From Fibrobacter sp. UWR4 (GTDB taxonomy: Bacteria; Fibrobacterota; Fibrobacteria; Fibrobacterales; Fibrobacteraceae), in contig NZ_QGDU01000005.1 in NCBI RefSeq assembly GCF_003149045.1, positions 1 to 64,000 of the forward strand: a stretch of 64,000 bases of DNA, read 5' to 3'. Positions 1-64,000 of this stretch are shown here, one piece after another. Numbering within the stretch: the first letter of the stretch is position 1; each line of letters begins with the position of its first letter. The notes under the pieces are model-generated. The model did not search any database. It saw only the letters and a program-made list of their open reading frames with translations, and had not been told where the DNA came from. The translations under genes were made by a program, and so were the position numbers.

Positions 1-94
1 GAACAATCGGCCGAGAAAACGACTTGGATTTCTCACCCCATTAGAGTATATTTCTAGGCAAGTTAAACAAATTTACTTGGCGACTTAAATTCGC
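1..94 (+). mobile_element. 3' end of an IS30-family insertion sequence
   Basis: The window opens inside an insertion element. The reading frame from base 2 encodes the carboxyl end of an IS30-type transposase and stops at 86-88. The few bases after the stop should contain the right terminal inverted repeat, so I place the end near 94, by inference only. The left end lies outside the window, so the terminal repeats cannot be compared and the target duplication cannot be confirmed. A coding frame resembling a subtilisin-like protein starts directly after the element, which suggests insertion into that gene. Confidence 0.65.
2..88 (+). CDS. IS30-family transposase, C-terminal fragment
   Basis: Only the last 28 codons are visible. 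They read NNRPRKRLGFLTPLEYI and then a short tail to a TAA stop at 86-88. The N-N-R-P-R-K-x-L-G-(F/Y)-x-T-P block is the characteristic end of the DDE transposases of the IS30 family, which cut and join the ends of their own element. The catalytic core is outside the window, so whether the enzyme is intact cannot be judged. The two other plus-strand frames have stops at 42-44 and 55-57, which supports this frame. Confidence 0.72.
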   Translation, partial: NNRPRKRLGFLTPLEYISRQVKQIYLAT

Positions 95-1696
95 CTCAAA
101 AAAAACAAACCACTTCTTTTAAAAGTCACAAGTTCATATCCCTATAATGAAGAAAAAATTCATACGGTAAGTGGAAGGTTCGCACATGAAAATAACCAAA
201 CCACTTACATACTAGACAAAAATGTTATAAGTTCAACCCTCTATTTCCAAAAAATTGAAGAAATTGAAAAAAAAGATCCAGCCAGAAATAACTATGTAGG
301 TTCTAAACCTACAGGCGATAAAGGCTCGTACACAATCAACTTCACCATGGGAAATAACATTGGAGCCAATTCGTTAAAGATAAAGCATGAACTCCCTCCG
401 AGTTTATTGGGAGATGCAAAAGAAGCTCAATCTATTTCTGCAGAAATATTTCTTACATATGAAAGTGTTTTAAAAAAAGACTCTGTATGGAGACGGGCCT
501 TGACGACCGGCTACCAAGGTCGTAACATCGGCATCCATATTGGATATCCAGAGCATGTAGCAGAAGAAATTGTACCAAACATTCCAATAAACTATAATCA
601 TGCCAAAAGTTGTTCCAATTGGGGTTGCGAAAATAAAATATCAGGACATAATTTATTAGAATTTCATCAAGCAAACGAAGTTGCACGAGCTGTAAAAAAC
701 GTCGCCCCAAAAGCACAAATTTATTCAACACCAAACTACTTCCCCGAAGCCCCCAACACAGCCCAAACGCCAATCTACATAGGAATCCCCTATCTCACAA
801 ACAATGACGTAAACAACTATTCTAATGCAAAACACGACATAGACAATTACGTCTACCATAATAGAGTAATTGAAATTGCTCCCGCAGGGGAAATATACAC
901 TTGGGACAACCAAAACCTATATAGTCAAGGTCTCAATGTCATTACAGTAGGAGCAATAGATCCATCTACAACAAACTATCTAATTCACAACAATATAGAT
1001 CGTCCAACTATTTCAAACATAACTAGTTCCCGTATCGACAAGCCGGAAATAGCCAATTTCACAAACATGTTCTCCCCCGAAGATCCCATGGTCAATTATG
1101 TTGGATACGGCACATATACTACATACCCCGCAGTATACTGGACCCATGGCGCAGCAGCCCTTACCGCAGGTATGGTGGCTGATTTACTGCAATACAAAAA
1201 ATTCTATCAGTGGCATCCAGAAGTCGTAAAAGCGCTACTAATAAGCGCTAGTTCTGGCAAAGTCAACAACGCAAATACTTTTTTAAAAGGTAATCAACGA
1301 GTTAGTAATATCGCTGGGCATTACTATCCCTACTTTACCGACCTTTATAAATACAACCGTTCCCAATACTGGAATGGGAACAACGAAGACCATTTCATCA
1401 ATGAGGAAATTGTTCTTTATGAGCATCACATCACCTCCGGCCGCAAATACCGCATTGCCATCGCCTGGCTATCCAGCGGAGATTACGTAAGAGATTTTGG
1501 GATCATCCCCCAAGATATAGATCTTGAAGTATGTCAAGATGATCGTTGTTATACATCTAATTCCGCAAAAAACCCCTTTGAAGTCGTGGAGTTTACCGCA
1601 CAAACTACCGGGGATTTAAAAGTTACAATCAAACGATACAACAATGAAGGTGGACGAGTTCTTCTTGGCTACAACTTACACGAATTCGTTAAATAA
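95..1696 (+). pseudogene. 5'-truncated subtilisin-fold (S8-like) protein without catalytic triad
   Basis: The frame is open from 89 to the TAA at 1694-1696, with the first ATG at 347. Codons 89-346 have no ATG but read like a real protein (for example TGDKGSYTINFTMGNN across the ATG), so I think the gene lost its start to the IS30 element at its 5' edge. The fold is recognisable: VAPKAQIYST follows the usual His-site helix, LNVITVGAID is the typical S8 strand, and YWTHGAAALTAGMVADLL matches the Ser-site helix (GTSxAxPxxAG). The Ser position is His, the AAGN oxyanion motif reads PAGE, and HGTH is replaced around FHQANEVARAV. The end (residues about 370-449 from the ATG) resembles the jelly-roll found after S8 domains, including IAIAWL and DIDLEV. 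The gene is AT- and Asn-rich compared with its neighbours. Probably inactive as a peptidase; the family assignment is moderately sure. Confidence 0.6.
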
Positions 1697-1780
1697 ACTA
1701 ACTGAATAAACGCACTAACATCATCTTATCACTACAACTTACAGATAGCCACATTCACGTTCAAAAAAATATGGATGTAT

Positions 1781-1808
1781 AAAAAAGGGCTCGGTCACCG
1801 AGCCCTTT
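1781..1808. terminator. Bidirectional terminator
   Basis: An inverted repeat GGGCTCGGT / ACCGAGCCC with almost no loop is flanked by A6 on the left and TTTAAAATTT on the right. It lies between the plus-strand subtilisin-like gene and the converging YfhO-like gene, so it can end transcripts from both sides. Confidence 0.8.
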
Positions 1809-1828
1809 AAAATTTAGGAAGTATAAGA

Positions 1829-4600
1829 TTACTTCTTGCGGCGAACCAGGGCGAAAGCACAAAGTACAATCAGAATTGCGCCAGCGGCGAAGGAAACATA
1901 AACCAACTTATGGAAAGGTTCACTACGGTATTCCATACGGACCTGAGACTTGCCCTGGGGAATTTCTACAGCGCGAAGAGTTCCGAATGCCTTATAGACC
2001 TTAGCTTCTGATCCATTAACGTAAGCTTTCCAGTAGGGATGATAGTTACCAGCAACAACCATAAAGCCAGGACGATCCGATTCAACCTCGAAAACCTGGG
2101 TATCCATCTTGGGGCGTTCCACCAAGCGAGCCTTTCCCTGAATAGGACCGGTTGCAGCTACACTGCCCTTGTAATCCTTAGCGGGAGCTTCAGACAGGAT
2201 GACCTTTTCGCGATAGAAGAACTTGCCATCTTCATCAGCGAACTGAGGCTTTGTTTCAGCCGGAGCAGATTCTGGGACCTTTGCGGAATCCACAACCGCG
2301 GCAGAATCGGTGGGAACTTCAACCGTCTCAGACTTTTCGGGTTCAGCAATCTTTTCGCTACGGATCGCAGCCTTATCCTTCAGGGTAGCAATAGCCTCAT
2401 CGTCATTCATGACAACAGCTTCGCCATAAAGGTAGGCTTCGCCCATGAAAGTGGGATTCCACATGAAGGTCGTACCGCGGGGACCGTCAAAGAAGATGGC
2501 ACCAACGTTCATCAAGTCCAGGAACGGATGGGCGGCATCCTGATCATTGATGTTCATCAGGTAGTTGGCATCCTGCTGTCCGCCACGGAAAGCGCGGTAG
2601 CTTGCAAGTTCATTATCGTGAACGCCATCCGCATTGCGCAAATTATACTGCGGGAAAGAGTTTGCACTCAGCGCCTTGCTGCGGGAAAGGGAAAGAACAC
2701 GAGGTGTATTGAGGGAATCCGCCTTGAAGTTATTCTTATAGGCGGCCACAACAGCGTTATCCGGCTGGAGGTATTCCTTAGCCGGGACGTTCTGAATAAA
2801 CACGCCATTGATCACGAACAGTTCAACACCTGCTACAGCAGCAAGAATCAAAGCCTTCGCATGAACACTCAGCTTGCTCCTTACCACAAACCAGGTTGCA
2901 GCGACAATTACGAGAATCAAGATGAAACCAGGAACCACCTTGCCGGCGGAGGCTTCCATGACCGCTTCGTTCAGCGGCTTAAAGTAAGGAGCAGTCACCG
3001 CATCTTCCAGCAGCTTCTGGCCACTTATGAGCATGACGCCGATGTAGGCAGCGGCAATCAGCAGAACCGTCTGGACGACACGGCTGGTACCCGGAAGTTT
3101 TGCACTATAGCAGGCCATCAAGTTGCCCATAGAGAAGGGCTTCTTCTGGTCATCCAGACTCATGACACCCAGGCAGAGCACAGCATAGGCCACCATGACC
3201 ACAAGACCTACAGGACCAATAAATGCGGTCCATGCAAAGCGAGCAATGAGAACAAGAACCAGGAGGATCGCATACATGGCCGTACCGTGAAGAAGTGCGC
3301 GACGATCATCATTTGCGGAACGTTCGCCTTCCGCTACTTCAGTATTTTCTGCAGTCAAAGCCTTCAGTACGGGGCCAGCCATCATGACCAGCAAGAGCGG
3401 TAGCCAGAACAGAGCCATACCCGGAGCACGGAAACTCTTGACACCAGGAAGTACATTGTACCAAAGCTTGAACAAGGGAGAATGATCGCCCATACCATAG
3501 CTGAGAGCGACCACTGCACCCACACCCCAGAAAGCGGCATAGCGACGCTTACCCGGCAAGAACAGGCAGAGGAACCCCAGGAAAGTCAGGAGAGCGCCCG
3601 CATTATTGTGGTCCAGCTTAAAGCTATTGTGACCCCAGTAGAAAGGAGAACCACCGCCCATCTTGCGGTATTCATCTACGGAGAAATTGACGAAGGAACT
3701 GCCTTCCAGGTCATTGGTCTTTTCGTTCTGTTCGTAGACATCAACACCAACAAAGCCAGGGAGAATCATCTGTGCCATTTCTTCCTGGTGGAGAGACCAG
3801 CTGACTGCATGGCCATAATTGGTATGGCTATCGTCACCACGGACAGACTGGGTAGTAGTATAAAGATAGGGAGGCACAATCTGGAAGCAGGAAAGGGCAA
3901 GACCGAAAGCAAGGCCCACGGCAGCGAGGCCAAGACGCTTACCGCGAGTCTTCAAGGCATCACAATGGAAGGCCACTTCGTAAAGAGTATAAAGGCCAGC
4001 CCCCCACAGGAACAGATAAGTCAACTGCAAGTGAGAGCCAAGAATCATCCAGGCGACACTCAAGGCAAGGACAATCATGTAAGGAATACTTCCTGTGCGG
4101 ACCACCTTGCGGATGGCAAGCAGAGCCAACGGGGCGATGGCAAATACCATCATCTTACCGTCATGTCCGCCATAGATATAGGTAAAGAACTCAGGCGCAA
4201 AGGCATAAAGAAGGCCCAGGAGAGCGCCCCACCACTTATTCTTGGTCAGGTGCCAGCCCAGAGCAAAGGCACTCATGAAGGCAACCCACAGGGTCAAAAT
4301 GAACTTGAAGCCCACTGCACGAGCCGGGTCCATCACAAACTGAGTCCATACCAGCGGATGGTAAACATCGGCGAACAAGGCGTCGATGGTAGGAACACCA
4401 CCAAGACGGCTATCGTCCCATTCCGTCACCAGGGCACTTTCAGCACGAAGGATTCGGCTACCGATACCGTTCAGCTGGTCGGAATTCAGCATCAACTGGT
4501 TAGAGTCAAATGCGAAGTCGCGGAATACTACCAGCAAGATCGCAAAGAAAATGACCGCAATGGCCACAAAAAAGGTGGGCTTCTTTTCAAAAATTCTCAT
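1829..4600 (-). CDS. YfhO-family multi-pass membrane protein
   Basis: A 923-residue protein with many hydrophobic segments, beginning at about residues 10-30 and ending with a last helix just before the basic C-terminus RRKK. It matches the general plan of the YfhO family: glycosyltransferase-C-like integral membrane proteins thought to move lipid-linked sugars onto envelope polymers. A large soluble region near the end contains an acidic, Pro/Ala-rich stretch (about residues 750-800) and a beta-rich segment (GFMVVAGNYHPYWKAYVNG) typical of the extracytoplasmic part of YfhO proteins. The ATG at 4600 has only a weak ribosome site. It follows the ArsR-methyltransferase gene by 41 bases on the same strand and is probably co-transcribed. 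The substrate is unknown. Confidence 0.78.
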   Translation of the reverse strand: MRIFEKKPTFFVAIAVIFFAILLVVFRDFAFDSNQLMLNSDQLNGIGSRILRAESALVTEWDDSRLGGVPTIDALFADVYHPLVWTQFVMDPARAVGFKFILTLWVAFMSAFALGWHLTKNKWWGALLGLLYAFAPEFFTYIYGGHDGKMMVFAIAPLALLAIRKVVRTGSIPYMIVLALSVAWMILGSHLQLTYLFLWGAGLYTLYEVAFHCDALKTRGKRLGLAAVGLAFGLALSCFQIVPPYLYTTTQSVRGDDSHTNYGHAVSWSLHQEEMAQMILPGFVGVDVYEQNEKTNDLEGSSFVNFSVDEYRKMGGGSPFYWGHNSFKLDHNNAGALLTFLGFLCLFLPGKRRYAAFWGVGAVVALSYGMGDHSPLFKLWYNVLPGVKSFRAPGMALFWLPLLLVMMAGPVLKALTAENTEVAEGERSANDDRRALLHGTAMYAILLVLVLIARFAWTAFIGPVGLVVMVAYAVLCLGVMSLDDQKKPFSMGNLMACYSAKLPGTSRVVQTVLLIAAAYIGVMLISGQKLLEDAVTAPYFKPLNEAVMEASAGKVVPGFILILVIVAATWFVVRSKLSVHAKALILAAVAGVELFVINGVFIQNVPAKEYLQPDNAVVAAYKNNFKADSLNTPRVLSLSRSKALSANSFPQYNLRNADGVHDNELASYRAFRGGQQDANYLMNINDQDAAHPFLDLMNVGAIFFDGPRGTTFMWNPTFMGEAYLYGEAVVMNDDEAIATLKDKAAIRSEKIAEPEKSETVEVPTDSAAVVDSAKVPESAPAETKPQFADEDGKFFYREKVILSEAPAKDYKGSVAATGPIQGKARLVERPKMDTQVFEVESDRPGFMVVAGNYHPYWKAYVNGSEAKVYKAFGTLRAVEIPQGKSQVRMEYRSEPFHKLVYVSFAAGAILIVLCAFALVRRKK

Positions 4601-4641
4601 GCAGAGAAATCTAGCAATAATGCTTACAAACTAGAAGGATT

Positions 4642-5592
4642 TTACCCATTCTTAGTCAGAATCATGCAGATAACAGGAAGTTTCTTATCCACTTCGTTTT
4701 CACTGGGGATAATTTCACTTTCCACAATATCACAGTTCAGTTCCTGCACAAAAAATTCCAGCTGGGAACGGTCAAAGCCAAGCCAAATGTGGCCATGAGT
4801 CGTGCGGAAGGATTCTTCCTTATGCTGAGCCAGGTCCAGCAGGGCCAAAGTTCCACCCGGTTTTAAAATGCGGACCGCTTCCTTCAAGGCCAGGCGAGGA
4901 TCCATAGCGTGATGAAGCACCTGGCTCATCAACACCAGATCCGCAAAATCGTCCGGAAGTCCCGTATTCACCATGTCCGCCATCTTGGGCTGAACATTCT
5001 GGATACCCTTCTGCTTCAGGATCTGTTGCAGGCCACTGACCACCTTAGGATCGCAATCCAGGGAAGTGACATGCTTGCAGCGACTGGAAAGCATCAGTGA
5101 AAGGTCACCCCCTTCACCGCAACCCACATCCACCGCATTGTCAAACTGGACCATCAACTTGCTGAAAAGACTAACCTGGGCCTTAAGGCTACCACCAGCC
5201 TGATCCAGTTTATGAATCAATCCTTTCGTCTTGTCACTACGGTCTTCCAGGACCTGGGCGGCGCGGCATTTCAGCACATCCTTATCCGGCAGTTCCTCAT
5301 AAGCCTCACGGATCATGGACAGCATGCGGTCACTTAAATAAAGATCCTCACTCAGGCGATAATAAGCCTTGATACCGTCACGACGGTCCTTCAGCAGATT
5401 GCAGGAAGAAAGTTTTGCCAAATGGCGACTGGCATTACTCTGGTGGATATCCAGAATGTCCTTGATTTCATTCACCGTAAACTCAGCCTGGTCCAGAAGC
5501 AACAGGATCTTTAGGCGCATTTCATCGGAAATGGCCCCGAACAAATCCATATTAGGGACAATGGGCTCACGGTTATTATTCAATTTCGCCAT
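4642..5592 (-). CDS. ArsR-type HTH regulator fused to SAM methyltransferase
   Basis: A 316-residue two-domain protein. Residues about 15-85 form an ArsR-like winged helix (DEMRLKILLLLDQ, then NASRHLAKLSSCNLLKDRRDG). Residues about 135-310 are a class I methyltransferase with the SAM-binding motif AVDVGCGEGGDL and the post-motif VLMSQVLHHAMDP, followed by LKPGGTLALLDL. The layout matches known ArsR-methyltransferase fusions, some of which sit with metalloid or metabolite methylation; no Cys metal-binding motif is visible in the HTH. I chose the ATG at 5592 (MAKLNNN), preceded by AAGGGTG, over the TTG ten codons upstream. It is divergent from the PAP2 gene with only about 55 bases between starts, so both may share a regulated promoter. 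The methyl acceptor is unknown. Confidence 0.82.
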   Translation of the reverse strand: MAKLNNNREPIVPNMDLFGAISDEMRLKILLLLDQAEFTVNEIKDILDIHQSNASRHLAKLSSCNLLKDRRDGIKAYYRLSEDLYLSDRMLSMIREAYEELPDKDVLKCRAAQVLEDRSDKTKGLIHKLDQAGGSLKAQVSLFSKLMVQFDNAVDVGCGEGGDLSLMLSSRCKHVTSLDCDPKVVSGLQQILKQKGIQNVQPKMADMVNTGLPDDFADLVLMSQVLHHAMDPRLALKEAVRILKPGGTLALLDLAQHKEESFRTTHGHIWLGFDRSQLEFFVQELNCDIVESEIIPSENEVDKKLPVICMILTKNG

Positions 5593-5647
5593 AAAAACAC
5601 CCTTGGGTCTTTTTGAAAACAATATAATTTTTTTAGCTTAGGCCATT

Positions 5648-6436
5648 ATGAAGATAAGGCTCATCCTCCCCCTGCTCACTCTAGCTTTTTCGATAGCCGG
5701 AGCCCGAGAGGAGTACCGTCTTAGCCTTTCCAATGACATTCCCGTAACGGCCATGGCCTTGATCACCAGCGGGTTTGGCAGTTATCTTTATAGCAGGATG
5801 GAAATACCTCAACATCCCATGGACCAGAAGAACCTTTTGCCCTGGGACAGAAGATTTGCAGGCCGATACAGCGAATCAGCAGATTTTGCAAGCGACGTCG
5901 GGACCATTTTTGCAGTAGCCCCCCTGGCAATCGGCGGAATTGCGGTATACACCAAGGATTCCGACTGGGAAGAATTCGGCACTTTTTCGCTCATGCTAGT
6001 CCAAGCCGCACTATTCCAATCTGGAATAAACTTGGCCTTCAGATCCTTTGAATTATGGCCAAGACCGTACGTGTTTTCTCAGAACGAAAAGGGGAAAAAA
6101 GCTGCAGAAAACGCCAAGGCAGAAGCCTACGGAAGTTTCTTTTCAGGGCACGCTTCAGCAGCATTTACGGTAGCGGTTTTCACTTCCGAATGGTTCGCCC
6201 AAACCCACCCGAACTCAGCAAATACGGGCGTTGTACGGGCTTTAGCCTTCTCCTTGGCTGGCCTGGAAGGAACTCTCAGAATTGCAGCAGGAAAGCATTA
6301 TCCCAGCGATGTCCTGGCAGGAGCCGCTATTGGAACTGCCATAAGCTACGGCATTTTATTTATGCATAAAAAACGGAACGAAAAGTTCTCTTTCTGGGTG
6401 GGTCCCTCTATGGCAGGGATCACGTTTTCCCTTTGA
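5648..6436 (+). CDS. PAP2-family membrane/periplasmic phosphatase
   Basis: A 262-residue protein with a signal peptide (residues 1-19, ending SIAGA). The three phosphatase signature blocks of the PAP2 superfamily are present: FRSFELWPRPYVF (motif 1, RP), FFSGHASAA (motif 2, catalytic-site SGH) and LRIAAGKHYPSDVLAG (motif 3, R-x5-H-x3-D). Hydrophobic segments surround them. Such enzymes dephosphorylate lipid phosphates such as undecaprenyl pyrophosphate or phosphatidic acid, or lipid A; the exact substrate cannot be read from sequence. It is divergent from the ArsR-methyltransferase gene. Confidence 0.85.
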   Translation: MKIRLILPLLTLAFSIAGAREEYRLSLSNDIPVTAMALITSGFGSYLYSRMEIPQHPMDQKNLLPWDRRFAGRYSESADFASDVGTIFAVAPLAIGGIAVYTKDSDWEEFGTFSLMLVQAALFQSGINLAFRSFELWPRPYVFSQNEKGKKAAENAKAEAYGSFFSGHASAAFTVAVFTSEWFAQTHPNSANTGVVRALAFSLAGLEGTLRIAAGKHYPSDVLAGAAIGTAISYGILFMHKKRNEKFSFWVGPSMAGITFSL

Positions 6437-6532
6437 AAACTTTTTGTAACATCCAACTTGAAATAATCCGGTATATATTCATTAGTGTAAGCGCAGAGCA
6501 AAGAATTAACGGAGCTCACAAGGTGCGCTTTT

Positions 6533-7228
6533 ATGGAATTAAGGATGGCTGTTATGCATAGATTAATGAGTATTCTCGTCGCTGCTGCACTCTGCACTTC
6601 TGCATTCGCTGCAGGTCCCAAGATGGGTGCAAAGCACATGGTCAAGCCCCACAAGGCCAAGACCCACATGGTCAAGTCTCACGACGTGAAACTCGACAAG
6701 GATAGCGAAGTTCTGTCCGAAGAAGAAATCTTCAGCCGAATCCTCCAGCAAAAGAATATTTCCGCAGACGGTAAGATCCTTACCGATTCCCGCGATGGCA
6801 AGAAGTATTCCATCGAAATCCGTGGCGAAAAGGCCTGGATGAAGAAGAATCTTGCATTCAGCATTTCCAATCCCAATCAGTGCCTGATGGAAAGCGAAGA
6901 ATACTGCAAGAAGTATGGTCGTTTCTATAGCCATAACGAAGCCAAGCAGGCATGCCCCGCAGGCTGGCACCTCCCCGATGATGGTGAATGGCGCGATTTC
7001 CAGAAGGACCAGTCTAAGGTAGACTGGAAAAACCTGGGTCAGGGTGGCTGCAAGGAATGGGGCGGTTACTGCGAAAGCAATACCTCCGGTCACTACTGGT
7101 CCGCATCCTCCGTACAGAAGGACACTGGACGTTCCTGGGAATTCCGTAGCGAAGCCCATAGCATCAACCGCACCGACGAAAGCCGCACTAAGGGCCTTTA
7201 CGTCCGTTGCGTCGCTGACCTCCGCTAA
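6533..7228 (+). CDS. FISUMP-domain secreted protein
   Basis: A 231-residue exported protein. A signal peptide ends near LCTSAFA. Then comes a Lys/His-rich stretch with a repeated HMVK motif (about residues 30-55), and residues about 85-230 form the Fibrobacter succinogenes major paralogous domain: DSRDGKKYSIEI, AWMKKNL, YGRFYSHNEAKQACPAGWHLP, a central YWSAS and the end GLYVRCV. Cys pairs in this domain are probably disulfides. The family function is not established; it is abundant on Fibrobacter envelopes. The start could be 6533 (with AAGGTG seven bases upstream) or a later ATG at 6545 or 6554, since the first few residues are not part of the signal core. Confidence 0.85.
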   Translation: MELRMAVMHRLMSILVAAALCTSAFAAGPKMGAKHMVKPHKAKTHMVKSHDVKLDKDSEVLSEEEIFSRILQQKNISADGKILTDSRDGKKYSIEIRGEKAWMKKNLAFSISNPNQCLMESEEYCKKYGRFYSHNEAKQACPAGWHLPDDGEWRDFQKDQSKVDWKNLGQGGCKEWGGYCESNTSGHYWSASSVQKDTGRSWEFRSEAHSINRTDESRTKGLYVRCVADLR

Positions 7229-7230
7229 AA

Positions 7231-7252
7231 AAAGCGGCCAATTCGGCCGCTA
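7231..7252. terminator. Hairpin terminator after the FISUMP gene
   Basis: AGCGGCC / GGCCGCT with a five-base loop at 7233-7251, directly after the stop codon. The A-run lies on its left side, so the best T-tract is on the minus strand; it may serve both converging genes together with the next hairpin. Confidence 0.6.
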
Positions 7253-7292
7253 TATCATGATATTCATCTGATACTCTCCTCCTAAAGAAACA

Positions 7293-7326
7293 AAAAAGCC
7301 CCCGTCTTGTTTGGACGGGGGCTTTT
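7293..7326. terminator. Strong bidirectional terminator
   Basis: AAAAAAGCCCCCGTC, loop TTGTTTG, then GACGGGGGCTTTTT. A perfect GC-rich stem with A and T runs on its sides, between convergent genes ending at 7228 (+) and 7333 (-). Confidence 0.92.
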
Positions 7327-7332
7327 TGCGTT

Positions 7333-8271
7333 TTATCTAAGGCCGGAAAGAATTACATCCACCGCAGAGGAGGCCACACTGTTGACGTTCGCCTCATCCT
7401 TCTTGAGTTTTTTCACCAGATCGGCAATGCAGTTGTAACTATAATCCAAGGTGCGGTCGTAATCTTCAAAATTGAAGTCCTTGTCCGTATTACGGTTCAG
7501 CTTGTACTCATCGTAGGCCGCCTTGCAGTCGCTTTCCTTATTGGCGTAGCGCAGGTTAAACTTGATCAGGCACGTTTCACCGCGATAGTTCAAAGTAATC
7601 TTTCCGCTAGAAGCCTTGAGCGTATTCACACGGATGGTCACCTCGCCATTCTTCATGCTCAGTTCATCGCAATCAGGAACGCGCATATCTTCAACGATAT
7701 CATTCTCCTCGATTTCGTCATCATCGTCATCCCTGAACATTTCATAGAACTTGCTAATGGCCTTTTCCGCAGATTCAAGAGACTTATTCTTGTCAAACAT
7801 CTGGGTATAGAAGGACTTCATGAAGCAGGCGCCATCATACTGGAAAGTTTCCTTCATCACGCCGGAAGAGAATACCAGTGCGTTATGGATTGAATTACGA
7901 GCATCGTCCACCCGAGTCCAATTTCCGTTGGGGAACGAAGAACCACTGTAAGTGTAGACCTTTTCATCCTCGTCATCTTCGTCGCGGATGTAGGCCCTGG
8001 ACTTTTCTCGATAGGCAAACAGGGTATCCGGATTGGAGGATTCCTTCTTCCACTGCAAATATCTAAGTCCGCCTTCCTTCACTTCCTTACAGACCGAAGG
8101 TTTCACAATGAGTAGGGAATCCTTGGACTTGTAAACATAGCTGGACTTGGAAAGAACGATATCGAAAGAGTCTTCCATGTTATAGCTAGGAGAGCCGCCG
8201 TTATCGCCACAGCCCACGAAGGCGCCACAGGCCGCCAGGGCTAAAGTAAACCATTTTGTAATCTTCTTCAT
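7333..8271 (-). CDS. Hypothetical lipoprotein
   Basis: A 312-residue protein with a lipoprotein signal: MKKITKWFTLALAACGAFVGC, lipobox Cys at residue 21, followed by a Gly/Ser/Asn linker. The mature part is highly charged, with an acidic cluster DDDDDEIEEND near residues 180-195, and several Cys. I recognise no domain. The ATG at 8271 has GGGA six bases upstream and is preferred over a TTG four codons earlier. It follows the zinc ATPase gene by about 21 bases on the same strand, so it may belong to that transcript and could be a surface metal-related protein, but nothing in the sequence proves this. Confidence 0.75.
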   Translation of the reverse strand: MKKITKWFTLALAACGAFVGCGDNGGSPSYNMEDSFDIVLSKSSYVYKSKDSLLIVKPSVCKEVKEGGLRYLQWKKESSNPDTLFAYREKSRAYIRDEDDEDEKVYTYSGSSFPNGNWTRVDDARNSIHNALVFSSGVMKETFQYDGACFMKSFYTQMFDKNKSLESAEKAISKFYEMFRDDDDDEIEENDIVEDMRVPDCDELSMKNGEVTIRVNTLKASSGKITLNYRGETCLIKFNLRYANKESDCKAAYDEYKLNRNTDKDFNFEDYDRTLDYSYNCIADLVKKLKKDEANVNSVASSAVDVILSGLR

Positions 8272-8292
8272 ATCTGATCCCAATAAAAACTT

Positions 8293-9072
8293 TTAGTGAT
8301 GATGGTGATGATGGTGATGATGACCTTCACAGCATCCCCCGTGTGAATGATCATGACTTCCTAAAACGCGATGAGGAATGCCATGAGCAATCAGATCCAC
8401 GTCGCAGCCATAAGTATCCGTAATCATCTGCTGGGTTAAGCCCGAGCCTTCATGATAGTGGACGCTTCGGTTGACACAGACCACACTCTTCACCTTATGG
8501 GAAAGAGCCATCAGGTCATGAGTGACAATGACGATGGTCATAGTCTTGCTGAATTCTTCCAGCAGGTTATAGAGATTTTCCTGGCCGGCGGCGTCAATGT
8601 TGTTGCTGGGTTCATCCAGAAACAGGATGCGGGGATTGCAGACCAGGGAGCGTGCAATAAGAACGCGCTGGCGTTCGCCACCACTTAACTCACCCATACG
8701 GCGATCCTGGAAACCATCCAGATGGACCTTGGAGAGTGCGGCGGCAACTTCGGTGGACTTCGCCTTGAGGCCGATTTTTCCAAGGGCGACGCACTCCCCT
8801 ACAGTAATGGGAAATTCCAGATTGCGACTGGTATTCTGGGGGACATAGCCCACTGCAATTTTCTTGGTGGGAACTTTTTCGCCGAAGAGTTTGACCTCAC
8901 CTTCGGAGGGATTGAGAAGTCCCACAATCAGTTTCATGAGAGTAGACTTGCCGCCTCCATTGGGGCCGATAATGGCAACGAAGTCATGTTCCTCGATTTC
9001 AAGATTTACCTTGTCGAGGATTCTGGAATTGCCGTAGGCAAAAGACAAATTGGAGACTTCGATTGCGTTCAT
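8293..9072 (-). CDS. znuC: Zinc/metal ABC transporter ATP-binding protein (ZnuC-like)
   Basis: A 259-residue ABC ATPase: Walker A GPNGGGKST (about residues 36-44), Q-loop VPQNTS, signature LSGGERQRV, Walker B ILFLDEPSNNID and H-switch VTHD. Similarity of order and the adjacent metal-binding protein gene support the Znu/Mnt class, importing zinc or manganese through a membrane permease. The C-terminus carries HDHSHGGCC and an uninterrupted run of nine His, a likely cytoplasmic metal-buffering tail. It sits seven bases after the binding-protein gene. No permease gene (znuB) is adjacent. Confidence 0.85.
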   Translation of the reverse strand: MNAIEVSNLSFAYGNSRILDKVNLEIEEHDFVAIIGPNGGGKSTLMKLIVGLLNPSEGEVKLFGEKVPTKKIAVGYVPQNTSRNLEFPITVGECVALGKIGLKAKSTEVAAALSKVHLDGFQDRRMGELSGGERQRVLIARSLVCNPRILFLDEPSNNIDAAGQENLYNLLEEFSKTMTIVIVTHDLMALSHKVKSVVCVNRSVHYHEGSGLTQQMITDTYGCDVDLIAHGIPHRVLGSHDHSHGGCCEGHHHHHHHHH

Positions 9073-9079
9073 AATATTC

Positions 9080-9937
9080 CTATTGACCGATGGATTTTAG
9101 GAGTGCCCGGATATTGCCTTCGTAATCATAGGACAGCGGATCCGTATCCAGGATTCTTGCATCCAGTTCCTTGGCGAGGGTAGCGGCAGCCCGCTTGCTA
9201 AACTGGGGCTGGACAAACACGATATGAACGTTGTTGGCCTTACCCGTCTTAATCAGGTTTGCCAGGTCGCGAGGCTTCGGTTCCTTGCCAGCTACTTCTA
9301 CGGTCAGCTGTTTCATGCCGTAATCACGGGCGAAATAGCCATAGGCCGGATGGAAGACAATAAAGGTGCGGCTATTGGCAGGAAGTTTGTTAATGGTCTG
9401 ACGGAGTTCCACGTCCAACTTTTTCAGGCGAAAGATCAAGTCGTTGGCTCGCTTGCGGTAAAGAACCTTGTGGTCTGCGTCCAGACTCATGAGAGCCTCG
9501 CAAACATTTTCCGCCACCTGCATCATCTGCATGGGAGATGTCCACAGGTGGGGATCCAGATCATCGTCATCCCCATGGTGATGATGTTCTTCACCACCTT
9601 CATGATGGTGTTCATCCTCTTCTATCCAGGCAATTCCCTTGGAAAGAGAAATTACATTGACGTTCTTGTTCACGCCCTTGAATCGCGGAAGCCAGGCAGC
9701 ATCCATGCCGGAACCATCACTGAAGTAAACAGAAGCCTTTGCAAATTCCTTGAGGGAAGCGGGCTTCGGTTCAAAGGTATGAGGGTCCGCCCCAGGAGGA
9801 AGCATCGCCACCACATCCACCTGGTCACCGCCAATTTCCTTTACCACACTGGAGTAAGGTTGCAGAGAAACTGCTACCGTCAAATTGGCCGCAAACAGGG
9901 ACGCACAAAACGCCAATACAATAAATACAAGACGCAT
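9080..9937 (-). CDS. znuA: Zinc ABC transporter periplasmic binding protein (ZnuA-like)
   Basis: A 285-residue cluster A-I solute-binding protein with a signal peptide (cleavage near LFAANL). Family features: LPPGADPHTFEP holding the first His ligand, a His/Asp-rich loop at about residues 112-131 typical of zinc rather than manganese binders, DPHLWTSP with the second His, FHPAYGYFARDYG with the third, and the DTDPL acidic ligand block near the end. It captures zinc in the periplasm for the ATPase encoded seven bases downstream. Its ATG shares one base with the TAA stop of the HAD gene (TAATG), so the three are translationally linked. Confidence 0.88.
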   Translation of the reverse strand: MRLVFIVLAFCASLFAANLTVAVSLQPYSSVVKEIGGDQVDVVAMLPPGADPHTFEPKPASLKEFAKASVYFSDGSGMDAAWLPRFKGVNKNVNVISLSKGIAWIEEDEHHHEGGEEHHHHGDDDDLDPHLWTSPMQMMQVAENVCEALMSLDADHKVLYRKRANDLIFRLKKLDVELRQTINKLPANSRTFIVFHPAYGYFARDYGMKQLTVEVAGKEPKPRDLANLIKTGKANNVHIVFVQPQFSKRAAATLAKELDARILDTDPLSYDYEGNIRALLKSIGQ

Positions 9938-10734
9938 TAAATGCGGCCCTCGATAAACCCATCAAAATCAATATCGCTCACCATGTCCACCACGATTTCG
10001 GGTTTCACGTCAAGCTTTTCCAAGTCAGCCATCTTGGTTTCGCCACAAAGGGGCAACACAAAACGGCAGCCACTACGCCTTGCCAGCTCGAAGTCCGTAT
10101 AGAGGCGATCCCCAACGAACAGGATTTCTTCAGGGTCGTACTTTTTCAGAAGTTCCGACAACATGGCAGGATTGGGCTTACCAAAGCTTCGTTCCGGTTC
10201 TACGCCGTAAGCGGTCTTCAGCAAGGCCATAAAGCTTCCAATGTCGGGCACAGGGCCATTGGCATCGGGGCAGACAAAATCCGTGTGGGTCACCCAGAAA
10301 GGAATCTTACGCTGGACGCGGAAGGACAGTTCACAAAGTTCGCGGTAGTCAAAGCTATTGTGGTAGGCAATCAGGACCAGTTCCGTATCTTCTACGCTCG
10401 GGCGCAGATTCAGGGTGGGATCCTGGGCAGCAAACCATTCCGTCACTTCGGGATTGGCAAAGAAGTACACGTTCTTGATGCCTTCTTCATGAATCGCATT
10501 CAAGGAAAGATACAGGGCGGAAATAATCGCATCGTCCCTTAAGGGGAGCCCCATCACCTTCAGGCGGTTCTCATAGAAGACCGGAGACTTACTGGTGTTG
10601 TTACTCAGATAGTAGACGGGAACATGCTTGGCCACATTATTGACAGTCTTCACCGCCTTGGGATAGGGACGTCCACTCAGGTACAAGGTACCATCCAAGT
10701 CAAATACAACAGCTTTTACCGGCTTACAAGTCAT
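9937..10734 (-). CDS. HAD-superfamily IIA phosphatase (NagD-like)
   Basis: A 265-residue HAD hydrolase: motif I VVFDLDGTLYLS with the nucleophile Asp near residue 11, motif II YYLSNNTSKS, the capping region, then KPNPAML and motif IV FVGDRLYTDFELARRSG. This order is that of the IIA subfamily (NagD, phosphoglycolate and p-nitrophenyl phosphatases), which dephosphorylates small cytoplasmic metabolites. It is the first gene of the zinc-uptake transcript and overlaps znuA by one base. Whether it has any role in metal uptake is unclear. Confidence 0.85.
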   Translation of the reverse strand: MTCKPVKAVVFDLDGTLYLSGRPYPKAVKTVNNVAKHVPVYYLSNNTSKSPVFYENRLKVMGLPLRDDAIISALYLSLNAIHEEGIKNVYFFANPEVTEWFAAQDPTLNLRPSVEDTELVLIAYHNSFDYRELCELSFRVQRKIPFWVTHTDFVCPDANGPVPDIGSFMALLKTAYGVEPERSFGKPNPAMLSELLKKYDPEEILFVGDRLYTDFELARRSGCRFVLPLCGETKMADLEKLDVKPEIVVDMVSDIDFDGFIEGRI

Positions 10735-10749
10735 GTGCTAAATATAAAA

Positions 10750-10945
10750 AAGAGACTAGAGACCAGGTTCTAGAGACTAAAGAAAAGACCGATCTCTTGA
10801 GGCCGACAGCTCACTCGCGACGCTCGCTTGAGGTATGAGGTCGCGGCTTCGACGCTAGAGGTTTATGGAGAAAGATGAGATCATTGATTCCAAGGGCTAG
10901 GGAACATCCCTAATTTCTAATTTCTAGTTTCTAGTCTCTAGGTTC
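10750..10945. repeat. Intergenic repeat block with inverted ends
   Basis: The gap between the HAD gene and rsmE is built of short repeats. The left edge reads AGAGACTAGAGACC and TTCTAGAGACT; the right edge has TTTCTAATTTCTAGTTTCTAGTCTCTAGG, giving an inverted AGAGACTAGA at both sides. Between them 10829-10844 is TTGAGGTATGAGGTCG, an exact inverse copy of 34509-34524. A related TAGAAACTAGAACCTAGAAAT string occurs at 14786-14810. The block could be a degenerate MITE-like or REP-like element. Confidence 0.55.
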
Positions 10946-10965
10946 AAGTTTCTATCTTGCAGTTT

Positions 10966-11676
10966 ATGAAAACACCTGATAGCCGCTTCTATTGCCCGCT
11001 CATTACCGAGGGCATCATCACACTGGACGAAAACGAAAGTACCCACGCTGTGCGAGTATGTCGTGCTGCAGTCGGCGATGTGCTGCAACTTTCTGACGGA
11101 CTAGGACATTATGCTGATGCCACCATCGTGAAAGCAGATGCCCGTGGTTGCGAAGTCCAGGTAGATTGCGTCGAAACAGCCGGAAGCGATCGCCCTAAGG
11201 TTTCCCTAGGAATCGCCTGCCTCAAGGACGATGCCCTGGAGGAAGTGGTTTTTCATGCGGCACAGACAGAAATTGACAGCATTGTATTCTTGCGTACCGA
11301 CTACTCCCAGGAGCCAAAGAACTCCGACTTGAAGAAAACCGTTCGACGCGCTGAGCTAAAGAGTCTCGTAAGCCTTAAGCAATCCAAGAAGCCCTGGATG
11401 ACAAAAATCGAAGGTCCCGTAGAATTCAAGGAATGGCTGAAAGATTATGCAGGAGACCTAGTCCTTTGCGATATGGATGGCGAACAGGCGCCGTCTCCCG
11501 AAAAGTTAGCCAATCCCACCACCCTACTGGTAGGTCCGGAAGGAGGCTTTTCTCCGGCAGAAATCCAGGCCATTAAAGATTTCAAGGGCGGTCAGGTACA
11601 TCTCATGAAATTAGGTCCTACCCGACTCCGCGCACGAACAGCCGCTATTATCGCCTTAGGTAAAATCGTGTGCTAA
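10966..11676 (+). CDS. rsmE: 16S rRNA m3U1498 methyltransferase RsmE
   Basis: A 236-residue SPOUT-class enzyme that methylates N3 of U1498 in 16S rRNA in the 30S subunit. An N-terminal PUA-like part (HAVRVCRAAVGDVLQLSDG) is followed by the SPOUT domain with LLVGPEGGFSPAEI and the knot segment KLGPTRLRARTAAIIALG. The usual LRxETA of the family reads LRARTA here, so a normally conserved Glu is Arg. ATG at 10966 is preferred to the TTG three codons earlier. Confidence 0.9.
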   Translation: MKTPDSRFYCPLITEGIITLDENESTHAVRVCRAAVGDVLQLSDGLGHYADATIVKADARGCEVQVDCVETAGSDRPKVSLGIACLKDDALEEVVFHAAQTEIDSIVFLRTDYSQEPKNSDLKKTVRRAELKSLVSLKQSKKPWMTKIEGPVEFKEWLKDYAGDLVLCDMDGEQAPSPEKLANPTTLLVGPEGGFSPAEIQAIKDFKGGQVHLMKLGPTRLRARTAAIIALGKIVC

Positions 11677-11762
11677 TTGGGATATACCCTTCTCTCAATT
11701 TCTCCAACATTTTTACATTTTCAACGATTATTCCAGTTTTATTTTAGCGGGGATGAGGATTT

Positions 11763-13457
11763 ATGGTCATTTATTACATGATTGCGGCCCTGGTGTTGTC
11801 AGTAATCAACATCTGTATTTTGACATACGTCAATTCCAAGAGAACAACGTCTTACTATACGACCATGTTCCATGTGATGACCATCCAAATTTTTGGTCAT
11901 CTATGCCTGGCACTTTCCACAAACCTCGAAGAAGCCTTACTGGCAAATAAGATCGCCTACGTAGGCGCCGTATACGTGCCGCTCCTGTTCTTCCTGGGCG
12001 AACTTACCCTCTGCAACATCCGCATTACCAAGCGGCTCCGTATAGGACTTTTCCTGTTCAGTTCCATTGTCTTTGGTTTCGCCTTGACCACCGGCTGGAG
12101 CGACATCTTCTATAAGAGCGCGACGCTGGTTTACAAGAACGGCGTCACAGACTTTGAACCGGTTTTTGGTCCCGCCCACATTCTGTTCAACATCATGCTA
12201 GGTCTGTACCTGTCCTCCGGCATTTGCGTTCTTGTATATACGTTGGTCAAGGAATTGAACGTATCCTACAAGAACCTCATGGGACTTGCGGTTATTGGCG
12301 TCGTAAGCATCGGAGCGTTCTTCGTATTCCGCGAACTGAAATGCGACATGCTGCTCATGCCTGCCATTTACCTCATCGTGGAATACGTAATGATTACCAT
12401 TTCCCACCGAGTAGGTAAGTACGATATTGAAGGCATCATCCGCGACACCCTGGAATTCCAGAACGAAAACGTCTACCTGTCCGTGACCAACGACCTTTGC
12501 TACATCGGTTGTAATGACATCGCCCTCCATCATTTCCCCACTCTGAGAACTTTCCGCGTTGACACCAAGATCCAGGAAACCAACGACCTGGGCAACATCC
12601 TTCTTCGCCTCATCAAGAAGTTCTCCCCCCAGGAACTTTGCCTAGTGGACTGTTTCCAGTACGGCAAAAAATATTACAAGGTTGTCCTGAGGAATATGCA
12701 CCATGGTGAAAAGGTATGTGGCTACATGTTCCGCATCGAAGATGACACCAAGATGCAACGTTACATCAAGCTTCTGGACAAGTACAACAGCGAACTTGCC
12801 AACGACGTCCAGACGAAGGACGAACACATCCAGAACATCCAGGAACAGATGATCGTTGGCATGGCCAACATGGTGGAAAGTCGCGACAGCACTACAGGCG
12901 GCCACATCCGCCGTACAAGCCAGGTGGTAAAGATTCTGATTAACGAAATGAAGAAGAGCGGATCCTACACATCCATGAACGCTTTCTTCAACGCAGTCAT
13001 CAAGGCCGCCCCCATGCACGACCTGGGAAAGATCGCCGTGGAAGATTCTATCCTGCGTAAGCCCGGCAAATTTGACGTAAATGAATTTGAAGTGATGAAG
13101 ACCCACTCCGAAAAGGGCGCCACCATTGTGGAAAACCTGCTGAAGGATGTGGAATCCGAGCAGTTGGTCAACATTGCAAGGAACGTCGCTCATTACCATC
13201 ACGAACGCTGGGACGGCACCGGCTACCCGGCTCATCTTAAGGGAAATGAAATTCCGCTGGAAGCCCGTATTATGGCTGTGGCCGATGTATATGACGCTCT
13301 AGTCAGCCGTCGTTGCTACAAAGAAAAGATGTCCTACGCAGAAGCCTTCGACATCATCACCAGTGCCATGGGCAGCCAATTTGATCCCGCCCTCAAGACA
13401 CCTTTCATCAACTGCCATAAGGAATTGGAAGCCTTCTACGAAAGTAACGGGGATTAA
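11763..13457 (+). CDS. 7TM sensor with HD-GYP phosphodiesterase domain
   Basis: A 564-residue membrane protein. Residues 1-215 hold about seven hydrophobic helices, like the 7TM N-terminus of some histidine kinases. Residues about 225-345 look like a PAS-type sensory segment. Residues about 365-555 are the HD-GYP domain: HDLGK metal ligands, KTHSEKG and HHERWDGTGYP with the GYP motif, then AVADVYDALVSRR. HD-GYP enzymes break down cyclic di-GMP (or related dinucleotides). No GGDEF or REC domain is present. A ribosome site GAGGA lies just before the ATG. A monocistronic unit closed by hairpins at 13465 and 13492. Confidence 0.88.
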   Translation: MVIYYMIAALVLSVINICILTYVNSKRTTSYYTTMFHVMTIQIFGHLCLALSTNLEEALLANKIAYVGAVYVPLLFFLGELTLCNIRITKRLRIGLFLFSSIVFGFALTTGWSDIFYKSATLVYKNGVTDFEPVFGPAHILFNIMLGLYLSSGICVLVYTLVKELNVSYKNLMGLAVIGVVSIGAFFVFRELKCDMLLMPAIYLIVEYVMITISHRVGKYDIEGIIRDTLEFQNENVYLSVTNDLCYIGCNDIALHHFPTLRTFRVDTKIQETNDLGNILLRLIKKFSPQELCLVDCFQYGKKYYKVVLRNMHHGEKVCGYMFRIEDDTKMQRYIKLLDKYNSELANDVQTKDEHIQNIQEQMIVGMANMVESRDSTTGGHIRRTSQVVKILINEMKKSGSYTSMNAFFNAVIKAAPMHDLGKIAVEDSILRKPGKFDVNEFEVMKTHSEKGATIVENLLKDVESEQLVNIARNVAHYHHERWDGTGYPAHLKGNEIPLEARIMAVADVYDALVSRRCYKEKMSYAEAFDIITSAMGSQFDPALKTPFINCHKELEAFYESNGD

Positions 13458-13464
13458 TAAGTCC

Positions 13465-13537
13465 CGAAGGAAATTCCTTCGTTCTTACACAAAAGAAAAA
13501 GGTCCTCAAAGCTAAGCTTTAGGATCTTTTTCTTTTT
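13465..13537. terminator. Two hairpins after the HD-GYP gene
   Basis: First hairpin CGAAGGAA-A-TTCCTTCG (13465-13481), a perfect palindrome. Second hairpin AAAGAAAAAGGTCCT..AAAGC-TAA-GCTTT..AGGATCTTTTTCTTT (13492-13537) with A and T tracts, fit to stop transcription from both converging genes (HD-GYP and purT). Confidence 0.8.
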
Positions 13538-13561
13538 AGAGGATGCGCAGCATCCTTTTCA

Positions 13562-14746
13562 TTACAGGCTTACTTTCACCTTTTCGCGCATGGCCATGAC
13601 AGCGTCCTTGGCTTCTTCCACAGTATTGCGGCGAGCAAGGAGAACTCCCATGCGGCGGTGGCCCTTCAGTTCCGGCTTACCGAAGAGGCGGAGGCCGGTA
13701 TCCGGTTCTGCCAGAACTTCTTCCAGGCCGCTGAACTTCACCTGGGTGGAGTTGCCGTCGCAGACGATTGCCTTACTTGCGCTGGGGCCGTGGAAAGCAA
13801 TGTTGGGAATGGGCAGGCCCAGAATGGCGCGTGCGTGGAGGGCAAATTCGGAAAGGTCCTGAGAGATCAAGGTCACCATACCGGTGTCGTGAGGTCTGGG
13901 GCTCACTTCGCTGAACAAGACTTCATCCTTGCAGACGAACAGTTCAACACCGAAGATGCCGCGACCGCCCAGAGCATCGGTGACCTTCTTGGCGATGACC
14001 TTTGCCTGTTCCAGAAGTTCCGGCTTCATGGGCTGGGGCTGCCAGGATTCCTGATAGTCGCCGCCCACCTGATGGTGACCGATGGGTTCCAGGAATGCGG
14101 TACCTGCAACATGGCGGACAGTGAGCAAAGTAATTTCGTAATCAAAGGGGACGAAACCTTCGATAATCACACGGCTAGCCTTGCCGGTGCGGCCTTCGTT
14201 CTGGGAAATATTCCAGGAATTTTCGATGTCGGCTTCAGTCTTGATGACACTCTGGCCGTGGCCGGAGGAGCTCATGACGGGCTTGATGACGCAAGGAATA
14301 CCGATTTCCTTGACTGCAGCCTTGAAGTCCTCGAAGTTGTCGGCAAACTTGTAGGGGCTGGTCTTGATGCCAAGTTCTTCAGCAGCGAGACGGCGGATAC
14401 CTTCGCGGTTCATGGTCAGCTTGGTTGCCTTGGCGGTAGGAATCACGGTGTAGCCTTCGGATTCCATCTGGACCAGAGTATCGGTAGCGATAGCTTCCAC
14501 TTCGGGAACGATGTAGTCGGGCTTTTCCAGCTCGATGACGCGGCGCAGTTCTGCACCGTCCAACATGTTGATCACATGAGAGCGGTGAGCCACCTGCATG
14601 CCCGGGGCATTTGCATAACGGTCCACGGCGATTACTTCCACGCCGAGACGCATCATTTCGATGATGACTTCCTTACCCAGTTCACCTGCACCGCAGAAGA
14701 GAACCTTAGTTGCACTAGAGCTAAGCGGGGTACCGATTTCAGCCAT
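13562..14746 (-). CDS. purT: Formate-dependent phosphoribosylglycinamide formyltransferase PurT
   Basis: A 394-residue ATP-grasp enzyme making formyl-GAR from GAR, formate and ATP in purine synthesis; it uses no folate. Seen: N-terminal Rossmann-like [11 protein letters not shown] (residues 16-26), [16 protein letters not shown], the ATP-grasp segment [27 protein letters not shown] and [16 protein letters not shown]. Length equals the E. coli enzyme (392). ATG with AAGGAG six bases upstream. Confidence 0.95.
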
Positions 14747-14783
14747 AAAAAACTCCTTGAAAGTATCTCAAAGATAGCTTTTT

Positions 14784-14811
14784 AGAGATTAGAAACTAGA
14801 ACCTAGAAATT
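14784..14811. repeat. Short TAGAAAC/TAGAACC repeat
   Basis: AGAGATTAGAAACTAGAACC followed by TAGAAATT, made of the same TAGARAC units seen in the gap at 10750-10945. It lies between purT and the outer-membrane protein gene. Confidence 0.5.
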
Positions 14812-14864
14812 AAAAAAAGGAACCCTTTTCGCATTTCTATCCCTTAACCTCTAGCTTTTTGCTC

Positions 14865-16481
14865 CTAAAACCTGTAATCCACGGGGTTGAAGAGGAACTT
14901 GACGCCGGCACGAACCCAGCCATCAGCACCATCCTCTCCTACAATATGGTCTAGATTTTCATAAATGCGGAATCCGCCCCCTACGTAGTACTCAAACCAG
15001 GACTTAACCTTCTCGCGGTAGAGCACATCGAAAACGTATTGAGCCTCTTCTACACCGGATGTAGAGTGAGTCGCTTCCAAAGCGGAGTCATAATCTCCAT
15101 ACAGTTCCTTATCCCCCTGACGGAGCCAGGCGAGGGACAAGTCTACGGAACGATTCTTAAGGGTCCAGTTCACATCCAGCCACATATCCAGAGCGTCAGG
15201 ACCGCGACGGTAACCAACAGGATAATCCACGAAGTATGCGTCGGCGTAATCCGGATCGTTCTGTTCGCGATAGTTACTGCGATAAAGCTTACGTCCGGTA
15301 TATTTCACCAGCGGAAGGCGGCTATTATTGGACGCTGGATCTGTCAAAACCACATCAAAACGAGTCGTAAACTTTCCGTACTTCAGAGTAGGAATTTCCT
15401 GATAGTATCCCACCAGATAATTGATGATGGAACGGGAAGTCCCCTTGTCATCATCCTCCCCCACTGGGCTGTTCAGATCTTCCATATTCATCTGGCCATA
15501 GAACTTGCCGCCCTGAACAGGCTTAAAGCCAACTTCGATGGATGTGGCCGCCGAGGTATAACCCGTAGCATAATTATCGTGCCAGTACATGAAAGGATTC
15601 ATGGACCTGAATTCCAGGGATTTGCCCCCTACCATACTGGTTTCTACCAGATAGGCCCAGAAATGTTTCATTTCCACGCCGAAGCGATGGAATACAAGAT
15701 TTTTCACATTTTCGGTGTAAGTACGATTTCGCTGATTCGAAACTTGCTTATCCGGTTCAGTGCACTTCTGCGCGTAGGCTTCCGTTCCATAAGGAGGACA
15801 ACCCGTAGAGTGATCGATCACATCCCCATAAAGCCAGGCGTTCAAGGAACTGAGCAAGAAATCATAGCGGAAGATTCCCGGATTAAACTTCCAGTGGATT
15901 CCGTCATGGTAAGGAATGCCCCCGATGAACACATCGTTGGGAGACGTTTTCACATCGGCATCAAAACGACCGATTTGCACATAACCGACAGGATTGTTCC
16001 AGCGGGCATAGGCGTTATAAGGAACATTGATGTCCAATTCGCTAGGCTTGTATGTCAAATTGGTTTTCGTACCACTTTGATACCAGGCTTCCAGATCCTT
16101 ACGCAAGGGTAATTCCATCAGGAAATGGAAATTCTTGTAACCCGCGCGGAAACTTAGGGTGAAGAACGGTTCAATACGATCCTCGTAATTACGGCCAGTT
16201 TCCAGGGGAATCTGCAAGCCACGCCAATTACCGCCAAACCAGTCGGATGTATCCGCAGCAAAATAGGAAGCGGTTGGTCCTCCATTAAAGCCAAAATTGA
16301 AGTCCGTACCAACTTGAACGTAGCCCTTATAAGCGGATGAATCCTGCCACAAGGATGTGCGCCACTGCGGAACCGTTACCGAGCGGTCCACAAGAATCGC
16401 AGGCGGAACAATATCTACGGCATACGCAGCAGAAATTCCAAGCGCAAGTATTGAAAAATTACGTCCAGACAAAAACTTCAT
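14865..16481 (-). CDS. Predicted outer-membrane beta-barrel protein
   Basis: A 538-residue protein with a signal peptide (MKFLSGRNFSILALGISAAYA). The mature chain is rich in aromatic residues with many alternating polar/apolar strands (for example FTLSFRAGYKNFHFLMELPL, YVQIGRFDADV) and ends in a typical barrel-closing ...PVDYRF with a terminal Phe. The plan is that of a large outer-membrane barrel; the block NNPVGYVQIGRF...NDVFIGGIPYHDG recalls Wzi-like capsule proteins, but I am not sure. I chose the ATG at 16481, since the ORF upstream of it is not signal-like. No partner genes adjoin it. Confidence 0.65.
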   Translation of the reverse strand: MKFLSGRNFSILALGISAAYAVDIVPPAILVDRSVTVPQWRTSLWQDSSAYKGYVQVGTDFNFGFNGGPTASYFAADTSDWFGGNWRGLQIPLETGRNYEDRIEPFFTLSFRAGYKNFHFLMELPLRKDLEAWYQSGTKTNLTYKPSELDINVPYNAYARWNNPVGYVQIGRFDADVKTSPNDVFIGGIPYHDGIHWKFNPGIFRYDFLLSSLNAWLYGDVIDHSTGCPPYGTEAYAQKCTEPDKQVSNQRNRTYTENVKNLVFHRFGVEMKHFWAYLVETSMVGGKSLEFRSMNPFMYWHDNYATGYTSAATSIEVGFKPVQGGKFYGQMNMEDLNSPVGEDDDKGTSRSIINYLVGYYQEIPTLKYGKFTTRFDVVLTDPASNNSRLPLVKYTGRKLYRSNYREQNDPDYADAYFVDYPVGYRRGPDALDMWLDVNWTLKNRSVDLSLAWLRQGDKELYGDYDSALEATHSTSGVEEAQYVFDVLYREKVKSWFEYYVGGGFRIYENLDHIVGEDGADGWVRAGVKFLFNPVDYRF

Positions 16482-16529
16482 ATTCTGAATGTAGTAAAAA
16501 TGATACCGCACGAACGGTAATCGTGAGGA

Positions 16530-16750
16530 GCAAGCGGCTGATCTTAATCAGCCGTGGCGACGAGAGTGAGTGCAAATCGTAGGTTCTTCATCAGACGTAC
16601 TGCACGAACGGTATATAAAAGAACTGCCCAGGCAGGGAGACCCAGGCAGTTCCTTGTGTTGTGTTGAGCATGCACTCGCATGCTCTTGTGTGTGTGTGTT
16701 TCGTCGGGGTGCACCAGGCATAGCCCGCTACAAGAAACTTGTAGCAGAAT
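16530..16750. other. Hairpin-rich gap downstream of ftsZ
   Basis: The 299-base gap between ftsZ and the barrel protein gene carries several inverted repeats: CGGCTGAT/ATCAGCCG near 16533-16554, the ftsZ terminator at 16617-16652, GAGCATGC-ACTC-GCATGCTC at 16664-16683 followed by a TG run, and GCTACAAG-AAA-CTTGTAGC at 16729-16747. A direct repeat GCACGAACGGTA occurs at 16508 and 16602. Confidence 0.6.
16617..16652 (-). terminator. Terminator of the dcw cluster
   Basis: On the minus strand the sequence is GAACTGCC, a 16-base loop region, GGCAGTTC and then TTTTATA. It lies about 130 bases after the ftsZ stop codon, the last gene of the cluster. Confidence 0.75.
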
Positions 16751-16780
16751 GCTTTGCCTGACGGCCCATCAATCTCCTGA

Positions 16781-18451
16781 TTAGAAGTTGTCGTTAGGGT
16801 TTGCGCGGAAGTAAACCGGGATAGCGTCGTTTTGGTTTGTGCGTAAGTAAGCCGGGATAGAATAATCCTGGGTGCTATCCTTGATAGATTCTTCAACAAC
16901 CTGCTGACGTTCAACGGAACCATAGTTGCGAGTGAAAGCCGGAGTATCCAGACCTGCACGGCCACCATTCATGACATCGTCATCAGCAACTGCAGAAATC
17001 TCGGAAGTTTCGGGCATACGGCTCGTGACTTCTTCTTCCATAACTGCAGTAGCGGTAGCATCAAATGCCGGAGCTGCGTATGCAGAAGCAACAGCCGGAG
17101 CAACGTTAGCCATGGTCTGTGCAGCAACTGCGGCAGGAGCCATACGGCGGGCAAACATTTCAGGGGCAGGTGCAGCAGCCGGTGCAGCAACAGGAGCAGC
17201 CGGGGCTACGGATGCTACGGGAGCCGGAGCAACAGGAGCTTCTGCGGGAGCTGCGGTAGTCATTGCTTCAGCGAAAAAGTTCACTGCGGTCGGACGCGGA
17301 GTTGCCTGCTGTACAGCGGGTGCTGCAGCGGGAACAGCGACGGTGGGCTGAGAGTTGCCGAAAACCGGGTTCGGAGCAAAGCCAGTCATCTGCATGGTCT
17401 GTGCAGTGGTAAATACGGGAGCTGCGGGCTGGTTGTTAGCAGTGCCACCGCAACCAGTTGCGATAATAGTGATGCAAACCTTGTCACCCAGTTCCGGAAC
17501 AGTGATATCGCCAATGATAATGTTCGGATTACCTTCTTCACCCACCTTTTCATAGATGTGTTCCATAGCGTCGCTATGTTCCAGCAAGGAGTAGTTTTCA
17601 CCGTGAGCAACATTGATGAGAACGCCAGAAGCGCCTTCGATGTTGATGTCTTCCAGAAGCGGAGATGCAAGAGCCAGGTCAGCAGCGGCAATACCGCGCT
17701 TTTCACCCTGAGCGCAGCCAGTACCCATAAGAGCGCTACCGCCCTTGAGCATGACCTTACGAATATCAGCAAAGTCAACGTGAACCAGGCCATGGTGGAA
17801 CATAATGCCGCAGATGCTCTGAACAGCGTTGCCCAGGATTTCATCAGCCATCTTGAAGGCTTCTTCCATGGTAGCCTTCTGGTTGGAGCTCTGGAGCAAA
17901 GTCAGGAGCTTCTTGTTTTCCACGACGATGATGGTGTCAACGCATTCGCGGAGAGCCTTGATGCCGGCCTGAGCGATGGAGGAACGAGCGTTACCTTCAA
18001 AACGGAACGGCTTGGTGACCACAGCAACGGTCAGGATGCCCATTTCGCGAGCAACGTTAGCAACGATAGGAGCTGCACCAGTACCGGTACCACCACCCAT
18101 ACCGGCGGTGACGAACACCATGTCGGCGCCCTTCATAGCTTCCTTCAGTTCTTCAATATTTTCTTCAACAGCCTTGCTAGCCTTTTCCGGATCCATGCCT
18201 GCGCCGAGACCCTTAGTGGTCTTTTCGCCAATCACAATCTTGTGATCAGCCAGGCTCAGGTCAAGAGCCATAGCGTCAGTGTTGACAGCATAGTATTCAA
18301 CGCCATCAATATTCATCTGCTTCATGCGGTTCACAGTGTTACCACCGGCACCACCTACGCCGAATACCTTGACCTTTGCGTTACGAGTAGAGGAATCGTC
18401 TCCCATGATGCGGGACTGTGCCTCAAAGTTGATCTTTTCGAATTCACTCAT
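16781..18451 (-). CDS. ftsZ: Cell division GTPase FtsZ with tandem C-terminal peptides
   Basis: A 556-residue FtsZ, the tubulin homologue that forms the Z-ring. The core (about residues 25-335) has VGGAGGNTVNRM, the GTP signature GGGTGTGAAP and the T7 loop HVDFADI. A long Ala/Pro-rich linker of roughly 190 residues follows. The end contains two copies of the conserved C-terminal peptide: IPAYLRTNQND and IPVYFRANPND, then NF. In DNA these are 36-base tandem units at 16826-16861 and 16790-16825, with 30 of 36 bases identical. The peptide normally contacts FtsA. Most FtsZs are about 380 residues, so the linker is long. GGGAG lies upstream of the ATG. Last gene of the dcw cluster, 57 bases after ftsA. 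Confidence 0.97.
   Translation of the reverse strand: MSEFEKINFEAQSRIMGDDSSTRNAKVKVFGVGGAGGNTVNRMKQMNIDGVEYYAVNTDAMALDLSLADHKIVIGEKTTKGLGAGMDPEKASKAVEENIEELKEAMKGADMVFVTAGMGGGTGTGAAPIVANVAREMGILTVAVVTKPFRFEGNARSSIAQAGIKALRECVDTIIVVENKKLLTLLQSSNQKATMEEAFKMADEILGNAVQSICGIMFHHGLVHVDFADIRKVMLKGGSALMGTGCAQGEKRGIAAADLALASPLLEDINIEGASGVLINVAHGENYSLLEHSDAMEHIYEKVGEEGNPNIIIGDITVPELGDKVCITIIATGCGGTANNQPAAPVFTTAQTMQMTGFAPNPVFGNSQPTVAVPAAAPAVQQATPRPTAVNFFAEAMTTAAPAEAPVAPAPVASVAPAAPVAAPAAAPAPEMFARRMAPAAVAAQTMANVAPAVASAYAAPAFDATATAVMEEEVTSRMPETSEISAVADDDVMNGGRAGLDTPAFTRNYGSVERQQVVEESIKDSTQDYSIPAYLRTNQNDAIPVYFRANPNDNF
16790..16861 (-). repeat. Two 36-bp tandem repeats encoding the FtsZ C-terminal peptide
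   Basis: Units 16790-16825 and 16826-16861 differ at six positions. Each encodes twelve residues: S-I-P-A-Y-L-R-T-N-Q-N-D and A-I-P-V-Y-F-R-A-N-P-N-D. Confidence 0.95.
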
Positions 18452-18508
18452 GTTATAATCTCCCTGATTTTGAGTGTTTAGGTTAGTTGTTAAAATTCTT
18501 GTTTGCGA

Positions 18509-19747
18509 TTAGAAGTAGGTCTTCAGGAATTCCTTGAAGCGGTTGAAGCCCTTCTTCATGGAAACTGCGATCTGAGCGCCTGTATCCTTACCCTTCTTTT
18601 CGCGATGCTGCTTGTTTGCATAATGAAGCAAGCCAATACCTGTTGCATAGGAAGGATTCTGGAAAGCTTCCTGAATGCCGGTCATGCCCTTGGGGCGACC
18701 GATACGGACAGGCTTTCCGAACTCCTTGGAGGCAACCAGATCAATGCCATCCAGGTTGCAGCAGCCACCAGTCAGGACCACACCACCATTGATGATGGAA
18801 TCCATCTGATGCTTCTTAAGATCCTTAGCCAACAGCTGGAAAATTTCCTGAACGCGTGCGGTAATCACGCGAGCGAGAAGTTGCTTGGAGCAAGGAACAT
18901 CCCCACGGCCACCAACAGCAGGAACCGGGAATGTTTCATCTTCAATAAGATTGTTCAAATGGCAGGTACCATATTTCTTCTTGATTTCTTCTGCCTTGGA
19001 CAGAGAAATAGGTACCGGAAGGCACTTGCTAATGTCACTGGTGATTACATTACCAGCCAGGTCCAGAGATGCGGTATAGCGGACGGAATCGTTGACGAAA
19101 ACAGCGATATCTGCAGAGCCTGCACCAATATCAACCAGGGCAACGCCAAGTTCGCGTTCATCTTCAGTAAGGACTGCGCATGCGGCTGCAAGAGGTTCCA
19201 GCACAAAGCCAAGCACATTGAGACCAGCACGGTTCACGCACTTTGCCAGGTTCTGCATAGCGTTCTGTCGAGAGGTGACCAACTGAACGTCTACACCCAG
19301 GCGGCGACCGGAACGGCCCTTGGGATTGCGAATATGCTCTTCATCGTCCAGAGTATATTCACCCGGGAACACATGGATGATTTCACCGGCAGAGGCGGGA
19401 AGTGTACTAGCCTGTTTCTGCACGTTAATGATATCTTCTTCACGAACTTCACCGGTGGGAAGCGTGATGAGGCCCTTGTAGTTATACGGTTGGACATGCT
19501 TACCTGCGATACCCACATACACATCATGCACATCAATGCGTGCTGAAGATTCCAGCATGTGAATAGCCTGTTGCAGCTTTTCCACTACAGAGTCAAACTC
19601 ATCGGGATTTGCCAGCGGAAAATCGCCGCATTCAATAACACGGACGGTTTCACCACCGGAAATGCCAACGAACAGATTGACCTTGGATGCTCCGATATCG
19701 AGACCAAAGATGTAATCGTCTTTCTTTATGGGCTGTTGATCATCCAT
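18509..19747 (-). CDS. ftsA: Cell division protein FtsA
   Basis: A 412-residue actin-like ATPase that tethers FtsZ to the membrane. Seen: IFGLDIGASKVNLFVG (phosphate 1), the 1C subdomain, VALVDIGAGSADIAVF (phosphate 2), GGVVLTGG (adenosine motif), and a C-terminal amphipathic helix MKKGFNRFKEFLKTYF for membrane binding. I start at ATG 19747, which has GAGGTG six bases upstream and overlaps the ftsQ stop (ATGGATGA); an in-frame ATG at 19765 lies inside ftsQ and is less likely. Next gene ftsZ. Confidence 0.95.
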   Translation of the reverse strand: MDDQQPIKKDDYIFGLDIGASKVNLFVGISGGETVRVIECGDFPLANPDEFDSVVEKLQQAIHMLESSARIDVHDVYVGIAGKHVQPYNYKGLITLPTGEVREEDIINVQKQASTLPASAGEIIHVFPGEYTLDDEEHIRNPKGRSGRRLGVDVQLVTSRQNAMQNLAKCVNRAGLNVLGFVLEPLAAACAVLTEDERELGVALVDIGAGSADIAVFVNDSVRYTASLDLAGNVITSDISKCLPVPISLSKAEEIKKKYGTCHLNNLIEDETFPVPAVGGRGDVPCSKQLLARVITARVQEIFQLLAKDLKKHQMDSIINGGVVLTGGCCNLDGIDLVASKEFGKPVRIGRPKGMTGIQEAFQNPSYATGIGLLHYANKQHREKKGKDTGAQIAVSMKKGFNRFKEFLKTYF

Positions 19748-20582
19748 TGAGACACCTCTTTTCATAATTCCTTACATATGCGAAGCCCGGGAACCTCATA
19801 TCGACTTCGCCAGCGCATCTTAAATCCTTACTAAACCCCTTTCCCAAAGACTCATAGAGGGCAAAAACATCTTCTGTCCAGCTCTTTGCGGAAAACAGAA
19901 CATGATAACCTGCGTCCTTGAAGAAAACTTCAAATGCGTGATCCTTTTCAGACCAACCCACCTGAGAAACCTTTTCGTACAAACCGCTATTCATCTGACG
20001 CATCGTGGTGAGGAAAGCGGCAACGTCCTTAACCTTGTCCAAATTTTCGTGATCGAAAATGGGAAGTCTCATGGCAGAAGCTCTTGCAATGGACATGGGC
20101 AAGCCCTTTTCGGAATAACCAACTACGCTTGTACCGTCAAACACGGAGAACACCGGAGAGGTTTCCGTTAGCTTGATGTTCAAGGTAGACGGGAAAGTCT
20201 TGGTAACGATCGCATCGTGAATCAGCGGCAAGCGAAGCAGGGCCTGACGGACAGAATCTTCGTCTACGTCACCCATCAGCATGCCCGTTTCGATTTGAGC
20301 GTTCTGGACCACGTCTTCCCAGGAAAGCATGCGGTTGCCTTCAATATCCACATATTGCAAGTGGCGGAATTCCAGCGGATTGAATCTCTGAAGTTCAAAG
20401 CGCTGCTGATATGCCGCCACGCAAAGAGCAGCAACCACAACACAGACAATCCAGCCACGGCGAGCAAACCAGCGGCATGCGGCCGCAACACCAGATTTAA
20501 TCTTCTGGCTACGAGCCTGCTTGCGCAGCTGTTCATTCACGCCGATTCTGCGGCCGAGAAATGTCGTCTTGTGTTCAGTCAA
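19740..20582 (-). CDS. ftsQ: Cell division protein FtsQ
   Basis: A 280-residue bitopic protein of the divisome core (with FtsL and FtsB). A cytoplasmic basic N-terminus, one membrane helix (about residues 44-60, WIVCVVVAALCVAAY), then a POTRA domain (about 70-145, beginning LQYVDIEGNRMLSWEDVV) and the FtsQ/DivIB beta domain. Sequence conservation of FtsQ is low, so the call also rests on its position between murC and ftsA. It begins 17 bases after murC. Confidence 0.88.
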   Translation of the reverse strand: MTEHKTTFLGRRIGVNEQLRKQARSQKIKSGVAAACRWFARRGWIVCVVVAALCVAAYQQRFELQRFNPLEFRHLQYVDIEGNRMLSWEDVVQNAQIETGMLMGDVDEDSVRQALLRLPLIHDAIVTKTFPSTLNIKLTETSPVFSVFDGTSVVGYSEKGLPMSIARASAMRLPIFDHENLDKVKDVAAFLTTMRQMNSGLYEKVSQVGWSEKDHAFEVFFKDAGYHVLFSAKSWTEDVFALYESLGKGFSKDLRCAGEVDMRFPGFAYVRNYEKRCLNG

Positions 20583-20599
20583 CGTTTAACTCCAATATC

Positions 20600-21982
20600 C
20601 TAGATGCATTCCTTCAGAATGGTTTCGCCAAGTTTGTAAATGCTACCGGCACCCATCAGGACCACCACATCACCTTCGCGCAGTTCCTTCTTCAGGATAG
20701 GCAGCAAGTTCATCTGGTCGCCAATGAAACGAGCATCGCGATGGCCGCGAGCGGTTGCGCTGTCGGAAACAAGAGCACCAGTTACACCTTCAATAGGCTT
20801 TTCGCGGGCAGGGTAAATGTCGGTTGCAAGCAGGACGTCACAATTAGCGAAAGCGCTACCGAATGCTTCGTGCTGATCGCGGGTACGAGTAAAAAGGTGC
20901 GGCTGGAAAGCGACAATAATGCGCTTGTCCGGGAAGGCATCGCGGAAACCCAGCAAGGTTGCGGTTGCTTCGGTCGGGTGATGAGCATAATCATCAAAGA
21001 CCATGACGCCATTCTTTTCGCCAATAAATTCAAAGCGACGCTTCACGCCTTCGAATCCTGCCACAGCCTTACGGGCAACGTCAGCATTGATACCTTCTTC
21101 AATAGCCAGGGCTACTGCTGCAGTTGCGTTCAGCACGTTATGACGGCCAGGAATCTGCAGGCGGAATTCGCCCAGGCTGTTGCCATCATTCAAAATTTCA
21201 AATACGGGGAAGCCCTTTTCAAAACGCAGGTTATCCACGCGATACTTCGCCTGACGAGTAAAGCCATAAGTAATTACCGGCTTCTTCAGGCGCATCAGGA
21301 TCTGCTGAGCATTGGGATCGTCCAGGCACAGAATAATCTGACCGTAGAACGGGATCTTGTTTGCAAACTGTACGAAAGCATCCTTAATGTCTTCAATATT
21401 TTCGTAGGTATCCAGATGGTCTGCATCAATATTAGTAATGATGGCAGAAGAAGGCATCATGGAAAGGAAGCTACGGTCAAATTCGTCAGATTCGGCAATG
21501 AGGTAGTTGCCCTTACCCACTTTGGCGCCACTGCCGTGACCCTTCACCACGCCACCCACAATAATGGTGGGATCAAGACCGGCTTCTTCCCAGATCTGGC
21601 CCACAATGGAAGTGGTGGTAGTCTTGCCGTGGGTACCGGCAATAGACAAGGTGTACTTCATACGCATCAATTCGCCCAACATTTCTGCACGCTTGATGAC
21701 GGGAATACGACGATTACGAGCTTCAACCAGTTCCGGATTATCGTGGGGAACAGCAGAGGAATAGACAACCAGGTCGGCGTCTTCCACATTCTTGGCGTCG
21801 TGCTTGGGATCCACGCGGATACCCAGATTTCTCAGGTAATCGACGACAGCACTTTCACTCATGTCGGAGCCGCTGACCACAAAGCCATTGGCATGAAGGA
21901 CTTCTGCAATACCGGACATGCCTGCACCGCCGATACCGACGAAATGGAGGCGACGTACGCGCTTGCAATCATTAATCTGCAT
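20600..21982 (-). CDS. murC: UDP-N-acetylmuramate--L-alanine ligase MurC
   Basis: A 460-residue Mur ligase that adds the first amino acid, L-Ala, to UDP-MurNAc in the cytoplasm. Seen: N-terminal RLHFVGIGGAGMSGIAEVL (typical of MurC), ATP loop IAGTHGKTTTTS, the carbamylated-Lys and central-domain region, DDYAHHPTEATATL. The start shares one base with the murG stop (TAATG). MurB and Ddl, often next to murC, are absent here. Confidence 0.96.
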   Translation of the reverse strand: MQINDCKRVRRLHFVGIGGAGMSGIAEVLHANGFVVSGSDMSESAVVDYLRNLGIRVDPKHDAKNVEDADLVVYSSAVPHDNPELVEARNRRIPVIKRAEMLGELMRMKYTLSIAGTHGKTTTTSIVGQIWEEAGLDPTIIVGGVVKGHGSGAKVGKGNYLIAESDEFDRSFLSMMPSSAIITNIDADHLDTYENIEDIKDAFVQFANKIPFYGQIILCLDDPNAQQILMRLKKPVITYGFTRQAKYRVDNLRFEKGFPVFEILNDGNSLGEFRLQIPGRHNVLNATAAVALAIEEGINADVARKAVAGFEGVKRRFEFIGEKNGVMVFDDYAHHPTEATATLLGFRDAFPDKRIIVAFQPHLFTRTRDQHEAFGSAFANCDVLLATDIYPAREKPIEGVTGALVSDSATARGHRDARFIGDQMNLLPILKKELREGDVVVLMGAGSIYKLGETILKECI

Positions 21983-23052
21983 TATGCATTCTCCTTAGAG
22001 AGGATTACCTTTGCAATCTGATCGGCAGCATCAGGCATACCGAGAGATTTTGCTGCAGCAGCCATCTTCTTCAGGCCATCTTCATCAGCAAGAAGGCGTT
22101 CCACCTTTTCCCACAGGTGATTTTCATCTGCGTCCAATTCCACAAGAGCAGCACCAGCCTTTTCCACAACACGGGCGTTGTGTTCCTGGTGGTTAGCAGT
22201 TGCGTGAGGGAACGGAAGCAGGATAGAGGGCTTGCCAAAAGCAAGAATTTCAGCGAGAGCGGAAGCACCTGCACGGCTGATGATCAAGTCAGCATGCTTC
22301 ATATAGGAGTAAATGCCATCCAGGAAGCCACGAACTGCAACATTGTTCACGTTGCCCACGCGGTTGTTGATGGTTTCCACATTCTTTACACCCACCTGCC
22401 AGACAACGGAAACATCGTCACGGGCAGCGATAGTCTTGATGCTTTCCTCAATCTTATTGTTGATGCCTACAGCACCCTGGGAACCACCCACAATGAACAC
22501 AGCCTTCTTACCTTCCCTAAATTCCATAGGACGAGGCAGAGAATCTTCAGTAGGCAATTCACGGACAGGGTTTCCAAAAACCATGCACTTTTCTGCAGGG
22601 AAAGCCTTGGCAGCATCGTCAGAAGTTACAAAGATGGTCTTTGCATAGCGAGAGCCAACCTTGTTGGCAACACCTGCAACAGCATTCTGTTCCTGCAGAT
22701 ACACGGGAATACCCATGGAACCTGCGGCAAGGACAATGGGAAGGGAAACGTAGCCGCCAGTAGCAACAACTACATCAGGCTTCACCTTCTTCACAACGCT
22801 CTTGGCACGGACCAGAGCCTTGGTCAAGTTAAAAGGCAGAGCGAGATTCTTCAGGAACGGGCCGCGATGCAGAGGCACAGCGGAAATGTATTCATAGGGC
22901 CAATCCTTTGCCACCAGGCGTTCTTCCATGGAGCCCTTACGGCCGGCAAAAGTAATATCGGTAACGCCCATCTTCTTCAGGCTATTGGCAATAGCTACTG
23001 CCGGGAAAATATGGCCACCGGTACCGCCACAAACGAAGAGGAACTTTTTCAT
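21982..23052 (-). CDS. murG: UDP-GlcNAc transferase MurG (lipid II synthesis)
   Basis: A 356-residue GT-B glycosyltransferase that converts lipid I to lipid II at the inner membrane face. Seen: FVCGGTGGHIFPAVAIA (N-terminal glycine loop), YLQEQNAVAGVANK, GGSQGA and the UDP-GlcNAc-binding RAGASALAEILAFGKPSILLP followed by ATANHQEHNA. It overlaps the end of ftsW by four bases and is joined to murC by TAATG. Confidence 0.96.
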   Translation of the reverse strand: MKKFLFVCGGTGGHIFPAVAIANSLKKMGVTDITFAGRKGSMEERLVAKDWPYEYISAVPLHRGPFLKNLALPFNLTKALVRAKSVVKKVKPDVVVATGGYVSLPIVLAAGSMGIPVYLQEQNAVAGVANKVGSRYAKTIFVTSDDAAKAFPAEKCMVFGNPVRELPTEDSLPRPMEFREGKKAVFIVGGSQGAVGINNKIEESIKTIAARDDVSVVWQVGVKNVETINNRVGNVNNVAVRGFLDGIYSYMKHADLIISRAGASALAEILAFGKPSILLPFPHATANHQEHNARVVEKAGAALVELDADENHLWEKVERLLADEDGLKKMAAAAKSLGMPDAADQIAKVILSKENA

Positions 23053-24233
23053 ACGCCACTCCTTGAAAAACCAAAGTTTCTAAACACGCTACTATCCAGC
23101 GAGGAACCACTCATATAAGGTTCGTTAATCTTCCTACCAGAATTGGCACGGGAAATGTTCAGCAAAATTCCAACGGCTACACAGGAATAGCCCAGGTTCG
23201 TTCCACCAAAGCTCAGGAACGGCAAGGGCTGACCCGTGGTAGGAATCAGGCCAACGCAAACACAAACGTGGACCACAAAGTTGAAGAACAGAGACAAGGT
23301 CAAAGCCAGAGCCAAATACCTACCGAAACGAGTAGAAGCATTCTGGGCAATCTTGAATCCCTGAGAGAAGAGAATTGCAAAAGCCATCAAAACAGCGAAG
23401 GTTCCTACAAAGCCAATTTCTTCTCCAATCACTGCATAGACCACATCCTTGTGAGCTTCCGGCAAATAGCCAAGCTTCTGAAGTCCCATACCATAGCCCG
23501 TCCCAAACAGGCCACCGTTACCAAGAGCCTGCAAAGCATGATCCCCCTGATAATTAGAAGCAACCATCTGGCCTTCGTCAGCAAAGAATGCCATAATTCG
23601 AGCTCTAGAGTGAGTGGAGAACAAAAGCTTCAAGATTCCCAGAGGAATCACAGCACCAAGAATTCCTGCCAGATACTTCAGGTTAGCACCTGCAATCATC
23701 ATGACCGTAAACACAATGGCAGAAATCATGATCAACATGGAGAAGTTTGGCTGCAGAACCAAAACCATAGCGCAAAGACCATAAGGAATTGCAGGTTGGA
23801 CAATGGTGCAGGCAACAGACTTAATGTTATCCCCTGCTTCAGAAAGCTTTGCGCTAATCCAGATCAAAAGGCCAAGCTTCATGAATTCAGAAGGCTGGAT
23901 ACCGAAAATCCAACGGTTAGCACCCTTGACGCCACCACCCTTCACCAGGGCCAAAACAGAAAGCACAAAAAACGCCACAAAAACGACACGACCCAGGACC
24001 TTCCATACGCCATAATCCAACCTGGAAATTCCAAGCATGATAATAAAGCAGGGAATAGCCTTCTTCAAATGTGCCATCATGTAATATTCAGCACCAAAGC
24101 CCATAGCCTTGGCCTGCGCAGCAGAAGCCGTATAAACAACAGCCACACCGAGACACAGCAGTAGCATAGCCACCACTAACAGCATCTTATTCATGCTGGA
24201 GCCTCGAGTGATAATGTTGTTCAAGATCTTCAT
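23049..24233 (-). CDS. ftsW: Peptidoglycan polymerase FtsW (SEDS family)
   Basis: A 394-residue multi-pass protein (about ten hydrophobic helices) that polymerises septal glycan strands from lipid II with FtsI. Seen: PSEFMKLGLLIWISAKLSE with the SEDS catalytic-site Asp/Glu area, GTGYGMGLQKLGYLPEAHKDVVYAVIGEE, and the end GLIPTTGQPLPFLSFGGTN. I start at ATG 24233 with TTTAGGA upstream, eight bases after murF; the longer ORF runs back into murF. Normally mraY and murD stand between murF and ftsW; here they do not. Confidence 0.95.
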   Translation of the reverse strand: MKILNNIITRGSSMNKMLLVVAMLLLCLGVAVVYTASAAQAKAMGFGAEYYMMAHLKKAIPCFIIMLGISRLDYGVWKVLGRVVFVAFFVLSVLALVKGGGVKGANRWIFGIQPSEFMKLGLLIWISAKLSEAGDNIKSVACTIVQPAIPYGLCAMVLVLQPNFSMLIMISAIVFTVMMIAGANLKYLAGILGAVIPLGILKLLFSTHSRARIMAFFADEGQMVASNYQGDHALQALGNGGLFGTGYGMGLQKLGYLPEAHKDVVYAVIGEEIGFVGTFAVLMAFAILFSQGFKIAQNASTRFGRYLALALTLSLFFNFVVHVCVCVGLIPTTGQPLPFLSFGGTNLGYSCVAVGILLNISRANSGRKINEPYMSGSSLDSSVFRNFGFSRSGV

Positions 24234-24240
24234 AATATTC

Positions 24241-25623
24241 CTAAACGTTAACCTTGGTAAGCTTGAGCATCGCTTCGACAACTTGTTCCATATGCATACC
24301 GCGGGAACCCTTCACCAGGAGAACGTCTCCCTCAGACACTTCTTCTGTCAGTTCAGCAATCAGATCCTGAACGGAATCGAAGTGATAAGCAGACTTCATG
24401 CCCTTGGACTTTGCGCCCTTCACATAAAGCTTAGCCTTCTCGCCAACAGTAAACAGCATGTCAAAATTCATTTCCGGAACCATGGCGCCCATTTCCAGGT
24501 GGAGAGCGTCAGTCTTGTCGCCCAGTTCCAGCATATCGCCAAGAATGGCAATACGGCGATTCACCTTCATGTTACCAATGGTCTGGAGAGCCATCTTGGT
24601 AGAAGACGGATTTGCGTTATAGCAATCAGACACGATCTTGAAGCCATTGGCATTCTTGATTTCCATACGCATATTGGTGGAATGGAAGTTGGCAAGAGCC
24701 TTGGCAATATCGGTCTTGGAAACCTTCATCGCTTCACCGATGGCGATAGCGGCCAGTGCATTATAAACGTTGTGGATGCCCGGAACAGACAGCGTAAACT
24801 TAGTGCGACCAATAAAGAAGGACGCACAGTTGTTCTCGTCGTAGGACAGCTTTTCGGGCTTGTAGATACCACGCTTAATTCCGAATGTGACCACCTTATA
24901 GCTGGTGTTGGAACGGAGCTTGCAAAGGTGAGCATCATCAGCATTCACAATCAGAAGGCCGTTCTTCTTGAGTCCTGCAGTAATCGTGCGCTTTTCCGCA
25001 AAGACACCATCAAAGTCCTTTAGTTTTTCCAGATGGCTTGCACCAATATTGGTAATTACAGCAATATCGGGTTCAGTAGCCATAGACAACGGACGAATTT
25101 CGTCGGGACCGCTAGTACCCATTTCAATGACTGCAGCTTCGTGGGAGTGTTTCAGCTGGAACAAGGTCATGGGCACGCCAATGTGGTTATTGAAGTTACC
25201 AGCAGTAGCGTGAGTATTGTACTTCATGGAAAGAACAGCCTTGGTCATTTCCTTGGTAGTGGTCTTTCCGTTAGAACCAGTGATAGCCACCTTCTTCAGC
25301 TTGAAATTCTTCTGGTAACCCTTGGCAAGCTTCAGCAGAGCCTTGGTGGTATCATCCACGGGGGCATACATCTTGAAGTTTTCAATACCTTCAGCATCCT
25401 GGTTCACAACACTCATCAGAGCTCCATTCTTTTCCATCTCAGTCACAAACTTGTGGGCGTCAAAACGTTCGCCCTTGATCGGCCAGAAAACAACACCCTT
25501 TGCAGGTTCACGGGAATCCATGCAAAGATTCACCTTGCGCCCCTGGGTACGGGCATTAACGCCCACAGCCTGGGTTTCCAGGATTTCAAGCAGTTCCTTA
25601 ATTTTCAAATCCAGCTTAAACAT
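24241..25623 (-). CDS. murF: UDP-MurNAc-tripeptide:D-Ala-D-Ala ligase MurF
   Basis: A 460-residue Mur ligase completing the UDP-MurNAc-pentapeptide. Seen: VNLCMDSREPAKGVVFWPIKGERFDAHKF in the N-terminal domain (MurF/E-like), ATP loop AITGSNGKTTTKEM, ATAGNFNNHIGVP, DCYNANPSSTKMAL and LGDMLELG. Overlaps murE by eight bases. The next gene on this strand is ftsW. Confidence 0.96.
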   Translation of the reverse strand: MFKLDLKIKELLEILETQAVGVNARTQGRKVNLCMDSREPAKGVVFWPIKGERFDAHKFVTEMEKNGALMSVVNQDAEGIENFKMYAPVDDTTKALLKLAKGYQKNFKLKKVAITGSNGKTTTKEMTKAVLSMKYNTHATAGNFNNHIGVPMTLFQLKHSHEAAVIEMGTSGPDEIRPLSMATEPDIAVITNIGASHLEKLKDFDGVFAEKRTITAGLKKNGLLIVNADDAHLCKLRSNTSYKVVTFGIKRGIYKPEKLSYDENNCASFFIGRTKFTLSVPGIHNVYNALAAIAIGEAMKVSKTDIAKALANFHSTNMRMEIKNANGFKIVSDCYNANPSSTKMALQTIGNMKVNRRIAILGDMLELGDKTDALHLEMGAMVPEMNFDMLFTVGEKAKLYVKGAKSKGMKSAYHFDSVQDLIAELTEEVSEGDVLLVKGSRGMHMEQVVEAMLKLTKVNV

Positions 25624-27043
25624 TTTCCATCGCCTTCACCACTTCCTCGTGGTCATCAAAATGATGCTTGGTCTTGCCGATAATCTGGTAGTCTTCATGG
25701 CCCTTGCCAGCAACCACCAGCCAGTCGCCATCCTTCAATTCCGCACAAGCACGCCTGATTGCTTCATCGCGAAGTTCCACAACTTCAAACTTGTCCGTCT
25801 TCATACCGGCGCGAACATCGTTAATGATGTCGGTGGGATTTTCAGTACGGGGATTGTCCGAAGTAAGCCAAGCCTTGTCAGCCATCTTTTCTGCGATGGC
25901 ACCCATAATGGGACGCTTGGTCTTGTCGCGGTCGCCACCGCAGCCAAATACAGCGGAAAGCTTGCCACGGCAAAGAGAGCGAGCGGTAGCCAAAACACGT
26001 TCAAGAGCATCGGGAGTGTGAGCGTAGTCCACAACCACATGAATACCATTCTTATTCCAGACCTTTTCAAAACGGCCTGGCACGCGAACTTCTGCAAGAG
26101 CCTTATCCATTGCTTCCTTGGAAAGACCAATTGCATTCGCCCAGGAAAGAACCAGCATCACATTATCCACATTGAAATCACCGCAAAGAGCAGTTTCAAA
26201 ATGAGCAGCAGAGCCAAAGCCAGTCAAGTCAAACTTCAAGCCATCTTCCGTATTTTCAACAATGCCATTGGGCTTCACATCAGCCTTTTCAGCAGCCAGA
26301 CGAGAAACGCCAACAGCCTTACGGCCAGCCTTCTTCAGGTTTTCGCAGAGAGATGCGCCGTGTTCGTCATCCACATTAATGACGGCAACACCATCAGAAG
26401 CCAGATACTTGGTGAACAGCAAAGTTTTTGCTTCGAAGTAGGCTTCCATGGTCTTGTGATAATCCAGGTGATCCTGAGTCAGATTGCTGAACAGACCGCT
26501 ACGGTAGCTAATGCCTGCAACACGACCCTGATGAAGGGCGTGAGAAGAGGTTTCCATGACAAGATCAGTGCAACCCACTTCCACAGCCTTAGCTGCAAAA
26601 GCAAACAAATCAAGCTGACCCGGAGTAGTCAAGTTAGCAGGAACAGAAACATCGCCCACCTTATTCTTGATCGTACCCAGGAGAGCTACCTTATGGCCAG
26701 CTGCAGTCAGCATCGCATCCATAAGGAAAGCGCTAGTAGTCTTGCCGTTTGTACCAGTTACGGCATGACAAGTAAGCTTTGAGAACGGATCCTTGTAGAA
26801 AATCTTTGCTGCTTCAAGGCGTGCAGCCTTTACATCAGAAACCTGGATCCACTTGGAAGCAAGACCTTCGGGAGCGACAGACTCGCTAACCACAGCAACT
26901 GCGCCTGCGGCCACTGCATCACGAGCGAAAACATCATAGTTAGGAGCCGGCATCGAGAAAAACAGGTCACCAGACTTCACGCGGCGGGAATCGTCGCACA
27001 AACCACGAACATTCAAGTTCTTCATCAAAGTTTCAGAAAGCAT
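25616..27043 (-). CDS. murE: UDP-MurNAc-L-Ala-D-Glu:meso-DAP ligase MurE
   Basis: A 475-residue Mur ligase adding the third stem residue. Seen: DSRRVKSGDLFFSMP, ATP loop VTGTNGKTTSAF, ETSSHALHQGRV, and the DNPR motif (TSDNPRTENP), which selects meso-diaminopimelate rather than lysine. Start chosen at ATG 27043 with AAGGAG eight bases upstream; it overlaps the ftsI stop as TGATG. Predicts a DAP-type wall. Confidence 0.96.
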   Translation of the reverse strand: MLSETLMKNLNVRGLCDDSRRVKSGDLFFSMPAPNYDVFARDAVAAGAVAVVSESVAPEGLASKWIQVSDVKAARLEAAKIFYKDPFSKLTCHAVTGTNGKTTSAFLMDAMLTAAGHKVALLGTIKNKVGDVSVPANLTTPGQLDLFAFAAKAVEVGCTDLVMETSSHALHQGRVAGISYRSGLFSNLTQDHLDYHKTMEAYFEAKTLLFTKYLASDGVAVINVDDEHGASLCENLKKAGRKAVGVSRLAAEKADVKPNGIVENTEDGLKFDLTGFGSAAHFETALCGDFNVDNVMLVLSWANAIGLSKEAMDKALAEVRVPGRFEKVWNKNGIHVVVDYAHTPDALERVLATARSLCRGKLSAVFGCGGDRDKTKRPIMGAIAEKMADKAWLTSDNPRTENPTDIINDVRAGMKTDKFEVVELRDEAIRRACAELKDGDWLVVAGKGHEDYQIIGKTKHHFDDHEEVVKAMENV

Positions 27044-28938
27044 CAGCCTTTCTCCTTCAACGTCAGTTTGCAAACTTGCCCTTTACTCAACACTTCATCG
27101 GCCTTCGGGGATTGGGCAACAACGCGACCCTTGCCGGTAAATTCAACCTTCATGCGAACATTGCTTGCAACTTCCATAGCATCCTTCAGGGAAAGTCCCT
27201 TGAAGTTAGGCATACGGCTACCGTCCACATTACCGAGGATAAGTACGAGACCCAGAGAATCGCCCATATCACGACGCATGGAAATCACGCGACCGTTTTC
27301 TTCGGAACCATCAAAATGAATCTTGCAGTTCTTTTCCGTAGCAAGCTGCTTAGCGTCTGCCGCCATCATCCCGATGTAATCATCATCGCAAGCGGAAACC
27401 TTTTCCACCACAGCCATACGATGGGACAGCGGTGAAAGTTCCGGATGGTAGTAGATGCCTTCCATAATCTGACGGAAAATAGGACCTGCAGTATTACCAC
27501 CATGATGCTGAGCCGTCTGAGGGTCATCCACCAGGACCATGCATACATAGCGAGCATCTTCAACAGGAGCAAGACCGATAAAGGAAGCCACCTGATGATC
27601 ACGGTCATACTTGCGAGTTTCCTGGTTATATTTTTCTGCAGTTCCCGTCTTGCCGCCGAATACGATATCCGGAATCTTCTTGCTCATAACCTTCTTAGCG
27701 GTACCATTGTTCACCACGCGATGGAGCATCTGGCGGATGCTAGCGGCAGTCTTTTCAGAAATTACGCGACGGACGGTATCCGGCTTAAAGCTTTCCACCA
27801 GGTTACCTTTGGAATCGCGCCATTCCTTCACGATCTTCGGCTCCATCAGGATACCGCCATTAGCTACGGCGGAATAAGCCATCACCAGCTGAATCGGGGT
27901 GGCCATCAGAGCATGTCCAAAGCCCATCGTTTTCAGGGTACGGTCATCACGAGTCAATTCATAAGGCTGGTAGAGCTTTCCAGATTCTTCGCCATAAAGA
28001 TGTTCAGAAGTCTTCATGCCGAAACCGAAATTACGAGCCATACGATAAAGTTTATCGGCCCCCACCTTGTCAGCAATCTTGCCGAAAACGATATTGGAGG
28101 ACTGCACCATGGCTTCGCCCATATCCATATCGCCATACACATGGGTATCGCAAATCTTTTCGGAACGTTCACTCCATTTCCAGCACTTGCCTTCGTCGGG
28201 GAAAATCGTATCTACCGGAACAACGCCATTTTCAAGAGCTGCAGCAGCGGTAACCACCTTGAAAGTAGAACCCGGTTCGTAAGACATGGAAACGATGTCG
28301 TTCTTGGACATACGGCCCACGACCTGCTTCTTGGAATTGGGATCGTAGGTTGGATAGCTAGCCATGGCAAGAATTTCACCGGTGTAAGGATCCACCACCA
28401 CAGCGGAAGCGCTAGTAGCCAAGTAATCGGCCACACCCTTCTTCAAGGCTCCTTCCACAATTTCCTGCATGTCCTTGTCGATAGTCAGCACCAAGTTCTT
28501 ACCCGGTTCTGCTTCGGCAACATTTTCGGAACGGCCATAAATTTCGTTGCGACGAGCGTCCTGATAACTCAGGCGATAACCTTCGTTACCACGCAAACGG
28601 GAATCGAACACACGTTCCACGCCCATGGAGCCAATGCCGTTATAACCCACCTTGCCCACAATCTGGGAAGCAAGCTTACCCTGTAAGAAAATACGGGTAA
28701 AGTCCGTTGCATTTTCGTTATCGCGAAGATTGTCGGCAAATACCACGCCGTTACGGTCCATAATCAAACCGCGTTCAGCGTACACGTTCTTCGTCTGGGT
28801 CACCATGTTCTTGGTTTCCTGCTGGTAGATTTCCCTATTCAAGACCTGAATATCAAAGGTCTTGAAAGCAAGAACGCCAACAACGCCCAGCACGAACATT
28901 CTGCACATAGAAATTGCATTAATATTGGGAATGTTCAT
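27043..28938 (-). CDS. ftsI: Septal transpeptidase FtsI (PBP3) with PASTA domain
   Basis: A 631-residue class B penicillin-binding protein. One N-terminal membrane helix (about 10-27), the dimerisation domain beginning RGLIMDRNGVVFA, then the transpeptidase with SYEPGSTFK (SxxK), SSN and FGGKTGTAEK (KTG). A C-terminal PASTA-like domain begins at about residue 570 (MPNFKGLSLKDAMEVA). PASTA tails are common on Gram-positive PBPs and rarer in Gram-negative ones. Overlaps ftsL by four bases (ATGA). Confidence 0.95.
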   Translation of the reverse strand: MNIPNINAISMCRMFVLGVVGVLAFKTFDIQVLNREIYQQETKNMVTQTKNVYAERGLIMDRNGVVFADNLRDNENATDFTRIFLQGKLASQIVGKVGYNGIGSMGVERVFDSRLRGNEGYRLSYQDARRNEIYGRSENVAEAEPGKNLVLTIDKDMQEIVEGALKKGVADYLATSASAVVVDPYTGEILAMASYPTYDPNSKKQVVGRMSKNDIVSMSYEPGSTFKVVTAAAALENGVVPVDTIFPDEGKCWKWSERSEKICDTHVYGDMDMGEAMVQSSNIVFGKIADKVGADKLYRMARNFGFGMKTSEHLYGEESGKLYQPYELTRDDRTLKTMGFGHALMATPIQLVMAYSAVANGGILMEPKIVKEWRDSKGNLVESFKPDTVRRVISEKTAASIRQMLHRVVNNGTAKKVMSKKIPDIVFGGKTGTAEKYNQETRKYDRDHQVASFIGLAPVEDARYVCMVLVDDPQTAQHHGGNTAGPIFRQIMEGIYYHPELSPLSHRMAVVEKVSACDDDYIGMMAADAKQLATEKNCKIHFDGSEENGRVISMRRDMGDSLGLVLILGNVDGSRMPNFKGLSLKDAMEVASNVRMKVEFTGKGRVVAQSPKADEVLSKGQVCKLTLKEKG

Positions 28939-29249
28939 CGGGCACCTCCTACTACACGAATCTTAGTAGGAACATCATTCAGACCCAGTTCCCAATCCTC
29001 AGAAACACTGGACAAGTGTTCCAGAGAAGAAAGCTTGTTGATTTCCAGTTCCTGAGTCAGCACATCGCGCTGCAATTGGTTGATCTGGACAGAAAGCTTA
29101 TGGGACTGTTCATAAAGTGCATTGGTACGATTCTGCATGTACAACGGCAGAATCATATAGCAGCCTGCCACCAGGACAGCAATCACGAACAACCGCACAA
29201 TGTTGCGGTTTGAAGTTACAGCAGGCTTTGTGTTTTCTACTTCACTCAT
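28935..29249 (-). CDS. ftsL: Cell division protein FtsL
   Basis: A 104-residue bitopic protein: short basic cytoplasmic part, a membrane helix (about 20-38, LFVIAVLVAGCYMILPLYM) and a periplasmic coiled coil with a heptad-like pattern (SHKLSVQINQLQRDVLTQE). FtsL bridges FtsQ/FtsB with FtsI/FtsW. Sequence is poorly conserved; the call rests on structure and position between rsmH and ftsI, overlapping both by four bases. Confidence 0.85.
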   Translation of the reverse strand: MSEVENTKPAVTSNRNIVRLFVIAVLVAGCYMILPLYMQNRTNALYEQSHKLSVQINQLQRDVLTQELEINKLSSLEHLSSVSEDWELGLNDVPTKIRVVGGAR

Positions 29250-30313
29250 ACCTTCTCGTACACTCTCAGTTTTGCAGAGCGAGCCCTGCTGTTCTTTGCG
29301 ATTTCGTCGTTAGTGGGGAGAATCGGCTTGCGATTCACCTTCTTTAAACGTTGGTGATTACCACCGCACATACAGACCGGCAAGTGTTCAGGGCAAATGC
29401 AGGCCTTTTCAAATTCAGCACAAGTATCCTTGACGCAACGATCTTCCACAGAGTGGTAACTCATGACCACCAGACGACCGCCCACCTTCAGGCAATCCAC
29501 TGCAGAACGGATGCTATCTTCAATCTGACGCAATTCGCCATTCACTTCCATGCGAACCGCCTGGAATACGCGAGCCAGCAAGCTATTGGCATCGCGACGC
29601 TTATCCGGGAATACAGCTTCTACCACAGCCTTAATATCGCTAGGCAAAATGTCGCGACCTTCACGACTCGTTTCCTGGGCGACTTCAATAATGCGGGTAG
29701 CAAGCTTGAATGCTCGATCCATATCGGCATTCTTGCGAAGAGCATCAGCCAGATCGTCAGCACTGACGCTGCGGAGCCATTCCTGCGCAGAAACATCTTC
29801 GCGACGATCCATACGGAGGTCCAGCGGATTGTTTCCAACGAAAGTAAAGCCACGGCTGGAATCATCTACCTGGTGGCTGCTGATGCCCAGATCATACAGG
29901 ACACCATCCAAAACATTTTCGGAAACTTCTTCACCCAGCTTGCCAAAGGGAACCGGATGGAGAATAAAATTCGGCCTGCCTTCCCCATTGGAAACAGGAG
30001 CCAGGCGCTTGGTTGCAAACTTCACCGCATCTTCGTCGCGGTCAAAGGCATGCAAGGTACCTGCCGCAGAAAGACGGGTTGCAATAGCATAGGAATGACC
30101 GCCACCGCCCATGGTGCAGTCAACGAACGTTCCGCCGGCAAGCACTTCGTTTGCCTTATTCAGTTCGGAACCTTCTTCCAGGCGTAAACCCTGAAGGCAT
30201 TCCTTCAGCATCACAGGATCGTGATAGAACACGCCACCTTCAACGCCTGCAATTGCAGCCGCAGAAATTTCATTTGTATGTAAGGATTTTACTTGAGGAT
30301 CATTTTTGGACAT
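29246..30313 (-). CDS. rsmH: 16S rRNA m4C1402 methyltransferase RsmH (MraW)
   Basis: A 355-residue enzyme methylating N4 of C1402. Seen: FYHDPVMLKECL, the SAM loop FVDCTMGGGGHSYAIATRL, YDLGISSHQVDDSSRGF and GGRLVVMSYHSVEDR. A Cys cluster near the end (CICPEHLPVCMC) is present. The N-terminus has about 30 residues before the core and overlaps the end of mraZ by 14 bases. Confidence 0.95.
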   Translation of the reverse strand: MSKNDPQVKSLHTNEISAAAIAGVEGGVFYHDPVMLKECLQGLRLEEGSELNKANEVLAGGTFVDCTMGGGGHSYAIATRLSAAGTLHAFDRDEDAVKFATKRLAPVSNGEGRPNFILHPVPFGKLGEEVSENVLDGVLYDLGISSHQVDDSSRGFTFVGNNPLDLRMDRREDVSAQEWLRSVSADDLADALRKNADMDRAFKLATRIIEVAQETSREGRDILPSDIKAVVEAVFPDKRRDANSLLARVFQAVRMEVNGELRQIEDSIRSAVDCLKVGGRLVVMSYHSVEDRCVKDTCAEFEKACICPEHLPVCMCGGNHQRLKKVNRKPILPTNDEIAKNSRARSAKLRVYEKV

Positions 30314-30779
30314 TCAATCCCCCCGCAAAACCAGCATTAAAACACAGCTTGTTGAATAGAGCCTTAGCTTCTTCGGTCTGAGAAGCAAGCTTGGCTTCGT
30401 ACTTGTCTGTATTCCACAATTCCAGAGACTTGCCGCGGTATTCTACGAACGTAATGCTGTTCGTAAGTTCGGCATACTGAATCTTGTCCTTCGGGAGCAA
30501 GATTCTGTTCTGTCCATCCAGTTCCACAAGGGAGGAACGGAGGCTCATACGGAATTGTTCAGCTAGTTCGCGGTCGGGCCATTGGTCCAACTCACTCATG
30601 AACTTCTCGTATTCAGATGTCACGAACAAACGAAGTCTTCCGTCCGCCCAGACAGTCAATACGAATTCCGTACCGTCTTCTGCGGTCAATTGACGACGGA
30701 ATTCCCGAGGGAAGGCGCACCTACCCTTTCCGTCGATAGCCGACTTGGCTTGACCTATAAAACGGTTACGTTCGTTCAT
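30300..30779 (-). CDS. mraZ: Transcriptional regulator MraZ
   Basis: A 159-residue protein with two SpoVT/AbrB-type units: SAIDGKGRCAFPREFRR (residues about 14-30) and LDGQNRILLPKDKIQYAEL (about 87-105). MraZ binds repeated boxes at the promoter of the dcw cluster and usually represses it. Here a pair of matching boxes lies about 60 bases upstream, so autoregulation is likely. It is the first gene of the cluster. Confidence 0.95.
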   Translation of the reverse strand: MNERNRFIGQAKSAIDGKGRCAFPREFRRQLTAEDGTEFVLTVWADGRLRLFVTSEYEKFMSELDQWPDRELAEQFRMSLRSSLVELDGQNRILLPKDKIQYAELTNSITFVEYRGKSLELWNTDKYEAKLASQTEEAKALFNKLCFNAGFAGGLNVQK

Positions 30780-30839
30780 TACACACTATTCCATTACAAG
30801 TACACAACACATGGAATTAAAAACACACAAGGTAAATAT

Positions 30840-30859
30840 ACCCACTTTACCCCACTTTG
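30840..30859 (-). promoter_or_regulatory. MraZ operator: two AAAGTGGG boxes
   Basis: On the minus strand the sequence reads AAAGTGGGGT AAAGTGGGTA, two direct repeats with a ten-base period, as in known MraZ boxes. They lie just downstream of the -10 hexamer and upstream of mraZ, so bound MraZ would block initiation. Confidence 0.82.
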
Positions 30860-30863
30860 GCAA

Positions 30864-30872
30864 GATTATATA
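30864..30872 (-). promoter_or_regulatory. -10 element of the dcw promoter
   Basis: Minus strand TATATAATC holds a consensus TATAAT, about 85 bases before the mraZ ATG. No good -35 element stands at the right spacing (a TTGTGG lies 22 bases upstream), so the promoter may be weak or activated. Confidence 0.6.
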
Positions 30873-31048
30873 CGTTTTATTACACTCACGCCCCACAATT
30901 CACCACCACGTTTCAATTTTCTCTTTTTTCGCCCCAGAAAACGCCTCAAAAAAGTCATCCTCCACTGCCAGTCCGACACTAGACTAGTGAACATAAAGAC
31001 ACTCATTTGCTAGATTTTCACCTGAAACTTCCCCACTTGGCCCCACAA

Positions 31049-32203
31049 ATGCTTCTCAGATCACCCGTTTTTTACCACCAGTTCCAATGCATCGCCGACA
31101 AATGTACCGACACTTGCTGCGTGGGCTGGGAAATCGACATTGACGAAAAATCCCTGGAAAAGTACCGACAGCTCCCCGAAAATGGGCCCGACGAGAGCCG
31201 CCGCACCTTCGGAAAGCGCCTTCTGGAAAACATCGAAGAGGGGCATTTCAAACTTTTGCCAGGAGACCGCTGTCCTTTCCTCAAGGAAAACGGTCTTTGC
31301 GACATGATTTGCCACCTAGGATGCAAGGGCACGGATTTAGATGAAAATGGTGAAAGCATCCTCTGCAACATCTGCAGGGAACACCCCCGTTTTGTGGAAG
31401 TCTATGGCGATATCATGGAAAAGGGTCTGGGTCTCTGCTGCGAAGAAGCGGCAAGACTGTTGCTGACATCCGAAACGTCATGCCGAACTAGTTTCGGCAT
31501 CAGCAGTCTTTCCTTCGCAGAAAGCGAAATTGACGAAGAACCGGACGAAATGCCGGAAGACGCAAAAGAAGCCCGCGACGCCATTTTCGCAGAACGCTCC
31601 CACATGTTCGAACTGATGGCAGATTCCAGCAAATCGCTGAACCAGCGGCTCATCGACGTTCTGGACTACGCCGAAAGCGTCAACAGCTACGAAGAAGACT
31701 CCGAAAAGCAAGACGACGAAGAACCGGAACTTTCTCCGGACGCCATTCAACAGACCTGGATTGAAATTCTTGGCGAAGGAGAAAGCTTCGGCCCCGCCTG
31801 GGATAACGCCTACGAACGCATGATCCGCAAGGGATGGCCCCTTCCCACGTCATGCCGAACTCGCTCCGGCATCAGTTTATTTACAGATGAAGACGGCGCA
31901 CGCATTGTCACCTATCTACTTTACCGCTACTACGCCAAGAGCCTTTTTGATGGCGACGGTATGACCAAAGTCCAGTTCGCCATTTACTTCTGGATCATGC
32001 TTCAAAAGTTCGGCGATGTTCTTGCAGCAGGCTCCCCTGCAGACGCAACGGATCTTACCCGCAAAATAAACGCAATCAAACTTCTGAGCAAGCAGACGGA
32101 ATACTCCGAGGAAATCATGGAAATCCTGGCGGACAATTTCTTCCAGAACGAAGCATTCAGCGTCAGCCAATTCCGCAACATCATCACCGCATTGCAATCC
32201 TGA
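31049..32203 (+). CDS. FliB-like lysine N-methylase family protein with two inserted palindromes
   Basis: A 384-residue Cys-rich protein of the FliB family: CIADKCTDTCCVGWEIDID at residues about 13-31, then DRCPFLKENGLCDMI, CHLGCKGTDLDENGESILCNICREHPRF and LGLCCEEAARLLL. FliB itself methylates flagellin lysines; no flagellar gene is in this window, so another target is likely. Two 29-base palindromic repeats lie in frame and are translated as TSCRTSFGIS and TSCRTRSGIS. The ATG at 31049 is preferred to a TTG at 31007. The DUF1848 gene begins 16 bases after the stop. Confidence 0.8.
   Translation: MLLRSPVFYHQFQCIADKCTDTCCVGWEIDIDEKSLEKYRQLPENGPDESRRTFGKRLLENIEEGHFKLLPGDRCPFLKENGLCDMICHLGCKGTDLDENGESILCNICREHPRFVEVYGDIMEKGLGLCCEEAARLLLTSETSCRTSFGISSLSFAESEIDEEPDEMPEDAKEARDAIFAERSHMFELMADSSKSLNQRLIDVLDYAESVNSYEEDSEKQDDEEPELSPDAIQQTWIEILGEGESFGPAWDNAYERMIRKGWPLPTSCRTRSGISLFTDEDGARIVTYLLYRYYAKSLFDGDGMTKVQFAIYFWIMLQKFGDVLAAGSPADATDLTRKINAIKLLSKQTEYSEEIMEILADNFFQNEAFSVSQFRNIITALQS
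31475..31503 (+). repeat. Palindromic repeat inside the FliB-like gene, copy 1
   Basis: ACGTCATGCCGAACTAGTTT then CGGCATCAG, 29 bases. The arms TGCCGAA/TTCGGCA form a hairpin. It differs from copy 2 at three central positions. Confidence 0.85.
31847..31875 (+). repeat. Palindromic repeat inside the FliB-like gene, copy 2
   Basis: ACGTCATGCCGAACTCGCTC then CGGCATCAG, 29 bases, in the same reading frame as copy 1 and 372 bases from it. Confidence 0.85.
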
Positions 32204-32218
32204 GCGAAGAATCCAACA

Positions 32219-33196
32219 ATGATCATCTCCGCCAGCATCCGCACAGACCTCCCCGCATTCTATTCCAAATGGTTCCTGAACAGAATCCGCGAAGGCTACG
32301 TGCTGGTACGAAACCCCTACAACCAGGATTACATTACCCGCTACCAGCTGGACCCAAGCGTTGTGGACTGTCTATTTTTCTGCACCAAGAATCCAACCCC
32401 GCTCCTCCCCCATCTGGAGGAAATCGCAGATTACCGCTGGATGTGGCACGTAACCCTCACGCCCTATGGAAAGGACATTGAGCCCAACGTTCCCCACAAG
32501 CGATTCATTGTGGAGCAGTTCAAGAAGCTTTCGGACATGGTCAATGCCCATAACGGCGGTGAGGACGCCGTTCAGTGGCGTTACGACCCCATCTGCATTA
32601 CAGGCAGATACACCGTAGAACAGCATATTAAATCCTTCGAAGTGATGGCAACCCTTCTGGAAGGTTACACCCGCACCTGCATTATCAGCTTCGTAGACAT
32701 TTTCAATTGCGTCACCAAGAACTTCCCGGAGCTCCGTCCTGTCTGTTGGGAAGATCAAGTGACTATAACGAAAGCGTTTGTAGAAATCGGAGGTCAGCAT
32801 GGCATCGCTATCAAGACCTGTGTAGAGAACGGCGCTCTCGCGGAATTTGGAGCCGACTGCAGCGGCTGTACTACGCCAGCTGTTTTTGAAACCGCTCTCG
32901 GCCTCCCGACACGGGGCCTTACCTTCACTCCCCCCAAAAAGAAATTTGCCCGCGACGAATGCAGCGCCTGCGTGGTAGGCGGCGATATTGGTAACTACAG
33001 CAACTGCCCACACTTATGCAAATACTGCTACGCCAACTACGGAAAAGATCAAGTGCTGCAAAAACACAAGACGCACGATCCAGAATCGCCATTGATTATT
33101 GGCAACTTGCGTCCCGGAGAAATCGTACACCCTGCAAAGCAAGAAAGTTGGATAAAGAAAAAGCCCAGCGTTCAGCCGGATCTATTTGAAATCTAA
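32219..33196 (+). CDS. DUF1848 family protein (Fe-S/radical-SAM-like)
   Basis: A 325-residue protein with the DUF1848 pattern: MIISASIRTDLPAFY start, FFCTKNPTPLL, WHVTLTPYG, WRYDPICI and a C-terminal Cys cluster CSACVVGGDIGNYSNCPHLCKYCYAN. The end resembles an iron-sulfur site; the family is linked with radical-SAM-like folds but its function is unknown. It follows the FliB-like gene by 16 bases and both are Cys-rich, which suggests one pathway. Confidence 0.82.
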   Translation: MIISASIRTDLPAFYSKWFLNRIREGYVLVRNPYNQDYITRYQLDPSVVDCLFFCTKNPTPLLPHLEEIADYRWMWHVTLTPYGKDIEPNVPHKRFIVEQFKKLSDMVNAHNGGEDAVQWRYDPICITGRYTVEQHIKSFEVMATLLEGYTRTCIISFVDIFNCVTKNFPELRPVCWEDQVTITKAFVEIGGQHGIAIKTCVENGALAEFGADCSGCTTPAVFETALGLPTRGLTFTPPKKKFARDECSACVVGGDIGNYSNCPHLCKYCYANYGKDQVLQKHKTHDPESPLIIGNLRPGEIVHPAKQESWIKKKPSVQPDLFEI

Positions 33197-33847
33197 TTAC
33201 AGGCTAATGAACTTTCGCATTCCCACCGCAGTAGCAACAGCGCACACCACAATCGAAATCGCCAGGGCCGCCACGGGCATCATCACATCCTGCAGGAATG
33301 CCTGATAGCCGAACTGCACCAGAAGTAATAGCGGGATGATAAAGAACAGAGTTCCCTGAGTTGCAGCGCGAACCGTCTTCGCCTTTAAGGAAAGCAACAG
33401 GGAAAAAGCATTCACCAGGAGACACGCGGACATGGATCCAAGAATTGCGGCAATAGCGACAGTCCCAGCAACGGCATCCTTATGCATCACAAAGTAAACC
33501 AGCTGGCAAATCAAGCTGAACATTAGCGGAAACGGCAACACCGCAAGCAGCTTACCCCAGAACAAGTCCGCAGGCTTTACGGGAGAAAGCTGCAGCAGTT
33601 CCAGGGAATTTCTTTCACGTTCACCGGCAAAGCTATCGGCAGCAAGAGGTGCTCCCATAGGCGCCATGAGGCAACCCAGCAGAAGCATCATGTAACCTTC
33701 CATGCCCTGCATGATCTGCCCACCATAACGGGAAACCGCAATCCCCTGGGACGCAGCCAGCAACACAGGCGGAATCACGAAAGGAATCCAGAAGCGGGGC
33801 TCCCGGAAAATCAATCGCAGTTCATGTTTAAGAACGTGAAGAATCAT
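33197..33847 (-). CDS. ABC-2 type transporter permease
   Basis: A 216-residue membrane protein with about six helices and the typical loop AGERERNSLELLQLSPVKPADLFWGK, which couples to the ATPase in ABC-2 exporters. Its stop is next to the end of the converging DUF1848 gene. No ATP-binding partner is adjacent; the EttA-type gene 760 bases upstream is a translation factor. The substrate is unknown. Confidence 0.8.
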   Translation of the reverse strand: MILHVLKHELRLIFREPRFWIPFVIPPVLLAASQGIAVSRYGGQIMQGMEGYMMLLLGCLMAPMGAPLAADSFAGERERNSLELLQLSPVKPADLFWGKLLAVLPFPLMFSLICQLVYFVMHKDAVAGTVAIAAILGSMSACLLVNAFSLLLSLKAKTVRAATQGTLFFIIPLLLLVQFGYQAFLQDVMMPVAALAISIVVCAVATAVGMRKFISL

Positions 33848-33860
33848 GAGAAATCGTCAT

Positions 33861-34439
33861 CTACGGTTTAGAAAATTCTTTTATTTCCGCATCACTCGGA
33901 CCGGAATCGAACACACTACACCAATACCCAAAGCTACACAGTTTCTCATTACAAAATTCAAGCGTTCGTCCTTGCCATTCATGCCAATCATTTCCAGCTT
34001 CATCAGGAGATCCTTCTAACCTGCTCCAACTCATCCATTCCCAGGTTTTATCAGAAGTTCGCCTAAAATATAACCCAGTTTTTAGAACTTCGCTTTTTGT
34101 CATACCTAGCCGAAGCTTTAGATTTGAAGAAAACCGAAGCTTACACTTGGGAAGACTTCTTGCATCACCCTTAGAAACTACTACAGATTCAACATTCGTC
34201 CAACTTCCCATTGGACCAGAAGAATAGGTAACTATATCGCCATCTTGATTACAGCTCACATAATCTGCACAGGATTCACAACTTGTCGAGTCCGTTGAAT
34301 CGTATCGAAGAATTTCGCAACCCTTACACAAAGCATCATCAAGCGTCAAATTCTTACTTCCTCCAATTACACTTTCATCAATGTTTTGAGCCAACAACAA
34401 TGATGCAGAAAGAAAAAGGATTTGAATCAACGACTTCAT
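33861..34439 (-). CDS. Hypothetical secreted Cys-rich protein
   Basis: A 192-residue protein with a signal peptide (MKSLIQILFLSASLLLAQN). The mature part has about ten Cys and several Trp (WEWMSW, DWHEW), so disulfides are likely. No domain recognised. ATG 34439 has no clear ribosome site and lies 17-21 bases after a hairpin with a T-run. Confidence 0.65.
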   Translation of the reverse strand: MKSLIQILFLSASLLLAQNIDESVIGGSKNLTLDDALCKGCEILRYDSTDSTSCESCADYVSCNQDGDIVTYSSGPMGSWTNVESVVVSKGDARSLPKCKLRFSSNLKLRLGMTKSEVLKTGLYFRRTSDKTWEWMSWSRLEGSPDEAGNDWHEWQGRTLEFCNEKLCSFGYWCSVFDSGPSDAEIKEFSKP

Positions 34440-34455
34440 ATATTGAAATATATAA

Positions 34456-34478
34456 AAAGGCGCCCCTAAGGGCGCCAT
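34456..34478 (-). terminator. Hairpin with T-run between ettA and the secreted protein gene
   Basis: On the minus strand GGCGCCC-TTAG-GGGCGCC is followed by TTTTTATATA. It lies about 130 bases after ettA and directly before the ATG at 34439, so it can be the ettA terminator or an attenuator in the leader of the next gene. Confidence 0.7.
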
Positions 34479-34508
34479 TATTTTACACATCAAAGGCAAC
34501 GCCGTCGC

Positions 34509-34570
34509 CGACCTCATACCTCAAAGCGTAAGTTCACTAAGTGAACTGCAGCGACCTCACACCTCAAAGC
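34509..34570. repeat. Tandem copies of the GACCTCAYACCTCAAAGC repeat
   Basis: GACCTCATACCTCAAAGC at 34510-34527 and GACCTCACACCTCAAAGC at 34553-34570, with the palindrome AGTTCACT-A-AGTGAACT between them at 34531-34547. The first copy matches the inverted 16-mer at 10829-10844. Confidence 0.7.
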
Positions 34571-34608
34571 AAAAGGTCGCGCAGCGAACTTTCGCGCCCT
34601 AGCGCAAC

Positions 34609-36297
34609 CTAGTTTCGTGTCAGAGTCTTGTACTTGATGGGCTTGGGGTTTTCCGCATCTTCGCCCAGACGCTTGCGACGGTCGGCTTCGTATTCGCTCC
34701 AGTTACCTTCGAACCAGACAACCTTGGAGTCGCCTTCGTAAGCAAGGATGTGGGTGGCAATACGGTCCAGGAACCAGCGGTCATGGGAGATGATCACGGC
34801 GCAGCCTGCGAACTTCAGGATAGCCTGTTCCAGGGCCTGGAGGGTTTCAATATCCAAGTCGTTGGTCGGTTCGTCCAGGAACAACAGGTTACCGGGCTGC
34901 TGCAGGTTCTTGGCCATGAGCACGCGGTTGCGTTCACCACCGGAAAGGGTGTTCAGCTTCTTCTGCTGGGCAGCGCCAGTAAAGTTGAACAAGCCACAGT
35001 AGGCGCGGCCATTCATCTTGCGGTCGCCCACCATGATTTCGTCGCAGCCTCCGGTAATGGATTCCCAGACGGTCTTGGAATCATCCAGAGAATCGCGGCC
35101 CTGTTCCATACTGATAATCTGGACGGTTTCGCCAATCTTCAAGGTACCGCCATCAGGCTTTTCAGAACCGGTAATCATCTTGAACAAGGTGGTCTTACCA
35201 GCACCGTTGGGGCCGATAATGCCCACAATACCGGAGCGGGGCAAGCTGAAGTTCAGATCATCGAAGAGCACCTTTTCACCAAAGGCCTTCTGCAGGTGTT
35301 CCGCCTGAATAACGATGTCACCCAGACGGTTACCGTTAGCAATGTGGATCTGAGCCACGTTAATCTTTTCTCTGGAATCTTCAGCCAGCAATTCTTCGTA
35401 AGCCTTAAGACGAGCCTTGTTCTTGGCCTGGCGAGCCTTGGGACTCTGCTTGACCCATTCCTGTTCGCGAGCCAGGCGCTTCTGACGGTCAGATTCACCC
35501 TTTTCTTCGTTCTTCATGCGGTCAAGTTTCTGGTCCAGCCACTGGGCGTAATTGCCTTCCCAAGGAATACCGCGACCGCGGTCAATTTCAAGAATCCAAC
35601 CAGTAACGTTATCCAGGAAGTAACGGTCATGGGTCACGAGAATGACGGAGCCCTTGTATTCACGGAGGTGGCGTTCCAGCCAGGCAACAGTTTCAGCATC
35701 CAGATGGTTGGTAGGTTCGTCCAAAAGCAACAGATCCGGTTCTTCCAAAAGCAGGCGGCACAGAGCCACGCGGCGCTTTTCACCACCGGAAAGGTTGGTC
35801 ACCGGCCAATCGCCCGGCGGGCAGCGCAGGGCATCCATAGCGATTTCAATATTACGGTCCAGGCTCCACAAGTCCTGAGCATCGATGATGTCCTGAAGCT
35901 TAGCCTGTTCATCCAGGAGCTTATTCATTTCATCATCTTCCATAGGTTCAGCGAACTTCATGGAGATTTCGTTGAAACGATCCAGGACAGCCTGCTTCTT
36001 GGCCACAGCCTGCATCACGTTTTCCTTGACAGTAAGGTTCGGATCCAGCTGGGGTTCCTGAGGCAGATAACCTGCGGTACGGCCCGGTTCAATCCAAGCC
36101 TCGCCCTGGAATTCCTTATCGATACCGGCCATGATACGCAAAAGCGTAGACTTACCAGCACCATTCTGGCCGATAATGCCAATCTTAGCGCCATAGTAGA
36201 AGCTTAAGGAAATATCCTTCAAGACTTCCTTGTTGGGGTAAGACTTGCACATCTTGTACATGTAGAATACAAACTTTTCTGCTTTATTATCGGCCAT
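34609..36297 (-). CDS. ettA: ABC-F translation factor EttA
   Basis: A 562-residue ABC-F protein with two ATPase domains: Walker A GQNGAGKST and GPNGAGKTT, signatures LSGGEKRRVAL and LSGGERNRVLM, Walker B LLLLDEPTNHLD and LLFLDEPTNDLD. The linker has the EttA-specific arm region and the acidic/basic mid part. It binds the ribosome E site and gates the first elongation step in response to ADP/ATP. Length equals E. coli EttA (555). AAGGA lies six bases before the ATG. Confidence 0.95.
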   Translation of the reverse strand: MADNKAEKFVFYMYKMCKSYPNKEVLKDISLSFYYGAKIGIIGQNGAGKSTLLRIMAGIDKEFQGEAWIEPGRTAGYLPQEPQLDPNLTVKENVMQAVAKKQAVLDRFNEISMKFAEPMEDDEMNKLLDEQAKLQDIIDAQDLWSLDRNIEIAMDALRCPPGDWPVTNLSGGEKRRVALCRLLLEEPDLLLLDEPTNHLDAETVAWLERHLREYKGSVILVTHDRYFLDNVTGWILEIDRGRGIPWEGNYAQWLDQKLDRMKNEEKGESDRQKRLAREQEWVKQSPKARQAKNKARLKAYEELLAEDSREKINVAQIHIANGNRLGDIVIQAEHLQKAFGEKVLFDDLNFSLPRSGIVGIIGPNGAGKTTLFKMITGSEKPDGGTLKIGETVQIISMEQGRDSLDDSKTVWESITGGCDEIMVGDRKMNGRAYCGLFNFTGAAQQKKLNTLSGGERNRVLMAKNLQQPGNLLFLDEPTNDLDIETLQALEQAILKFAGCAVIISHDRWFLDRIATHILAYEGDSKVVWFEGNWSEYEADRRKRLGEDAENPKPIKYKTLTRN

Positions 36298-36374
36298 ATT
36301 GGTCCTTGGCGCAACGCGCTGTTAAAGGGCTAATCTTTATTTTCTAAAAGTACAATGTAGATAATTGAAGCCCG

Positions 36375-37526
36375 TTATTTTTTGATGCAGCGAAGGGAAT
36401 AAGCATAATAGCTATACATTCTAGTTCCTTCGTCAAATTCGGAAGTCTTGCTTAAGGTCCAGGCGTAATAAAGCATACCCTTATCCCCCCAGAAATAAGC
36501 CTTGTATTCTTCATCAGAATACTCACCCTTACTATTGCGCTTACCAGCAGCCAATGCACCAAAGCCACTTGCATTATTGGACTTCATGGAATCATCCCAA
36601 CCAGTCGTGGCACGGGCAATTTCATTCAGGTTCTTACTAGGGTACAATTCACTTAATTTGTCCGTAAGTTCACGCCAGTCAAATTGGGTCGGCATTTTCC
36701 AGCCATCGGGGCAAGCCTCGGAGGCGTCAAATTCCTGATACAGACGGCCATACTTTTCGCAATTTGCAGGAAGGTCTTCGTAGCAGAAGGAAGAATCCAT
36801 CACAACAGAGCCATCGGTACTCTTATAGAAGTTCAAGTTTTCCGCCATCCAGGTCTGCTTACCAATTTCAATAGTCTTATAAGTCTGACCATCACGTTCA
36901 TCCGTCATCGTTCCATAACTTACAGAAGGAACGTCTTCTACAGGCTGGGACGGTTCAGGCTCTTCGCAAACAGCAACGCGTTCACCAATCCAGGCGCCAT
37001 TTTCGCAGGTGTACAAGGTCTGAGTATCTTCAAGATAGACCGTCTGTCCCACATTTGAAGAACCGCAGTCCATGACGATGTGTTCTACGTTCTTAATCGT
37101 AATGTTGGCCTGCACATGTTCCACACAGGCTTCCGGTTCTTCTACAATACTGGACGAAGAACTCAATGCGTCGCCAGGATTTTCTACGGAAGCGCTGGAG
37201 TTCGGTTTTCCTGGTTCATACCCACATACAGAAGGCTGGTAATCGCTAAGGTACACCCAAGCCTCTCCATCGCATTCCATCACATTGTCCATTTCCACAA
37301 GGTACACATGGGAACATTTTATGGCGGAATTACAAAAATATGAATGCAGCAAAGTATCCAAGGTCTGCATCGTATCAGGCACAACAACCCCATAGGCGGG
37401 TCCGGAAGAAGTGGCAGTATCTATATTCAGTTCATACGCTGTGGAACTGGAAGAATTATCTCCACAAGCCACAAGTCCAAACGCAGCAATAGAGATTGCA
37501 CCAAACGCAAAAGCACTCTTTTTCAT
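36375..37526 (-). CDS. FISUMP-domain lipoprotein
   Basis: A 383-residue lipoprotein: signal MKKSAFAFGAISIAAFGLVAC, lipobox Cys at residue 21, a Ser-rich linker, then a segment with NSSAS and LSSSSSIVEEP linkers. Residues about 215-383 form the FISUMP domain: DERDGQTYKTIEIGKQTWMAENLNF, YGRLYQEFDASEACPDGWKMP and ending YSYYAYSLRCIKK. AGGAG stands five bases before the ATG. Preceded by a hairpin with a T-run. Probably surface-exposed. Confidence 0.9.
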   Translation of the reverse strand: MKKSAFAFGAISIAAFGLVACGDNSSSSTAYELNIDTATSSGPAYGVVVPDTMQTLDTLLHSYFCNSAIKCSHVYLVEMDNVMECDGEAWVYLSDYQPSVCGYEPGKPNSSASVENPGDALSSSSSIVEEPEACVEHVQANITIKNVEHIVMDCGSSNVGQTVYLEDTQTLYTCENGAWIGERVAVCEEPEPSQPVEDVPSVSYGTMTDERDGQTYKTIEIGKQTWMAENLNFYKSTDGSVVMDSSFCYEDLPANCEKYGRLYQEFDASEACPDGWKMPTQFDWRELTDKLSELYPSKNLNEIARATTGWDDSMKSNNASGFGALAAGKRNSKGEYSDEEYKAYFWGDKGMLYYAWTLSKTSEFDEGTRMYSYYAYSLRCIKK

Positions 37527-37543
37527 GATTTCTCCTAACAAAA

Positions 37544-37570
37544 AAATACCGCGGAAAAGTCCGCGGTATC
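37544..37570 (-). terminator. Terminator after skp, directly before the FISUMP gene
   Basis: On the minus strand ATACCGCGGA-CTTT-TCCGCGGTAT is followed by TTTTTTTG. It lies between the skp stop (37589) and the next ATG (37526) and is within 20 bases of the latter. Confidence 0.85.
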
Positions 37571-37588
37571 AAGATAACTTTTTTGCTG

Positions 37589-38113
37589 TTAACGATTGTT
37601 CAGGTAGTCCAGAACTTTCTGGGTCAGGTCGTTTTCCTTCTTCCAGAAAAGCACGGCGCCAGTTGCACGGTCCACCACCATATCGTAGCCTTCCTGCAGG
37701 GCGATTTCGTTTACCGCCTTGCGAATCAGCTGAATGATAGGACCACTCACCTTTTCGTTTTCGGAAATCAGTTCACCCTTACGGCCATAGACACGGTCAA
37801 TGAAATTCTTCAGTTCCGTATCCTTCTTGGCGTATTCCGCTTCAAGTTCACGCTTCTTTTCGTCAGAAAGCATCAGGACCTGCTTATCCAGCTTTTCCTT
37901 AATGGCGGAAAGTTCCTTCTGCAGCAAGTTACCCTGCTGTTCCCACTTTGCCACCTGGCGATCATATTCTTCCTGAGCCTTCTTGGTTCCCTTGTAACCA
38001 TCGAAGATCAGCTTGGAATCCACATGGGCAATGCGCAGGCCGTCTTCAGCAAAACTTGCGCCTGCACCCAGCATCATCACTAAGGAAATCAGAACAATAA
38101 ATCTCTTAAGCAT
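37589..38113 (-). CDS. skp: Periplasmic chaperone OmpH/Skp
   Basis: A 174-residue protein with a signal peptide (ending GASFA) and the OmpH/Skp pattern: IAHVDSKLIFDGYKGTKKAQ, a long coiled coil (about residues 45-115) and the end VVDRATGAVLFW. Skp holds unfolded outer-membrane proteins in the periplasm for assembly by BamA, whose gene ends 23 bases upstream. Confidence 0.9.
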   Translation of the reverse strand: MLKRFIVLISLVMMLGAGASFAEDGLRIAHVDSKLIFDGYKGTKKAQEEYDRQVAKWEQQGNLLQKELSAIKEKLDKQVLMLSDEKKRELEAEYAKKDTELKNFIDRVYGRKGELISENEKVSGPIIQLIRKAVNEIALQEGYDMVVDRATGAVLFWKKENDLTQKVLDYLNNR

Positions 38114-38136
38114 ATTCGCTCCTTCGCGTCCTTGGA

Positions 38137-40938
38137 TTAGAATCCCTGACCGATAACGAAGTTGAATTCCATGTCGCCCACACGTTCGCGTTGAGTACCG
38201 CCGTAGGTTTCACCCACATCCAGAGGCCATGCGAAGTCGAAGCCGATAATACCCAGCATCGGCACAACTACACGGAAGCCGAAACCAATATCCTTCTTAA
38301 GGCTGGTGGGATCCCATTCGCTAAGCGGACTGAGAGCAGGTTCTTCCACCTTGGACTTGCGGACATAACGATCACCGAATACGTTACCAGCATCAAAGAA
38401 GAAGGGCAACAGGTAGAAGGTCTGGGGAACCAGTCCCAACTGGAGTTCCGCACCTACGTACTGATAGCTGCGTCCCAGTCGACCATAGCCAATGGAACCA
38501 GAGCTATAACCACGCATCATGCCTTCGTAACCCATGACACCACCCATCTGGTAAAGGATGCGGTTCTGCAGTCGGTCGCCCACGATAATGCCGTATTCGT
38601 TGGTCAAAGCCAAAGTCAGGCGATCACGGAAGATGGGGAACCACCACTTGATGGTAAGCTCAGTCTTCACGAAGTTAAAGTCACTGCCGAACTTGTCATC
38701 AGCCCACTGCACATCCAGCACGTAACGAGAACCATCTGTGGGGAACTGAGGCAGGTTCTTGTCGTCTCGCACCAGGCGGAAGTTGAGGGCGGATTCAATA
38801 CCCGTGTAAACAACATAACTTCCCGGGACGTTCTTGCCCTGCTTGTTCATGAGCCAGCTATAACCGATCTGACCATAGAAGTAGTCATCAGGCCATTTCA
38901 GACGCTTACCCAGGTAGACGCTACCGCCATAACGAGTAATATCCGGTTCGTCGTAATCATCCATGTTCCACCAGGAGTAGCTCAGGCTAGCACCCAAGGT
39001 AATGGGCTTATCCAGGAGCCAGGGTTCCTGGAAGCTAATGGATGCGCTCTTCTTGTCGGAACCATATTCAACGCTAAAGGATGCAGCCTGGCCATCACCC
39101 ATACAGCAGTTGGGAATGGAAATACTTGCAGTACCCACAAGTCCATCGCTCTGGCTATAGGATACACCAAGGCTGAACTGACCGGTACCAGCTTCCTTTT
39201 CCTGGACAGCGAAGTCAAGGTCCACTTCCTGTTCGCCCACCACCTTGATATCGGGGATGACCATATCGAAATAGTTCAGCTGCATAATTTCGCGGAAGGA
39301 ACGTTCCAGGGAGGACTGACGGTAGGTATCGCCCGGGAAGAGACGAACTTCACGACGGATGACCTTTTCGTTAGTCTTGGTATTGCCATGGATATGAACC
39401 TTGTGAATCTGAGCCGGCAGACCTTCGGTCAAGCGGTAGGACAAGTTCACTACAGAATCGTTTTCGAAGGTACGTTCTTCTTCGTACTGGGCAAACAGAT
39501 AACCATCTTCGCGATAAGCATCCAGCAAGGCCTTCTTGGAAGCGTCATACAAGTACTGGTCGAACACCATGCCGCTATCCAGGCGGAAGGCGTACTTCAG
39601 CATCTGGTCGTTCAGCACTTCATTACCGGAGAAGTGGAGGCCACCCATGTAGTAACGACGACCTTCATTCATGTGGATATGAATGATAATGGCGCTAGAA
39701 GTCTTGATCTGGTCATACTTGTTCAGCATGGGGCACAAGTCTTCAATCATGTAGCGAACCAGCAACTTGTCTTCGTACTGGTGGCGCTTCTTGATTTTCA
39801 GCAAGGAATCGATCTTGGGGTTGCTCCACTTATAACCGTCCACCCTGGACAGCCATTCCTTACGAGCATCCTCATAACGGATAATATCGTTCAAGTACTT
39901 CCAGGCGTCTTCTTCGGACTTTACCTTGGGCATAGGTCTGGTCACCCACTGCTTTTCGCCAATACGACGATGATTGCGGAAAAGGTGAGTCACCTGCATG
40001 GTAGGTTTGCCCGCCATCTTGTAGAATACGGAAGATGTATCTTCCAAGGCGTCGTTCATCAAAGTGTACAGCGGTTCCAGCTTTTCACCCAGGGGAACCA
40101 TACGACCCATATAGAACAGGCAGCTGGAGTCCGGCAGGTATTCTGCGCTGTATTCCGTCAGTTCTGCATCCAGGTAACCAAAATGACGGATAGCGTTTAG
40201 CACCGTATCACGGTCGGCATTAAACACCACTTCCTTAAATTCGCCACCACCCCACCACTGGTCCTGCTTGGTCAGCATATGTTCCAGAATATCTTCGCTG
40301 GGAACATTATCATTCCCCTGAATATCAAACTGACGCACCTTCACCTTTTCACCTTCACGAACCAGGAAGGTCACCATATTGCGATTTTCATCGGTAGGAG
40401 TCTCACGATAACCCACTTCTGCCAGCAGGTATCCTTCGGAGCGATAGTAATCCAGAATAGCCTGTCGATCACGTTCCAGCTGGCTCTTGCTGTAAACTCG
40501 ACCCGGAATCAGGCGGATTTTCAAGCGCAAATCGTCTTCGGAAACTTCATCGGCACCATCGATAATAGCCGTATCAAGAGCAGGCAGTTCCTTCACCTTA
40601 AAGATGAGGTCCACATCGGTACCTTCGCCCACATAGTCCACCCAGGCAGTCACATCGTCAAACAGGCCCGATTCGTACAGGGAAGTCACAGAAGACTGAA
40701 CCTTTTCGGTAAGGGCGGAAGGAGAATAGCTTTGACCATCACGGATTCCAATTCGGCTAAGAACTGAACGTTCATCCATGTGAATCATTCCTTCCACTTT
40801 TACCTTGTGGATCATATTTTCGGCCATATAGCTTTCGGACATTTCCGACATATCCAAAAGCTGGGCCTGGGCAAGACCAACCACCATCAACAGTACAAAA
40901 AGCAAACGGGACTGCAGAATAAACCTACCTGTAAGCAT
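38137..40938 (-). CDS. bamA: Outer membrane assembly factor BamA with large POTRA insertion
   Basis: A 933-residue Omp85 protein. Signal peptide residues about 1-25 (ending GLAQAQ), POTRA domains from residue 35 to about 580 and a 16-strand barrel in the rest, ending FNFVIGQGF with terminal Phe. Between POTRA segment LDAELTEY (about 255) and SSAIIIHIHMNEGRRYY (about 412) lies about 145 extra residues rich in charged helices. The usual BamA is about 800 residues. ATG 40938 starts the signal peptide; an upstream extension of the ORF is not credible. Adjacent to skp. Confidence 0.9.
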   Translation of the reverse strand: MLTGRFILQSRLLFVLLMVVGLAQAQLLDMSEMSESYMAENMIHKVKVEGMIHMDERSVLSRIGIRDGQSYSPSALTEKVQSSVTSLYESGLFDDVTAWVDYVGEGTDVDLIFKVKELPALDTAIIDGADEVSEDDLRLKIRLIPGRVYSKSQLERDRQAILDYYRSEGYLLAEVGYRETPTDENRNMVTFLVREGEKVKVRQFDIQGNDNVPSEDILEHMLTKQDQWWGGGEFKEVVFNADRDTVLNAIRHFGYLDAELTEYSAEYLPDSSCLFYMGRMVPLGEKLEPLYTLMNDALEDTSSVFYKMAGKPTMQVTHLFRNHRRIGEKQWVTRPMPKVKSEEDAWKYLNDIIRYEDARKEWLSRVDGYKWSNPKIDSLLKIKKRHQYEDKLLVRYMIEDLCPMLNKYDQIKTSSAIIIHIHMNEGRRYYMGGLHFSGNEVLNDQMLKYAFRLDSGMVFDQYLYDASKKALLDAYREDGYLFAQYEEERTFENDSVVNLSYRLTEGLPAQIHKVHIHGNTKTNEKVIRREVRLFPGDTYRQSSLERSFREIMQLNYFDMVIPDIKVVGEQEVDLDFAVQEKEAGTGQFSLGVSYSQSDGLVGTASISIPNCCMGDGQAASFSVEYGSDKKSASISFQEPWLLDKPITLGASLSYSWWNMDDYDEPDITRYGGSVYLGKRLKWPDDYFYGQIGYSWLMNKQGKNVPGSYVVYTGIESALNFRLVRDDKNLPQFPTDGSRYVLDVQWADDKFGSDFNFVKTELTIKWWFPIFRDRLTLALTNEYGIIVGDRLQNRILYQMGGVMGYEGMMRGYSSGSIGYGRLGRSYQYVGAELQLGLVPQTFYLLPFFFDAGNVFGDRYVRKSKVEEPALSPLSEWDPTSLKKDIGFGFRVVVPMLGIIGFDFAWPLDVGETYGGTQRERVGDMEFNFVIGQGF

Positions 40939-41007
40939 AAAAAAGACAATTTCGGCAACAAAGATACAAAAACCCAACTTTCCAGACCACAAAGGAGAAT
41001 GAAAACA

Positions 41008-41031
41008 CCCCTCAATAGGGACATTGAGGGG
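41008..41031 (-). terminator. Hairpin upstream of bamA
   Basis: CCCCTCAAT-AGGGAC-ATTGAGGGG. On the minus strand it is followed by TGTTTTC. It probably ends the upstream barrel-protein transcript. Confidence 0.65.
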
Positions 41032-41079
41032 GGACACAATTCATTACTTTGTACTAAATTGGTAAAAAATCATTCCAGG

Positions 41080-42204
41080 CTAGAAGAAAGATCCCTTCAC
41101 ACCCACTGCAATCGTCCACTGCTGTCCGAAATCGTCCCAATCAGGGGCGTCCCACCTTTTCATGGGACTTTCGTCGTATTCATCCTTGGAATTGGAACTG
41201 GACTTGTCGTGAATCGGCAGGCTTACAGCAAAGTACACCGGAAAATCCGTATCGGAAAACTCGATACCATAAGCAAGGGCAGCAGACCAAGCCTTATGAT
41301 CCGGATCCGGACGCGGGTCATACTTGCCTGTTTTTTCTGAAGAAATCCAGGCAACCCCCAGAGGAGCAGAAAAACTCAGGCCAAAGGACTGGACAATTCC
41401 TGGCCGACCACGGTAACCATAGGCAATGGAGCCTCCCACGCTAGGCGGCGTATAGGCGCCGAGATCGTTTTCGCCATAAGCCTTAAAGCGATACTTAAAA
41501 CGGTCTCCCTTATGGTCCAAATCCTTCCAGTAAGAATCATTGAATTCATTCTCGCCGGAGAACAGGTGCATGGCAAAAGGATGGGTATAGGTCAAGCCAT
41601 AAAGCCAGATACCCTTGTCCGTATCCCGGCTATAGTCCCAACCCAAGGTAAGGCTATACAAGCCCGAGCCTTTCTGGAAACTGCTGGGCAGAATTTCCTG
41701 GGAACCGTCGGTACCGCGCTTAATGTCGTACTGACCCGTAGGAATAGAAAGACTAGCGGAAAGAGATGCGGCGCCGCCACTACCAATAGTCTTGCTGAAA
41801 TCAAAGGACACGTCACCCAGACCGCCTGTAGTACGGTCCGTGGGATTCTGGTTGCTGCGATATTGCACTTCTCCCTGATGACTCAGCCAAGGAATGCTAA
41901 CACCAAGCTTTGTAGACCAGGTGGGCTTTATGGACAAGTGCGGAGTAAAAGTCATGCCGGAAAAATTCTGGCCAACGGAATACTTGGTAAAAGCCTCCAC
42001 TTCCAGGTATCCCCCAGAAACGCCCTGGCCAATCCACTTGATGCCATCACCGGAACCGCCACCGCTACCGCCAGCACCGCAGCCACCAATGGACTGCCAC
42101 GGAGTGGAAACTTCCACAGGGGCGTTATAACCCATGAACACAGCCCCAGCCGAAGCCAAAGCCACCACTGCAATTCCGCAAATCTTTCTGTAATCCAATT
42201 TCAT
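41080..42204 (-). CDS. Predicted outer-membrane protein
   Basis: A 374-residue protein with a membrane/signal segment (MKLDYRKICGIAVVALASAG), then a Gly-rich stretch GGCGAGGSGGGSGDG at about residues 40-54, and a beta-strand-rich body ending in VGVKGSFF with a terminal Phe. The plan fits a barrel related to channel or transporter-type outer-membrane proteins; I do not recognise the family. ATG 42204 is nine bases after the stop of the propeller-like lipoprotein gene, so the two are probably in one operon. Confidence 0.65.
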   Translation of the reverse strand: MKLDYRKICGIAVVALASAGAVFMGYNAPVEVSTPWQSIGGCGAGGSGGGSGDGIKWIGQGVSGGYLEVEAFTKYSVGQNFSGMTFTPHLSIKPTWSTKLGVSIPWLSHQGEVQYRSNQNPTDRTTGGLGDVSFDFSKTIGSGGAASLSASLSIPTGQYDIKRGTDGSQEILPSSFQKGSGLYSLTLGWDYSRDTDKGIWLYGLTYTHPFAMHLFSGENEFNDSYWKDLDHKGDRFKYRFKAYGENDLGAYTPPSVGGSIAYGYRGRPGIVQSFGLSFSAPLGVAWISSEKTGKYDPRPDPDHKAWSAALAYGIEFSDTDFPVYFAVSLPIHDKSSSNSKDEYDESPMKRWDAPDWDDFGQQWTIAVGVKGSFF

Positions 42205-42212
42205 CGAGAGCC

Positions 42213-43400
42213 TCACGGAAGTTCCAGCATAAAGCCATTTGCATAACCCGTGGCAAGATACTTTCCATCGGCAGAACGTCCACCTGTCGTAGGAATGGGA
42301 GCCACTTCGGTTACAGGACCAATCCACTGCATAGCCAAGTCGGCAGGAGCATTTGCATCCAGGGAAATTTCACGCATTGCCGTACGGCCTACGCTACCAT
42401 CCTGAGTCACGGCCAGGGAAAAATCACTCTTGATGAAGAAAACATCATCCGGCACTTCGGCCCAGGTGACGAAAAGTCTTTCGCCATACTTGAACCAGTG
42501 GGGCTGCATAGGCTCGCCCATCATGTCCGCAGTACGCTCGATTTCTACGGGAGCGGATGTCTCTGAAAGTTTCTGGATGTAGGACTTCATGACCGTATTG
42601 TTGCCCGGACCCTTCACCACGTTGAACACGATGAATTTGCCATCCGGGGAAATCAAGGGACTATCCGGAGTCCAATTTTCCTTTTCCATTTCAGGGGACT
42701 TTTTCAACTTAATGGCTTTCTTCATGCCACCATTGGCGTAATCCACAAAGTTAATGACACTGGACTTGTCCACAAACACCAGGCGAACATTTTCCGTACC
42801 GAAAAATCCCTGAATGGTAGTATCGGATGCGGAAGTATCAGGTTCCGTCACAGAAGGATCAACCCAGACGTGGGGACAAGTGAATTCGCCCATGCCCTTT
42901 TCCACCAGCCAAAAACGCTTATGGTCACTCATGCGGGCAGTAAAAATGCCATAATCCAGATCAGTACATCCCTTGGATCCCGTAGTATCCGCACTAGTCG
43001 CCACGACGAAATTGGGATGAGTGGTCCATTCCGGATCCTGGAACTGACATTCCGAGGAATCCGTCATCAAATACCACTGGACCTCGTTATCCTGATTCGT
43101 TACAGTGATACGGTCGTGCTGGTATACCCCGGAAATGGTATAACCGGAATCCTTGGGAGACACGTTCAGCTTACCGCCAAAGTTCAGCCAAAGCATTGCA
43201 CCAGGGTAATTTACCGTATCCTGGGTGATAGACGGGTTGCAAATCTGCTTTCCACTGTTAATGGAATAAACCGTACCAATATCGGAACTGGCCCCCGAAT
43301 TGGAACTTTCGGCAGACTTTTCCTCGAACTGTTCCGGCTCATATACACAAGCGGAAAGACCAAGTGCAAGTAATAATGTGGACGTAATTAAATACTTCAT
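42213..43400 (-). CDS. Lipoprotein with TolB/WD40-like repeats
   Basis: A 395-residue lipoprotein (MKYLITSTLLLALGLSAC, lipobox Cys 18). Several Cys are in the mature part. Blocks such as DSPLISPDGKFIVFN, QPHWFKYGERLFVTW and GRSADGKYLATGYANG are typical of TolB/PD40-type propeller repeats. ATG 43400 preferred to a TTG before it. Next gene in the operon encodes a predicted barrel; the pair may act together at the outer membrane. Confidence 0.72.
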   Translation of the reverse strand: MKYLITSTLLLALGLSACVYEPEQFEEKSAESSNSGASSDIGTVYSINSGKQICNPSITQDTVNYPGAMLWLNFGGKLNVSPKDSGYTISGVYQHDRITVTNQDNEVQWYLMTDSSECQFQDPEWTTHPNFVVATSADTTGSKGCTDLDYGIFTARMSDHKRFWLVEKGMGEFTCPHVWVDPSVTEPDTSASDTTIQGFFGTENVRLVFVDKSSVINFVDYANGGMKKAIKLKKSPEMEKENWTPDSPLISPDGKFIVFNVVKGPGNNTVMKSYIQKLSETSAPVEIERTADMMGEPMQPHWFKYGERLFVTWAEVPDDVFFIKSDFSLAVTQDGSVGRTAMREISLDANAPADLAMQWIGPVTEVAPIPTTGGRSADGKYLATGYANGFMLELP

Positions 43401-43422
43401 CAAAACGAAATATATAAAAACC

Positions 43423-44781
43423 CTATTTTTCGGAAGCCCACTCTATTTTCTTTTTGCGAACAAAACGGCCATAAATACAGACCAAAATCACACCTGTCGT
43501 TATCCAGCTTAGGGGATAACAGAACATCAAGGCCTTGAATGTTCCAAATTTGGGGAACATGACAAACACCCAGGAAATTCGGATTCCACAAATGCCAAAC
43601 ACACAAATTAACGTCGGCAACATGGATTTCCCCATGCCGCGAAGGGCGCCGGAAGTCACATCTATAAGCACGTTGATAAATTCCAAGCCTATTACAATGT
43701 AGACTCGGTACATACCTGTTTCAATGGTGGCCTCGTCGTTGGTAAAGATGGATAGAATGGGATGATAGAAAATGCAAGTCAAGGCACCTAGCGTAAAAGT
43801 GGATAGGCCAGACAGCAACAGAGTCCAGCGGACCACCTTCTTGCAGCGTTCAAGATTGCGGGCTCCATAATTTTGCCCCACAAAGGTAACGCAGGCGTGG
43901 CCAAAGGATGCTAGCCAGAAGTAAACGATCAATTCCGGATTCATGGCAACAGCGGAAGCGGCAACCGCCGTAGAACCAAGGCTGTTTATAGCCGATTGAA
44001 TACAAACGTTACTGAAGGAAAAGAGCGCACCCTGAACTCCCGCAGGCAGGCCAATCTTAATCATGCGTCCTAGGATCCATGGCGTAAAGCGCAACTTCCA
44101 GAAATCAAACTTGAAGGGACCCGCTTCCCGTTTTAGGAAGAAGAGCAAAGTCAAGGAACTTATGACATTGGCAATGACCGTCGCAATGGCAACGCCGTCC
44201 ACATCCATGCGGAAGCCCACAACAAAGATTACGTTCAGGACAAGATTGATGGCTCCCGCCACCAGCAAGACATAGAACGGGCGCTTGGTATCTCCCTTAC
44301 TCCGGAGCAGCGCTGCACAGAAATTATACAGCAGGATAAAGGGGATTCCCACAAAGTATATCCGAAAATAAAGGTCCGCCTGCTCCATAATATCCGCAGG
44401 TGTGGAAATGGCGCCAAGAATTGGATGGGCGAATGCGATACCGATTAAGGCGAGCACCAGACCGCACACTAAAGAAATAGCCACAGCCGTATGTACTCCG
44501 CGGGATACCGAACGGGGACGATTCTCCCCTAGGGCATTTGCAACCACCACATTGGCACCTATAGAAAGTCCAACGAAAAGGTTTACCATCAGGTTAATGA
44601 CGAAAGTATTGGCTCCTACGGCAGCCAGGGCCTTGTCTCCCGCAAACTTTCCAACCACGGCCACGTCGGCGGAATTAAACAACTGCTGGAAAATGGAACT
44701 TGCCGCCAGAGGGATTGCAAACTTTAGGATCTTATCCCAAATTGAGCCGGTCAGCAAATCCATGTTTTTCACAGTAGCCAT
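43423..44781 (-). CDS. MATE-family efflux transporter
   Basis: A 452-residue protein with about twelve membrane helices. The pattern (LLTGSIWDKILKFAIPLAASSIFQQLFNSADVAVVGKF..GANVVVANALG) is that of MATE antiporters of the DinF/MepA-like branch, which export cationic drugs or lipid-linked intermediates using Na+ or H+. It is 22 bases before the lipoprotein gene on the same strand. Start at 44781 or at the ATG 44763. Confidence 0.88.
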   Translation of the reverse strand: MATVKNMDLLTGSIWDKILKFAIPLAASSIFQQLFNSADVAVVGKFAGDKALAAVGANTFVINLMVNLFVGLSIGANVVVANALGENRPRSVSRGVHTAVAISLVCGLVLALIGIAFAHPILGAISTPADIMEQADLYFRIYFVGIPFILLYNFCAALLRSKGDTKRPFYVLLVAGAINLVLNVIFVVGFRMDVDGVAIATVIANVISSLTLLFFLKREAGPFKFDFWKLRFTPWILGRMIKIGLPAGVQGALFSFSNVCIQSAINSLGSTAVAASAVAMNPELIVYFWLASFGHACVTFVGQNYGARNLERCKKVVRWTLLLSGLSTFTLGALTCIFYHPILSIFTNDEATIETGMYRVYIVIGLEFINVLIDVTSGALRGMGKSMLPTLICVFGICGIRISWVFVMFPKFGTFKALMFCYPLSWITTGVILVCIYGRFVRKKKIEWASEK

Positions 44782-44867
44782 AATCGCACCCAAATTTAGT
44801 TTCTTGGCACCCCTGCCCAAAGGGTAATTACTAACTTTGTGGCGTAAAAAATTAAACGGAGATTATC

Positions 44868-45965
44868 ATGGGTTTTAAATGTGGTATCGTTGGCCTGCCG
44901 AACGTCGGCAAGAGCACCATCTTTAACGCAATCACTAACGCAGGTGCAGAAGCAGCAAACTATCCGTTCTGCACCATCGACCCCAATGTGGGTATGGTGA
45001 ACGTCCCGGACGCACGTCTTGACGCTCTTGTTAAGGTTTACAACCCCAAGTCCATCGTTCCCGCCGTCACTGAATTCGTGGACATCGCAGGTCTTGTGAA
45101 GGGTGCTGCAAACGGCGAAGGTCTGGGCAACCAGTTCCTCACCCACATCCGTGAATGCCAGGCTATCATGGAAGTGGTCCGCTGCTTCGACGATGGCGAC
45201 ATCGTTCACGTCCACGGTTCCGTTGATCCGGTCCGCGATGTTGAAATCATTGAAACCGAACTGATCCTGAAGGACTTGGAATCTGTGGAAAAGCGCCTGG
45301 CTACCGAAGCCAAGAACGCCCGTATGGGTGGTGCCGAAGCCAAGGCCCGTCTCGCCGCCTGCGAAAAGCTCCGTGACGCCTTCCAGGAGGGCAAGGCTGC
45401 CCGCACTCTCGCAGGTGAAAGTGAGGAAATGGACCAGATCATCAAGGACCTGGCCCTCCTTACCGCAAAGCCCCTGTTCTACTGCGCCAACGTGAAGGAA
45501 GACGACATTCTCACCGGTAACGCCTACGTAGACCAGCTGAAGGAATACGCAGCAAAGAACGGTCACGAAGTGATCATGATCAGCGGCAAGATTGAAGAAG
45601 AACTTTCCCAGATGGAACCGGCCGACAAGGTTGAATTCCTGAAGGACCTGGGTCTCCAGGAATCTGGTCTCGACGCAGTGGTCCGCAAGGGCTACGAAAT
45701 TCTCGGTCTCCGCACCTTCCTCACCGCAGGCGAAAAAGAATGCCGTGCATGGACCTTCGAAGCAGGCTTCAAGGCCCCCCAGTGCGCAGGCGTCATCCAC
45801 TCCGACTTCGAACGCGGCTTCATCCGTGCAGAAACCTTGAGCTACGCCGACTTCGAAAAATACGGCAGCTGGAACGCCGCCAAGGAAGCAGGCGTTCTCC
45901 GCACCGAAGGTAAGGAATACGTGGTGCAGGACGGCGACATCATGCTGTTCCGCTTCAACGTGTAA
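44868..45965 (+). CDS. ychF: Ribosome-associated ATPase YchF (OLA1)
   Basis: A 365-residue P-loop NTPase: [18 protein letters not shown] (G1), [11 protein letters not shown] (G3), the coiled coil (about residues 125-190), the A/GTP base motif region NVKE and the TGS domain at the C-terminus ([18 protein letters not shown] to [11 protein letters not shown]). YchF/OLA1 prefers ATP over GTP and links redox stress to translation. Divergent from the MATE gene. Confidence 0.96.
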
Positions 45966-45990
45966 TAGAACGACATAAGTTTCAAAACAA

Positions 45991-46030
45991 AGACCCGCGG
46001 ACTTAAAACGATCCGCGGGTCATTATTTTT
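45991..46030. terminator. Terminator after ychF
   Basis: GACCCGCGGA (45992-46001), ten-base loop, TCCGCGGGTC (46012-46021), then ATTATTTTTT. Between converging genes. Confidence 0.9.
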
Positions 46031-46058
46031 TCGTGAAGAGGGATATTCCCTACATCAT

Positions 46059-46727
46059 CTAAGCTTTCTTTGCTGCCTTACGGGCCTTCAGCTCCACAAC
46101 GATGGGTCGTATGATGGAAGCCAGGTTCATTGCCGTACCAAAGAAGATCATAAAGGTCGCAGCATAAAGCCCGATGCCAGGTTCCACCTTCAAGATTGGC
46201 ACGCCAATTGCGCCGCTTACTTCGCCAAACTTAGCTAACGCGCCCCACATGGCTACCCAGGTCAACATGCCCAGTGTGATGGATCCTAGGGGAGTAAACA
46301 AAGCAAAGGCGGCGGACAGGATAATGCCAATGAGAATCACCCATAAAAAGCTCATGGGAGGAAGCTGGGGATAATCTGGGGTACGAGCCTTCAATGCAGA
46401 CAGGAAACCGCTTTTTTCAAAACGTTTCAGTTCCGTAGCACCCACTTCGCTCATATCCTCTTCTAGATTAACGCCGGTCATGAGTTTGTAAAGTGTCGGT
46501 TCCATCAGGACCGTTTCCATTTTTTCCACTTGAGGAATTTCCTGGACTTTGCCATCCTGGGTGTCGACCTTTTTCGGTGTGAAATTCGCCCCTGTACAGG
46601 AAACTGTGGCAAAAGGCAATAAAAGAGCGAAGAAAATCAAAAGGTAAGGAACTGCGGTCAACTTCTTGAAGAGTCGCATTTCCTTTGATTTCTTTTCGTT
46701 CTCTCGAACCTCATTACTTTTGGACAT
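46059..46727 (-). CDS. Small membrane protein
   Basis: A 222-residue protein with one N-terminal helix (about residues 22-42) and two or three hydrophobic helices after residue 120. A soluble loop (about 45-115) follows the first helix. I recognise no family. ATG 46727 has GAAGGAAG upstream and overlaps the end of the FGE-domain gene by 14 bases; the longer ORF has no support. Probably co-transcribed and translationally coupled with that gene. Confidence 0.68.
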   Translation of the reverse strand: MSKSNEVRENEKKSKEMRLFKKLTAVPYLLIFFALLLPFATVSCTGANFTPKKVDTQDGKVQEIPQVEKMETVLMEPTLYKLMTGVNLEEDMSEVGATELKRFEKSGFLSALKARTPDYPQLPPMSFLWVILIGIILSAAFALFTPLGSITLGMLTWVAMWGALAKFGEVSGAIGVPILKVEPGIGLYAATFMIFFGTAMNLASIIRPIVVELKARKAAKKA

Positions 46728-48981
46728 TTGCTTCCTTCTTGACGGCGTCGCCATCAAAAACAGATATGGGGAATGCGCAACGGAAACCGATTGCGTCGGA
46801 CCAGTAACGCGGATCTTCATCATCGCTTTCAGTCAGATTCAGACGAGATTCGCGATCCTTCCAGGAACCACCCTTATATACCTTATGGGAGCCCATCATG
46901 GCACCAGTAGGATTGGAGGATTCCACCCAGAAAGAGAACATGAAGTAGCTGTCACGGGTCCATTCGGCTACGTTACCGGACATATCGTAAATGCTCCATT
47001 CGTTGGGCTTACGGAGTGCCACCTGCTGAGGACCATAGCCAGGATTCTTCTTGCCCAGCTTATAGGAATTATCACGGAAGACGGCATACTTCGTCGGGTC
47101 AGGTTCTTCATCCAGATTCCAGAGAGAGCCTTCGTTATTGTCGGCACGGCCAGCAAATTCCCACTGAGCTTCTGTAGGAAGGTCGCCGCCAATCAGCTGG
47201 CAGAATGCGCGGGCATCATCCCAGTTAATGTTGTGAACCGGCTTGTTGGGATCCTGGAAGGAAGACTTGTCCTTGATCTTCTTATCCTTTTCAACACGAT
47301 CCATCACGTCTCTGAAGAACTGCTGAGTCACTTCGGTGGTCTGGATTGCGAAAGGAGACATGGTAACTACACGGCCGTAATAACGGAACTTGCCGGAATC
47401 AAGGAGAGCCACCGTGCCATGTTCACGATCACGGACAATTCGAGGAGCGTTCATCTTGACTTCAGCATCGATGTCATTTGCACGCTGCAGTGCGATAGCC
47501 AGACTATCGGCAGCATCCTGAGCATCCGCAACCTGTTGAACAGTTTCCTGCTTTTCTTCTTCCTTAGGACGGTTGAGCCAAGCCTTCACTTCGTCCTGAT
47601 CGCGAATATGGGCGGGCAGGACGAATTCACCCTTGTTCGCCACTTCTGCGCCATTGATCGTTACATCCAGATGATCATAACGATACTGGAAACGTCCCAA
47701 CATCACCCCCTGGTTATAAATCCAGACAGGCTTGTTGTTTGCCAAAGTCAGGGAGAACTTCACATCTCCGCCATCCGTAAGTAAGCCATAGAAATCAGCA
47801 GCGGAAAGACCATCCACGGTACCGACCCATGCCACGTCGTAACGAGCCTTTTCCTGACCGAAGAAAATCTTAACCGCTACAATCGGACGATTCTGAGCCT
47901 GTTCGTCATACACAGGTTCTACACGAGCGGGAGCCACGGAACCACGAAGCGGCAAGGCTTCCAGACTATCCTTCTTTGCATGAAGGGCACGGCCAACTTC
48001 ACTAGCGCCACCCAGCTTATCACTGCGCCACTGATCCTTGGCATTGCGGCGAGTCACTTCAAAGCGATTCAGGTAATCCTGGTAACGGTCATCAGCCTTA
48101 CCTACGCCAAGCTTCAGGCAGTTCTGGGCAGCAGGATAAATCTTTGCGAATTCATTGGTATCCACCAAGGACACATTGCTTTCCAGTTCGCGGACAAAAG
48201 CATCATAGAGGGCTTCCACGTCTTCCAAAGTCTTAGCCTGAGCCACTTTTTCCTTGGTAATGGAAATCTTTGCAGACATGTTTGCGCCTGCGGTATCTGC
48301 CATCGGCAATTCAGGCTTGAAAGTCAGGACCTGGCCTTCCTGGAGTGAGACGGCCTCAACAAAGGGCAGACGACCAGGGGCGGAAAAGGAGAAGGCATAC
48401 ATGCCGGGAGCCAACGGATAAACCAGAGAGGACACCTGTCTGATGGTGGGAGTAATCGCAACCGTTTCCAAACCAGGAATCGACTGATCAATGGCAATAA
48501 CACCCGGAAGCTCCGTTTCCTTCAGCTGCTGCCATTTACCATTCTTCATAAAGAACAGCTTCGGCACACGGGAGGAATAAATGTATTCCCTATCAAAATA
48601 AATGTCATTTTCATCCAGGAATGCCTTGCTATTCTGGGAGGCATAAAAACGCATGGTCACCACTTCGGAAGACTTCAGGTAATTATCCTTCAGGCTAAAG
48701 GCGTGAAGATGCTCATAAGCTTCCAGATCCGGTCTGCCCACATACCAGTTATATTCCTTGGGGCCAACCTTCTTACGGAAGTAGAAAGTATTGGTGCGAA
48801 GAGGTACCTTAGGTGTTTCAGAAAGGTTCAGGCCCTTCTTATCCATGGCAAAGCCCATATCGGACTGTAAGGCAACTCCATTCTTGAACATATTGGGAGC
48901 AATCTTGAAATTACGATCGCTATCGGCAAAGGAAATAGCCGGAACCAACAGCAAGAGAGGCAACAAACGCTTAAAAGACAT
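46714..48981 (-). CDS. Exported protein with C-terminal FGE/SUMF1 domain
   Basis: A 755-residue protein with a signal peptide (ending ISFADS). The C-terminal part, from about residue 530, is an FGE-sulfatase-type fold: SPFAIQTTEVTQQFF, VHNINWDDARAFCQLIGGDLPTEAQWEFAG, YDMSGNVAEWTRDS, YKGGSWKDRES and IGFRCAF. No sulfatase gene is near. The long N-terminal part (residues 25-500) has beta-rich regions and I do not recognise it. Such domains also occur in bacterial surface proteins unrelated to sulfatase maturation (GldJ/GldK type). AAGGAG lies five bases before the ATG. Confidence 0.8.
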   Translation of the reverse strand: MSFKRLLPLLLLVPAISFADSDRNFKIAPNMFKNGVALQSDMGFAMDKKGLNLSETPKVPLRTNTFYFRKKVGPKEYNWYVGRPDLEAYEHLHAFSLKDNYLKSSEVVTMRFYASQNSKAFLDENDIYFDREYIYSSRVPKLFFMKNGKWQQLKETELPGVIAIDQSIPGLETVAITPTIRQVSSLVYPLAPGMYAFSFSAPGRLPFVEAVSLQEGQVLTFKPELPMADTAGANMSAKISITKEKVAQAKTLEDVEALYDAFVRELESNVSLVDTNEFAKIYPAAQNCLKLGVGKADDRYQDYLNRFEVTRRNAKDQWRSDKLGGASEVGRALHAKKDSLEALPLRGSVAPARVEPVYDEQAQNRPIVAVKIFFGQEKARYDVAWVGTVDGLSAADFYGLLTDGGDVKFSLTLANNKPVWIYNQGVMLGRFQYRYDHLDVTINGAEVANKGEFVLPAHIRDQDEVKAWLNRPKEEEKQETVQQVADAQDAADSLAIALQRANDIDAEVKMNAPRIVRDREHGTVALLDSGKFRYYGRVVTMSPFAIQTTEVTQQFFRDVMDRVEKDKKIKDKSSFQDPNKPVHNINWDDARAFCQLIGGDLPTEAQWEFAGRADNNEGSLWNLDEEPDPTKYAVFRDNSYKLGKKNPGYGPQQVALRKPNEWSIYDMSGNVAEWTRDSYFMFSFWVESSNPTGAMMGSHKVYKGGSWKDRESRLNLTESDDEDPRYWSDAIGFRCAFPISVFDGDAVKKEANVQK

Positions 48982-49085
48982 AAAGTCTCCTTTTATAACC
49001 ATTAGACACGTCCAAAAAGGTGTCCATTTTCTTACTTAAAAATAACATTTTTATGTAAAATTGCGAAAACATGCCAAAAAAGGGA

Positions 49086-52000
49086 CTAATTATTAGGCCC
49101 CATTTCCAGCAAATGGCCTCCTTCGGAGCCACCCACAGGACCCAATTCCACCTTCCAGTCGGCCAGACGGATGATATCCGGATGATGTTCAATAACAATG
49201 ACCGTATCCCCGCGGGCAGACAGTCTTCGCATCAAATTCCACAAAATCTGAATATCCTTCAGGTGGAGGCCGGTTGTAGGCTCATCCAGCAGGTAGACCG
49301 TTTCGGTGGCATTCTTGCGAGTCAGTTCCGCAGCCAGTTTCAGACGCTGGTTTTCACCGCCACTCATGGTTGTGACCGGCTGGCCCAATTTTACATAAGG
49401 AAGACCCACATCTCGAAGTGTTTCCAGCTTGGGTAAAATCTTAGGCTGATCCTTGAAAAATTCGCAGGCATCCACCACACGCATGTCCAATACGTCGGCA
49501 ATGTTTTTACCCTTAAAGGTAACACTCAAGGTTTCCTGGTTGTACCGCTTGCCGCCACAAGCTTCGCAGGTTTCCCATACGTCCGAAAGGAAGTGCATTT
49601 CCACAGAAATGACGCCTCGTCCTTCACAAGCTTCGCAGCGCCCGCGGGCCAAGTTATAGCTGAAACGGCCATAGTCAAAGCCCTTGATCTTGGATTGTTC
49701 CAGTTTACTGAACAGTTTGCGGATATCATCAAAGACCCCTGTAAAGCTAGCCGGAGTACTGCGGGGTGTTCCAGAAATAGGGCTCTGGTCCACAAGCAGC
49801 ACTTCCCCGCTCTGCTTTTTCTTGCCCCGAGCCTGGAACTTCTTTTTCAAGGCAGGATAAATTTCGTCCATGACCATGGAGCTCTTTCCTGAACCGGAGA
49901 CACCGCAAACGACGCTGACCGCCCCCTTGGGGAACTTTACGGACAGATTTTTCAGGTTGTTATGGTTCAAGCCGTTAAATTCGTAGAACTCCGTAGATTC
50001 CGTAATACGGATGGGAGTCACCTCGTTGGCCACGGGGGTCTGACGAGTCAGGAATTTCACGGTCTCGCTACGAGGGAACTGCTGCAGAGCATAAGGCTTT
50101 GCCAGCAACTGGGGGGAACCTTCCGCAACCACTTCACCGCCGAAGTCACCTGCACCAGGCCCCATATCGATAATATGGTCAGCAGCTTCCATCATCTTCA
50201 TATCGTGTTCCACCACCACCAGGGTATTTCCCAAGTCGCGGAGACGATAGAGGGTGTCCAGCAATTTGGCAGTATCACTTTCATGAAGGCCAACTGTGGG
50301 TTCGTCCAGAACGTAGAGCACCCCTTCCAGGCCGCTACCAATCTGTGAGGCAAGACGGATTCGCTGGGATTCGCCCCCACTCAAAGTGTCTCCCGCACGG
50401 TCAAGGCCAATATACCCGAGACCCACAGACTTCAGGAAGTCCAGTCGTCCGATAATTTCACGCAGGAGCGGTTCTGCAATGGAACGCTTGCCCTCTGCAT
50501 TTTTCTCGCCAGCAAAGTCCACCCCGGCGAACCAATCCCGGGCATCGGCGATACTCATGTGATGAACATCCATGATGTTCTTGCCTGCAATGCGAACCCC
50601 GAGATATTCCGGCTTTAGACGTTCCCCATGGCAGCTGGGGCATACCTTCGGCGAATCCTTTTTACCATCCTTCAGGTAGCCAAGGCCCAGACAGGTTTCG
50701 CAGGCGCCCCAGTGCGTATTAAAGCTGAAGAGCTTGGGATTGAGAGAACTATCCATGTACCAGCCACATTCAGCGCAGCCCGGCTTTTCGCTGGCGGAAA
50801 GACGTTCGTGTCCCTCGGAATCCAGATAAAGGATACCGTTGCCATCGCGATAGGCACGTTCAAACGCTTCTACCAGACGGGCACGATTTTCCTCCTTCAC
50901 CACCACCTGATCGACAATTGCAAGAAGCTGCTTTTCCCGGGTAGGAATCTTAGGCAGAGGCAAGTCCACCAGGTCCTTCCCCAGGTAAACCTTACGGTAG
51001 CCCTTTTCCGTCAGGATCTTGGACAGTTTGATGACATCCTTAATTTCAAAAGGAGCAAGGACTGTTACCATCTTGCCTTCGTCACGACTGAACGCCAACT
51101 GCATCAAATCGCCTGCGGCAAAGGAATCTACAGGCTTACCGCAATGGAGGCAATGAGGAGTTCCTGCTCGGGACCAGAAAATACGGAAGTAGTCGTAAAT
51201 TTCCGTGAGGGTCGCCACCGTACTGCGAGGGCTCTTGCTTGCACTTTTTTGATCGATGGCGATAGCCGGAGCAAGACCGGAAATGGAATCGATGCTACCG
51301 CGGTCCGGGCGGCCCAGGAAGCGACGGGCGTAAGTGCTTAACGTTTCTACGAAACGGCGCTGGCCTTCGCTAAACAAGGTGTGGAACGCAAGGCTGGATT
51401 TACCGGAACCCGAAACACCTGTCACCACCGTCAATTTATGGCGGGGGATTGTCACATCAATATTTTTCAGGTTGTGCTTACGTGCGCCACGAACTTCAAT
51501 ATCCAGGGACGGACCTTCCGTTTCGCCAGCGGTTCCCTTGATGGACGATGCGAACGCATTGTAGCGGGCCTTATTTTCGGCAAGATGTCCCATGAGCTGA
51601 CTGATGGGTTTGTTCTCCCCATGTTTCTTTGCCAATACAGGCGCCAGGTATCTACCGGTTTCAGATTTCTTACATTTGGCAATTTGTTCCGGAGTACCAG
51701 TAGCCACAATCTTACCGCCGTGAACACCGGCATCAGGGCCTAGATCCACAATCCAGTCGGCACACTTGATCACATCTAGGTTATGTTCAATGATGACAAT
51801 GCTATTGCCCAAGCTGCGGAGGCGATTGAGGCAATCCATCAATTTACGGATATCTTCAAAATGCAGACCCGTTGTCGGTTCGTCCAGCAAGTACAAAGTC
51901 TTGCCGGTCCCCGGTCGACGAAGTTCCGACGCAATCTTGATACGCTGGGCTTCGCCACCGCTCAATGTGGTGGAAGGCTGGCCCAAGGTCAAGTAACCTA

Positions 52001-54428
52001 GACCCACTTCACAAAGCAAATTCAAGGGTTGGGCGATGCGGGGCTGATCCTTGAAAAATTCCGCAGCGTCACTGATGCTCATGTCTAGAATTTCAGAAAC
52101 ATTCTTGCCCTTGAAATAAACTTCCCGCGTGGCGTCGTTAAAGCGCTTGCCGTTACACACTTCGCAGGTTACCTGGACAGAAGGCAGGATATGCATGTCC
52201 ACCACCTTCACACCGGCGCCTTCACAGGCATCGCAACGACCTCCCTTCACGTTAAAGCTGAAACGGCTCTTGGAGTAACCGCGAATCTTACTTTCTTCCA
52301 TACCCGCAAAAAGATCACGGATGTCATCCCAAATCTTGGTATAAGTTGCAGGATTGCTTCGAGGGGTGCGGCCAATGGGCGTCTGGTCAATTTCAATGAC
52401 CTTGTCTATATTTTCAAGACCTTCCAGATGGTCGAACTTTCCCACCGGTTCTTCGGAATTGAAAAAGACACGAGCCAGTTCGCGACGGAGAATCTGGTTC
52501 ACCAAGGTACTCTTACCGGAACCCGAAACACCTGTCACCACCGTCAAAGCACCATCCAGAGGGATTTCCACATCGATGTTCTTCAGGTTGTTTTCGGTAG
52601 CGCCACAGACTTTCAGCTTAGGCGTATCCCTGGTAATCTTCTTACGTTCCTTTGGAATTTCAATGGCCTTACGTCCACTAAGATATGCGCCAGTCAGTGA
52701 AGCCTTGTTTTTTTCCAGTTCGTCCACAGTGCCTGCGGCAATAATGCGTCCGCCTTCCACGCCTGCGCCAGGGCCCACATCAATCACATAATCTGCATGA
52801 CGCATGGTATCTTCGTCATGTTCCACCACGATAAGGCTGTTCCCTTGGGCGCGCAAGTGCTCCAGCATTTCAAGAAGTTTATCGTTATCGCGGGGATGCA
52901 AGCCAATACTCGGTTCATCCATCACGTAGAGCACACCTTGCAGGCCGGCGCCTACCGCACTTGCCAAGCGAATACGTTGAGCTTCCCCGCCACTGAGGGT
53001 GGACGCCTTTCGGGAAATGTTCAGGTAGCCAAGGCCCACTGCATTCAGGAAGCTCAGGCGTCCGCGAATTTCCTTCAGGATTTCACGACCAATATGCATT
53101 TCACGATCGCTTAAATCCAGTTTATTAAAGAACTCCACGGATTTTTCTACGGACCATTCCGTCATTTCCGTCAAGTTTACTCCATGGAACTGAACCGCAT
53201 TAGCAGAGCGATTGATTCGGGTTCCCTTACATTCGGGACAGACGCCAATATTCATGTACTTTCGGAAGTGGAAAATATGCCACATGTCCCAAAGTTCCTG
53301 GATAATATCGATGACGCCACGTTCGCTTCCGCTGGGAGTGCCGTAAAGGATTGCGTGCTGCTGAGCAGGTTTAAGCTTATTCCAGGGAGTATCTAAAGTG
53401 AACTTCATTTCGCTAGCGATGGTACGCAGATTGCGCCAACCATAATCGCTAAAGATAATCGTTCCCGTATCCTTTTTCTGGACGGCAAGAGCGCCCTGCT
53501 TCAAGGACAACGTCTTGTCGGGAACGATCAAGTCCAAATCAAATTCGCAGGACTCCCCCATACCCTTACAGACAGGGCAACGGCCCTTCGGATCGTTAAA
53601 GCTAAAGAATCGCGGTTCCAATTCGGGAATGGAAATATTGCACTTGGGACAAGCGAGAAGCGTGCCCTGAAGGCGATAATCCTCACGACCTTCTCCCGTA
53701 GCTGCGGCAGATCCAAACAGGAAGGATACCAGCTTGCCATCCGTCAGTTTCAAGGCTCCTTCCAACGCTTCGCGAAGGCGGCTCATGTTTTTTCTTTCGA
53801 GGGTCAGACGGTCAATGACCGCTTCGATCGTATGCTTCTCATAACGGACAAGGGGCGGAACATCTTCAATGCGGTAGATGACTCCGTCTACGCGGGCGCG
53901 GACGAAACCGTTCTCCTTCAGTTCCGCCAATTCCTTGCGGTATTCACCCTTGCGTTCCTGTACAATGGGAGCCATCACCGTGACTTGCTTATTTTCGTCA
54001 CTGGCATAAAGATTATCTACAATCTGATCCACCGTCTGAGCCTGAATCACACGACCGCAATTGGGACAATGAGGGATTCCCAGACGGGCAAACAGCAATC
54101 GGTAATGATCCAGAATTTCCACCACGGTACCTACCGTACTGCGGGGATTGCGGTTCACCGTTTTCTGGTCGATGGAAATGGTGGGAGAAATTCCGCGGAC
54201 ACTTTCCACATCCGGGTGCTTCATGCGGCCGATAAATTGACGGGCATAAGCGGAAAGGGATTCCACGAACCTACGCTGACCTTCCTGGAAGACCGTATCG
54301 AAGGCAAGACTGGACTTGCCCGATCCCGACACACCTGTGACCACCACGATGGAGTCGCGAGGAATGGAAAGGCTTACATTTCGGAGGTTATGCTCGTGAG
54401 CGTCGCGAATTTCAATGGACTTGGTCAT
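49086..54428 (-). CDS. uvrA: Double-length UvrA (two UvrA proteins in one chain)
   Basis: A 1780-residue protein about twice the normal UvrA length (940). Residues 1 to about 945 form one UvrA and about 980 to 1780 a second. Four intact Walker A loops GVSGSGKS are seen (about residues 32, 634, 1004, 1508) and four ABC signatures ([52 protein letters not shown]). Each half has the UvrB-interaction region and zinc-finger Cys clusters ([11 protein letters not shown] and [11 protein letters not shown]). The linker near residues 945-985 is [18 protein letters not shown] and on. UvrA recognises DNA damage as a dimer, so this may be a covalent dimer. No frameshift breaks it. Confidence 0.93.
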
Positions 54429-54448
54429 GACACAAATATAGTAAACAT

Positions 54449-54475
54449 TTGAGCATACATCAATATTACTATATT
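54449..54475 (+). promoter_or_regulatory. Possible tRNA-Ala promoter
   Basis: TTGAGC at 54449-54454 and TATATT at 54470-54475, spacing 15, twelve bases upstream of the tRNA. Spacing is short, so this is a weak call. Confidence 0.35.
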
Positions 54476-54487
54476 TTAGAAATCTAT

Positions 54488-54560
54488 GGGGATATAGCTC
54501 AGTTGGTAGAGCAACTGGTTCGCAATCAGTAGGTCATGGGTTCGACTCCCACTATCTCCA
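54488..54560 (+). tRNA. tRNA-Ala (CGC)
   Basis: The cloverleaf is complete: acceptor GGGGATA/TATCTCC with the G3:U70 alanine identity pair, D-arm GCTC..GAGC, anticodon stem ACTGG/TCAGT with loop TTCGCAA giving anticodon CGC (reads GCG), and T-arm ATGGG-TTCGACT-CCCAC with one A-C mismatch. The discriminator is A. CCA is not encoded. Confidence 0.9.
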
Positions 54561-54575
54561 CTAAAGAGGAATGTT

Positions 54576-55484
54576 ATGTTCAAGTATATCGATTTTGAAC
54601 CGGACGCACGTAAGGCCCTCGAAGAAGGATCCGCCATTGTCGCCCTGGAATCGGCAGGTGCATTTGAAGGAATCCCTTATCCCGAAAATAGGGATACCAT
54701 CCAGACGCTAGCCAACCACGTTCGAAACATAGGCGCCATCCCCGCCCACATCGTTATTAAGGGCGGCCGCATCAAGGTAGGGCTTTCCGACGAAGAAATT
54801 GAAGATTTTGCCAAGAGACAAGGCGAATTGATCAAGGCATCCCGCCGTGACATCCCCATGCTGATAGCCCAGAAGAAGGATGCTGTCATGACCATTGCGG
54901 CCACCATGCTGATTGCAGACCTGGTGGGCATCAAGGTTGTTGCCGGCGGCGGCATTGGCGGCGTCCATCGCGGTGCAGAAACCACCATGGACATTTCCGC
55001 CGACCTGGAAGAATTGGCTGTCAGCAACGTGGTTTGCGTCTGCTCAGGCGCCAAGTCCATCCTGGATTTGGGACTTACCATGGAATATCTGGAAACCAAG
55101 AGCATTCCCGTTATTGGTTACGGCACAGACAAGCTCCCCGCCTATATGGCCCGCGAAAGCGATTTCAACGTGGACTATCGTGCCGACGACGTGGAAACCA
55201 TCGCCCGCGCTTTTGACGTCAAGATGGCTCTGAAACTGGAAGGTGGCCTGCTAGTGACCAATCCGATTCCGGAAGAATACGCCGTGAACGCAAGCGAAAT
55301 GAACCGCGCTATCGACAAGGCCGTGAAGGAAGCCGTCTGGGATGACATCAAGGGCAAGAACATTACACCATTCCTGCTCCGTAGCGTCAAGGCCCAGATG
55401 GGTGCGGAAAGCGTTGAAGCCCAGAAGCATCTCCGTCTGAACAACGCAGAACTTGCAGCAAAGATTGCAAAGGCTTTGCCCTAA
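54576..55484 (+). CDS. psuG: Pseudouridine-5'-phosphate glycosidase PsuG
   Basis: A 302-residue enzyme splitting pseudouridine 5'-phosphate into uracil and ribose 5-phosphate. Seen: ALESAGAFEGIPYPEN (start block), HIVIKGGRIKVGLS, VMTIAATMLIADLVGIKVVAGGGIGGVHRGA and VCSGAKSILDLGLTMEYLET, PVIGYGTD. Its AAGAGGA ribosome site and ATG begin 16 bases after the tRNA, so both may be cut from one transcript. The kinase partner PsuK is not in the window. Confidence 0.93.
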   Translation: MFKYIDFEPDARKALEEGSAIVALESAGAFEGIPYPENRDTIQTLANHVRNIGAIPAHIVIKGGRIKVGLSDEEIEDFAKRQGELIKASRRDIPMLIAQKKDAVMTIAATMLIADLVGIKVVAGGGIGGVHRGAETTMDISADLEELAVSNVVCVCSGAKSILDLGLTMEYLETKSIPVIGYGTDKLPAYMARESDFNVDYRADDVETIARAFDVKMALKLEGGLLVTNPIPEEYAVNASEMNRAIDKAVKEAVWDDIKGKNITPFLLRSVKAQMGAESVEAQKHLRLNNAELAAKIAKALP

Positions 55485-55510
55485 TTCTCCAGGACTTTCG
55501 CAGGTAAGGA

Positions 55511-55762
55511 ATGTCAGAAAAACGCGACGTAAAGATCCACGGTGTTTACCGTCATTTCAAGAACCGCTACTATATGGTGGAGGACGTGGCTCTCCATTCC
55601 GAAAGCACCGAGGAATACGTCGTGTACCGTCGCCTATATGGGGACAATTCCTTATGGATTCGCGAGAAGAACATGTTCCTTAGCGAAGTGGACCACGAGA
55701 AATATCCGGACGTAAAGCAAAAATACCGCTTTGAGCTGGTAGACGATTTTTCCGAAAAATAA
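55511..55762 (+). CDS. DUF1653 family small protein
   Basis: An 83-residue protein matching the DUF1653 pattern: GVYRHFKNRYYMVEDVALHSE, EYVVYRRLYGDNSLWIREKNMFL. The function of this beta-strand domain is unknown; it often stands alone as a small cytoplasmic protein. The start is 26 bases after psuG stops, so the two are likely in one operon. AAGGA directly adjoins the ATG. Confidence 0.82.
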   Translation: MSEKRDVKIHGVYRHFKNRYYMVEDVALHSESTEEYVVYRRLYGDNSLWIREKNMFLSEVDHEKYPDVKQKYRFELVDDFSEK

Positions 55763-58027
55763 CTACTTAAAATATTTCAACAAAGCTGCAAACAGCTTGT
55801 CAGATTCCACAGGCTTCGAAACATGACCGTTCATGCCTGCAGCCAATGCCTTTTCCCGGTCTTCTTCAAAAGCGTCCGCTGTCAAGGCGATAATGGGTAT
55901 AAGGGACAGATCCTTACGGCCAGAATTTCGGATATTACGGGCAGCCGTATAGCCATCCATCACAGGCATCTGGATATCCATCAACACCAGGTTAAAATAT
56001 CCCTGCTCGCTATTTTCCAGAAGTTCGCAGGCAATACGGCCATTTTCAGCCACAACCAATTCCACACCGGATTCCGTCAGCAGATGCTTCGCGATCATCT
56101 GGTTCATGTGGTTATCTTCCGCCAACAAAATGCGCTTCCCTGCAAATTGATTCGGCTCCACATGGACATCTACAATTTCTTCAGACGGAGTTCCAGTGGA
56201 ACTAGCAAGCTGATTATCTTTAGAAAGTACAAAGGATAGTTCCACCGTAAATTCCGTACCCACGTTCTGTTCGCTAACTACAGAAATACGACCACCCATC
56301 ATATCCACCAGAGTTTTAGCAATGGACATGCCTAAGCCGGTTCCCGGTATGCCACTAACCGTGCTGGTCTTTTCACGTTCAAAGGGCTCGAAAATATTCT
56401 TGAGGAATTCCTGAGACATGCCGATACCGGAATCCTTCACGACGAAACAATAACTCACACGGTCCAGTTCCGTATTTTCCTGTTCCGTAATGGAAAAGTT
56501 TACCTTGCCACCTTCCGGAGTATACTTCACTGCGTTGCTTAACAGGTTTAGCAAGATTTGCTTCAGTCGCAACTTATCACAAAGGACTACACGATCCTTT
56601 GAAATGTTCATTTCCACCAGGAAATCCAACTGACGAGCAGCCACATCATCGTGAAGAATTGTATTCAGTTCTTCAATAATGACGGCAACATTTTCCGTTT
56701 TTTCCGACAGGCTTACTCGACCGCTTTCAATACGGCTCATATCCAGCACATCATTGATCAAGGCCAGCAAATGCGAGTTCGCCACAGAAATTTTATCAAG
56801 ATAGTCACACACGAGCACAGTATCATCCGCATGCTTTTGAGCCAACTTGGTAAAACCGGTAATAGCATTCATGGGGGTGCGGATATCATGGCTCATATTA
56901 TTCAGGAATACAGTCTTGGATTTGTTAGCAGATTCCGCCGCAACCAAAGCCTCCTGAAGTCGATTCATTTGTTCAATCTCCTTCATTTTTTCCTTATGGA
57001 CTTTACGAGTGGCAAGCATTACGCCAGAAGCGGTTTCATTCTCCTCTCGCTTCACGGAAATCATGCTGATTTCAGTCCATTCCGCACTATTCGTCTTGTC
57101 ATCTACAGCCGTAGAGAGAAACTGCATGGAAAGCATATTTCGGTTGGCAAGTCTCTTTCCGATAGTCTGCAAATCCGTGAATTTGTACATCGCCTCACGG
57201 AAATTATCCGCAACAAAATTTTCGCAGAAAACTTTCATCCTACGAGAGGCATGCCCACCTTTGTCGCCAAACAGGGCGTGTGCTTCCGGCAAGGAAACCA
57301 GTTCAATATAGGAATCCGCCTTCAGGTCAATATAATAAAGTGTGGTATAGATATTCCCTAATGAACGGAACATATCCATCTGGGATTCCAGTTTGTCATA
57401 GGAGTCCTGAATACGACGTCGGTTATCCTTATTTCGTTTAACTTCGAGTCTGTTGTTCGCACGGGCGGAATTCGTGATTCCCGCGACAAAAAAACCAACA
57501 ATAGACCACACAATCACATTCATCACATCGGAATGAAAAATTTCGGAAGGCTTAAAATGATGTGCAACCAAAAGAAACGCCAGATCCGCCATCAACACCA
57601 GGAACACTCCGTTAATCGGTTTTAGGCAGAACAACATAGGCAGCACAATAATCATCACCACAAAAGCCAGTGCATAGGAACCAGGATCCAGTATCGTACC
57701 GATCACAATGCCCAGGGCAAACAAGGTCACATTAAAAACAAAAGTAAGAATCACAACGTATTTGGGAGCCTGATTCCTAACGAATTTAGCAAGCGAGAAA
57801 ATGACCAGCTCCACAGCCGCAATGCATGCGTACGAGAATGCATTTTTATGGTACATTTCGTCAAAGAACTGGGTATAAAAGGCCAAAACGGACATGAGCA
57901 AGCACATGGATGCCGAAACCATCATCAGGATGGAGCGATTCTCCTTTTGGATCTCAGGCCACACCAGATGCCAATCCGTCTCTTTAAGATTGGCATAAAG
58001 CAAATAGTTTTTCAGTTTTTCAATCAT
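55763..58027 (-). CDS. Hybrid sensor histidine kinase
   Basis: A 754-residue sensor kinase. N-terminal six or so membrane helices (about residues 35-190), a PAS-like domain (about 215-345), HisKA with NNMSHDIRTPMN (phospho-His near 377), the ATPase domain (KQILLNLLSNAVKYTPEGG, VKDSGIGM, PGTGLGMSIAKTLV) and a C-terminal receiver with RILLAEDNHMNQ and VLMDIQMPVMDG (phospho-Asp near 686). Its response-regulator target is not adjacent, so signals probably pass to a separate protein. ATG 58027 with GAGG upstream is preferred. It faces the end of the DUF1653 gene directly. Confidence 0.93.
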   Translation of the reverse strand: MIEKLKNYLLYANLKETDWHLVWPEIQKENRSILMMVSASMCLLMSVLAFYTQFFDEMYHKNAFSYACIAAVELVIFSLAKFVRNQAPKYVVILTFVFNVTLFALGIVIGTILDPGSYALAFVVMIIVLPMLFCLKPINGVFLVLMADLAFLLVAHHFKPSEIFHSDVMNVIVWSIVGFFVAGITNSARANNRLEVKRNKDNRRRIQDSYDKLESQMDMFRSLGNIYTTLYYIDLKADSYIELVSLPEAHALFGDKGGHASRRMKVFCENFVADNFREAMYKFTDLQTIGKRLANRNMLSMQFLSTAVDDKTNSAEWTEISMISVKREENETASGVMLATRKVHKEKMKEIEQMNRLQEALVAAESANKSKTVFLNNMSHDIRTPMNAITGFTKLAQKHADDTVLVCDYLDKISVANSHLLALINDVLDMSRIESGRVSLSEKTENVAVIIEELNTILHDDVAARQLDFLVEMNISKDRVVLCDKLRLKQILLNLLSNAVKYTPEGGKVNFSITEQENTELDRVSYCFVVKDSGIGMSQEFLKNIFEPFEREKTSTVSGIPGTGLGMSIAKTLVDMMGGRISVVSEQNVGTEFTVELSFVLSKDNQLASSTGTPSEEIVDVHVEPNQFAGKRILLAEDNHMNQMIAKHLLTESGVELVVAENGRIACELLENSEQGYFNLVLMDIQMPVMDGYTAARNIRNSGRKDLSLIPIIALTADAFEEDREKALAAGMNGHVSKPVESDKLFAALLKYFK

Positions 58028-58060
58028 TAACATCCTCAAACATGCAATTCAGGCAGTCGC

Positions 58061-59488
58061 TTACATCTTATCCAGCACATGCCTACGCCATTTGCCCCCT
58101 CGCCAGCGAAGAAGGAACAATACGGGCGCTGTTCCATACACGCAAACCACGATAATCCATGCATAATGGGCAGGCATCTTGAAAACATATGCCGCAATAT
58201 ACAAGGCGATCGTATTAAACCAGTTCATCAGGCCACAGGCAATCATGACCCAAACTGTATCTCCGGCTCCACGAAGGGCTCCGCAGTAAATAACCAGGAG
58301 CACTTCCACAAAAATGTAGAGTGTCGCAAATCGAAGCATGAAAATGCTGATCGGTCGAGCTGTTTCAAAAATTGCAAGCGCCTCCGCAGAAGCAGCGGCA
58401 TCCGGTCTAAAAATATCCGCAAGGACGCCAGGCAGGAATATGAGAAGTACGCCTATAATCAAGGAATAGGCCCAGCCCACCTTCAAGCCTGAGTAAGTTG
58501 AACGGGTAGCCGCGGCAGCCTGCTTTGCCCCCACGTATCGTCCCACCAAACTTGTGGAAGCCACTTCCAAACCCATCAAAGGAACGTACGCCACCATATC
58601 CCAATTAAACATCACCGAAGCCGCAGTCGCTTCCACAGGCCCTAACCCATGGAACAGCAGGATCATCAACTGGAAAGCGGCCATATTCAAAAACATTTCC
58701 ACACCAGAAGGCAAGCCTCGTTTTAGAAGCTCCTTCATCTGATCGAAATTCATCCTTAGATGGTGGCGGGTTTCGAAACGTCGATCATTCTTCTTACCGA
58801 AATAAACCACAAACAGCATGACCGTGGATACAATGTTTCCTATGACCGTACCATAAGCGGCACCCGCCACACCGAGGGCAGGAACAGGACCGCAACCATA
58901 AATCAAAAGATAGTTGCAGGCGATATTTACCAGCATGCCCACAAAGGCGGCCTTCATGATCACCTTGGTTTCGCCAATGCCACTAAAGAAGCAAGGCGCT
59001 GCATTACGAACAAGACTCACCACCCCACCGAACATGAGGATATTGAAATAAGTTTTCTGGTGGACCAGCTGGTCAGCCGCTACCCCCTGAATTCCAAAAA
59101 TGGCATGGCCCAAGGGAATGGTCAAATAAAGAAAGGGCACGCAAAGGAGGGATAAATACACCGCCTGCATAAAGACACTGGCACATTCGCCCTTTCGTCC
59201 GGCCCCCATACGCTGAGCTACCATGGCGGTTGTATAGCTGATCATTCCCGTAAAGAAAGTAGTCAGGACCAGATTCATTCCGCCAGCACCTAAACTGGCA
59301 TTCATTTCCGCAGGCCCCAACTTACTGAGGAACAGACGATCCACAAAAGTCATCAGGGTGTCAAAGGACATGGAGAGAAGCATAGGAAGCGCAACGACCA
59401 GCACATCCTTGATATCCCCATTTTTGCGAAATTTTCGCTTCCCTAAGGATTTTTCAATCTGTTGTTCCTCTACAGCACTATTGAACAT
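58061..59488 (-). CDS. MATE-family efflux transporter
   Basis: A 475-residue protein with about twelve helices (DVLVVALPMLLSMSFDTLMTFVDRLFLSKLG, then AMVAQRMGAGRKGECASV). The pattern is MATE, an antiporter for organic cations; distant from the MATE gene at 43423. A basic N-terminus (KSLGKRKFRKNGD) precedes the first helix. ATG 59488 follows GGTGA. It ends 33 bases before the kinase start and is on the same strand, so it may be in one transcript with it. Confidence 0.88.
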   Translation of the reverse strand: MFNSAVEEQQIEKSLGKRKFRKNGDIKDVLVVALPMLLSMSFDTLMTFVDRLFLSKLGPAEMNASLGAGGMNLVLTTFFTGMISYTTAMVAQRMGAGRKGECASVFMQAVYLSLLCVPFLYLTIPLGHAIFGIQGVAADQLVHQKTYFNILMFGGVVSLVRNAAPCFFSGIGETKVIMKAAFVGMLVNIACNYLLIYGCGPVPALGVAGAAYGTVIGNIVSTVMLFVVYFGKKNDRRFETRHHLRMNFDQMKELLKRGLPSGVEMFLNMAAFQLMILLFHGLGPVEATAASVMFNWDMVAYVPLMGLEVASTSLVGRYVGAKQAAAATRSTYSGLKVGWAYSLIIGVLLIFLPGVLADIFRPDAAASAEALAIFETARPISIFMLRFATLYIFVEVLLVIYCGALRGAGDTVWVMIACGLMNWFNTIALYIAAYVFKMPAHYAWIIVVCVYGTAPVLFLLRWRGGKWRRHVLDKM

Positions 59489-59564
59489 TGCGTCACCGCA
59501 TATTTTCTCCGGCAACGCAAAATAGCAATTTTATCAGTAATACTGTTCTAGAAAGGCGGTCTAT

Positions 59565-61505
59565 TTACTGAAATGTCGCCCCAAAAGCAGTCGCTTCCGT
59601 AGGAACGACTACGCGGGGATTATCGGTAGAACCATCTTCCCATCCCACAAAGCCTTCTCCCTTCGCAGTAAGCACCATGGGATTTCCAGCAAAGAACTTG
59701 CCCGCATAATTGCGGCTGGGTAAGGACATGCCATCCAGAAGGATTTCCCCGTTACCCGCAACAGCGAACTCAACATTCACGTCTGCGCCCAGGCCATATT
59801 CGGCACGCCATTCGTTGCGATTTGCAGCATCACGTTCTTCAGCCCATTCCTTAATGCAACTACCGGATACCGAGAAACCCTTTCCGCAGGAATTCTTGTA
59901 ATAAAGTTTTTCGCGATCAAACTTCTTCATATCTCGGGAGGATTCCGCGTCAGGAATAGTTGCAGCCATGCGATTGGTTGCTTCAGCAACCCTGCCGGCA
60001 TTCACATAGGAGGAATAGATTACAGCAGCACGATTAATGAAGCTACGTACAAATTCAGGATTTGTATTCAGCTTCACAAATACGTTATGGAAGCATAGCG
60101 GATTGGATCCGTCGCCAGACTTAACGCTGCAATGTCCGTTTCCACCCTGCTTAATCCACTTGAACATATTCGTGCTCTGGGAAAAACCGCTTACGCCCCA
60201 TTCCCAGTCAAAACCATGGTCAAGATCATAGGCAACAAACTTCCACTTCTGGGTTCCGGAACGCCATACACGCAAATTGTTATTGGGCCAGTCTCCATTG
60301 TGGTAATAGATTTCTGCAGCCATATATTCCATATAGCTCTGCACATTCATGCGTGCCTTAACGGCGGCATAGGCCTTATTGTTTTCACCTGTCAGGTCAC
60401 TTGCAGAAATGAAATTCAGCAGATCCACGTAATCATCCGTAGTACCACCGCTGGCTTCTACAGAGCGACCTGCATGCTTGATAAAATCAACAGCTTCCGC
60501 ATCGATACCGTAGTTGGTTTCCACAAAATGTTCATTTAGCTTTTCGCGCATATCGTGGATACCGTAGTAGATACCATTATAGAACACCACCACCTGGCGG
60601 GAGCGCTGGTAATCTACCTGGGTTCCTTCCAGAAGGCTTGTTGCCATGGCATCTTCCAGATAGTCACTGACAAAGCGGTTGCCGTTATTACGCAGGATAA
60701 AGCCTTTAAACTTTTTCTGATTGGGACGGGTATCAAACAGCGGATATCTGAAGTGTCCCTTCTGTAATTTCTTCTTCATGTTCAGGGACAGGGACTTCTT
60801 TTTCTGGTTACGGCTATAGCCACCCATAATGGACGCTTCCATGTCCACTTCAAAAGCCTTGACATCAGACTTGCTACCATTGGGGAAATATTCCACATGG
60901 GCAACCACAGCCGTATCAAGCCAGAAATCTGCATCAGAACAAGGATCCGGTTTACAGGGCTCCGCCTTGAGGATTTGCTTGTAATACCAAGGAGGTACCG
61001 TCACAGCAACCACCGGCATAGAAACAGTTTCACCAATGAAGTAGGTTTCCACAGACTTTGCCGCAACGGAATCACCAATGAACTCCGTACAACGGGCGAC
61101 CTTGGAGGTATCGATAGTCACGGGACCTTCCACTGCGGCGGTTTCCAGCGTAGGTTCATTTCCATCAAAAGTACAGCGAACTTCTCCGCCATATTGAGGT
61201 GCAGGAATATCAACGGTAAGGGCCTCGTCATAAAAACCGGCTTCTGGCAAACCCAATTTAGGCGCAGTCTTCTTAGTTAGACCATTTTCCTTGGCACCTT
61301 CAGCTTCCCAATCCGTCACCAGGATTTCATCCTTGGCGGCATCAGCATTCTGCTGGGCTTCCTCTTCCGTAGAAGGAGGAGTCGACGGAGCAGAAGGTTT
61401 ATCAGATTCTTCGGAACAGGAAGTTAAAAACGAACCCATTCCCATCAAAAAGACTCCGCACGCGATACAATTATTGCGATTAAGCCAACCAAACACTTTG
61501 TTCAT
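59565..61505 (-). CDS. CotH-like lipoprotein
   Basis: A 646-residue lipoprotein (lipobox FLTSC, Cys 30) with a Ser/Pro/Glu linker. Residues about 85-160 resemble a chitobiase C-terminal-type beta domain (CTFDGNEPT). The CotH kinase-like part follows (about 190-560): FNGI-like YNGIYYGIHDMREKLNEHF, NYGIDAEAVDFIKH and FVAYDLDHGFDW. CotH proteins phosphorylate proteins or bind the surface. The C-terminal part ends with a beta domain (EFAVAGNGEILLDG). AAGGATG stands before the ATG. Function on the Fibrobacter surface is unknown. Confidence 0.82.
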   Translation of the reverse strand: MNKVFGWLNRNNCIACGVFLMGMGSFLTSCSEESDKPSAPSTPPSTEEEAQQNADAAKDEILVTDWEAEGAKENGLTKKTAPKLGLPEAGFYDEALTVDIPAPQYGGEVRCTFDGNEPTLETAAVEGPVTIDTSKVARCTEFIGDSVAAKSVETYFIGETVSMPVVAVTVPPWYYKQILKAEPCKPDPCSDADFWLDTAVVAHVEYFPNGSKSDVKAFEVDMEASIMGGYSRNQKKKSLSLNMKKKLQKGHFRYPLFDTRPNQKKFKGFILRNNGNRFVSDYLEDAMATSLLEGTQVDYQRSRQVVVFYNGIYYGIHDMREKLNEHFVETNYGIDAEAVDFIKHAGRSVEASGGTTDDYVDLLNFISASDLTGENNKAYAAVKARMNVQSYMEYMAAEIYYHNGDWPNNNLRVWRSGTQKWKFVAYDLDHGFDWEWGVSGFSQSTNMFKWIKQGGNGHCSVKSGDGSNPLCFHNVFVKLNTNPEFVRSFINRAAVIYSSYVNAGRVAEATNRMAATIPDAESSRDMKKFDREKLYYKNSCGKGFSVSGSCIKEWAEERDAANRNEWRAEYGLGADVNVEFAVAGNGEILLDGMSLPSRNYAGKFFAGNPMVLTAKGEGFVGWEDGSTDNPRVVVPTEATAFGATFQ

Positions 61506-61629
61506 CACAAACATCCTTCTCCAAAAAAAGGAATTTTTCAAATCCGCTGGCCAATATAGGTTATTCCCTCCACCCAGTCAAGAAAAAAGCAGTTAACCGA
61601 AAGTCCTGTTGATTGAGTTCACATCAAAG

Positions 61630-61668
61630 AAAAAAGACTGCCCCGGCATAAACCGGAGCAGCCTTTTT
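61630..61668 (-). terminator. Terminator of the xylanase gene
   Basis: On the minus strand GGCTGCTCCGG-TTTATG-CCGGGGCAGTC is followed by T6. It stands about 45 bases after the xylanase stop codon. Confidence 0.88.
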
Positions 61669-61710
61669 GGGGGTTAGGAGGATCTTCTGATCGCTCGATC
61701 AAACCTTTGA

Positions 61711-63510
61711 TTACTTCACGATTAGGCCTTCATTCTGAACGGCACCATCGACAGTAACCTGATACTTACCCTTGAAGCCACGGAACTTTGCCACACCGTT
61801 TTCATCGGCAGTCACAGTCGCTTCAGTGGTCCAAACCTTGTGCCACAAGTCGTAAATCTTTGTTGCGGCAGGCTTTTCGGAACCATCGGCACGGATGATA
61901 CCACCGTTCTGGACCCAGTGACGGTTATCCCAGAAGCCCCACATCACGATGCCGTTTACAGCAGGATGGCTGAACAAGGTACGGATAACCTTTTCGTATT
62001 CGCTAGCCTGTTCTTCTTCAGAGATGGTAAGACCCTTGTCCCAGGCACCAAAGTCAAGTTCGGTCACCTTGATGGGCAGGCCCAGAGCTGCAAGCTTATC
62101 CAGACGTTCCTTGATGAGGGCCGGAACCACGGGGCGAGTACCGAAGTGGCACTGGACACCAATACCGCTAATGGGAACCTTACGATCAATCAAGCCCTTA
62201 ATCAAGCTAATGTATCGATCGGTTTCACCAGCAGCAACCACCTGGTATTCGTTGATGTAGAGGATTGCTTCGGGATCAGCCTGGTGAGCCCAGATGAAGG
62301 CGCTATCCAAATAGTTGATGCCGCAAAGGTTGGTGGTGTACATTTCGTGGATGGGTTCGTTCCACACGTCGTATTCCACAATCTTGCCCTTATATTCCTT
62401 CAGGTCGCGGTCGATACGAGCCTTCAGCTTCTTGCCGAAATCTTCGCACTGGCTAGCCTTATTAGGATTGGAGAAGTGCTTATCGAAGCCATAGCCCTGG
62501 TGAGCCCAGTACAGAGCGTGACCGCGGAGAGTCCAGCCATTTTCCTGGGTAAACTTCACGTAGCGATCCATTTCTTCGCGGAGGGGCTTACCTTCCTTGC
62601 GTTCGTATTCAGGCCACTTGAACTGGTTTTCGGTAACTGCATGCCAGAAGTACTTCTTGGCGGCAGCTTTATACCACTGTTCCGTGCTGTCCTTGTCCGG
62701 ACCATAGAATGCAAGAGCGGTACCGAAGGGGAAATCATGCTGCAGAAGCTTCACGGAAACTTCTTCACCCGGATTAGCCTTCACTTCAAAATCAGCCTTG
62801 CGGATTTCATCGATACGGGTATCCGCTTCAGCATACCAGGTAGTGTCCAGATCACCCTGCATGGAAATAGCCACATTGTCGATCTGCATCCAACCCTTCT
62901 GGATACCCACCTGGAAGGTGACATTATTCAGGCCGTAACCCTTCTGGTCAGCAAGGAAGGTCATGGAATAAGTCTGCCATTCCGGAGTCAGGGCATAGGA
63001 AGCGCTTTCCTTCTGCTTGTATTCCGTATCGGGACCACCCTGGACCACGGCGTTCATAGCCATGTTCCCTCTAGCAACGAAGGAAAGAGTGTAATAAGTA
63101 GAGTCCGCCAGGAATTTAGGCGGCTGAAGCTGCAGGCCCCACCAAGGATCCGGCAGTTCCTTCACGATCACCTGGGCGCCGTTGGTGCAGTTCACGCCAA
63201 GACCCTGAACGCCAATCTGGCTTTCCACCTTGGCAGTCTTGCGACCATCTTCCTTGATCCACAAATACCAGCCGCCATCGCCATATTCCATGTCGCCGTT
63301 GGTCATCTTGTTGGATACAGGAATCTCCTCGAATTCTTCGGGATTGCAGCCCGTGGGAGGAGGAACATCTGCATTCGCAGAAGTGGCAGCCATGCTGGCA
63401 GGACCACCTGCAGTAGAAATCACGGAAGGACTAGCATTTTCGCTGCCAGCGCAGCCCACCAATGCAGCCACAGGCAAAGCCCAAAGGGCGGTTTTTAAGG
63501 ATTTATGCAT
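61711..63510 (-). CDS. GH10 endo-1,4-beta-xylanase lipoprotein
   Basis: A 599-residue lipoprotein (MHKSLKTALWALPVAALVGC, Cys 20). Residues about 50-215 are a jelly-roll carbohydrate-binding-like module (MTNGDMEYGDGGWYLW); residues about 240-560 form the GH10 barrel with acid/base Glu in YDVWNEPIHEM (near 383) and nucleophile Glu in VTELDFGAW (near 484), RGHALYWAHQG and MWGFWD. The enzyme cuts xylan backbones; its lipid anchor suggests action at the cell surface on plant fibre. An upstream ATG at 63516 exists; AGGA supports the start at 63510. Confidence 0.93.
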   Translation of the reverse strand: MHKSLKTALWALPVAALVGCAGSENASPSVISTAGGPASMAATSANADVPPPTGCNPEEFEEIPVSNKMTNGDMEYGDGGWYLWIKEDGRKTAKVESQIGVQGLGVNCTNGAQVIVKELPDPWWGLQLQPPKFLADSTYYTLSFVARGNMAMNAVVQGGPDTEYKQKESASYALTPEWQTYSMTFLADQKGYGLNNVTFQVGIQKGWMQIDNVAISMQGDLDTTWYAEADTRIDEIRKADFEVKANPGEEVSVKLLQHDFPFGTALAFYGPDKDSTEQWYKAAAKKYFWHAVTENQFKWPEYERKEGKPLREEMDRYVKFTQENGWTLRGHALYWAHQGYGFDKHFSNPNKASQCEDFGKKLKARIDRDLKEYKGKIVEYDVWNEPIHEMYTTNLCGINYLDSAFIWAHQADPEAILYINEYQVVAAGETDRYISLIKGLIDRKVPISGIGVQCHFGTRPVVPALIKERLDKLAALGLPIKVTELDFGAWDKGLTISEEEQASEYEKVIRTLFSHPAVNGIVMWGFWDNRHWVQNGGIIRADGSEKPAATKIYDLWHKVWTTEATVTADENGVAKFRGFKGKYQVTVDGAVQNEGLIVK

Positions 63511-63875
63511 AAACATTCCTATTCTTTTCAAATTTTTCAGCTAGAATATAATTATAAAAGTGCGGGATAAGCCTGCAGCAAATCAAAAAGTGTACACAAC
63601 TGTATCAAGTGACTAGCGTCATCCAAATCAGGGAAACAATCTAGCTTTATACAAAGAAATATACTATATTCAACATATTCTCATCCGGCATTCGTGCGCG
63701 GCCATTAACTCTCTGCTTGCTGCTCGCGGCACTTCGCTTTCAACTTGACCGAAGGAAGGACGCCGCAGGGGACCTGGGAATGCGCTTCCTGAGTAAGTAA
63801 CGTAGGGCCCCCGATTTCAACGAAAAATTGAGGTCGGCACCATATCGTTAACCATTTTTACTCAAGAGGTATCCC
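63511..63875 (+). other. Gap with possible structured leader
   Basis: This 365-base stretch has no credible ORF. It should hold promoters for the xylanase (-) and the following gene (+). In 63726-63766 GCGGC/GCCGC encloses CTTCG/CGAAG. At 63811-63837 CCGATTTCAA/TTGAGGTCGG pairs with two G-U pairs, so the hairpin belongs to a plus-strand RNA, ending 38 bases before the next ATG. I could not assign it to a known riboswitch or small RNA. Confidence 0.45.
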
Positions 63876-64000
63876 ATGACAGCATTGGGATCACGCGCCG
63901 ACTTCGGCATCATTTTGAACCAGGACCTTCCGGAACAGGAAATCCCGGAACTCCTGCGGCACTCCACTTTCCTTTCCGCGAAGGAAAATACGGCTTTTAT
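63876..64000 (+). CDS. Start of an unidentified protein (partial)
   Basis: An open frame runs from ATG 63876 to the window edge, 41 codons (MTALGSRADFGIILNQDLPE and on, rich in Leu and Glu). AGAGGT lies five bases upstream, a good ribosome site. No signal peptide or membrane segment. Too short to identify. Confidence 0.6.
   Translation, partial: MTALGSRADFGIILNQDLPEQEIPELLRHSTFLSAKENTAF

Follow-up and report, generated by a model that had tools for sequence, protein, structure and literature searches.

Host Gene and Its Two Repeats

The window analyzed, a 64,000-nucleotide stretch of the genome of Fibrobacter sp. UWR4, contains a FliB-like gene carrying two copies of a palindromic repeat. 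The relevant features are the following:

31049..32203, + strand: FliB-like (flagellin lysine-N-methylase family) gene, 384 aa, housing both repeats (open reading frame, NF038110, orthologue-concordant start)
31469..31513, + strand: loop 1, residues 141–155, between helix 132–140 and strand 156–160 (AlphaFold model, orthologue alignments)
31475..31503, + strand: REP copy 1, core GTCATGCCGAACTAGTTTCGGCATC at 31477–31501, encoding TSCRTSFGIS (residues 143–152), sense strand
31694..31735, + strand: middle loop, residues 216–229, between helices 197–215 and 230–240 (AlphaFold model, orthologue alignments)
31832..31885, + strand: loop 2, residues 262–279, coil between helices 249–261 and 280–301 (AlphaFold model, orthologue alignments)
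31847..31875, + strand: REP copy 2, core GTCATGCCGAACTCGCTCCGGCATC at 31849–31873, encoding TSCRTRSGIS (residues 267–276), in the same reading frame as copy 1

The open reading frame begins with an ATG at 31049, a start codon consistent with the aligned orthologues, and the expected length of 384 residues is confirmed. The FliB-like label assigned in the original prediction is likewise correct: in a profile search the protein scored 185.5 bits against NF038110 (Lys_methyl_FliB), with a cut-off of 85. By this score it is a member of the FliB family, with predicted methylase activity. The gene directly downstream (window positions 32219–33196) encodes a DUF1848 protein and was detected in only 3 of the 37 genomes searched, 23 of which belong to the genus; unlike this neighbor, FliB itself is widespread in the genus.

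The two 29-mers, 372 nt apart, are identical at 26 of 29 positions and differ in three central bases. They had been described as translated in frame into TSCRTSFGIS and TSCRTRSGIS, and this holds at both sites, the reading frame passing through each copy without interruption. The 25-nt core has two matches within the window, both in the FliB-like gene, and none in dinucleotide-shuffled windows. Both copies are preceded by C, giving a CGTC tag, and their tails are partly eroded relative to the unit of about 30 nt described below. No Rfam family matched in the interval 31000–32300.

In the AlphaFold2 model built for the FliB-like protein (mean pLDDT 89.6, pTM 0.88, 45 sequences), the three FliB sites at which repeats occur among the orthologues fall between predicted secondary-structure elements. 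Block pLDDT at these sites is 68–81, versus at least 90 for most of the chain. A fold search of solved structures returned no significant PDB match for the model.

Repeat Family

The UWR4 genome comprises 3.60 Mb in 93 contigs, and the copies were examined as loci. The pattern GTCATNCYGNNNTNNNNNCRGNATC has 34 matches genome-wide, while the reversed-pattern control has none; with two further copies containing mismatches, the family totals about 36 members in this genome. The genome-wide search thus revealed a dispersed family, with copies both inside and outside genes. Within the genus, the family pattern was present in 36 of 37 genomes tested; all 24 genomes from outside the genus lacked it.

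Alignment of the flanks defined the unit as GTC-ATGCCGAA-CTYGT-TTCGGCAT-C-RGCT, with a sharp start at GTC and a conserved tail, C-R-G-C-T, that differs from CCA. The 29-mers of the original prediction are genuine copies but do not coincide with the conserved unit, a sequence of about 30 nt starting from GTC, GTCATGCCGAACTTGTTTCGGCATCRGCT. GTC is present in all 36 copies and is preceded by C in 16 and by T in 9; GTCAT is found in 35 of the 36. Eight copies carry an extra upstream half unit (L006, L009, L010, L016, L018, L053, L055, and L058), located exactly 15 nt upstream in seven of them, a spacing that preserves the frame; five of the eight are in genes.

The stem consists of eight pairs, of which the first two (A-T and T-A) are invariant, and encloses a 5-nt loop, CTTGT or CTCGT. 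Over 23 distinct copies, 98.4% of the stem cells are paired, compared with 15–45% in slid controls. Four pairs vary on both sides, giving 25 double-changed cells in the same set versus 7.0 in shuffles. The hairpin proposed from the two FliB copies is thus real, and its stem covaries across the family.

Another REP, GTCATTGCGAG-[inner stem]-CGAAGCAATC (hereafter TTGCGAG-type), is present in genome G024 and in most genomes of the genus, for example at loci L229, L240, L244, and L257, around position 1501. Its outer arms are constant, and its inner stem is nearly arbitrary yet self-complementary within each copy (80% paired versus 38% in shuffles). Copy number reaches 78 in G024, and 47 copies occur in G056, a distant genome of the phylum. 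In G024, eight repeats form a tandem array with an exact spacing of 45 nt (G024:C4:3274–3614; L232–L239).

Copies Within Genes

A codon-usage gene caller, run on loci of 3 kb, places 15 of the 36 copies within genes and 17 in intergenic DNA, with the other 4 straddling a gene end. Among the genes concerned are those for FliB, PriA, RsgA, and RibD, together with genes for a TonB-receptor-like protein, a Methyltransf_4 protein, a radical-SAM protein, a histidine phosphatase, and a GH53 glycosidase whose serine-rich stretch holds two copies. In-gene copies are rarer than expected from random landing: before four further copies were classified, 14 of 34 were in genes, against a coding density of 0.873 as measured on the window (p ~3e-10).

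Eleven of the in-gene copies are in sense and four in antisense orientation. The sense strand of the CGTC-2 consensus, the subgroup to which the repeat is assigned below, is open in all three frames, while the antisense strand is open in one of three (AGCT tail) or two of three (GGCT tail). A tolerance of about 3:1 in favor of the sense orientation is predicted from the three open sense frames, and the observed ratio of about 3:1 is the expectation from stop-codon filtering. Of 30 TTGCGAG-type copies examined in G024, 13 are in genes, with 11 in sense and 2 in antisense orientation.

Loops of FliB, RsgA, and RibD in Other Species

Orthologues of FliB, RibD, and RsgA were compared since UWR4 carries a repeat in each of these genes; no species is represented twice in the genome sample. 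In UWR4, FliB has CGTC-2 copies at loops 1 and 2 and no REP at the middle loop. The same protein in G036 has GTCATCCCCGACCTGATCGGGGATC at loop 1 (peptide CHPRPDRGSS) and a TTGCGAG-type repeat at loop 2 (CHCEHSEAFA). TTGCGAG-type repeats occupy all three sites (loop 1, the middle loop, and loop 2) in G024, with the peptides CHCEERSDEAI, CHCEQSDAI, and CHCERSEAI. At loop 1, G011 carries GTCATCCTGAGCTGCGCGAAGGATC, read as RRHPELREGSS, and the Horse_feces13 genome (L151) carries GTCATCCCGGACTTGTTCCGGGATC. The latter FliB also contains two decayed elements, a TTGCGAG-type repeat at the middle loop and a CGTC-2 copy at loop 2; the peptide SSRTCSGIS occurs in this protein. Different repeat families thus occur in the same loops, and the loop 1 elements of UWR4 (TSCRT) and G036 (CHPRP) are read in different frames.

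No recognizable repeat was found in the alignments in FliB of L149, L023, L153, and L154, of more distant Fibrobacter, or in Clostridial orthologues. L149 is 70% identical to the UWR4 protein over its whole length and has short loops, as does L023. The original prediction had called for a comparison with relatives lacking the segments, and L149, L023, and the Clostridial orthologues are without these residues. Had the same residues been present in orthologues of other genera, the segments would have been ordinary protein; they were looked for there and did not occur.

Relative to L149, the UWR4 loops have gained a net 15 nt (site 1) and 24 nt (site 2), both less than the unit. This rules out a simple, clean 29-bp insertion in FliB, and one has to suppose that neighboring bases were lost on insertion or that trimming followed later. 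The loop 2 copy of Horse_feces13 is of the same family and in the same frame as that of UWR4, indicating that part of the pattern was inherited rather than acquired independently. The tree within the close FliB group is poorly supported.

RsgA provides the cleanest empty site of the set. The UWR4 loop is 21 residues longer than that of G036 and contains an antisense REP; the G036 protein, 98% identical over residues 146–440, lacks the 21-residue insert and has RFDNCEVVT. In G079 this loop holds a different antisense REP, and in G024 and G025 it holds GAGACGA heptad arrays; it is empty in G036, G081, and the outgroups. Across many species, it is occupied by different repeat DNA (L101–L140). The GAGACGA heptads are also scattered elsewhere in the genomes whose RsgA loop holds them; of the 41 genomes searched, 21 contain dispersed heptads.

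In RibD, several loops contain different types of repeats across species (L071–L148), e.g., CHCEERSDEAI in G024. In G011, RibD contains CHPREGGDL and RHPRDLSA repeats over a long stretch.

RsmH, encoded next to FliB, was used as the control. No repeats were detected in its 21 genus orthologues (20.7 kb), while the same detector found repeats in 4 of 30 FliB orthologues. The DUF1848 gene had been considered for this role and was dropped because of its rarity (3 of 37 genomes).

Origin of the In-Frame Repeats

Very probably, a small REP spreads with the help of a trans-acting activity, and selection retains within genes only in-frame insertions in unstructured loops. A short CGTC-tagged REP-type palindrome, with a GTC tag, an 8-bp stem beginning with A-T/T-A, a 5-nt loop, and a short unpaired tail, would spread across the chromosomes of Fibrobacter, reaching low to moderate copy numbers, with fresh copies being made in trans. 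Landing would be random, and insertions that break the frame or hit the fold would be purged. Copies in genes would persist only when they add whole codons, are free of stops, and lie in a disordered or surface loop, where they may be neutral for the protein. Given such permissive loops and such a survival filter, the same loops would be colonized again and again, by different REP families in different species and independently of one another.

A search covering the Y1 class found a single Y1_Tnp gene in the genome, with no repeat within about 2 kb of it; a RAYT link was rejected on these grounds. A search for target-site duplications gave best flank matches equal to the control. The suggestion that the repeat is mobile or spreading and tolerates coding regions agrees with its dispersal and with the presence of 15 of 36 copies in genes; since neither a transposase nor a target duplication was found, nor any polymorphism within a species, we infer the transposition-like movement itself.

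The alternative of one ancient insertion per loop, of which the present repeats are diverged descendants, is the model preferred for the rickettsial elements RPE-4, -6, and -7 (PMC3767692). It could account for the fact that every element begins with GTCAT and ends with ATC, for the family and frame common to Horse_feces13 and UWR4 at loop 2, and for the intermediate length of some repeat-free loops, such as that of L023. Short-loop orthologues occur, however, within the same group (L149 and L154) and in all outgroups, a single loop is read in different frames (TSCRT in UWR4, CHPRP in G036), and the RsgA loop holds one of two different antisense REPs, heptad arrays, or nothing, depending on the genome; we regard a single ancient insertion as unlikely. 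In Fibrobacter, orthologues with empty sites, elements read in changed frames, and a mixture of repeat types all favor independent insertion into permissive loops for at least some cases.

It is quite improbable that the segments were retained for a function, either as an mRNA hairpin within the gene or as a peptide loop adjusting the protein. The covariation of the stem between copies implies that pairing matters or is regenerated at the family level, and RPE-1-decorated proteins of R. conorii are expressed (PMC3733652). Nevertheless, one loop is filled by different repeats, in different frames and on different strands, and close relatives do without them; in the loop 2 copy of Horse_feces13 the stem has been lost (GGCATC to GACACC) and the gene remains open. 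Ordinary variable loops resembling each other by chance, although the segments do sit in the least conserved loops, are refuted by the number of genomic matches: the 25-nt core has 34 versus none for the control, many copies are intergenic, and shuffled windows contain none.

The constant outer arms and arbitrary, self-complementary inner stem of the TTGCGAG-type repeat suggest a further, speculative and rather doubtful addition to spread followed by selection, namely an active process in Fibrobacter that multiplies REPs and also remakes their stems into perfect palindromes, for example by hairpin-templated copying of single-stranded DNA. If this were so, the process would supply protein loops with in-frame segments ready for use, and REPs would keep contributing to loop evolution in conserved enzymes.

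In Fibrobacter, a genus of gut bacteria in which dozens of species have been sampled, the same loops include empty sites and repeats of other frames, strands, and families, and this varied occupancy makes the question of old versus new insertion directly testable. These loops are a natural record of where proteins tolerate insertion. For annotation, peptides such as CHCERSEAI, SCRTCFGIS, and RHAELVSAS in such proteins should be recognized as repeat-derived.

Comparison With Known Palindromic Elements

Rickettsia and Wolbachia are the main sources of the palindromic repeats so far described in protein-coding sequence. Among REPs, those of the GTAG type carry a GTAG tag and flank a gene for a RAYT transposase. 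The Fibrobacter repeats resemble the GTAG REP/RAYT system in being short dispersed palindromes, some of them intragenic, and differ from this REPtron arrangement in their GTC tag and in that the one Y1 transposase found is not flanked by the repeat.

The likeness to Rickettsia palindromic elements noted in the original prediction holds for the in-frame genic location and the GTCAT motif, and fails for the classical length of 100–150 bp. Like RPE-1, RPE-2, and RPE-3, the repeat is palindromic DNA inserted in frame within genes; those elements, however, have this classical length and are poor in ATGAC (PMC3767692), whereas the Fibrobacter unit is about 30 nt. The similarity to RPE-4, RPE-6, and RPE-7 extends to the ATGAC motif (GTCAT on the opposite strand), to in-frame loop inserts, which in Rickettsia lie in solvent-exposed loops (PMC3767692), and to the presence of different groups at one orthologue locus. 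The rickettsial inserts listed in that work are 68–192 bp long, and all rickettsial orthologues carry one at the site (PMC3767692); in Fibrobacter, the units measure about 30 bp and the loops of close relatives are empty. For the ATGAC-bearing RPE groups found at the same orthologue locus, insertion hotspots, with many new insertions, and one old diverged insertion could not be distinguished; both were left open, with a common origin favored (PMC3767692).

RPE-4 and RPE-6, together with Neisseria dRS3, belong to the superfamily of CGTC-tagged REPs, for which intragenic copies are on record and no transposase is known (Di Nocera, De Gregorio and Rocco, 2013; PMC3733652). These elements have an unpaired terminal CGTC, often TGTC or CCTC, a stem of 8–9 bp whose first pairs are A-T and T-A, a loop of 4–5 nt, and a tail that is usually CCA; Fibrobacterota are not among the phyla listed for them (PMC3733652). 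Beyond that work, a literature search found no precedent for such repeats in Fibrobacter or for in-frame REPs elsewhere. The Fibrobacter repeat differs from CGTC-tagged REPs in its C-R-G-C-T tail, instead of the usual CCA, and in that its copies are not as a rule head-to-head dimers and frequently have the 15-nt half-unit extension. With its (C)GTC tag, 8-bp stem beginning with A-T/T-A, 5-nt loop, in-frame intragenic copies, and lack of an associated Y1 transposase, it nevertheless matches the CGTC-2 architecture. The element type itself is known, and the value of its Fibrobacter member lies in loops that appear to have been repeatedly colonized and for which empty orthologues are available for comparison.
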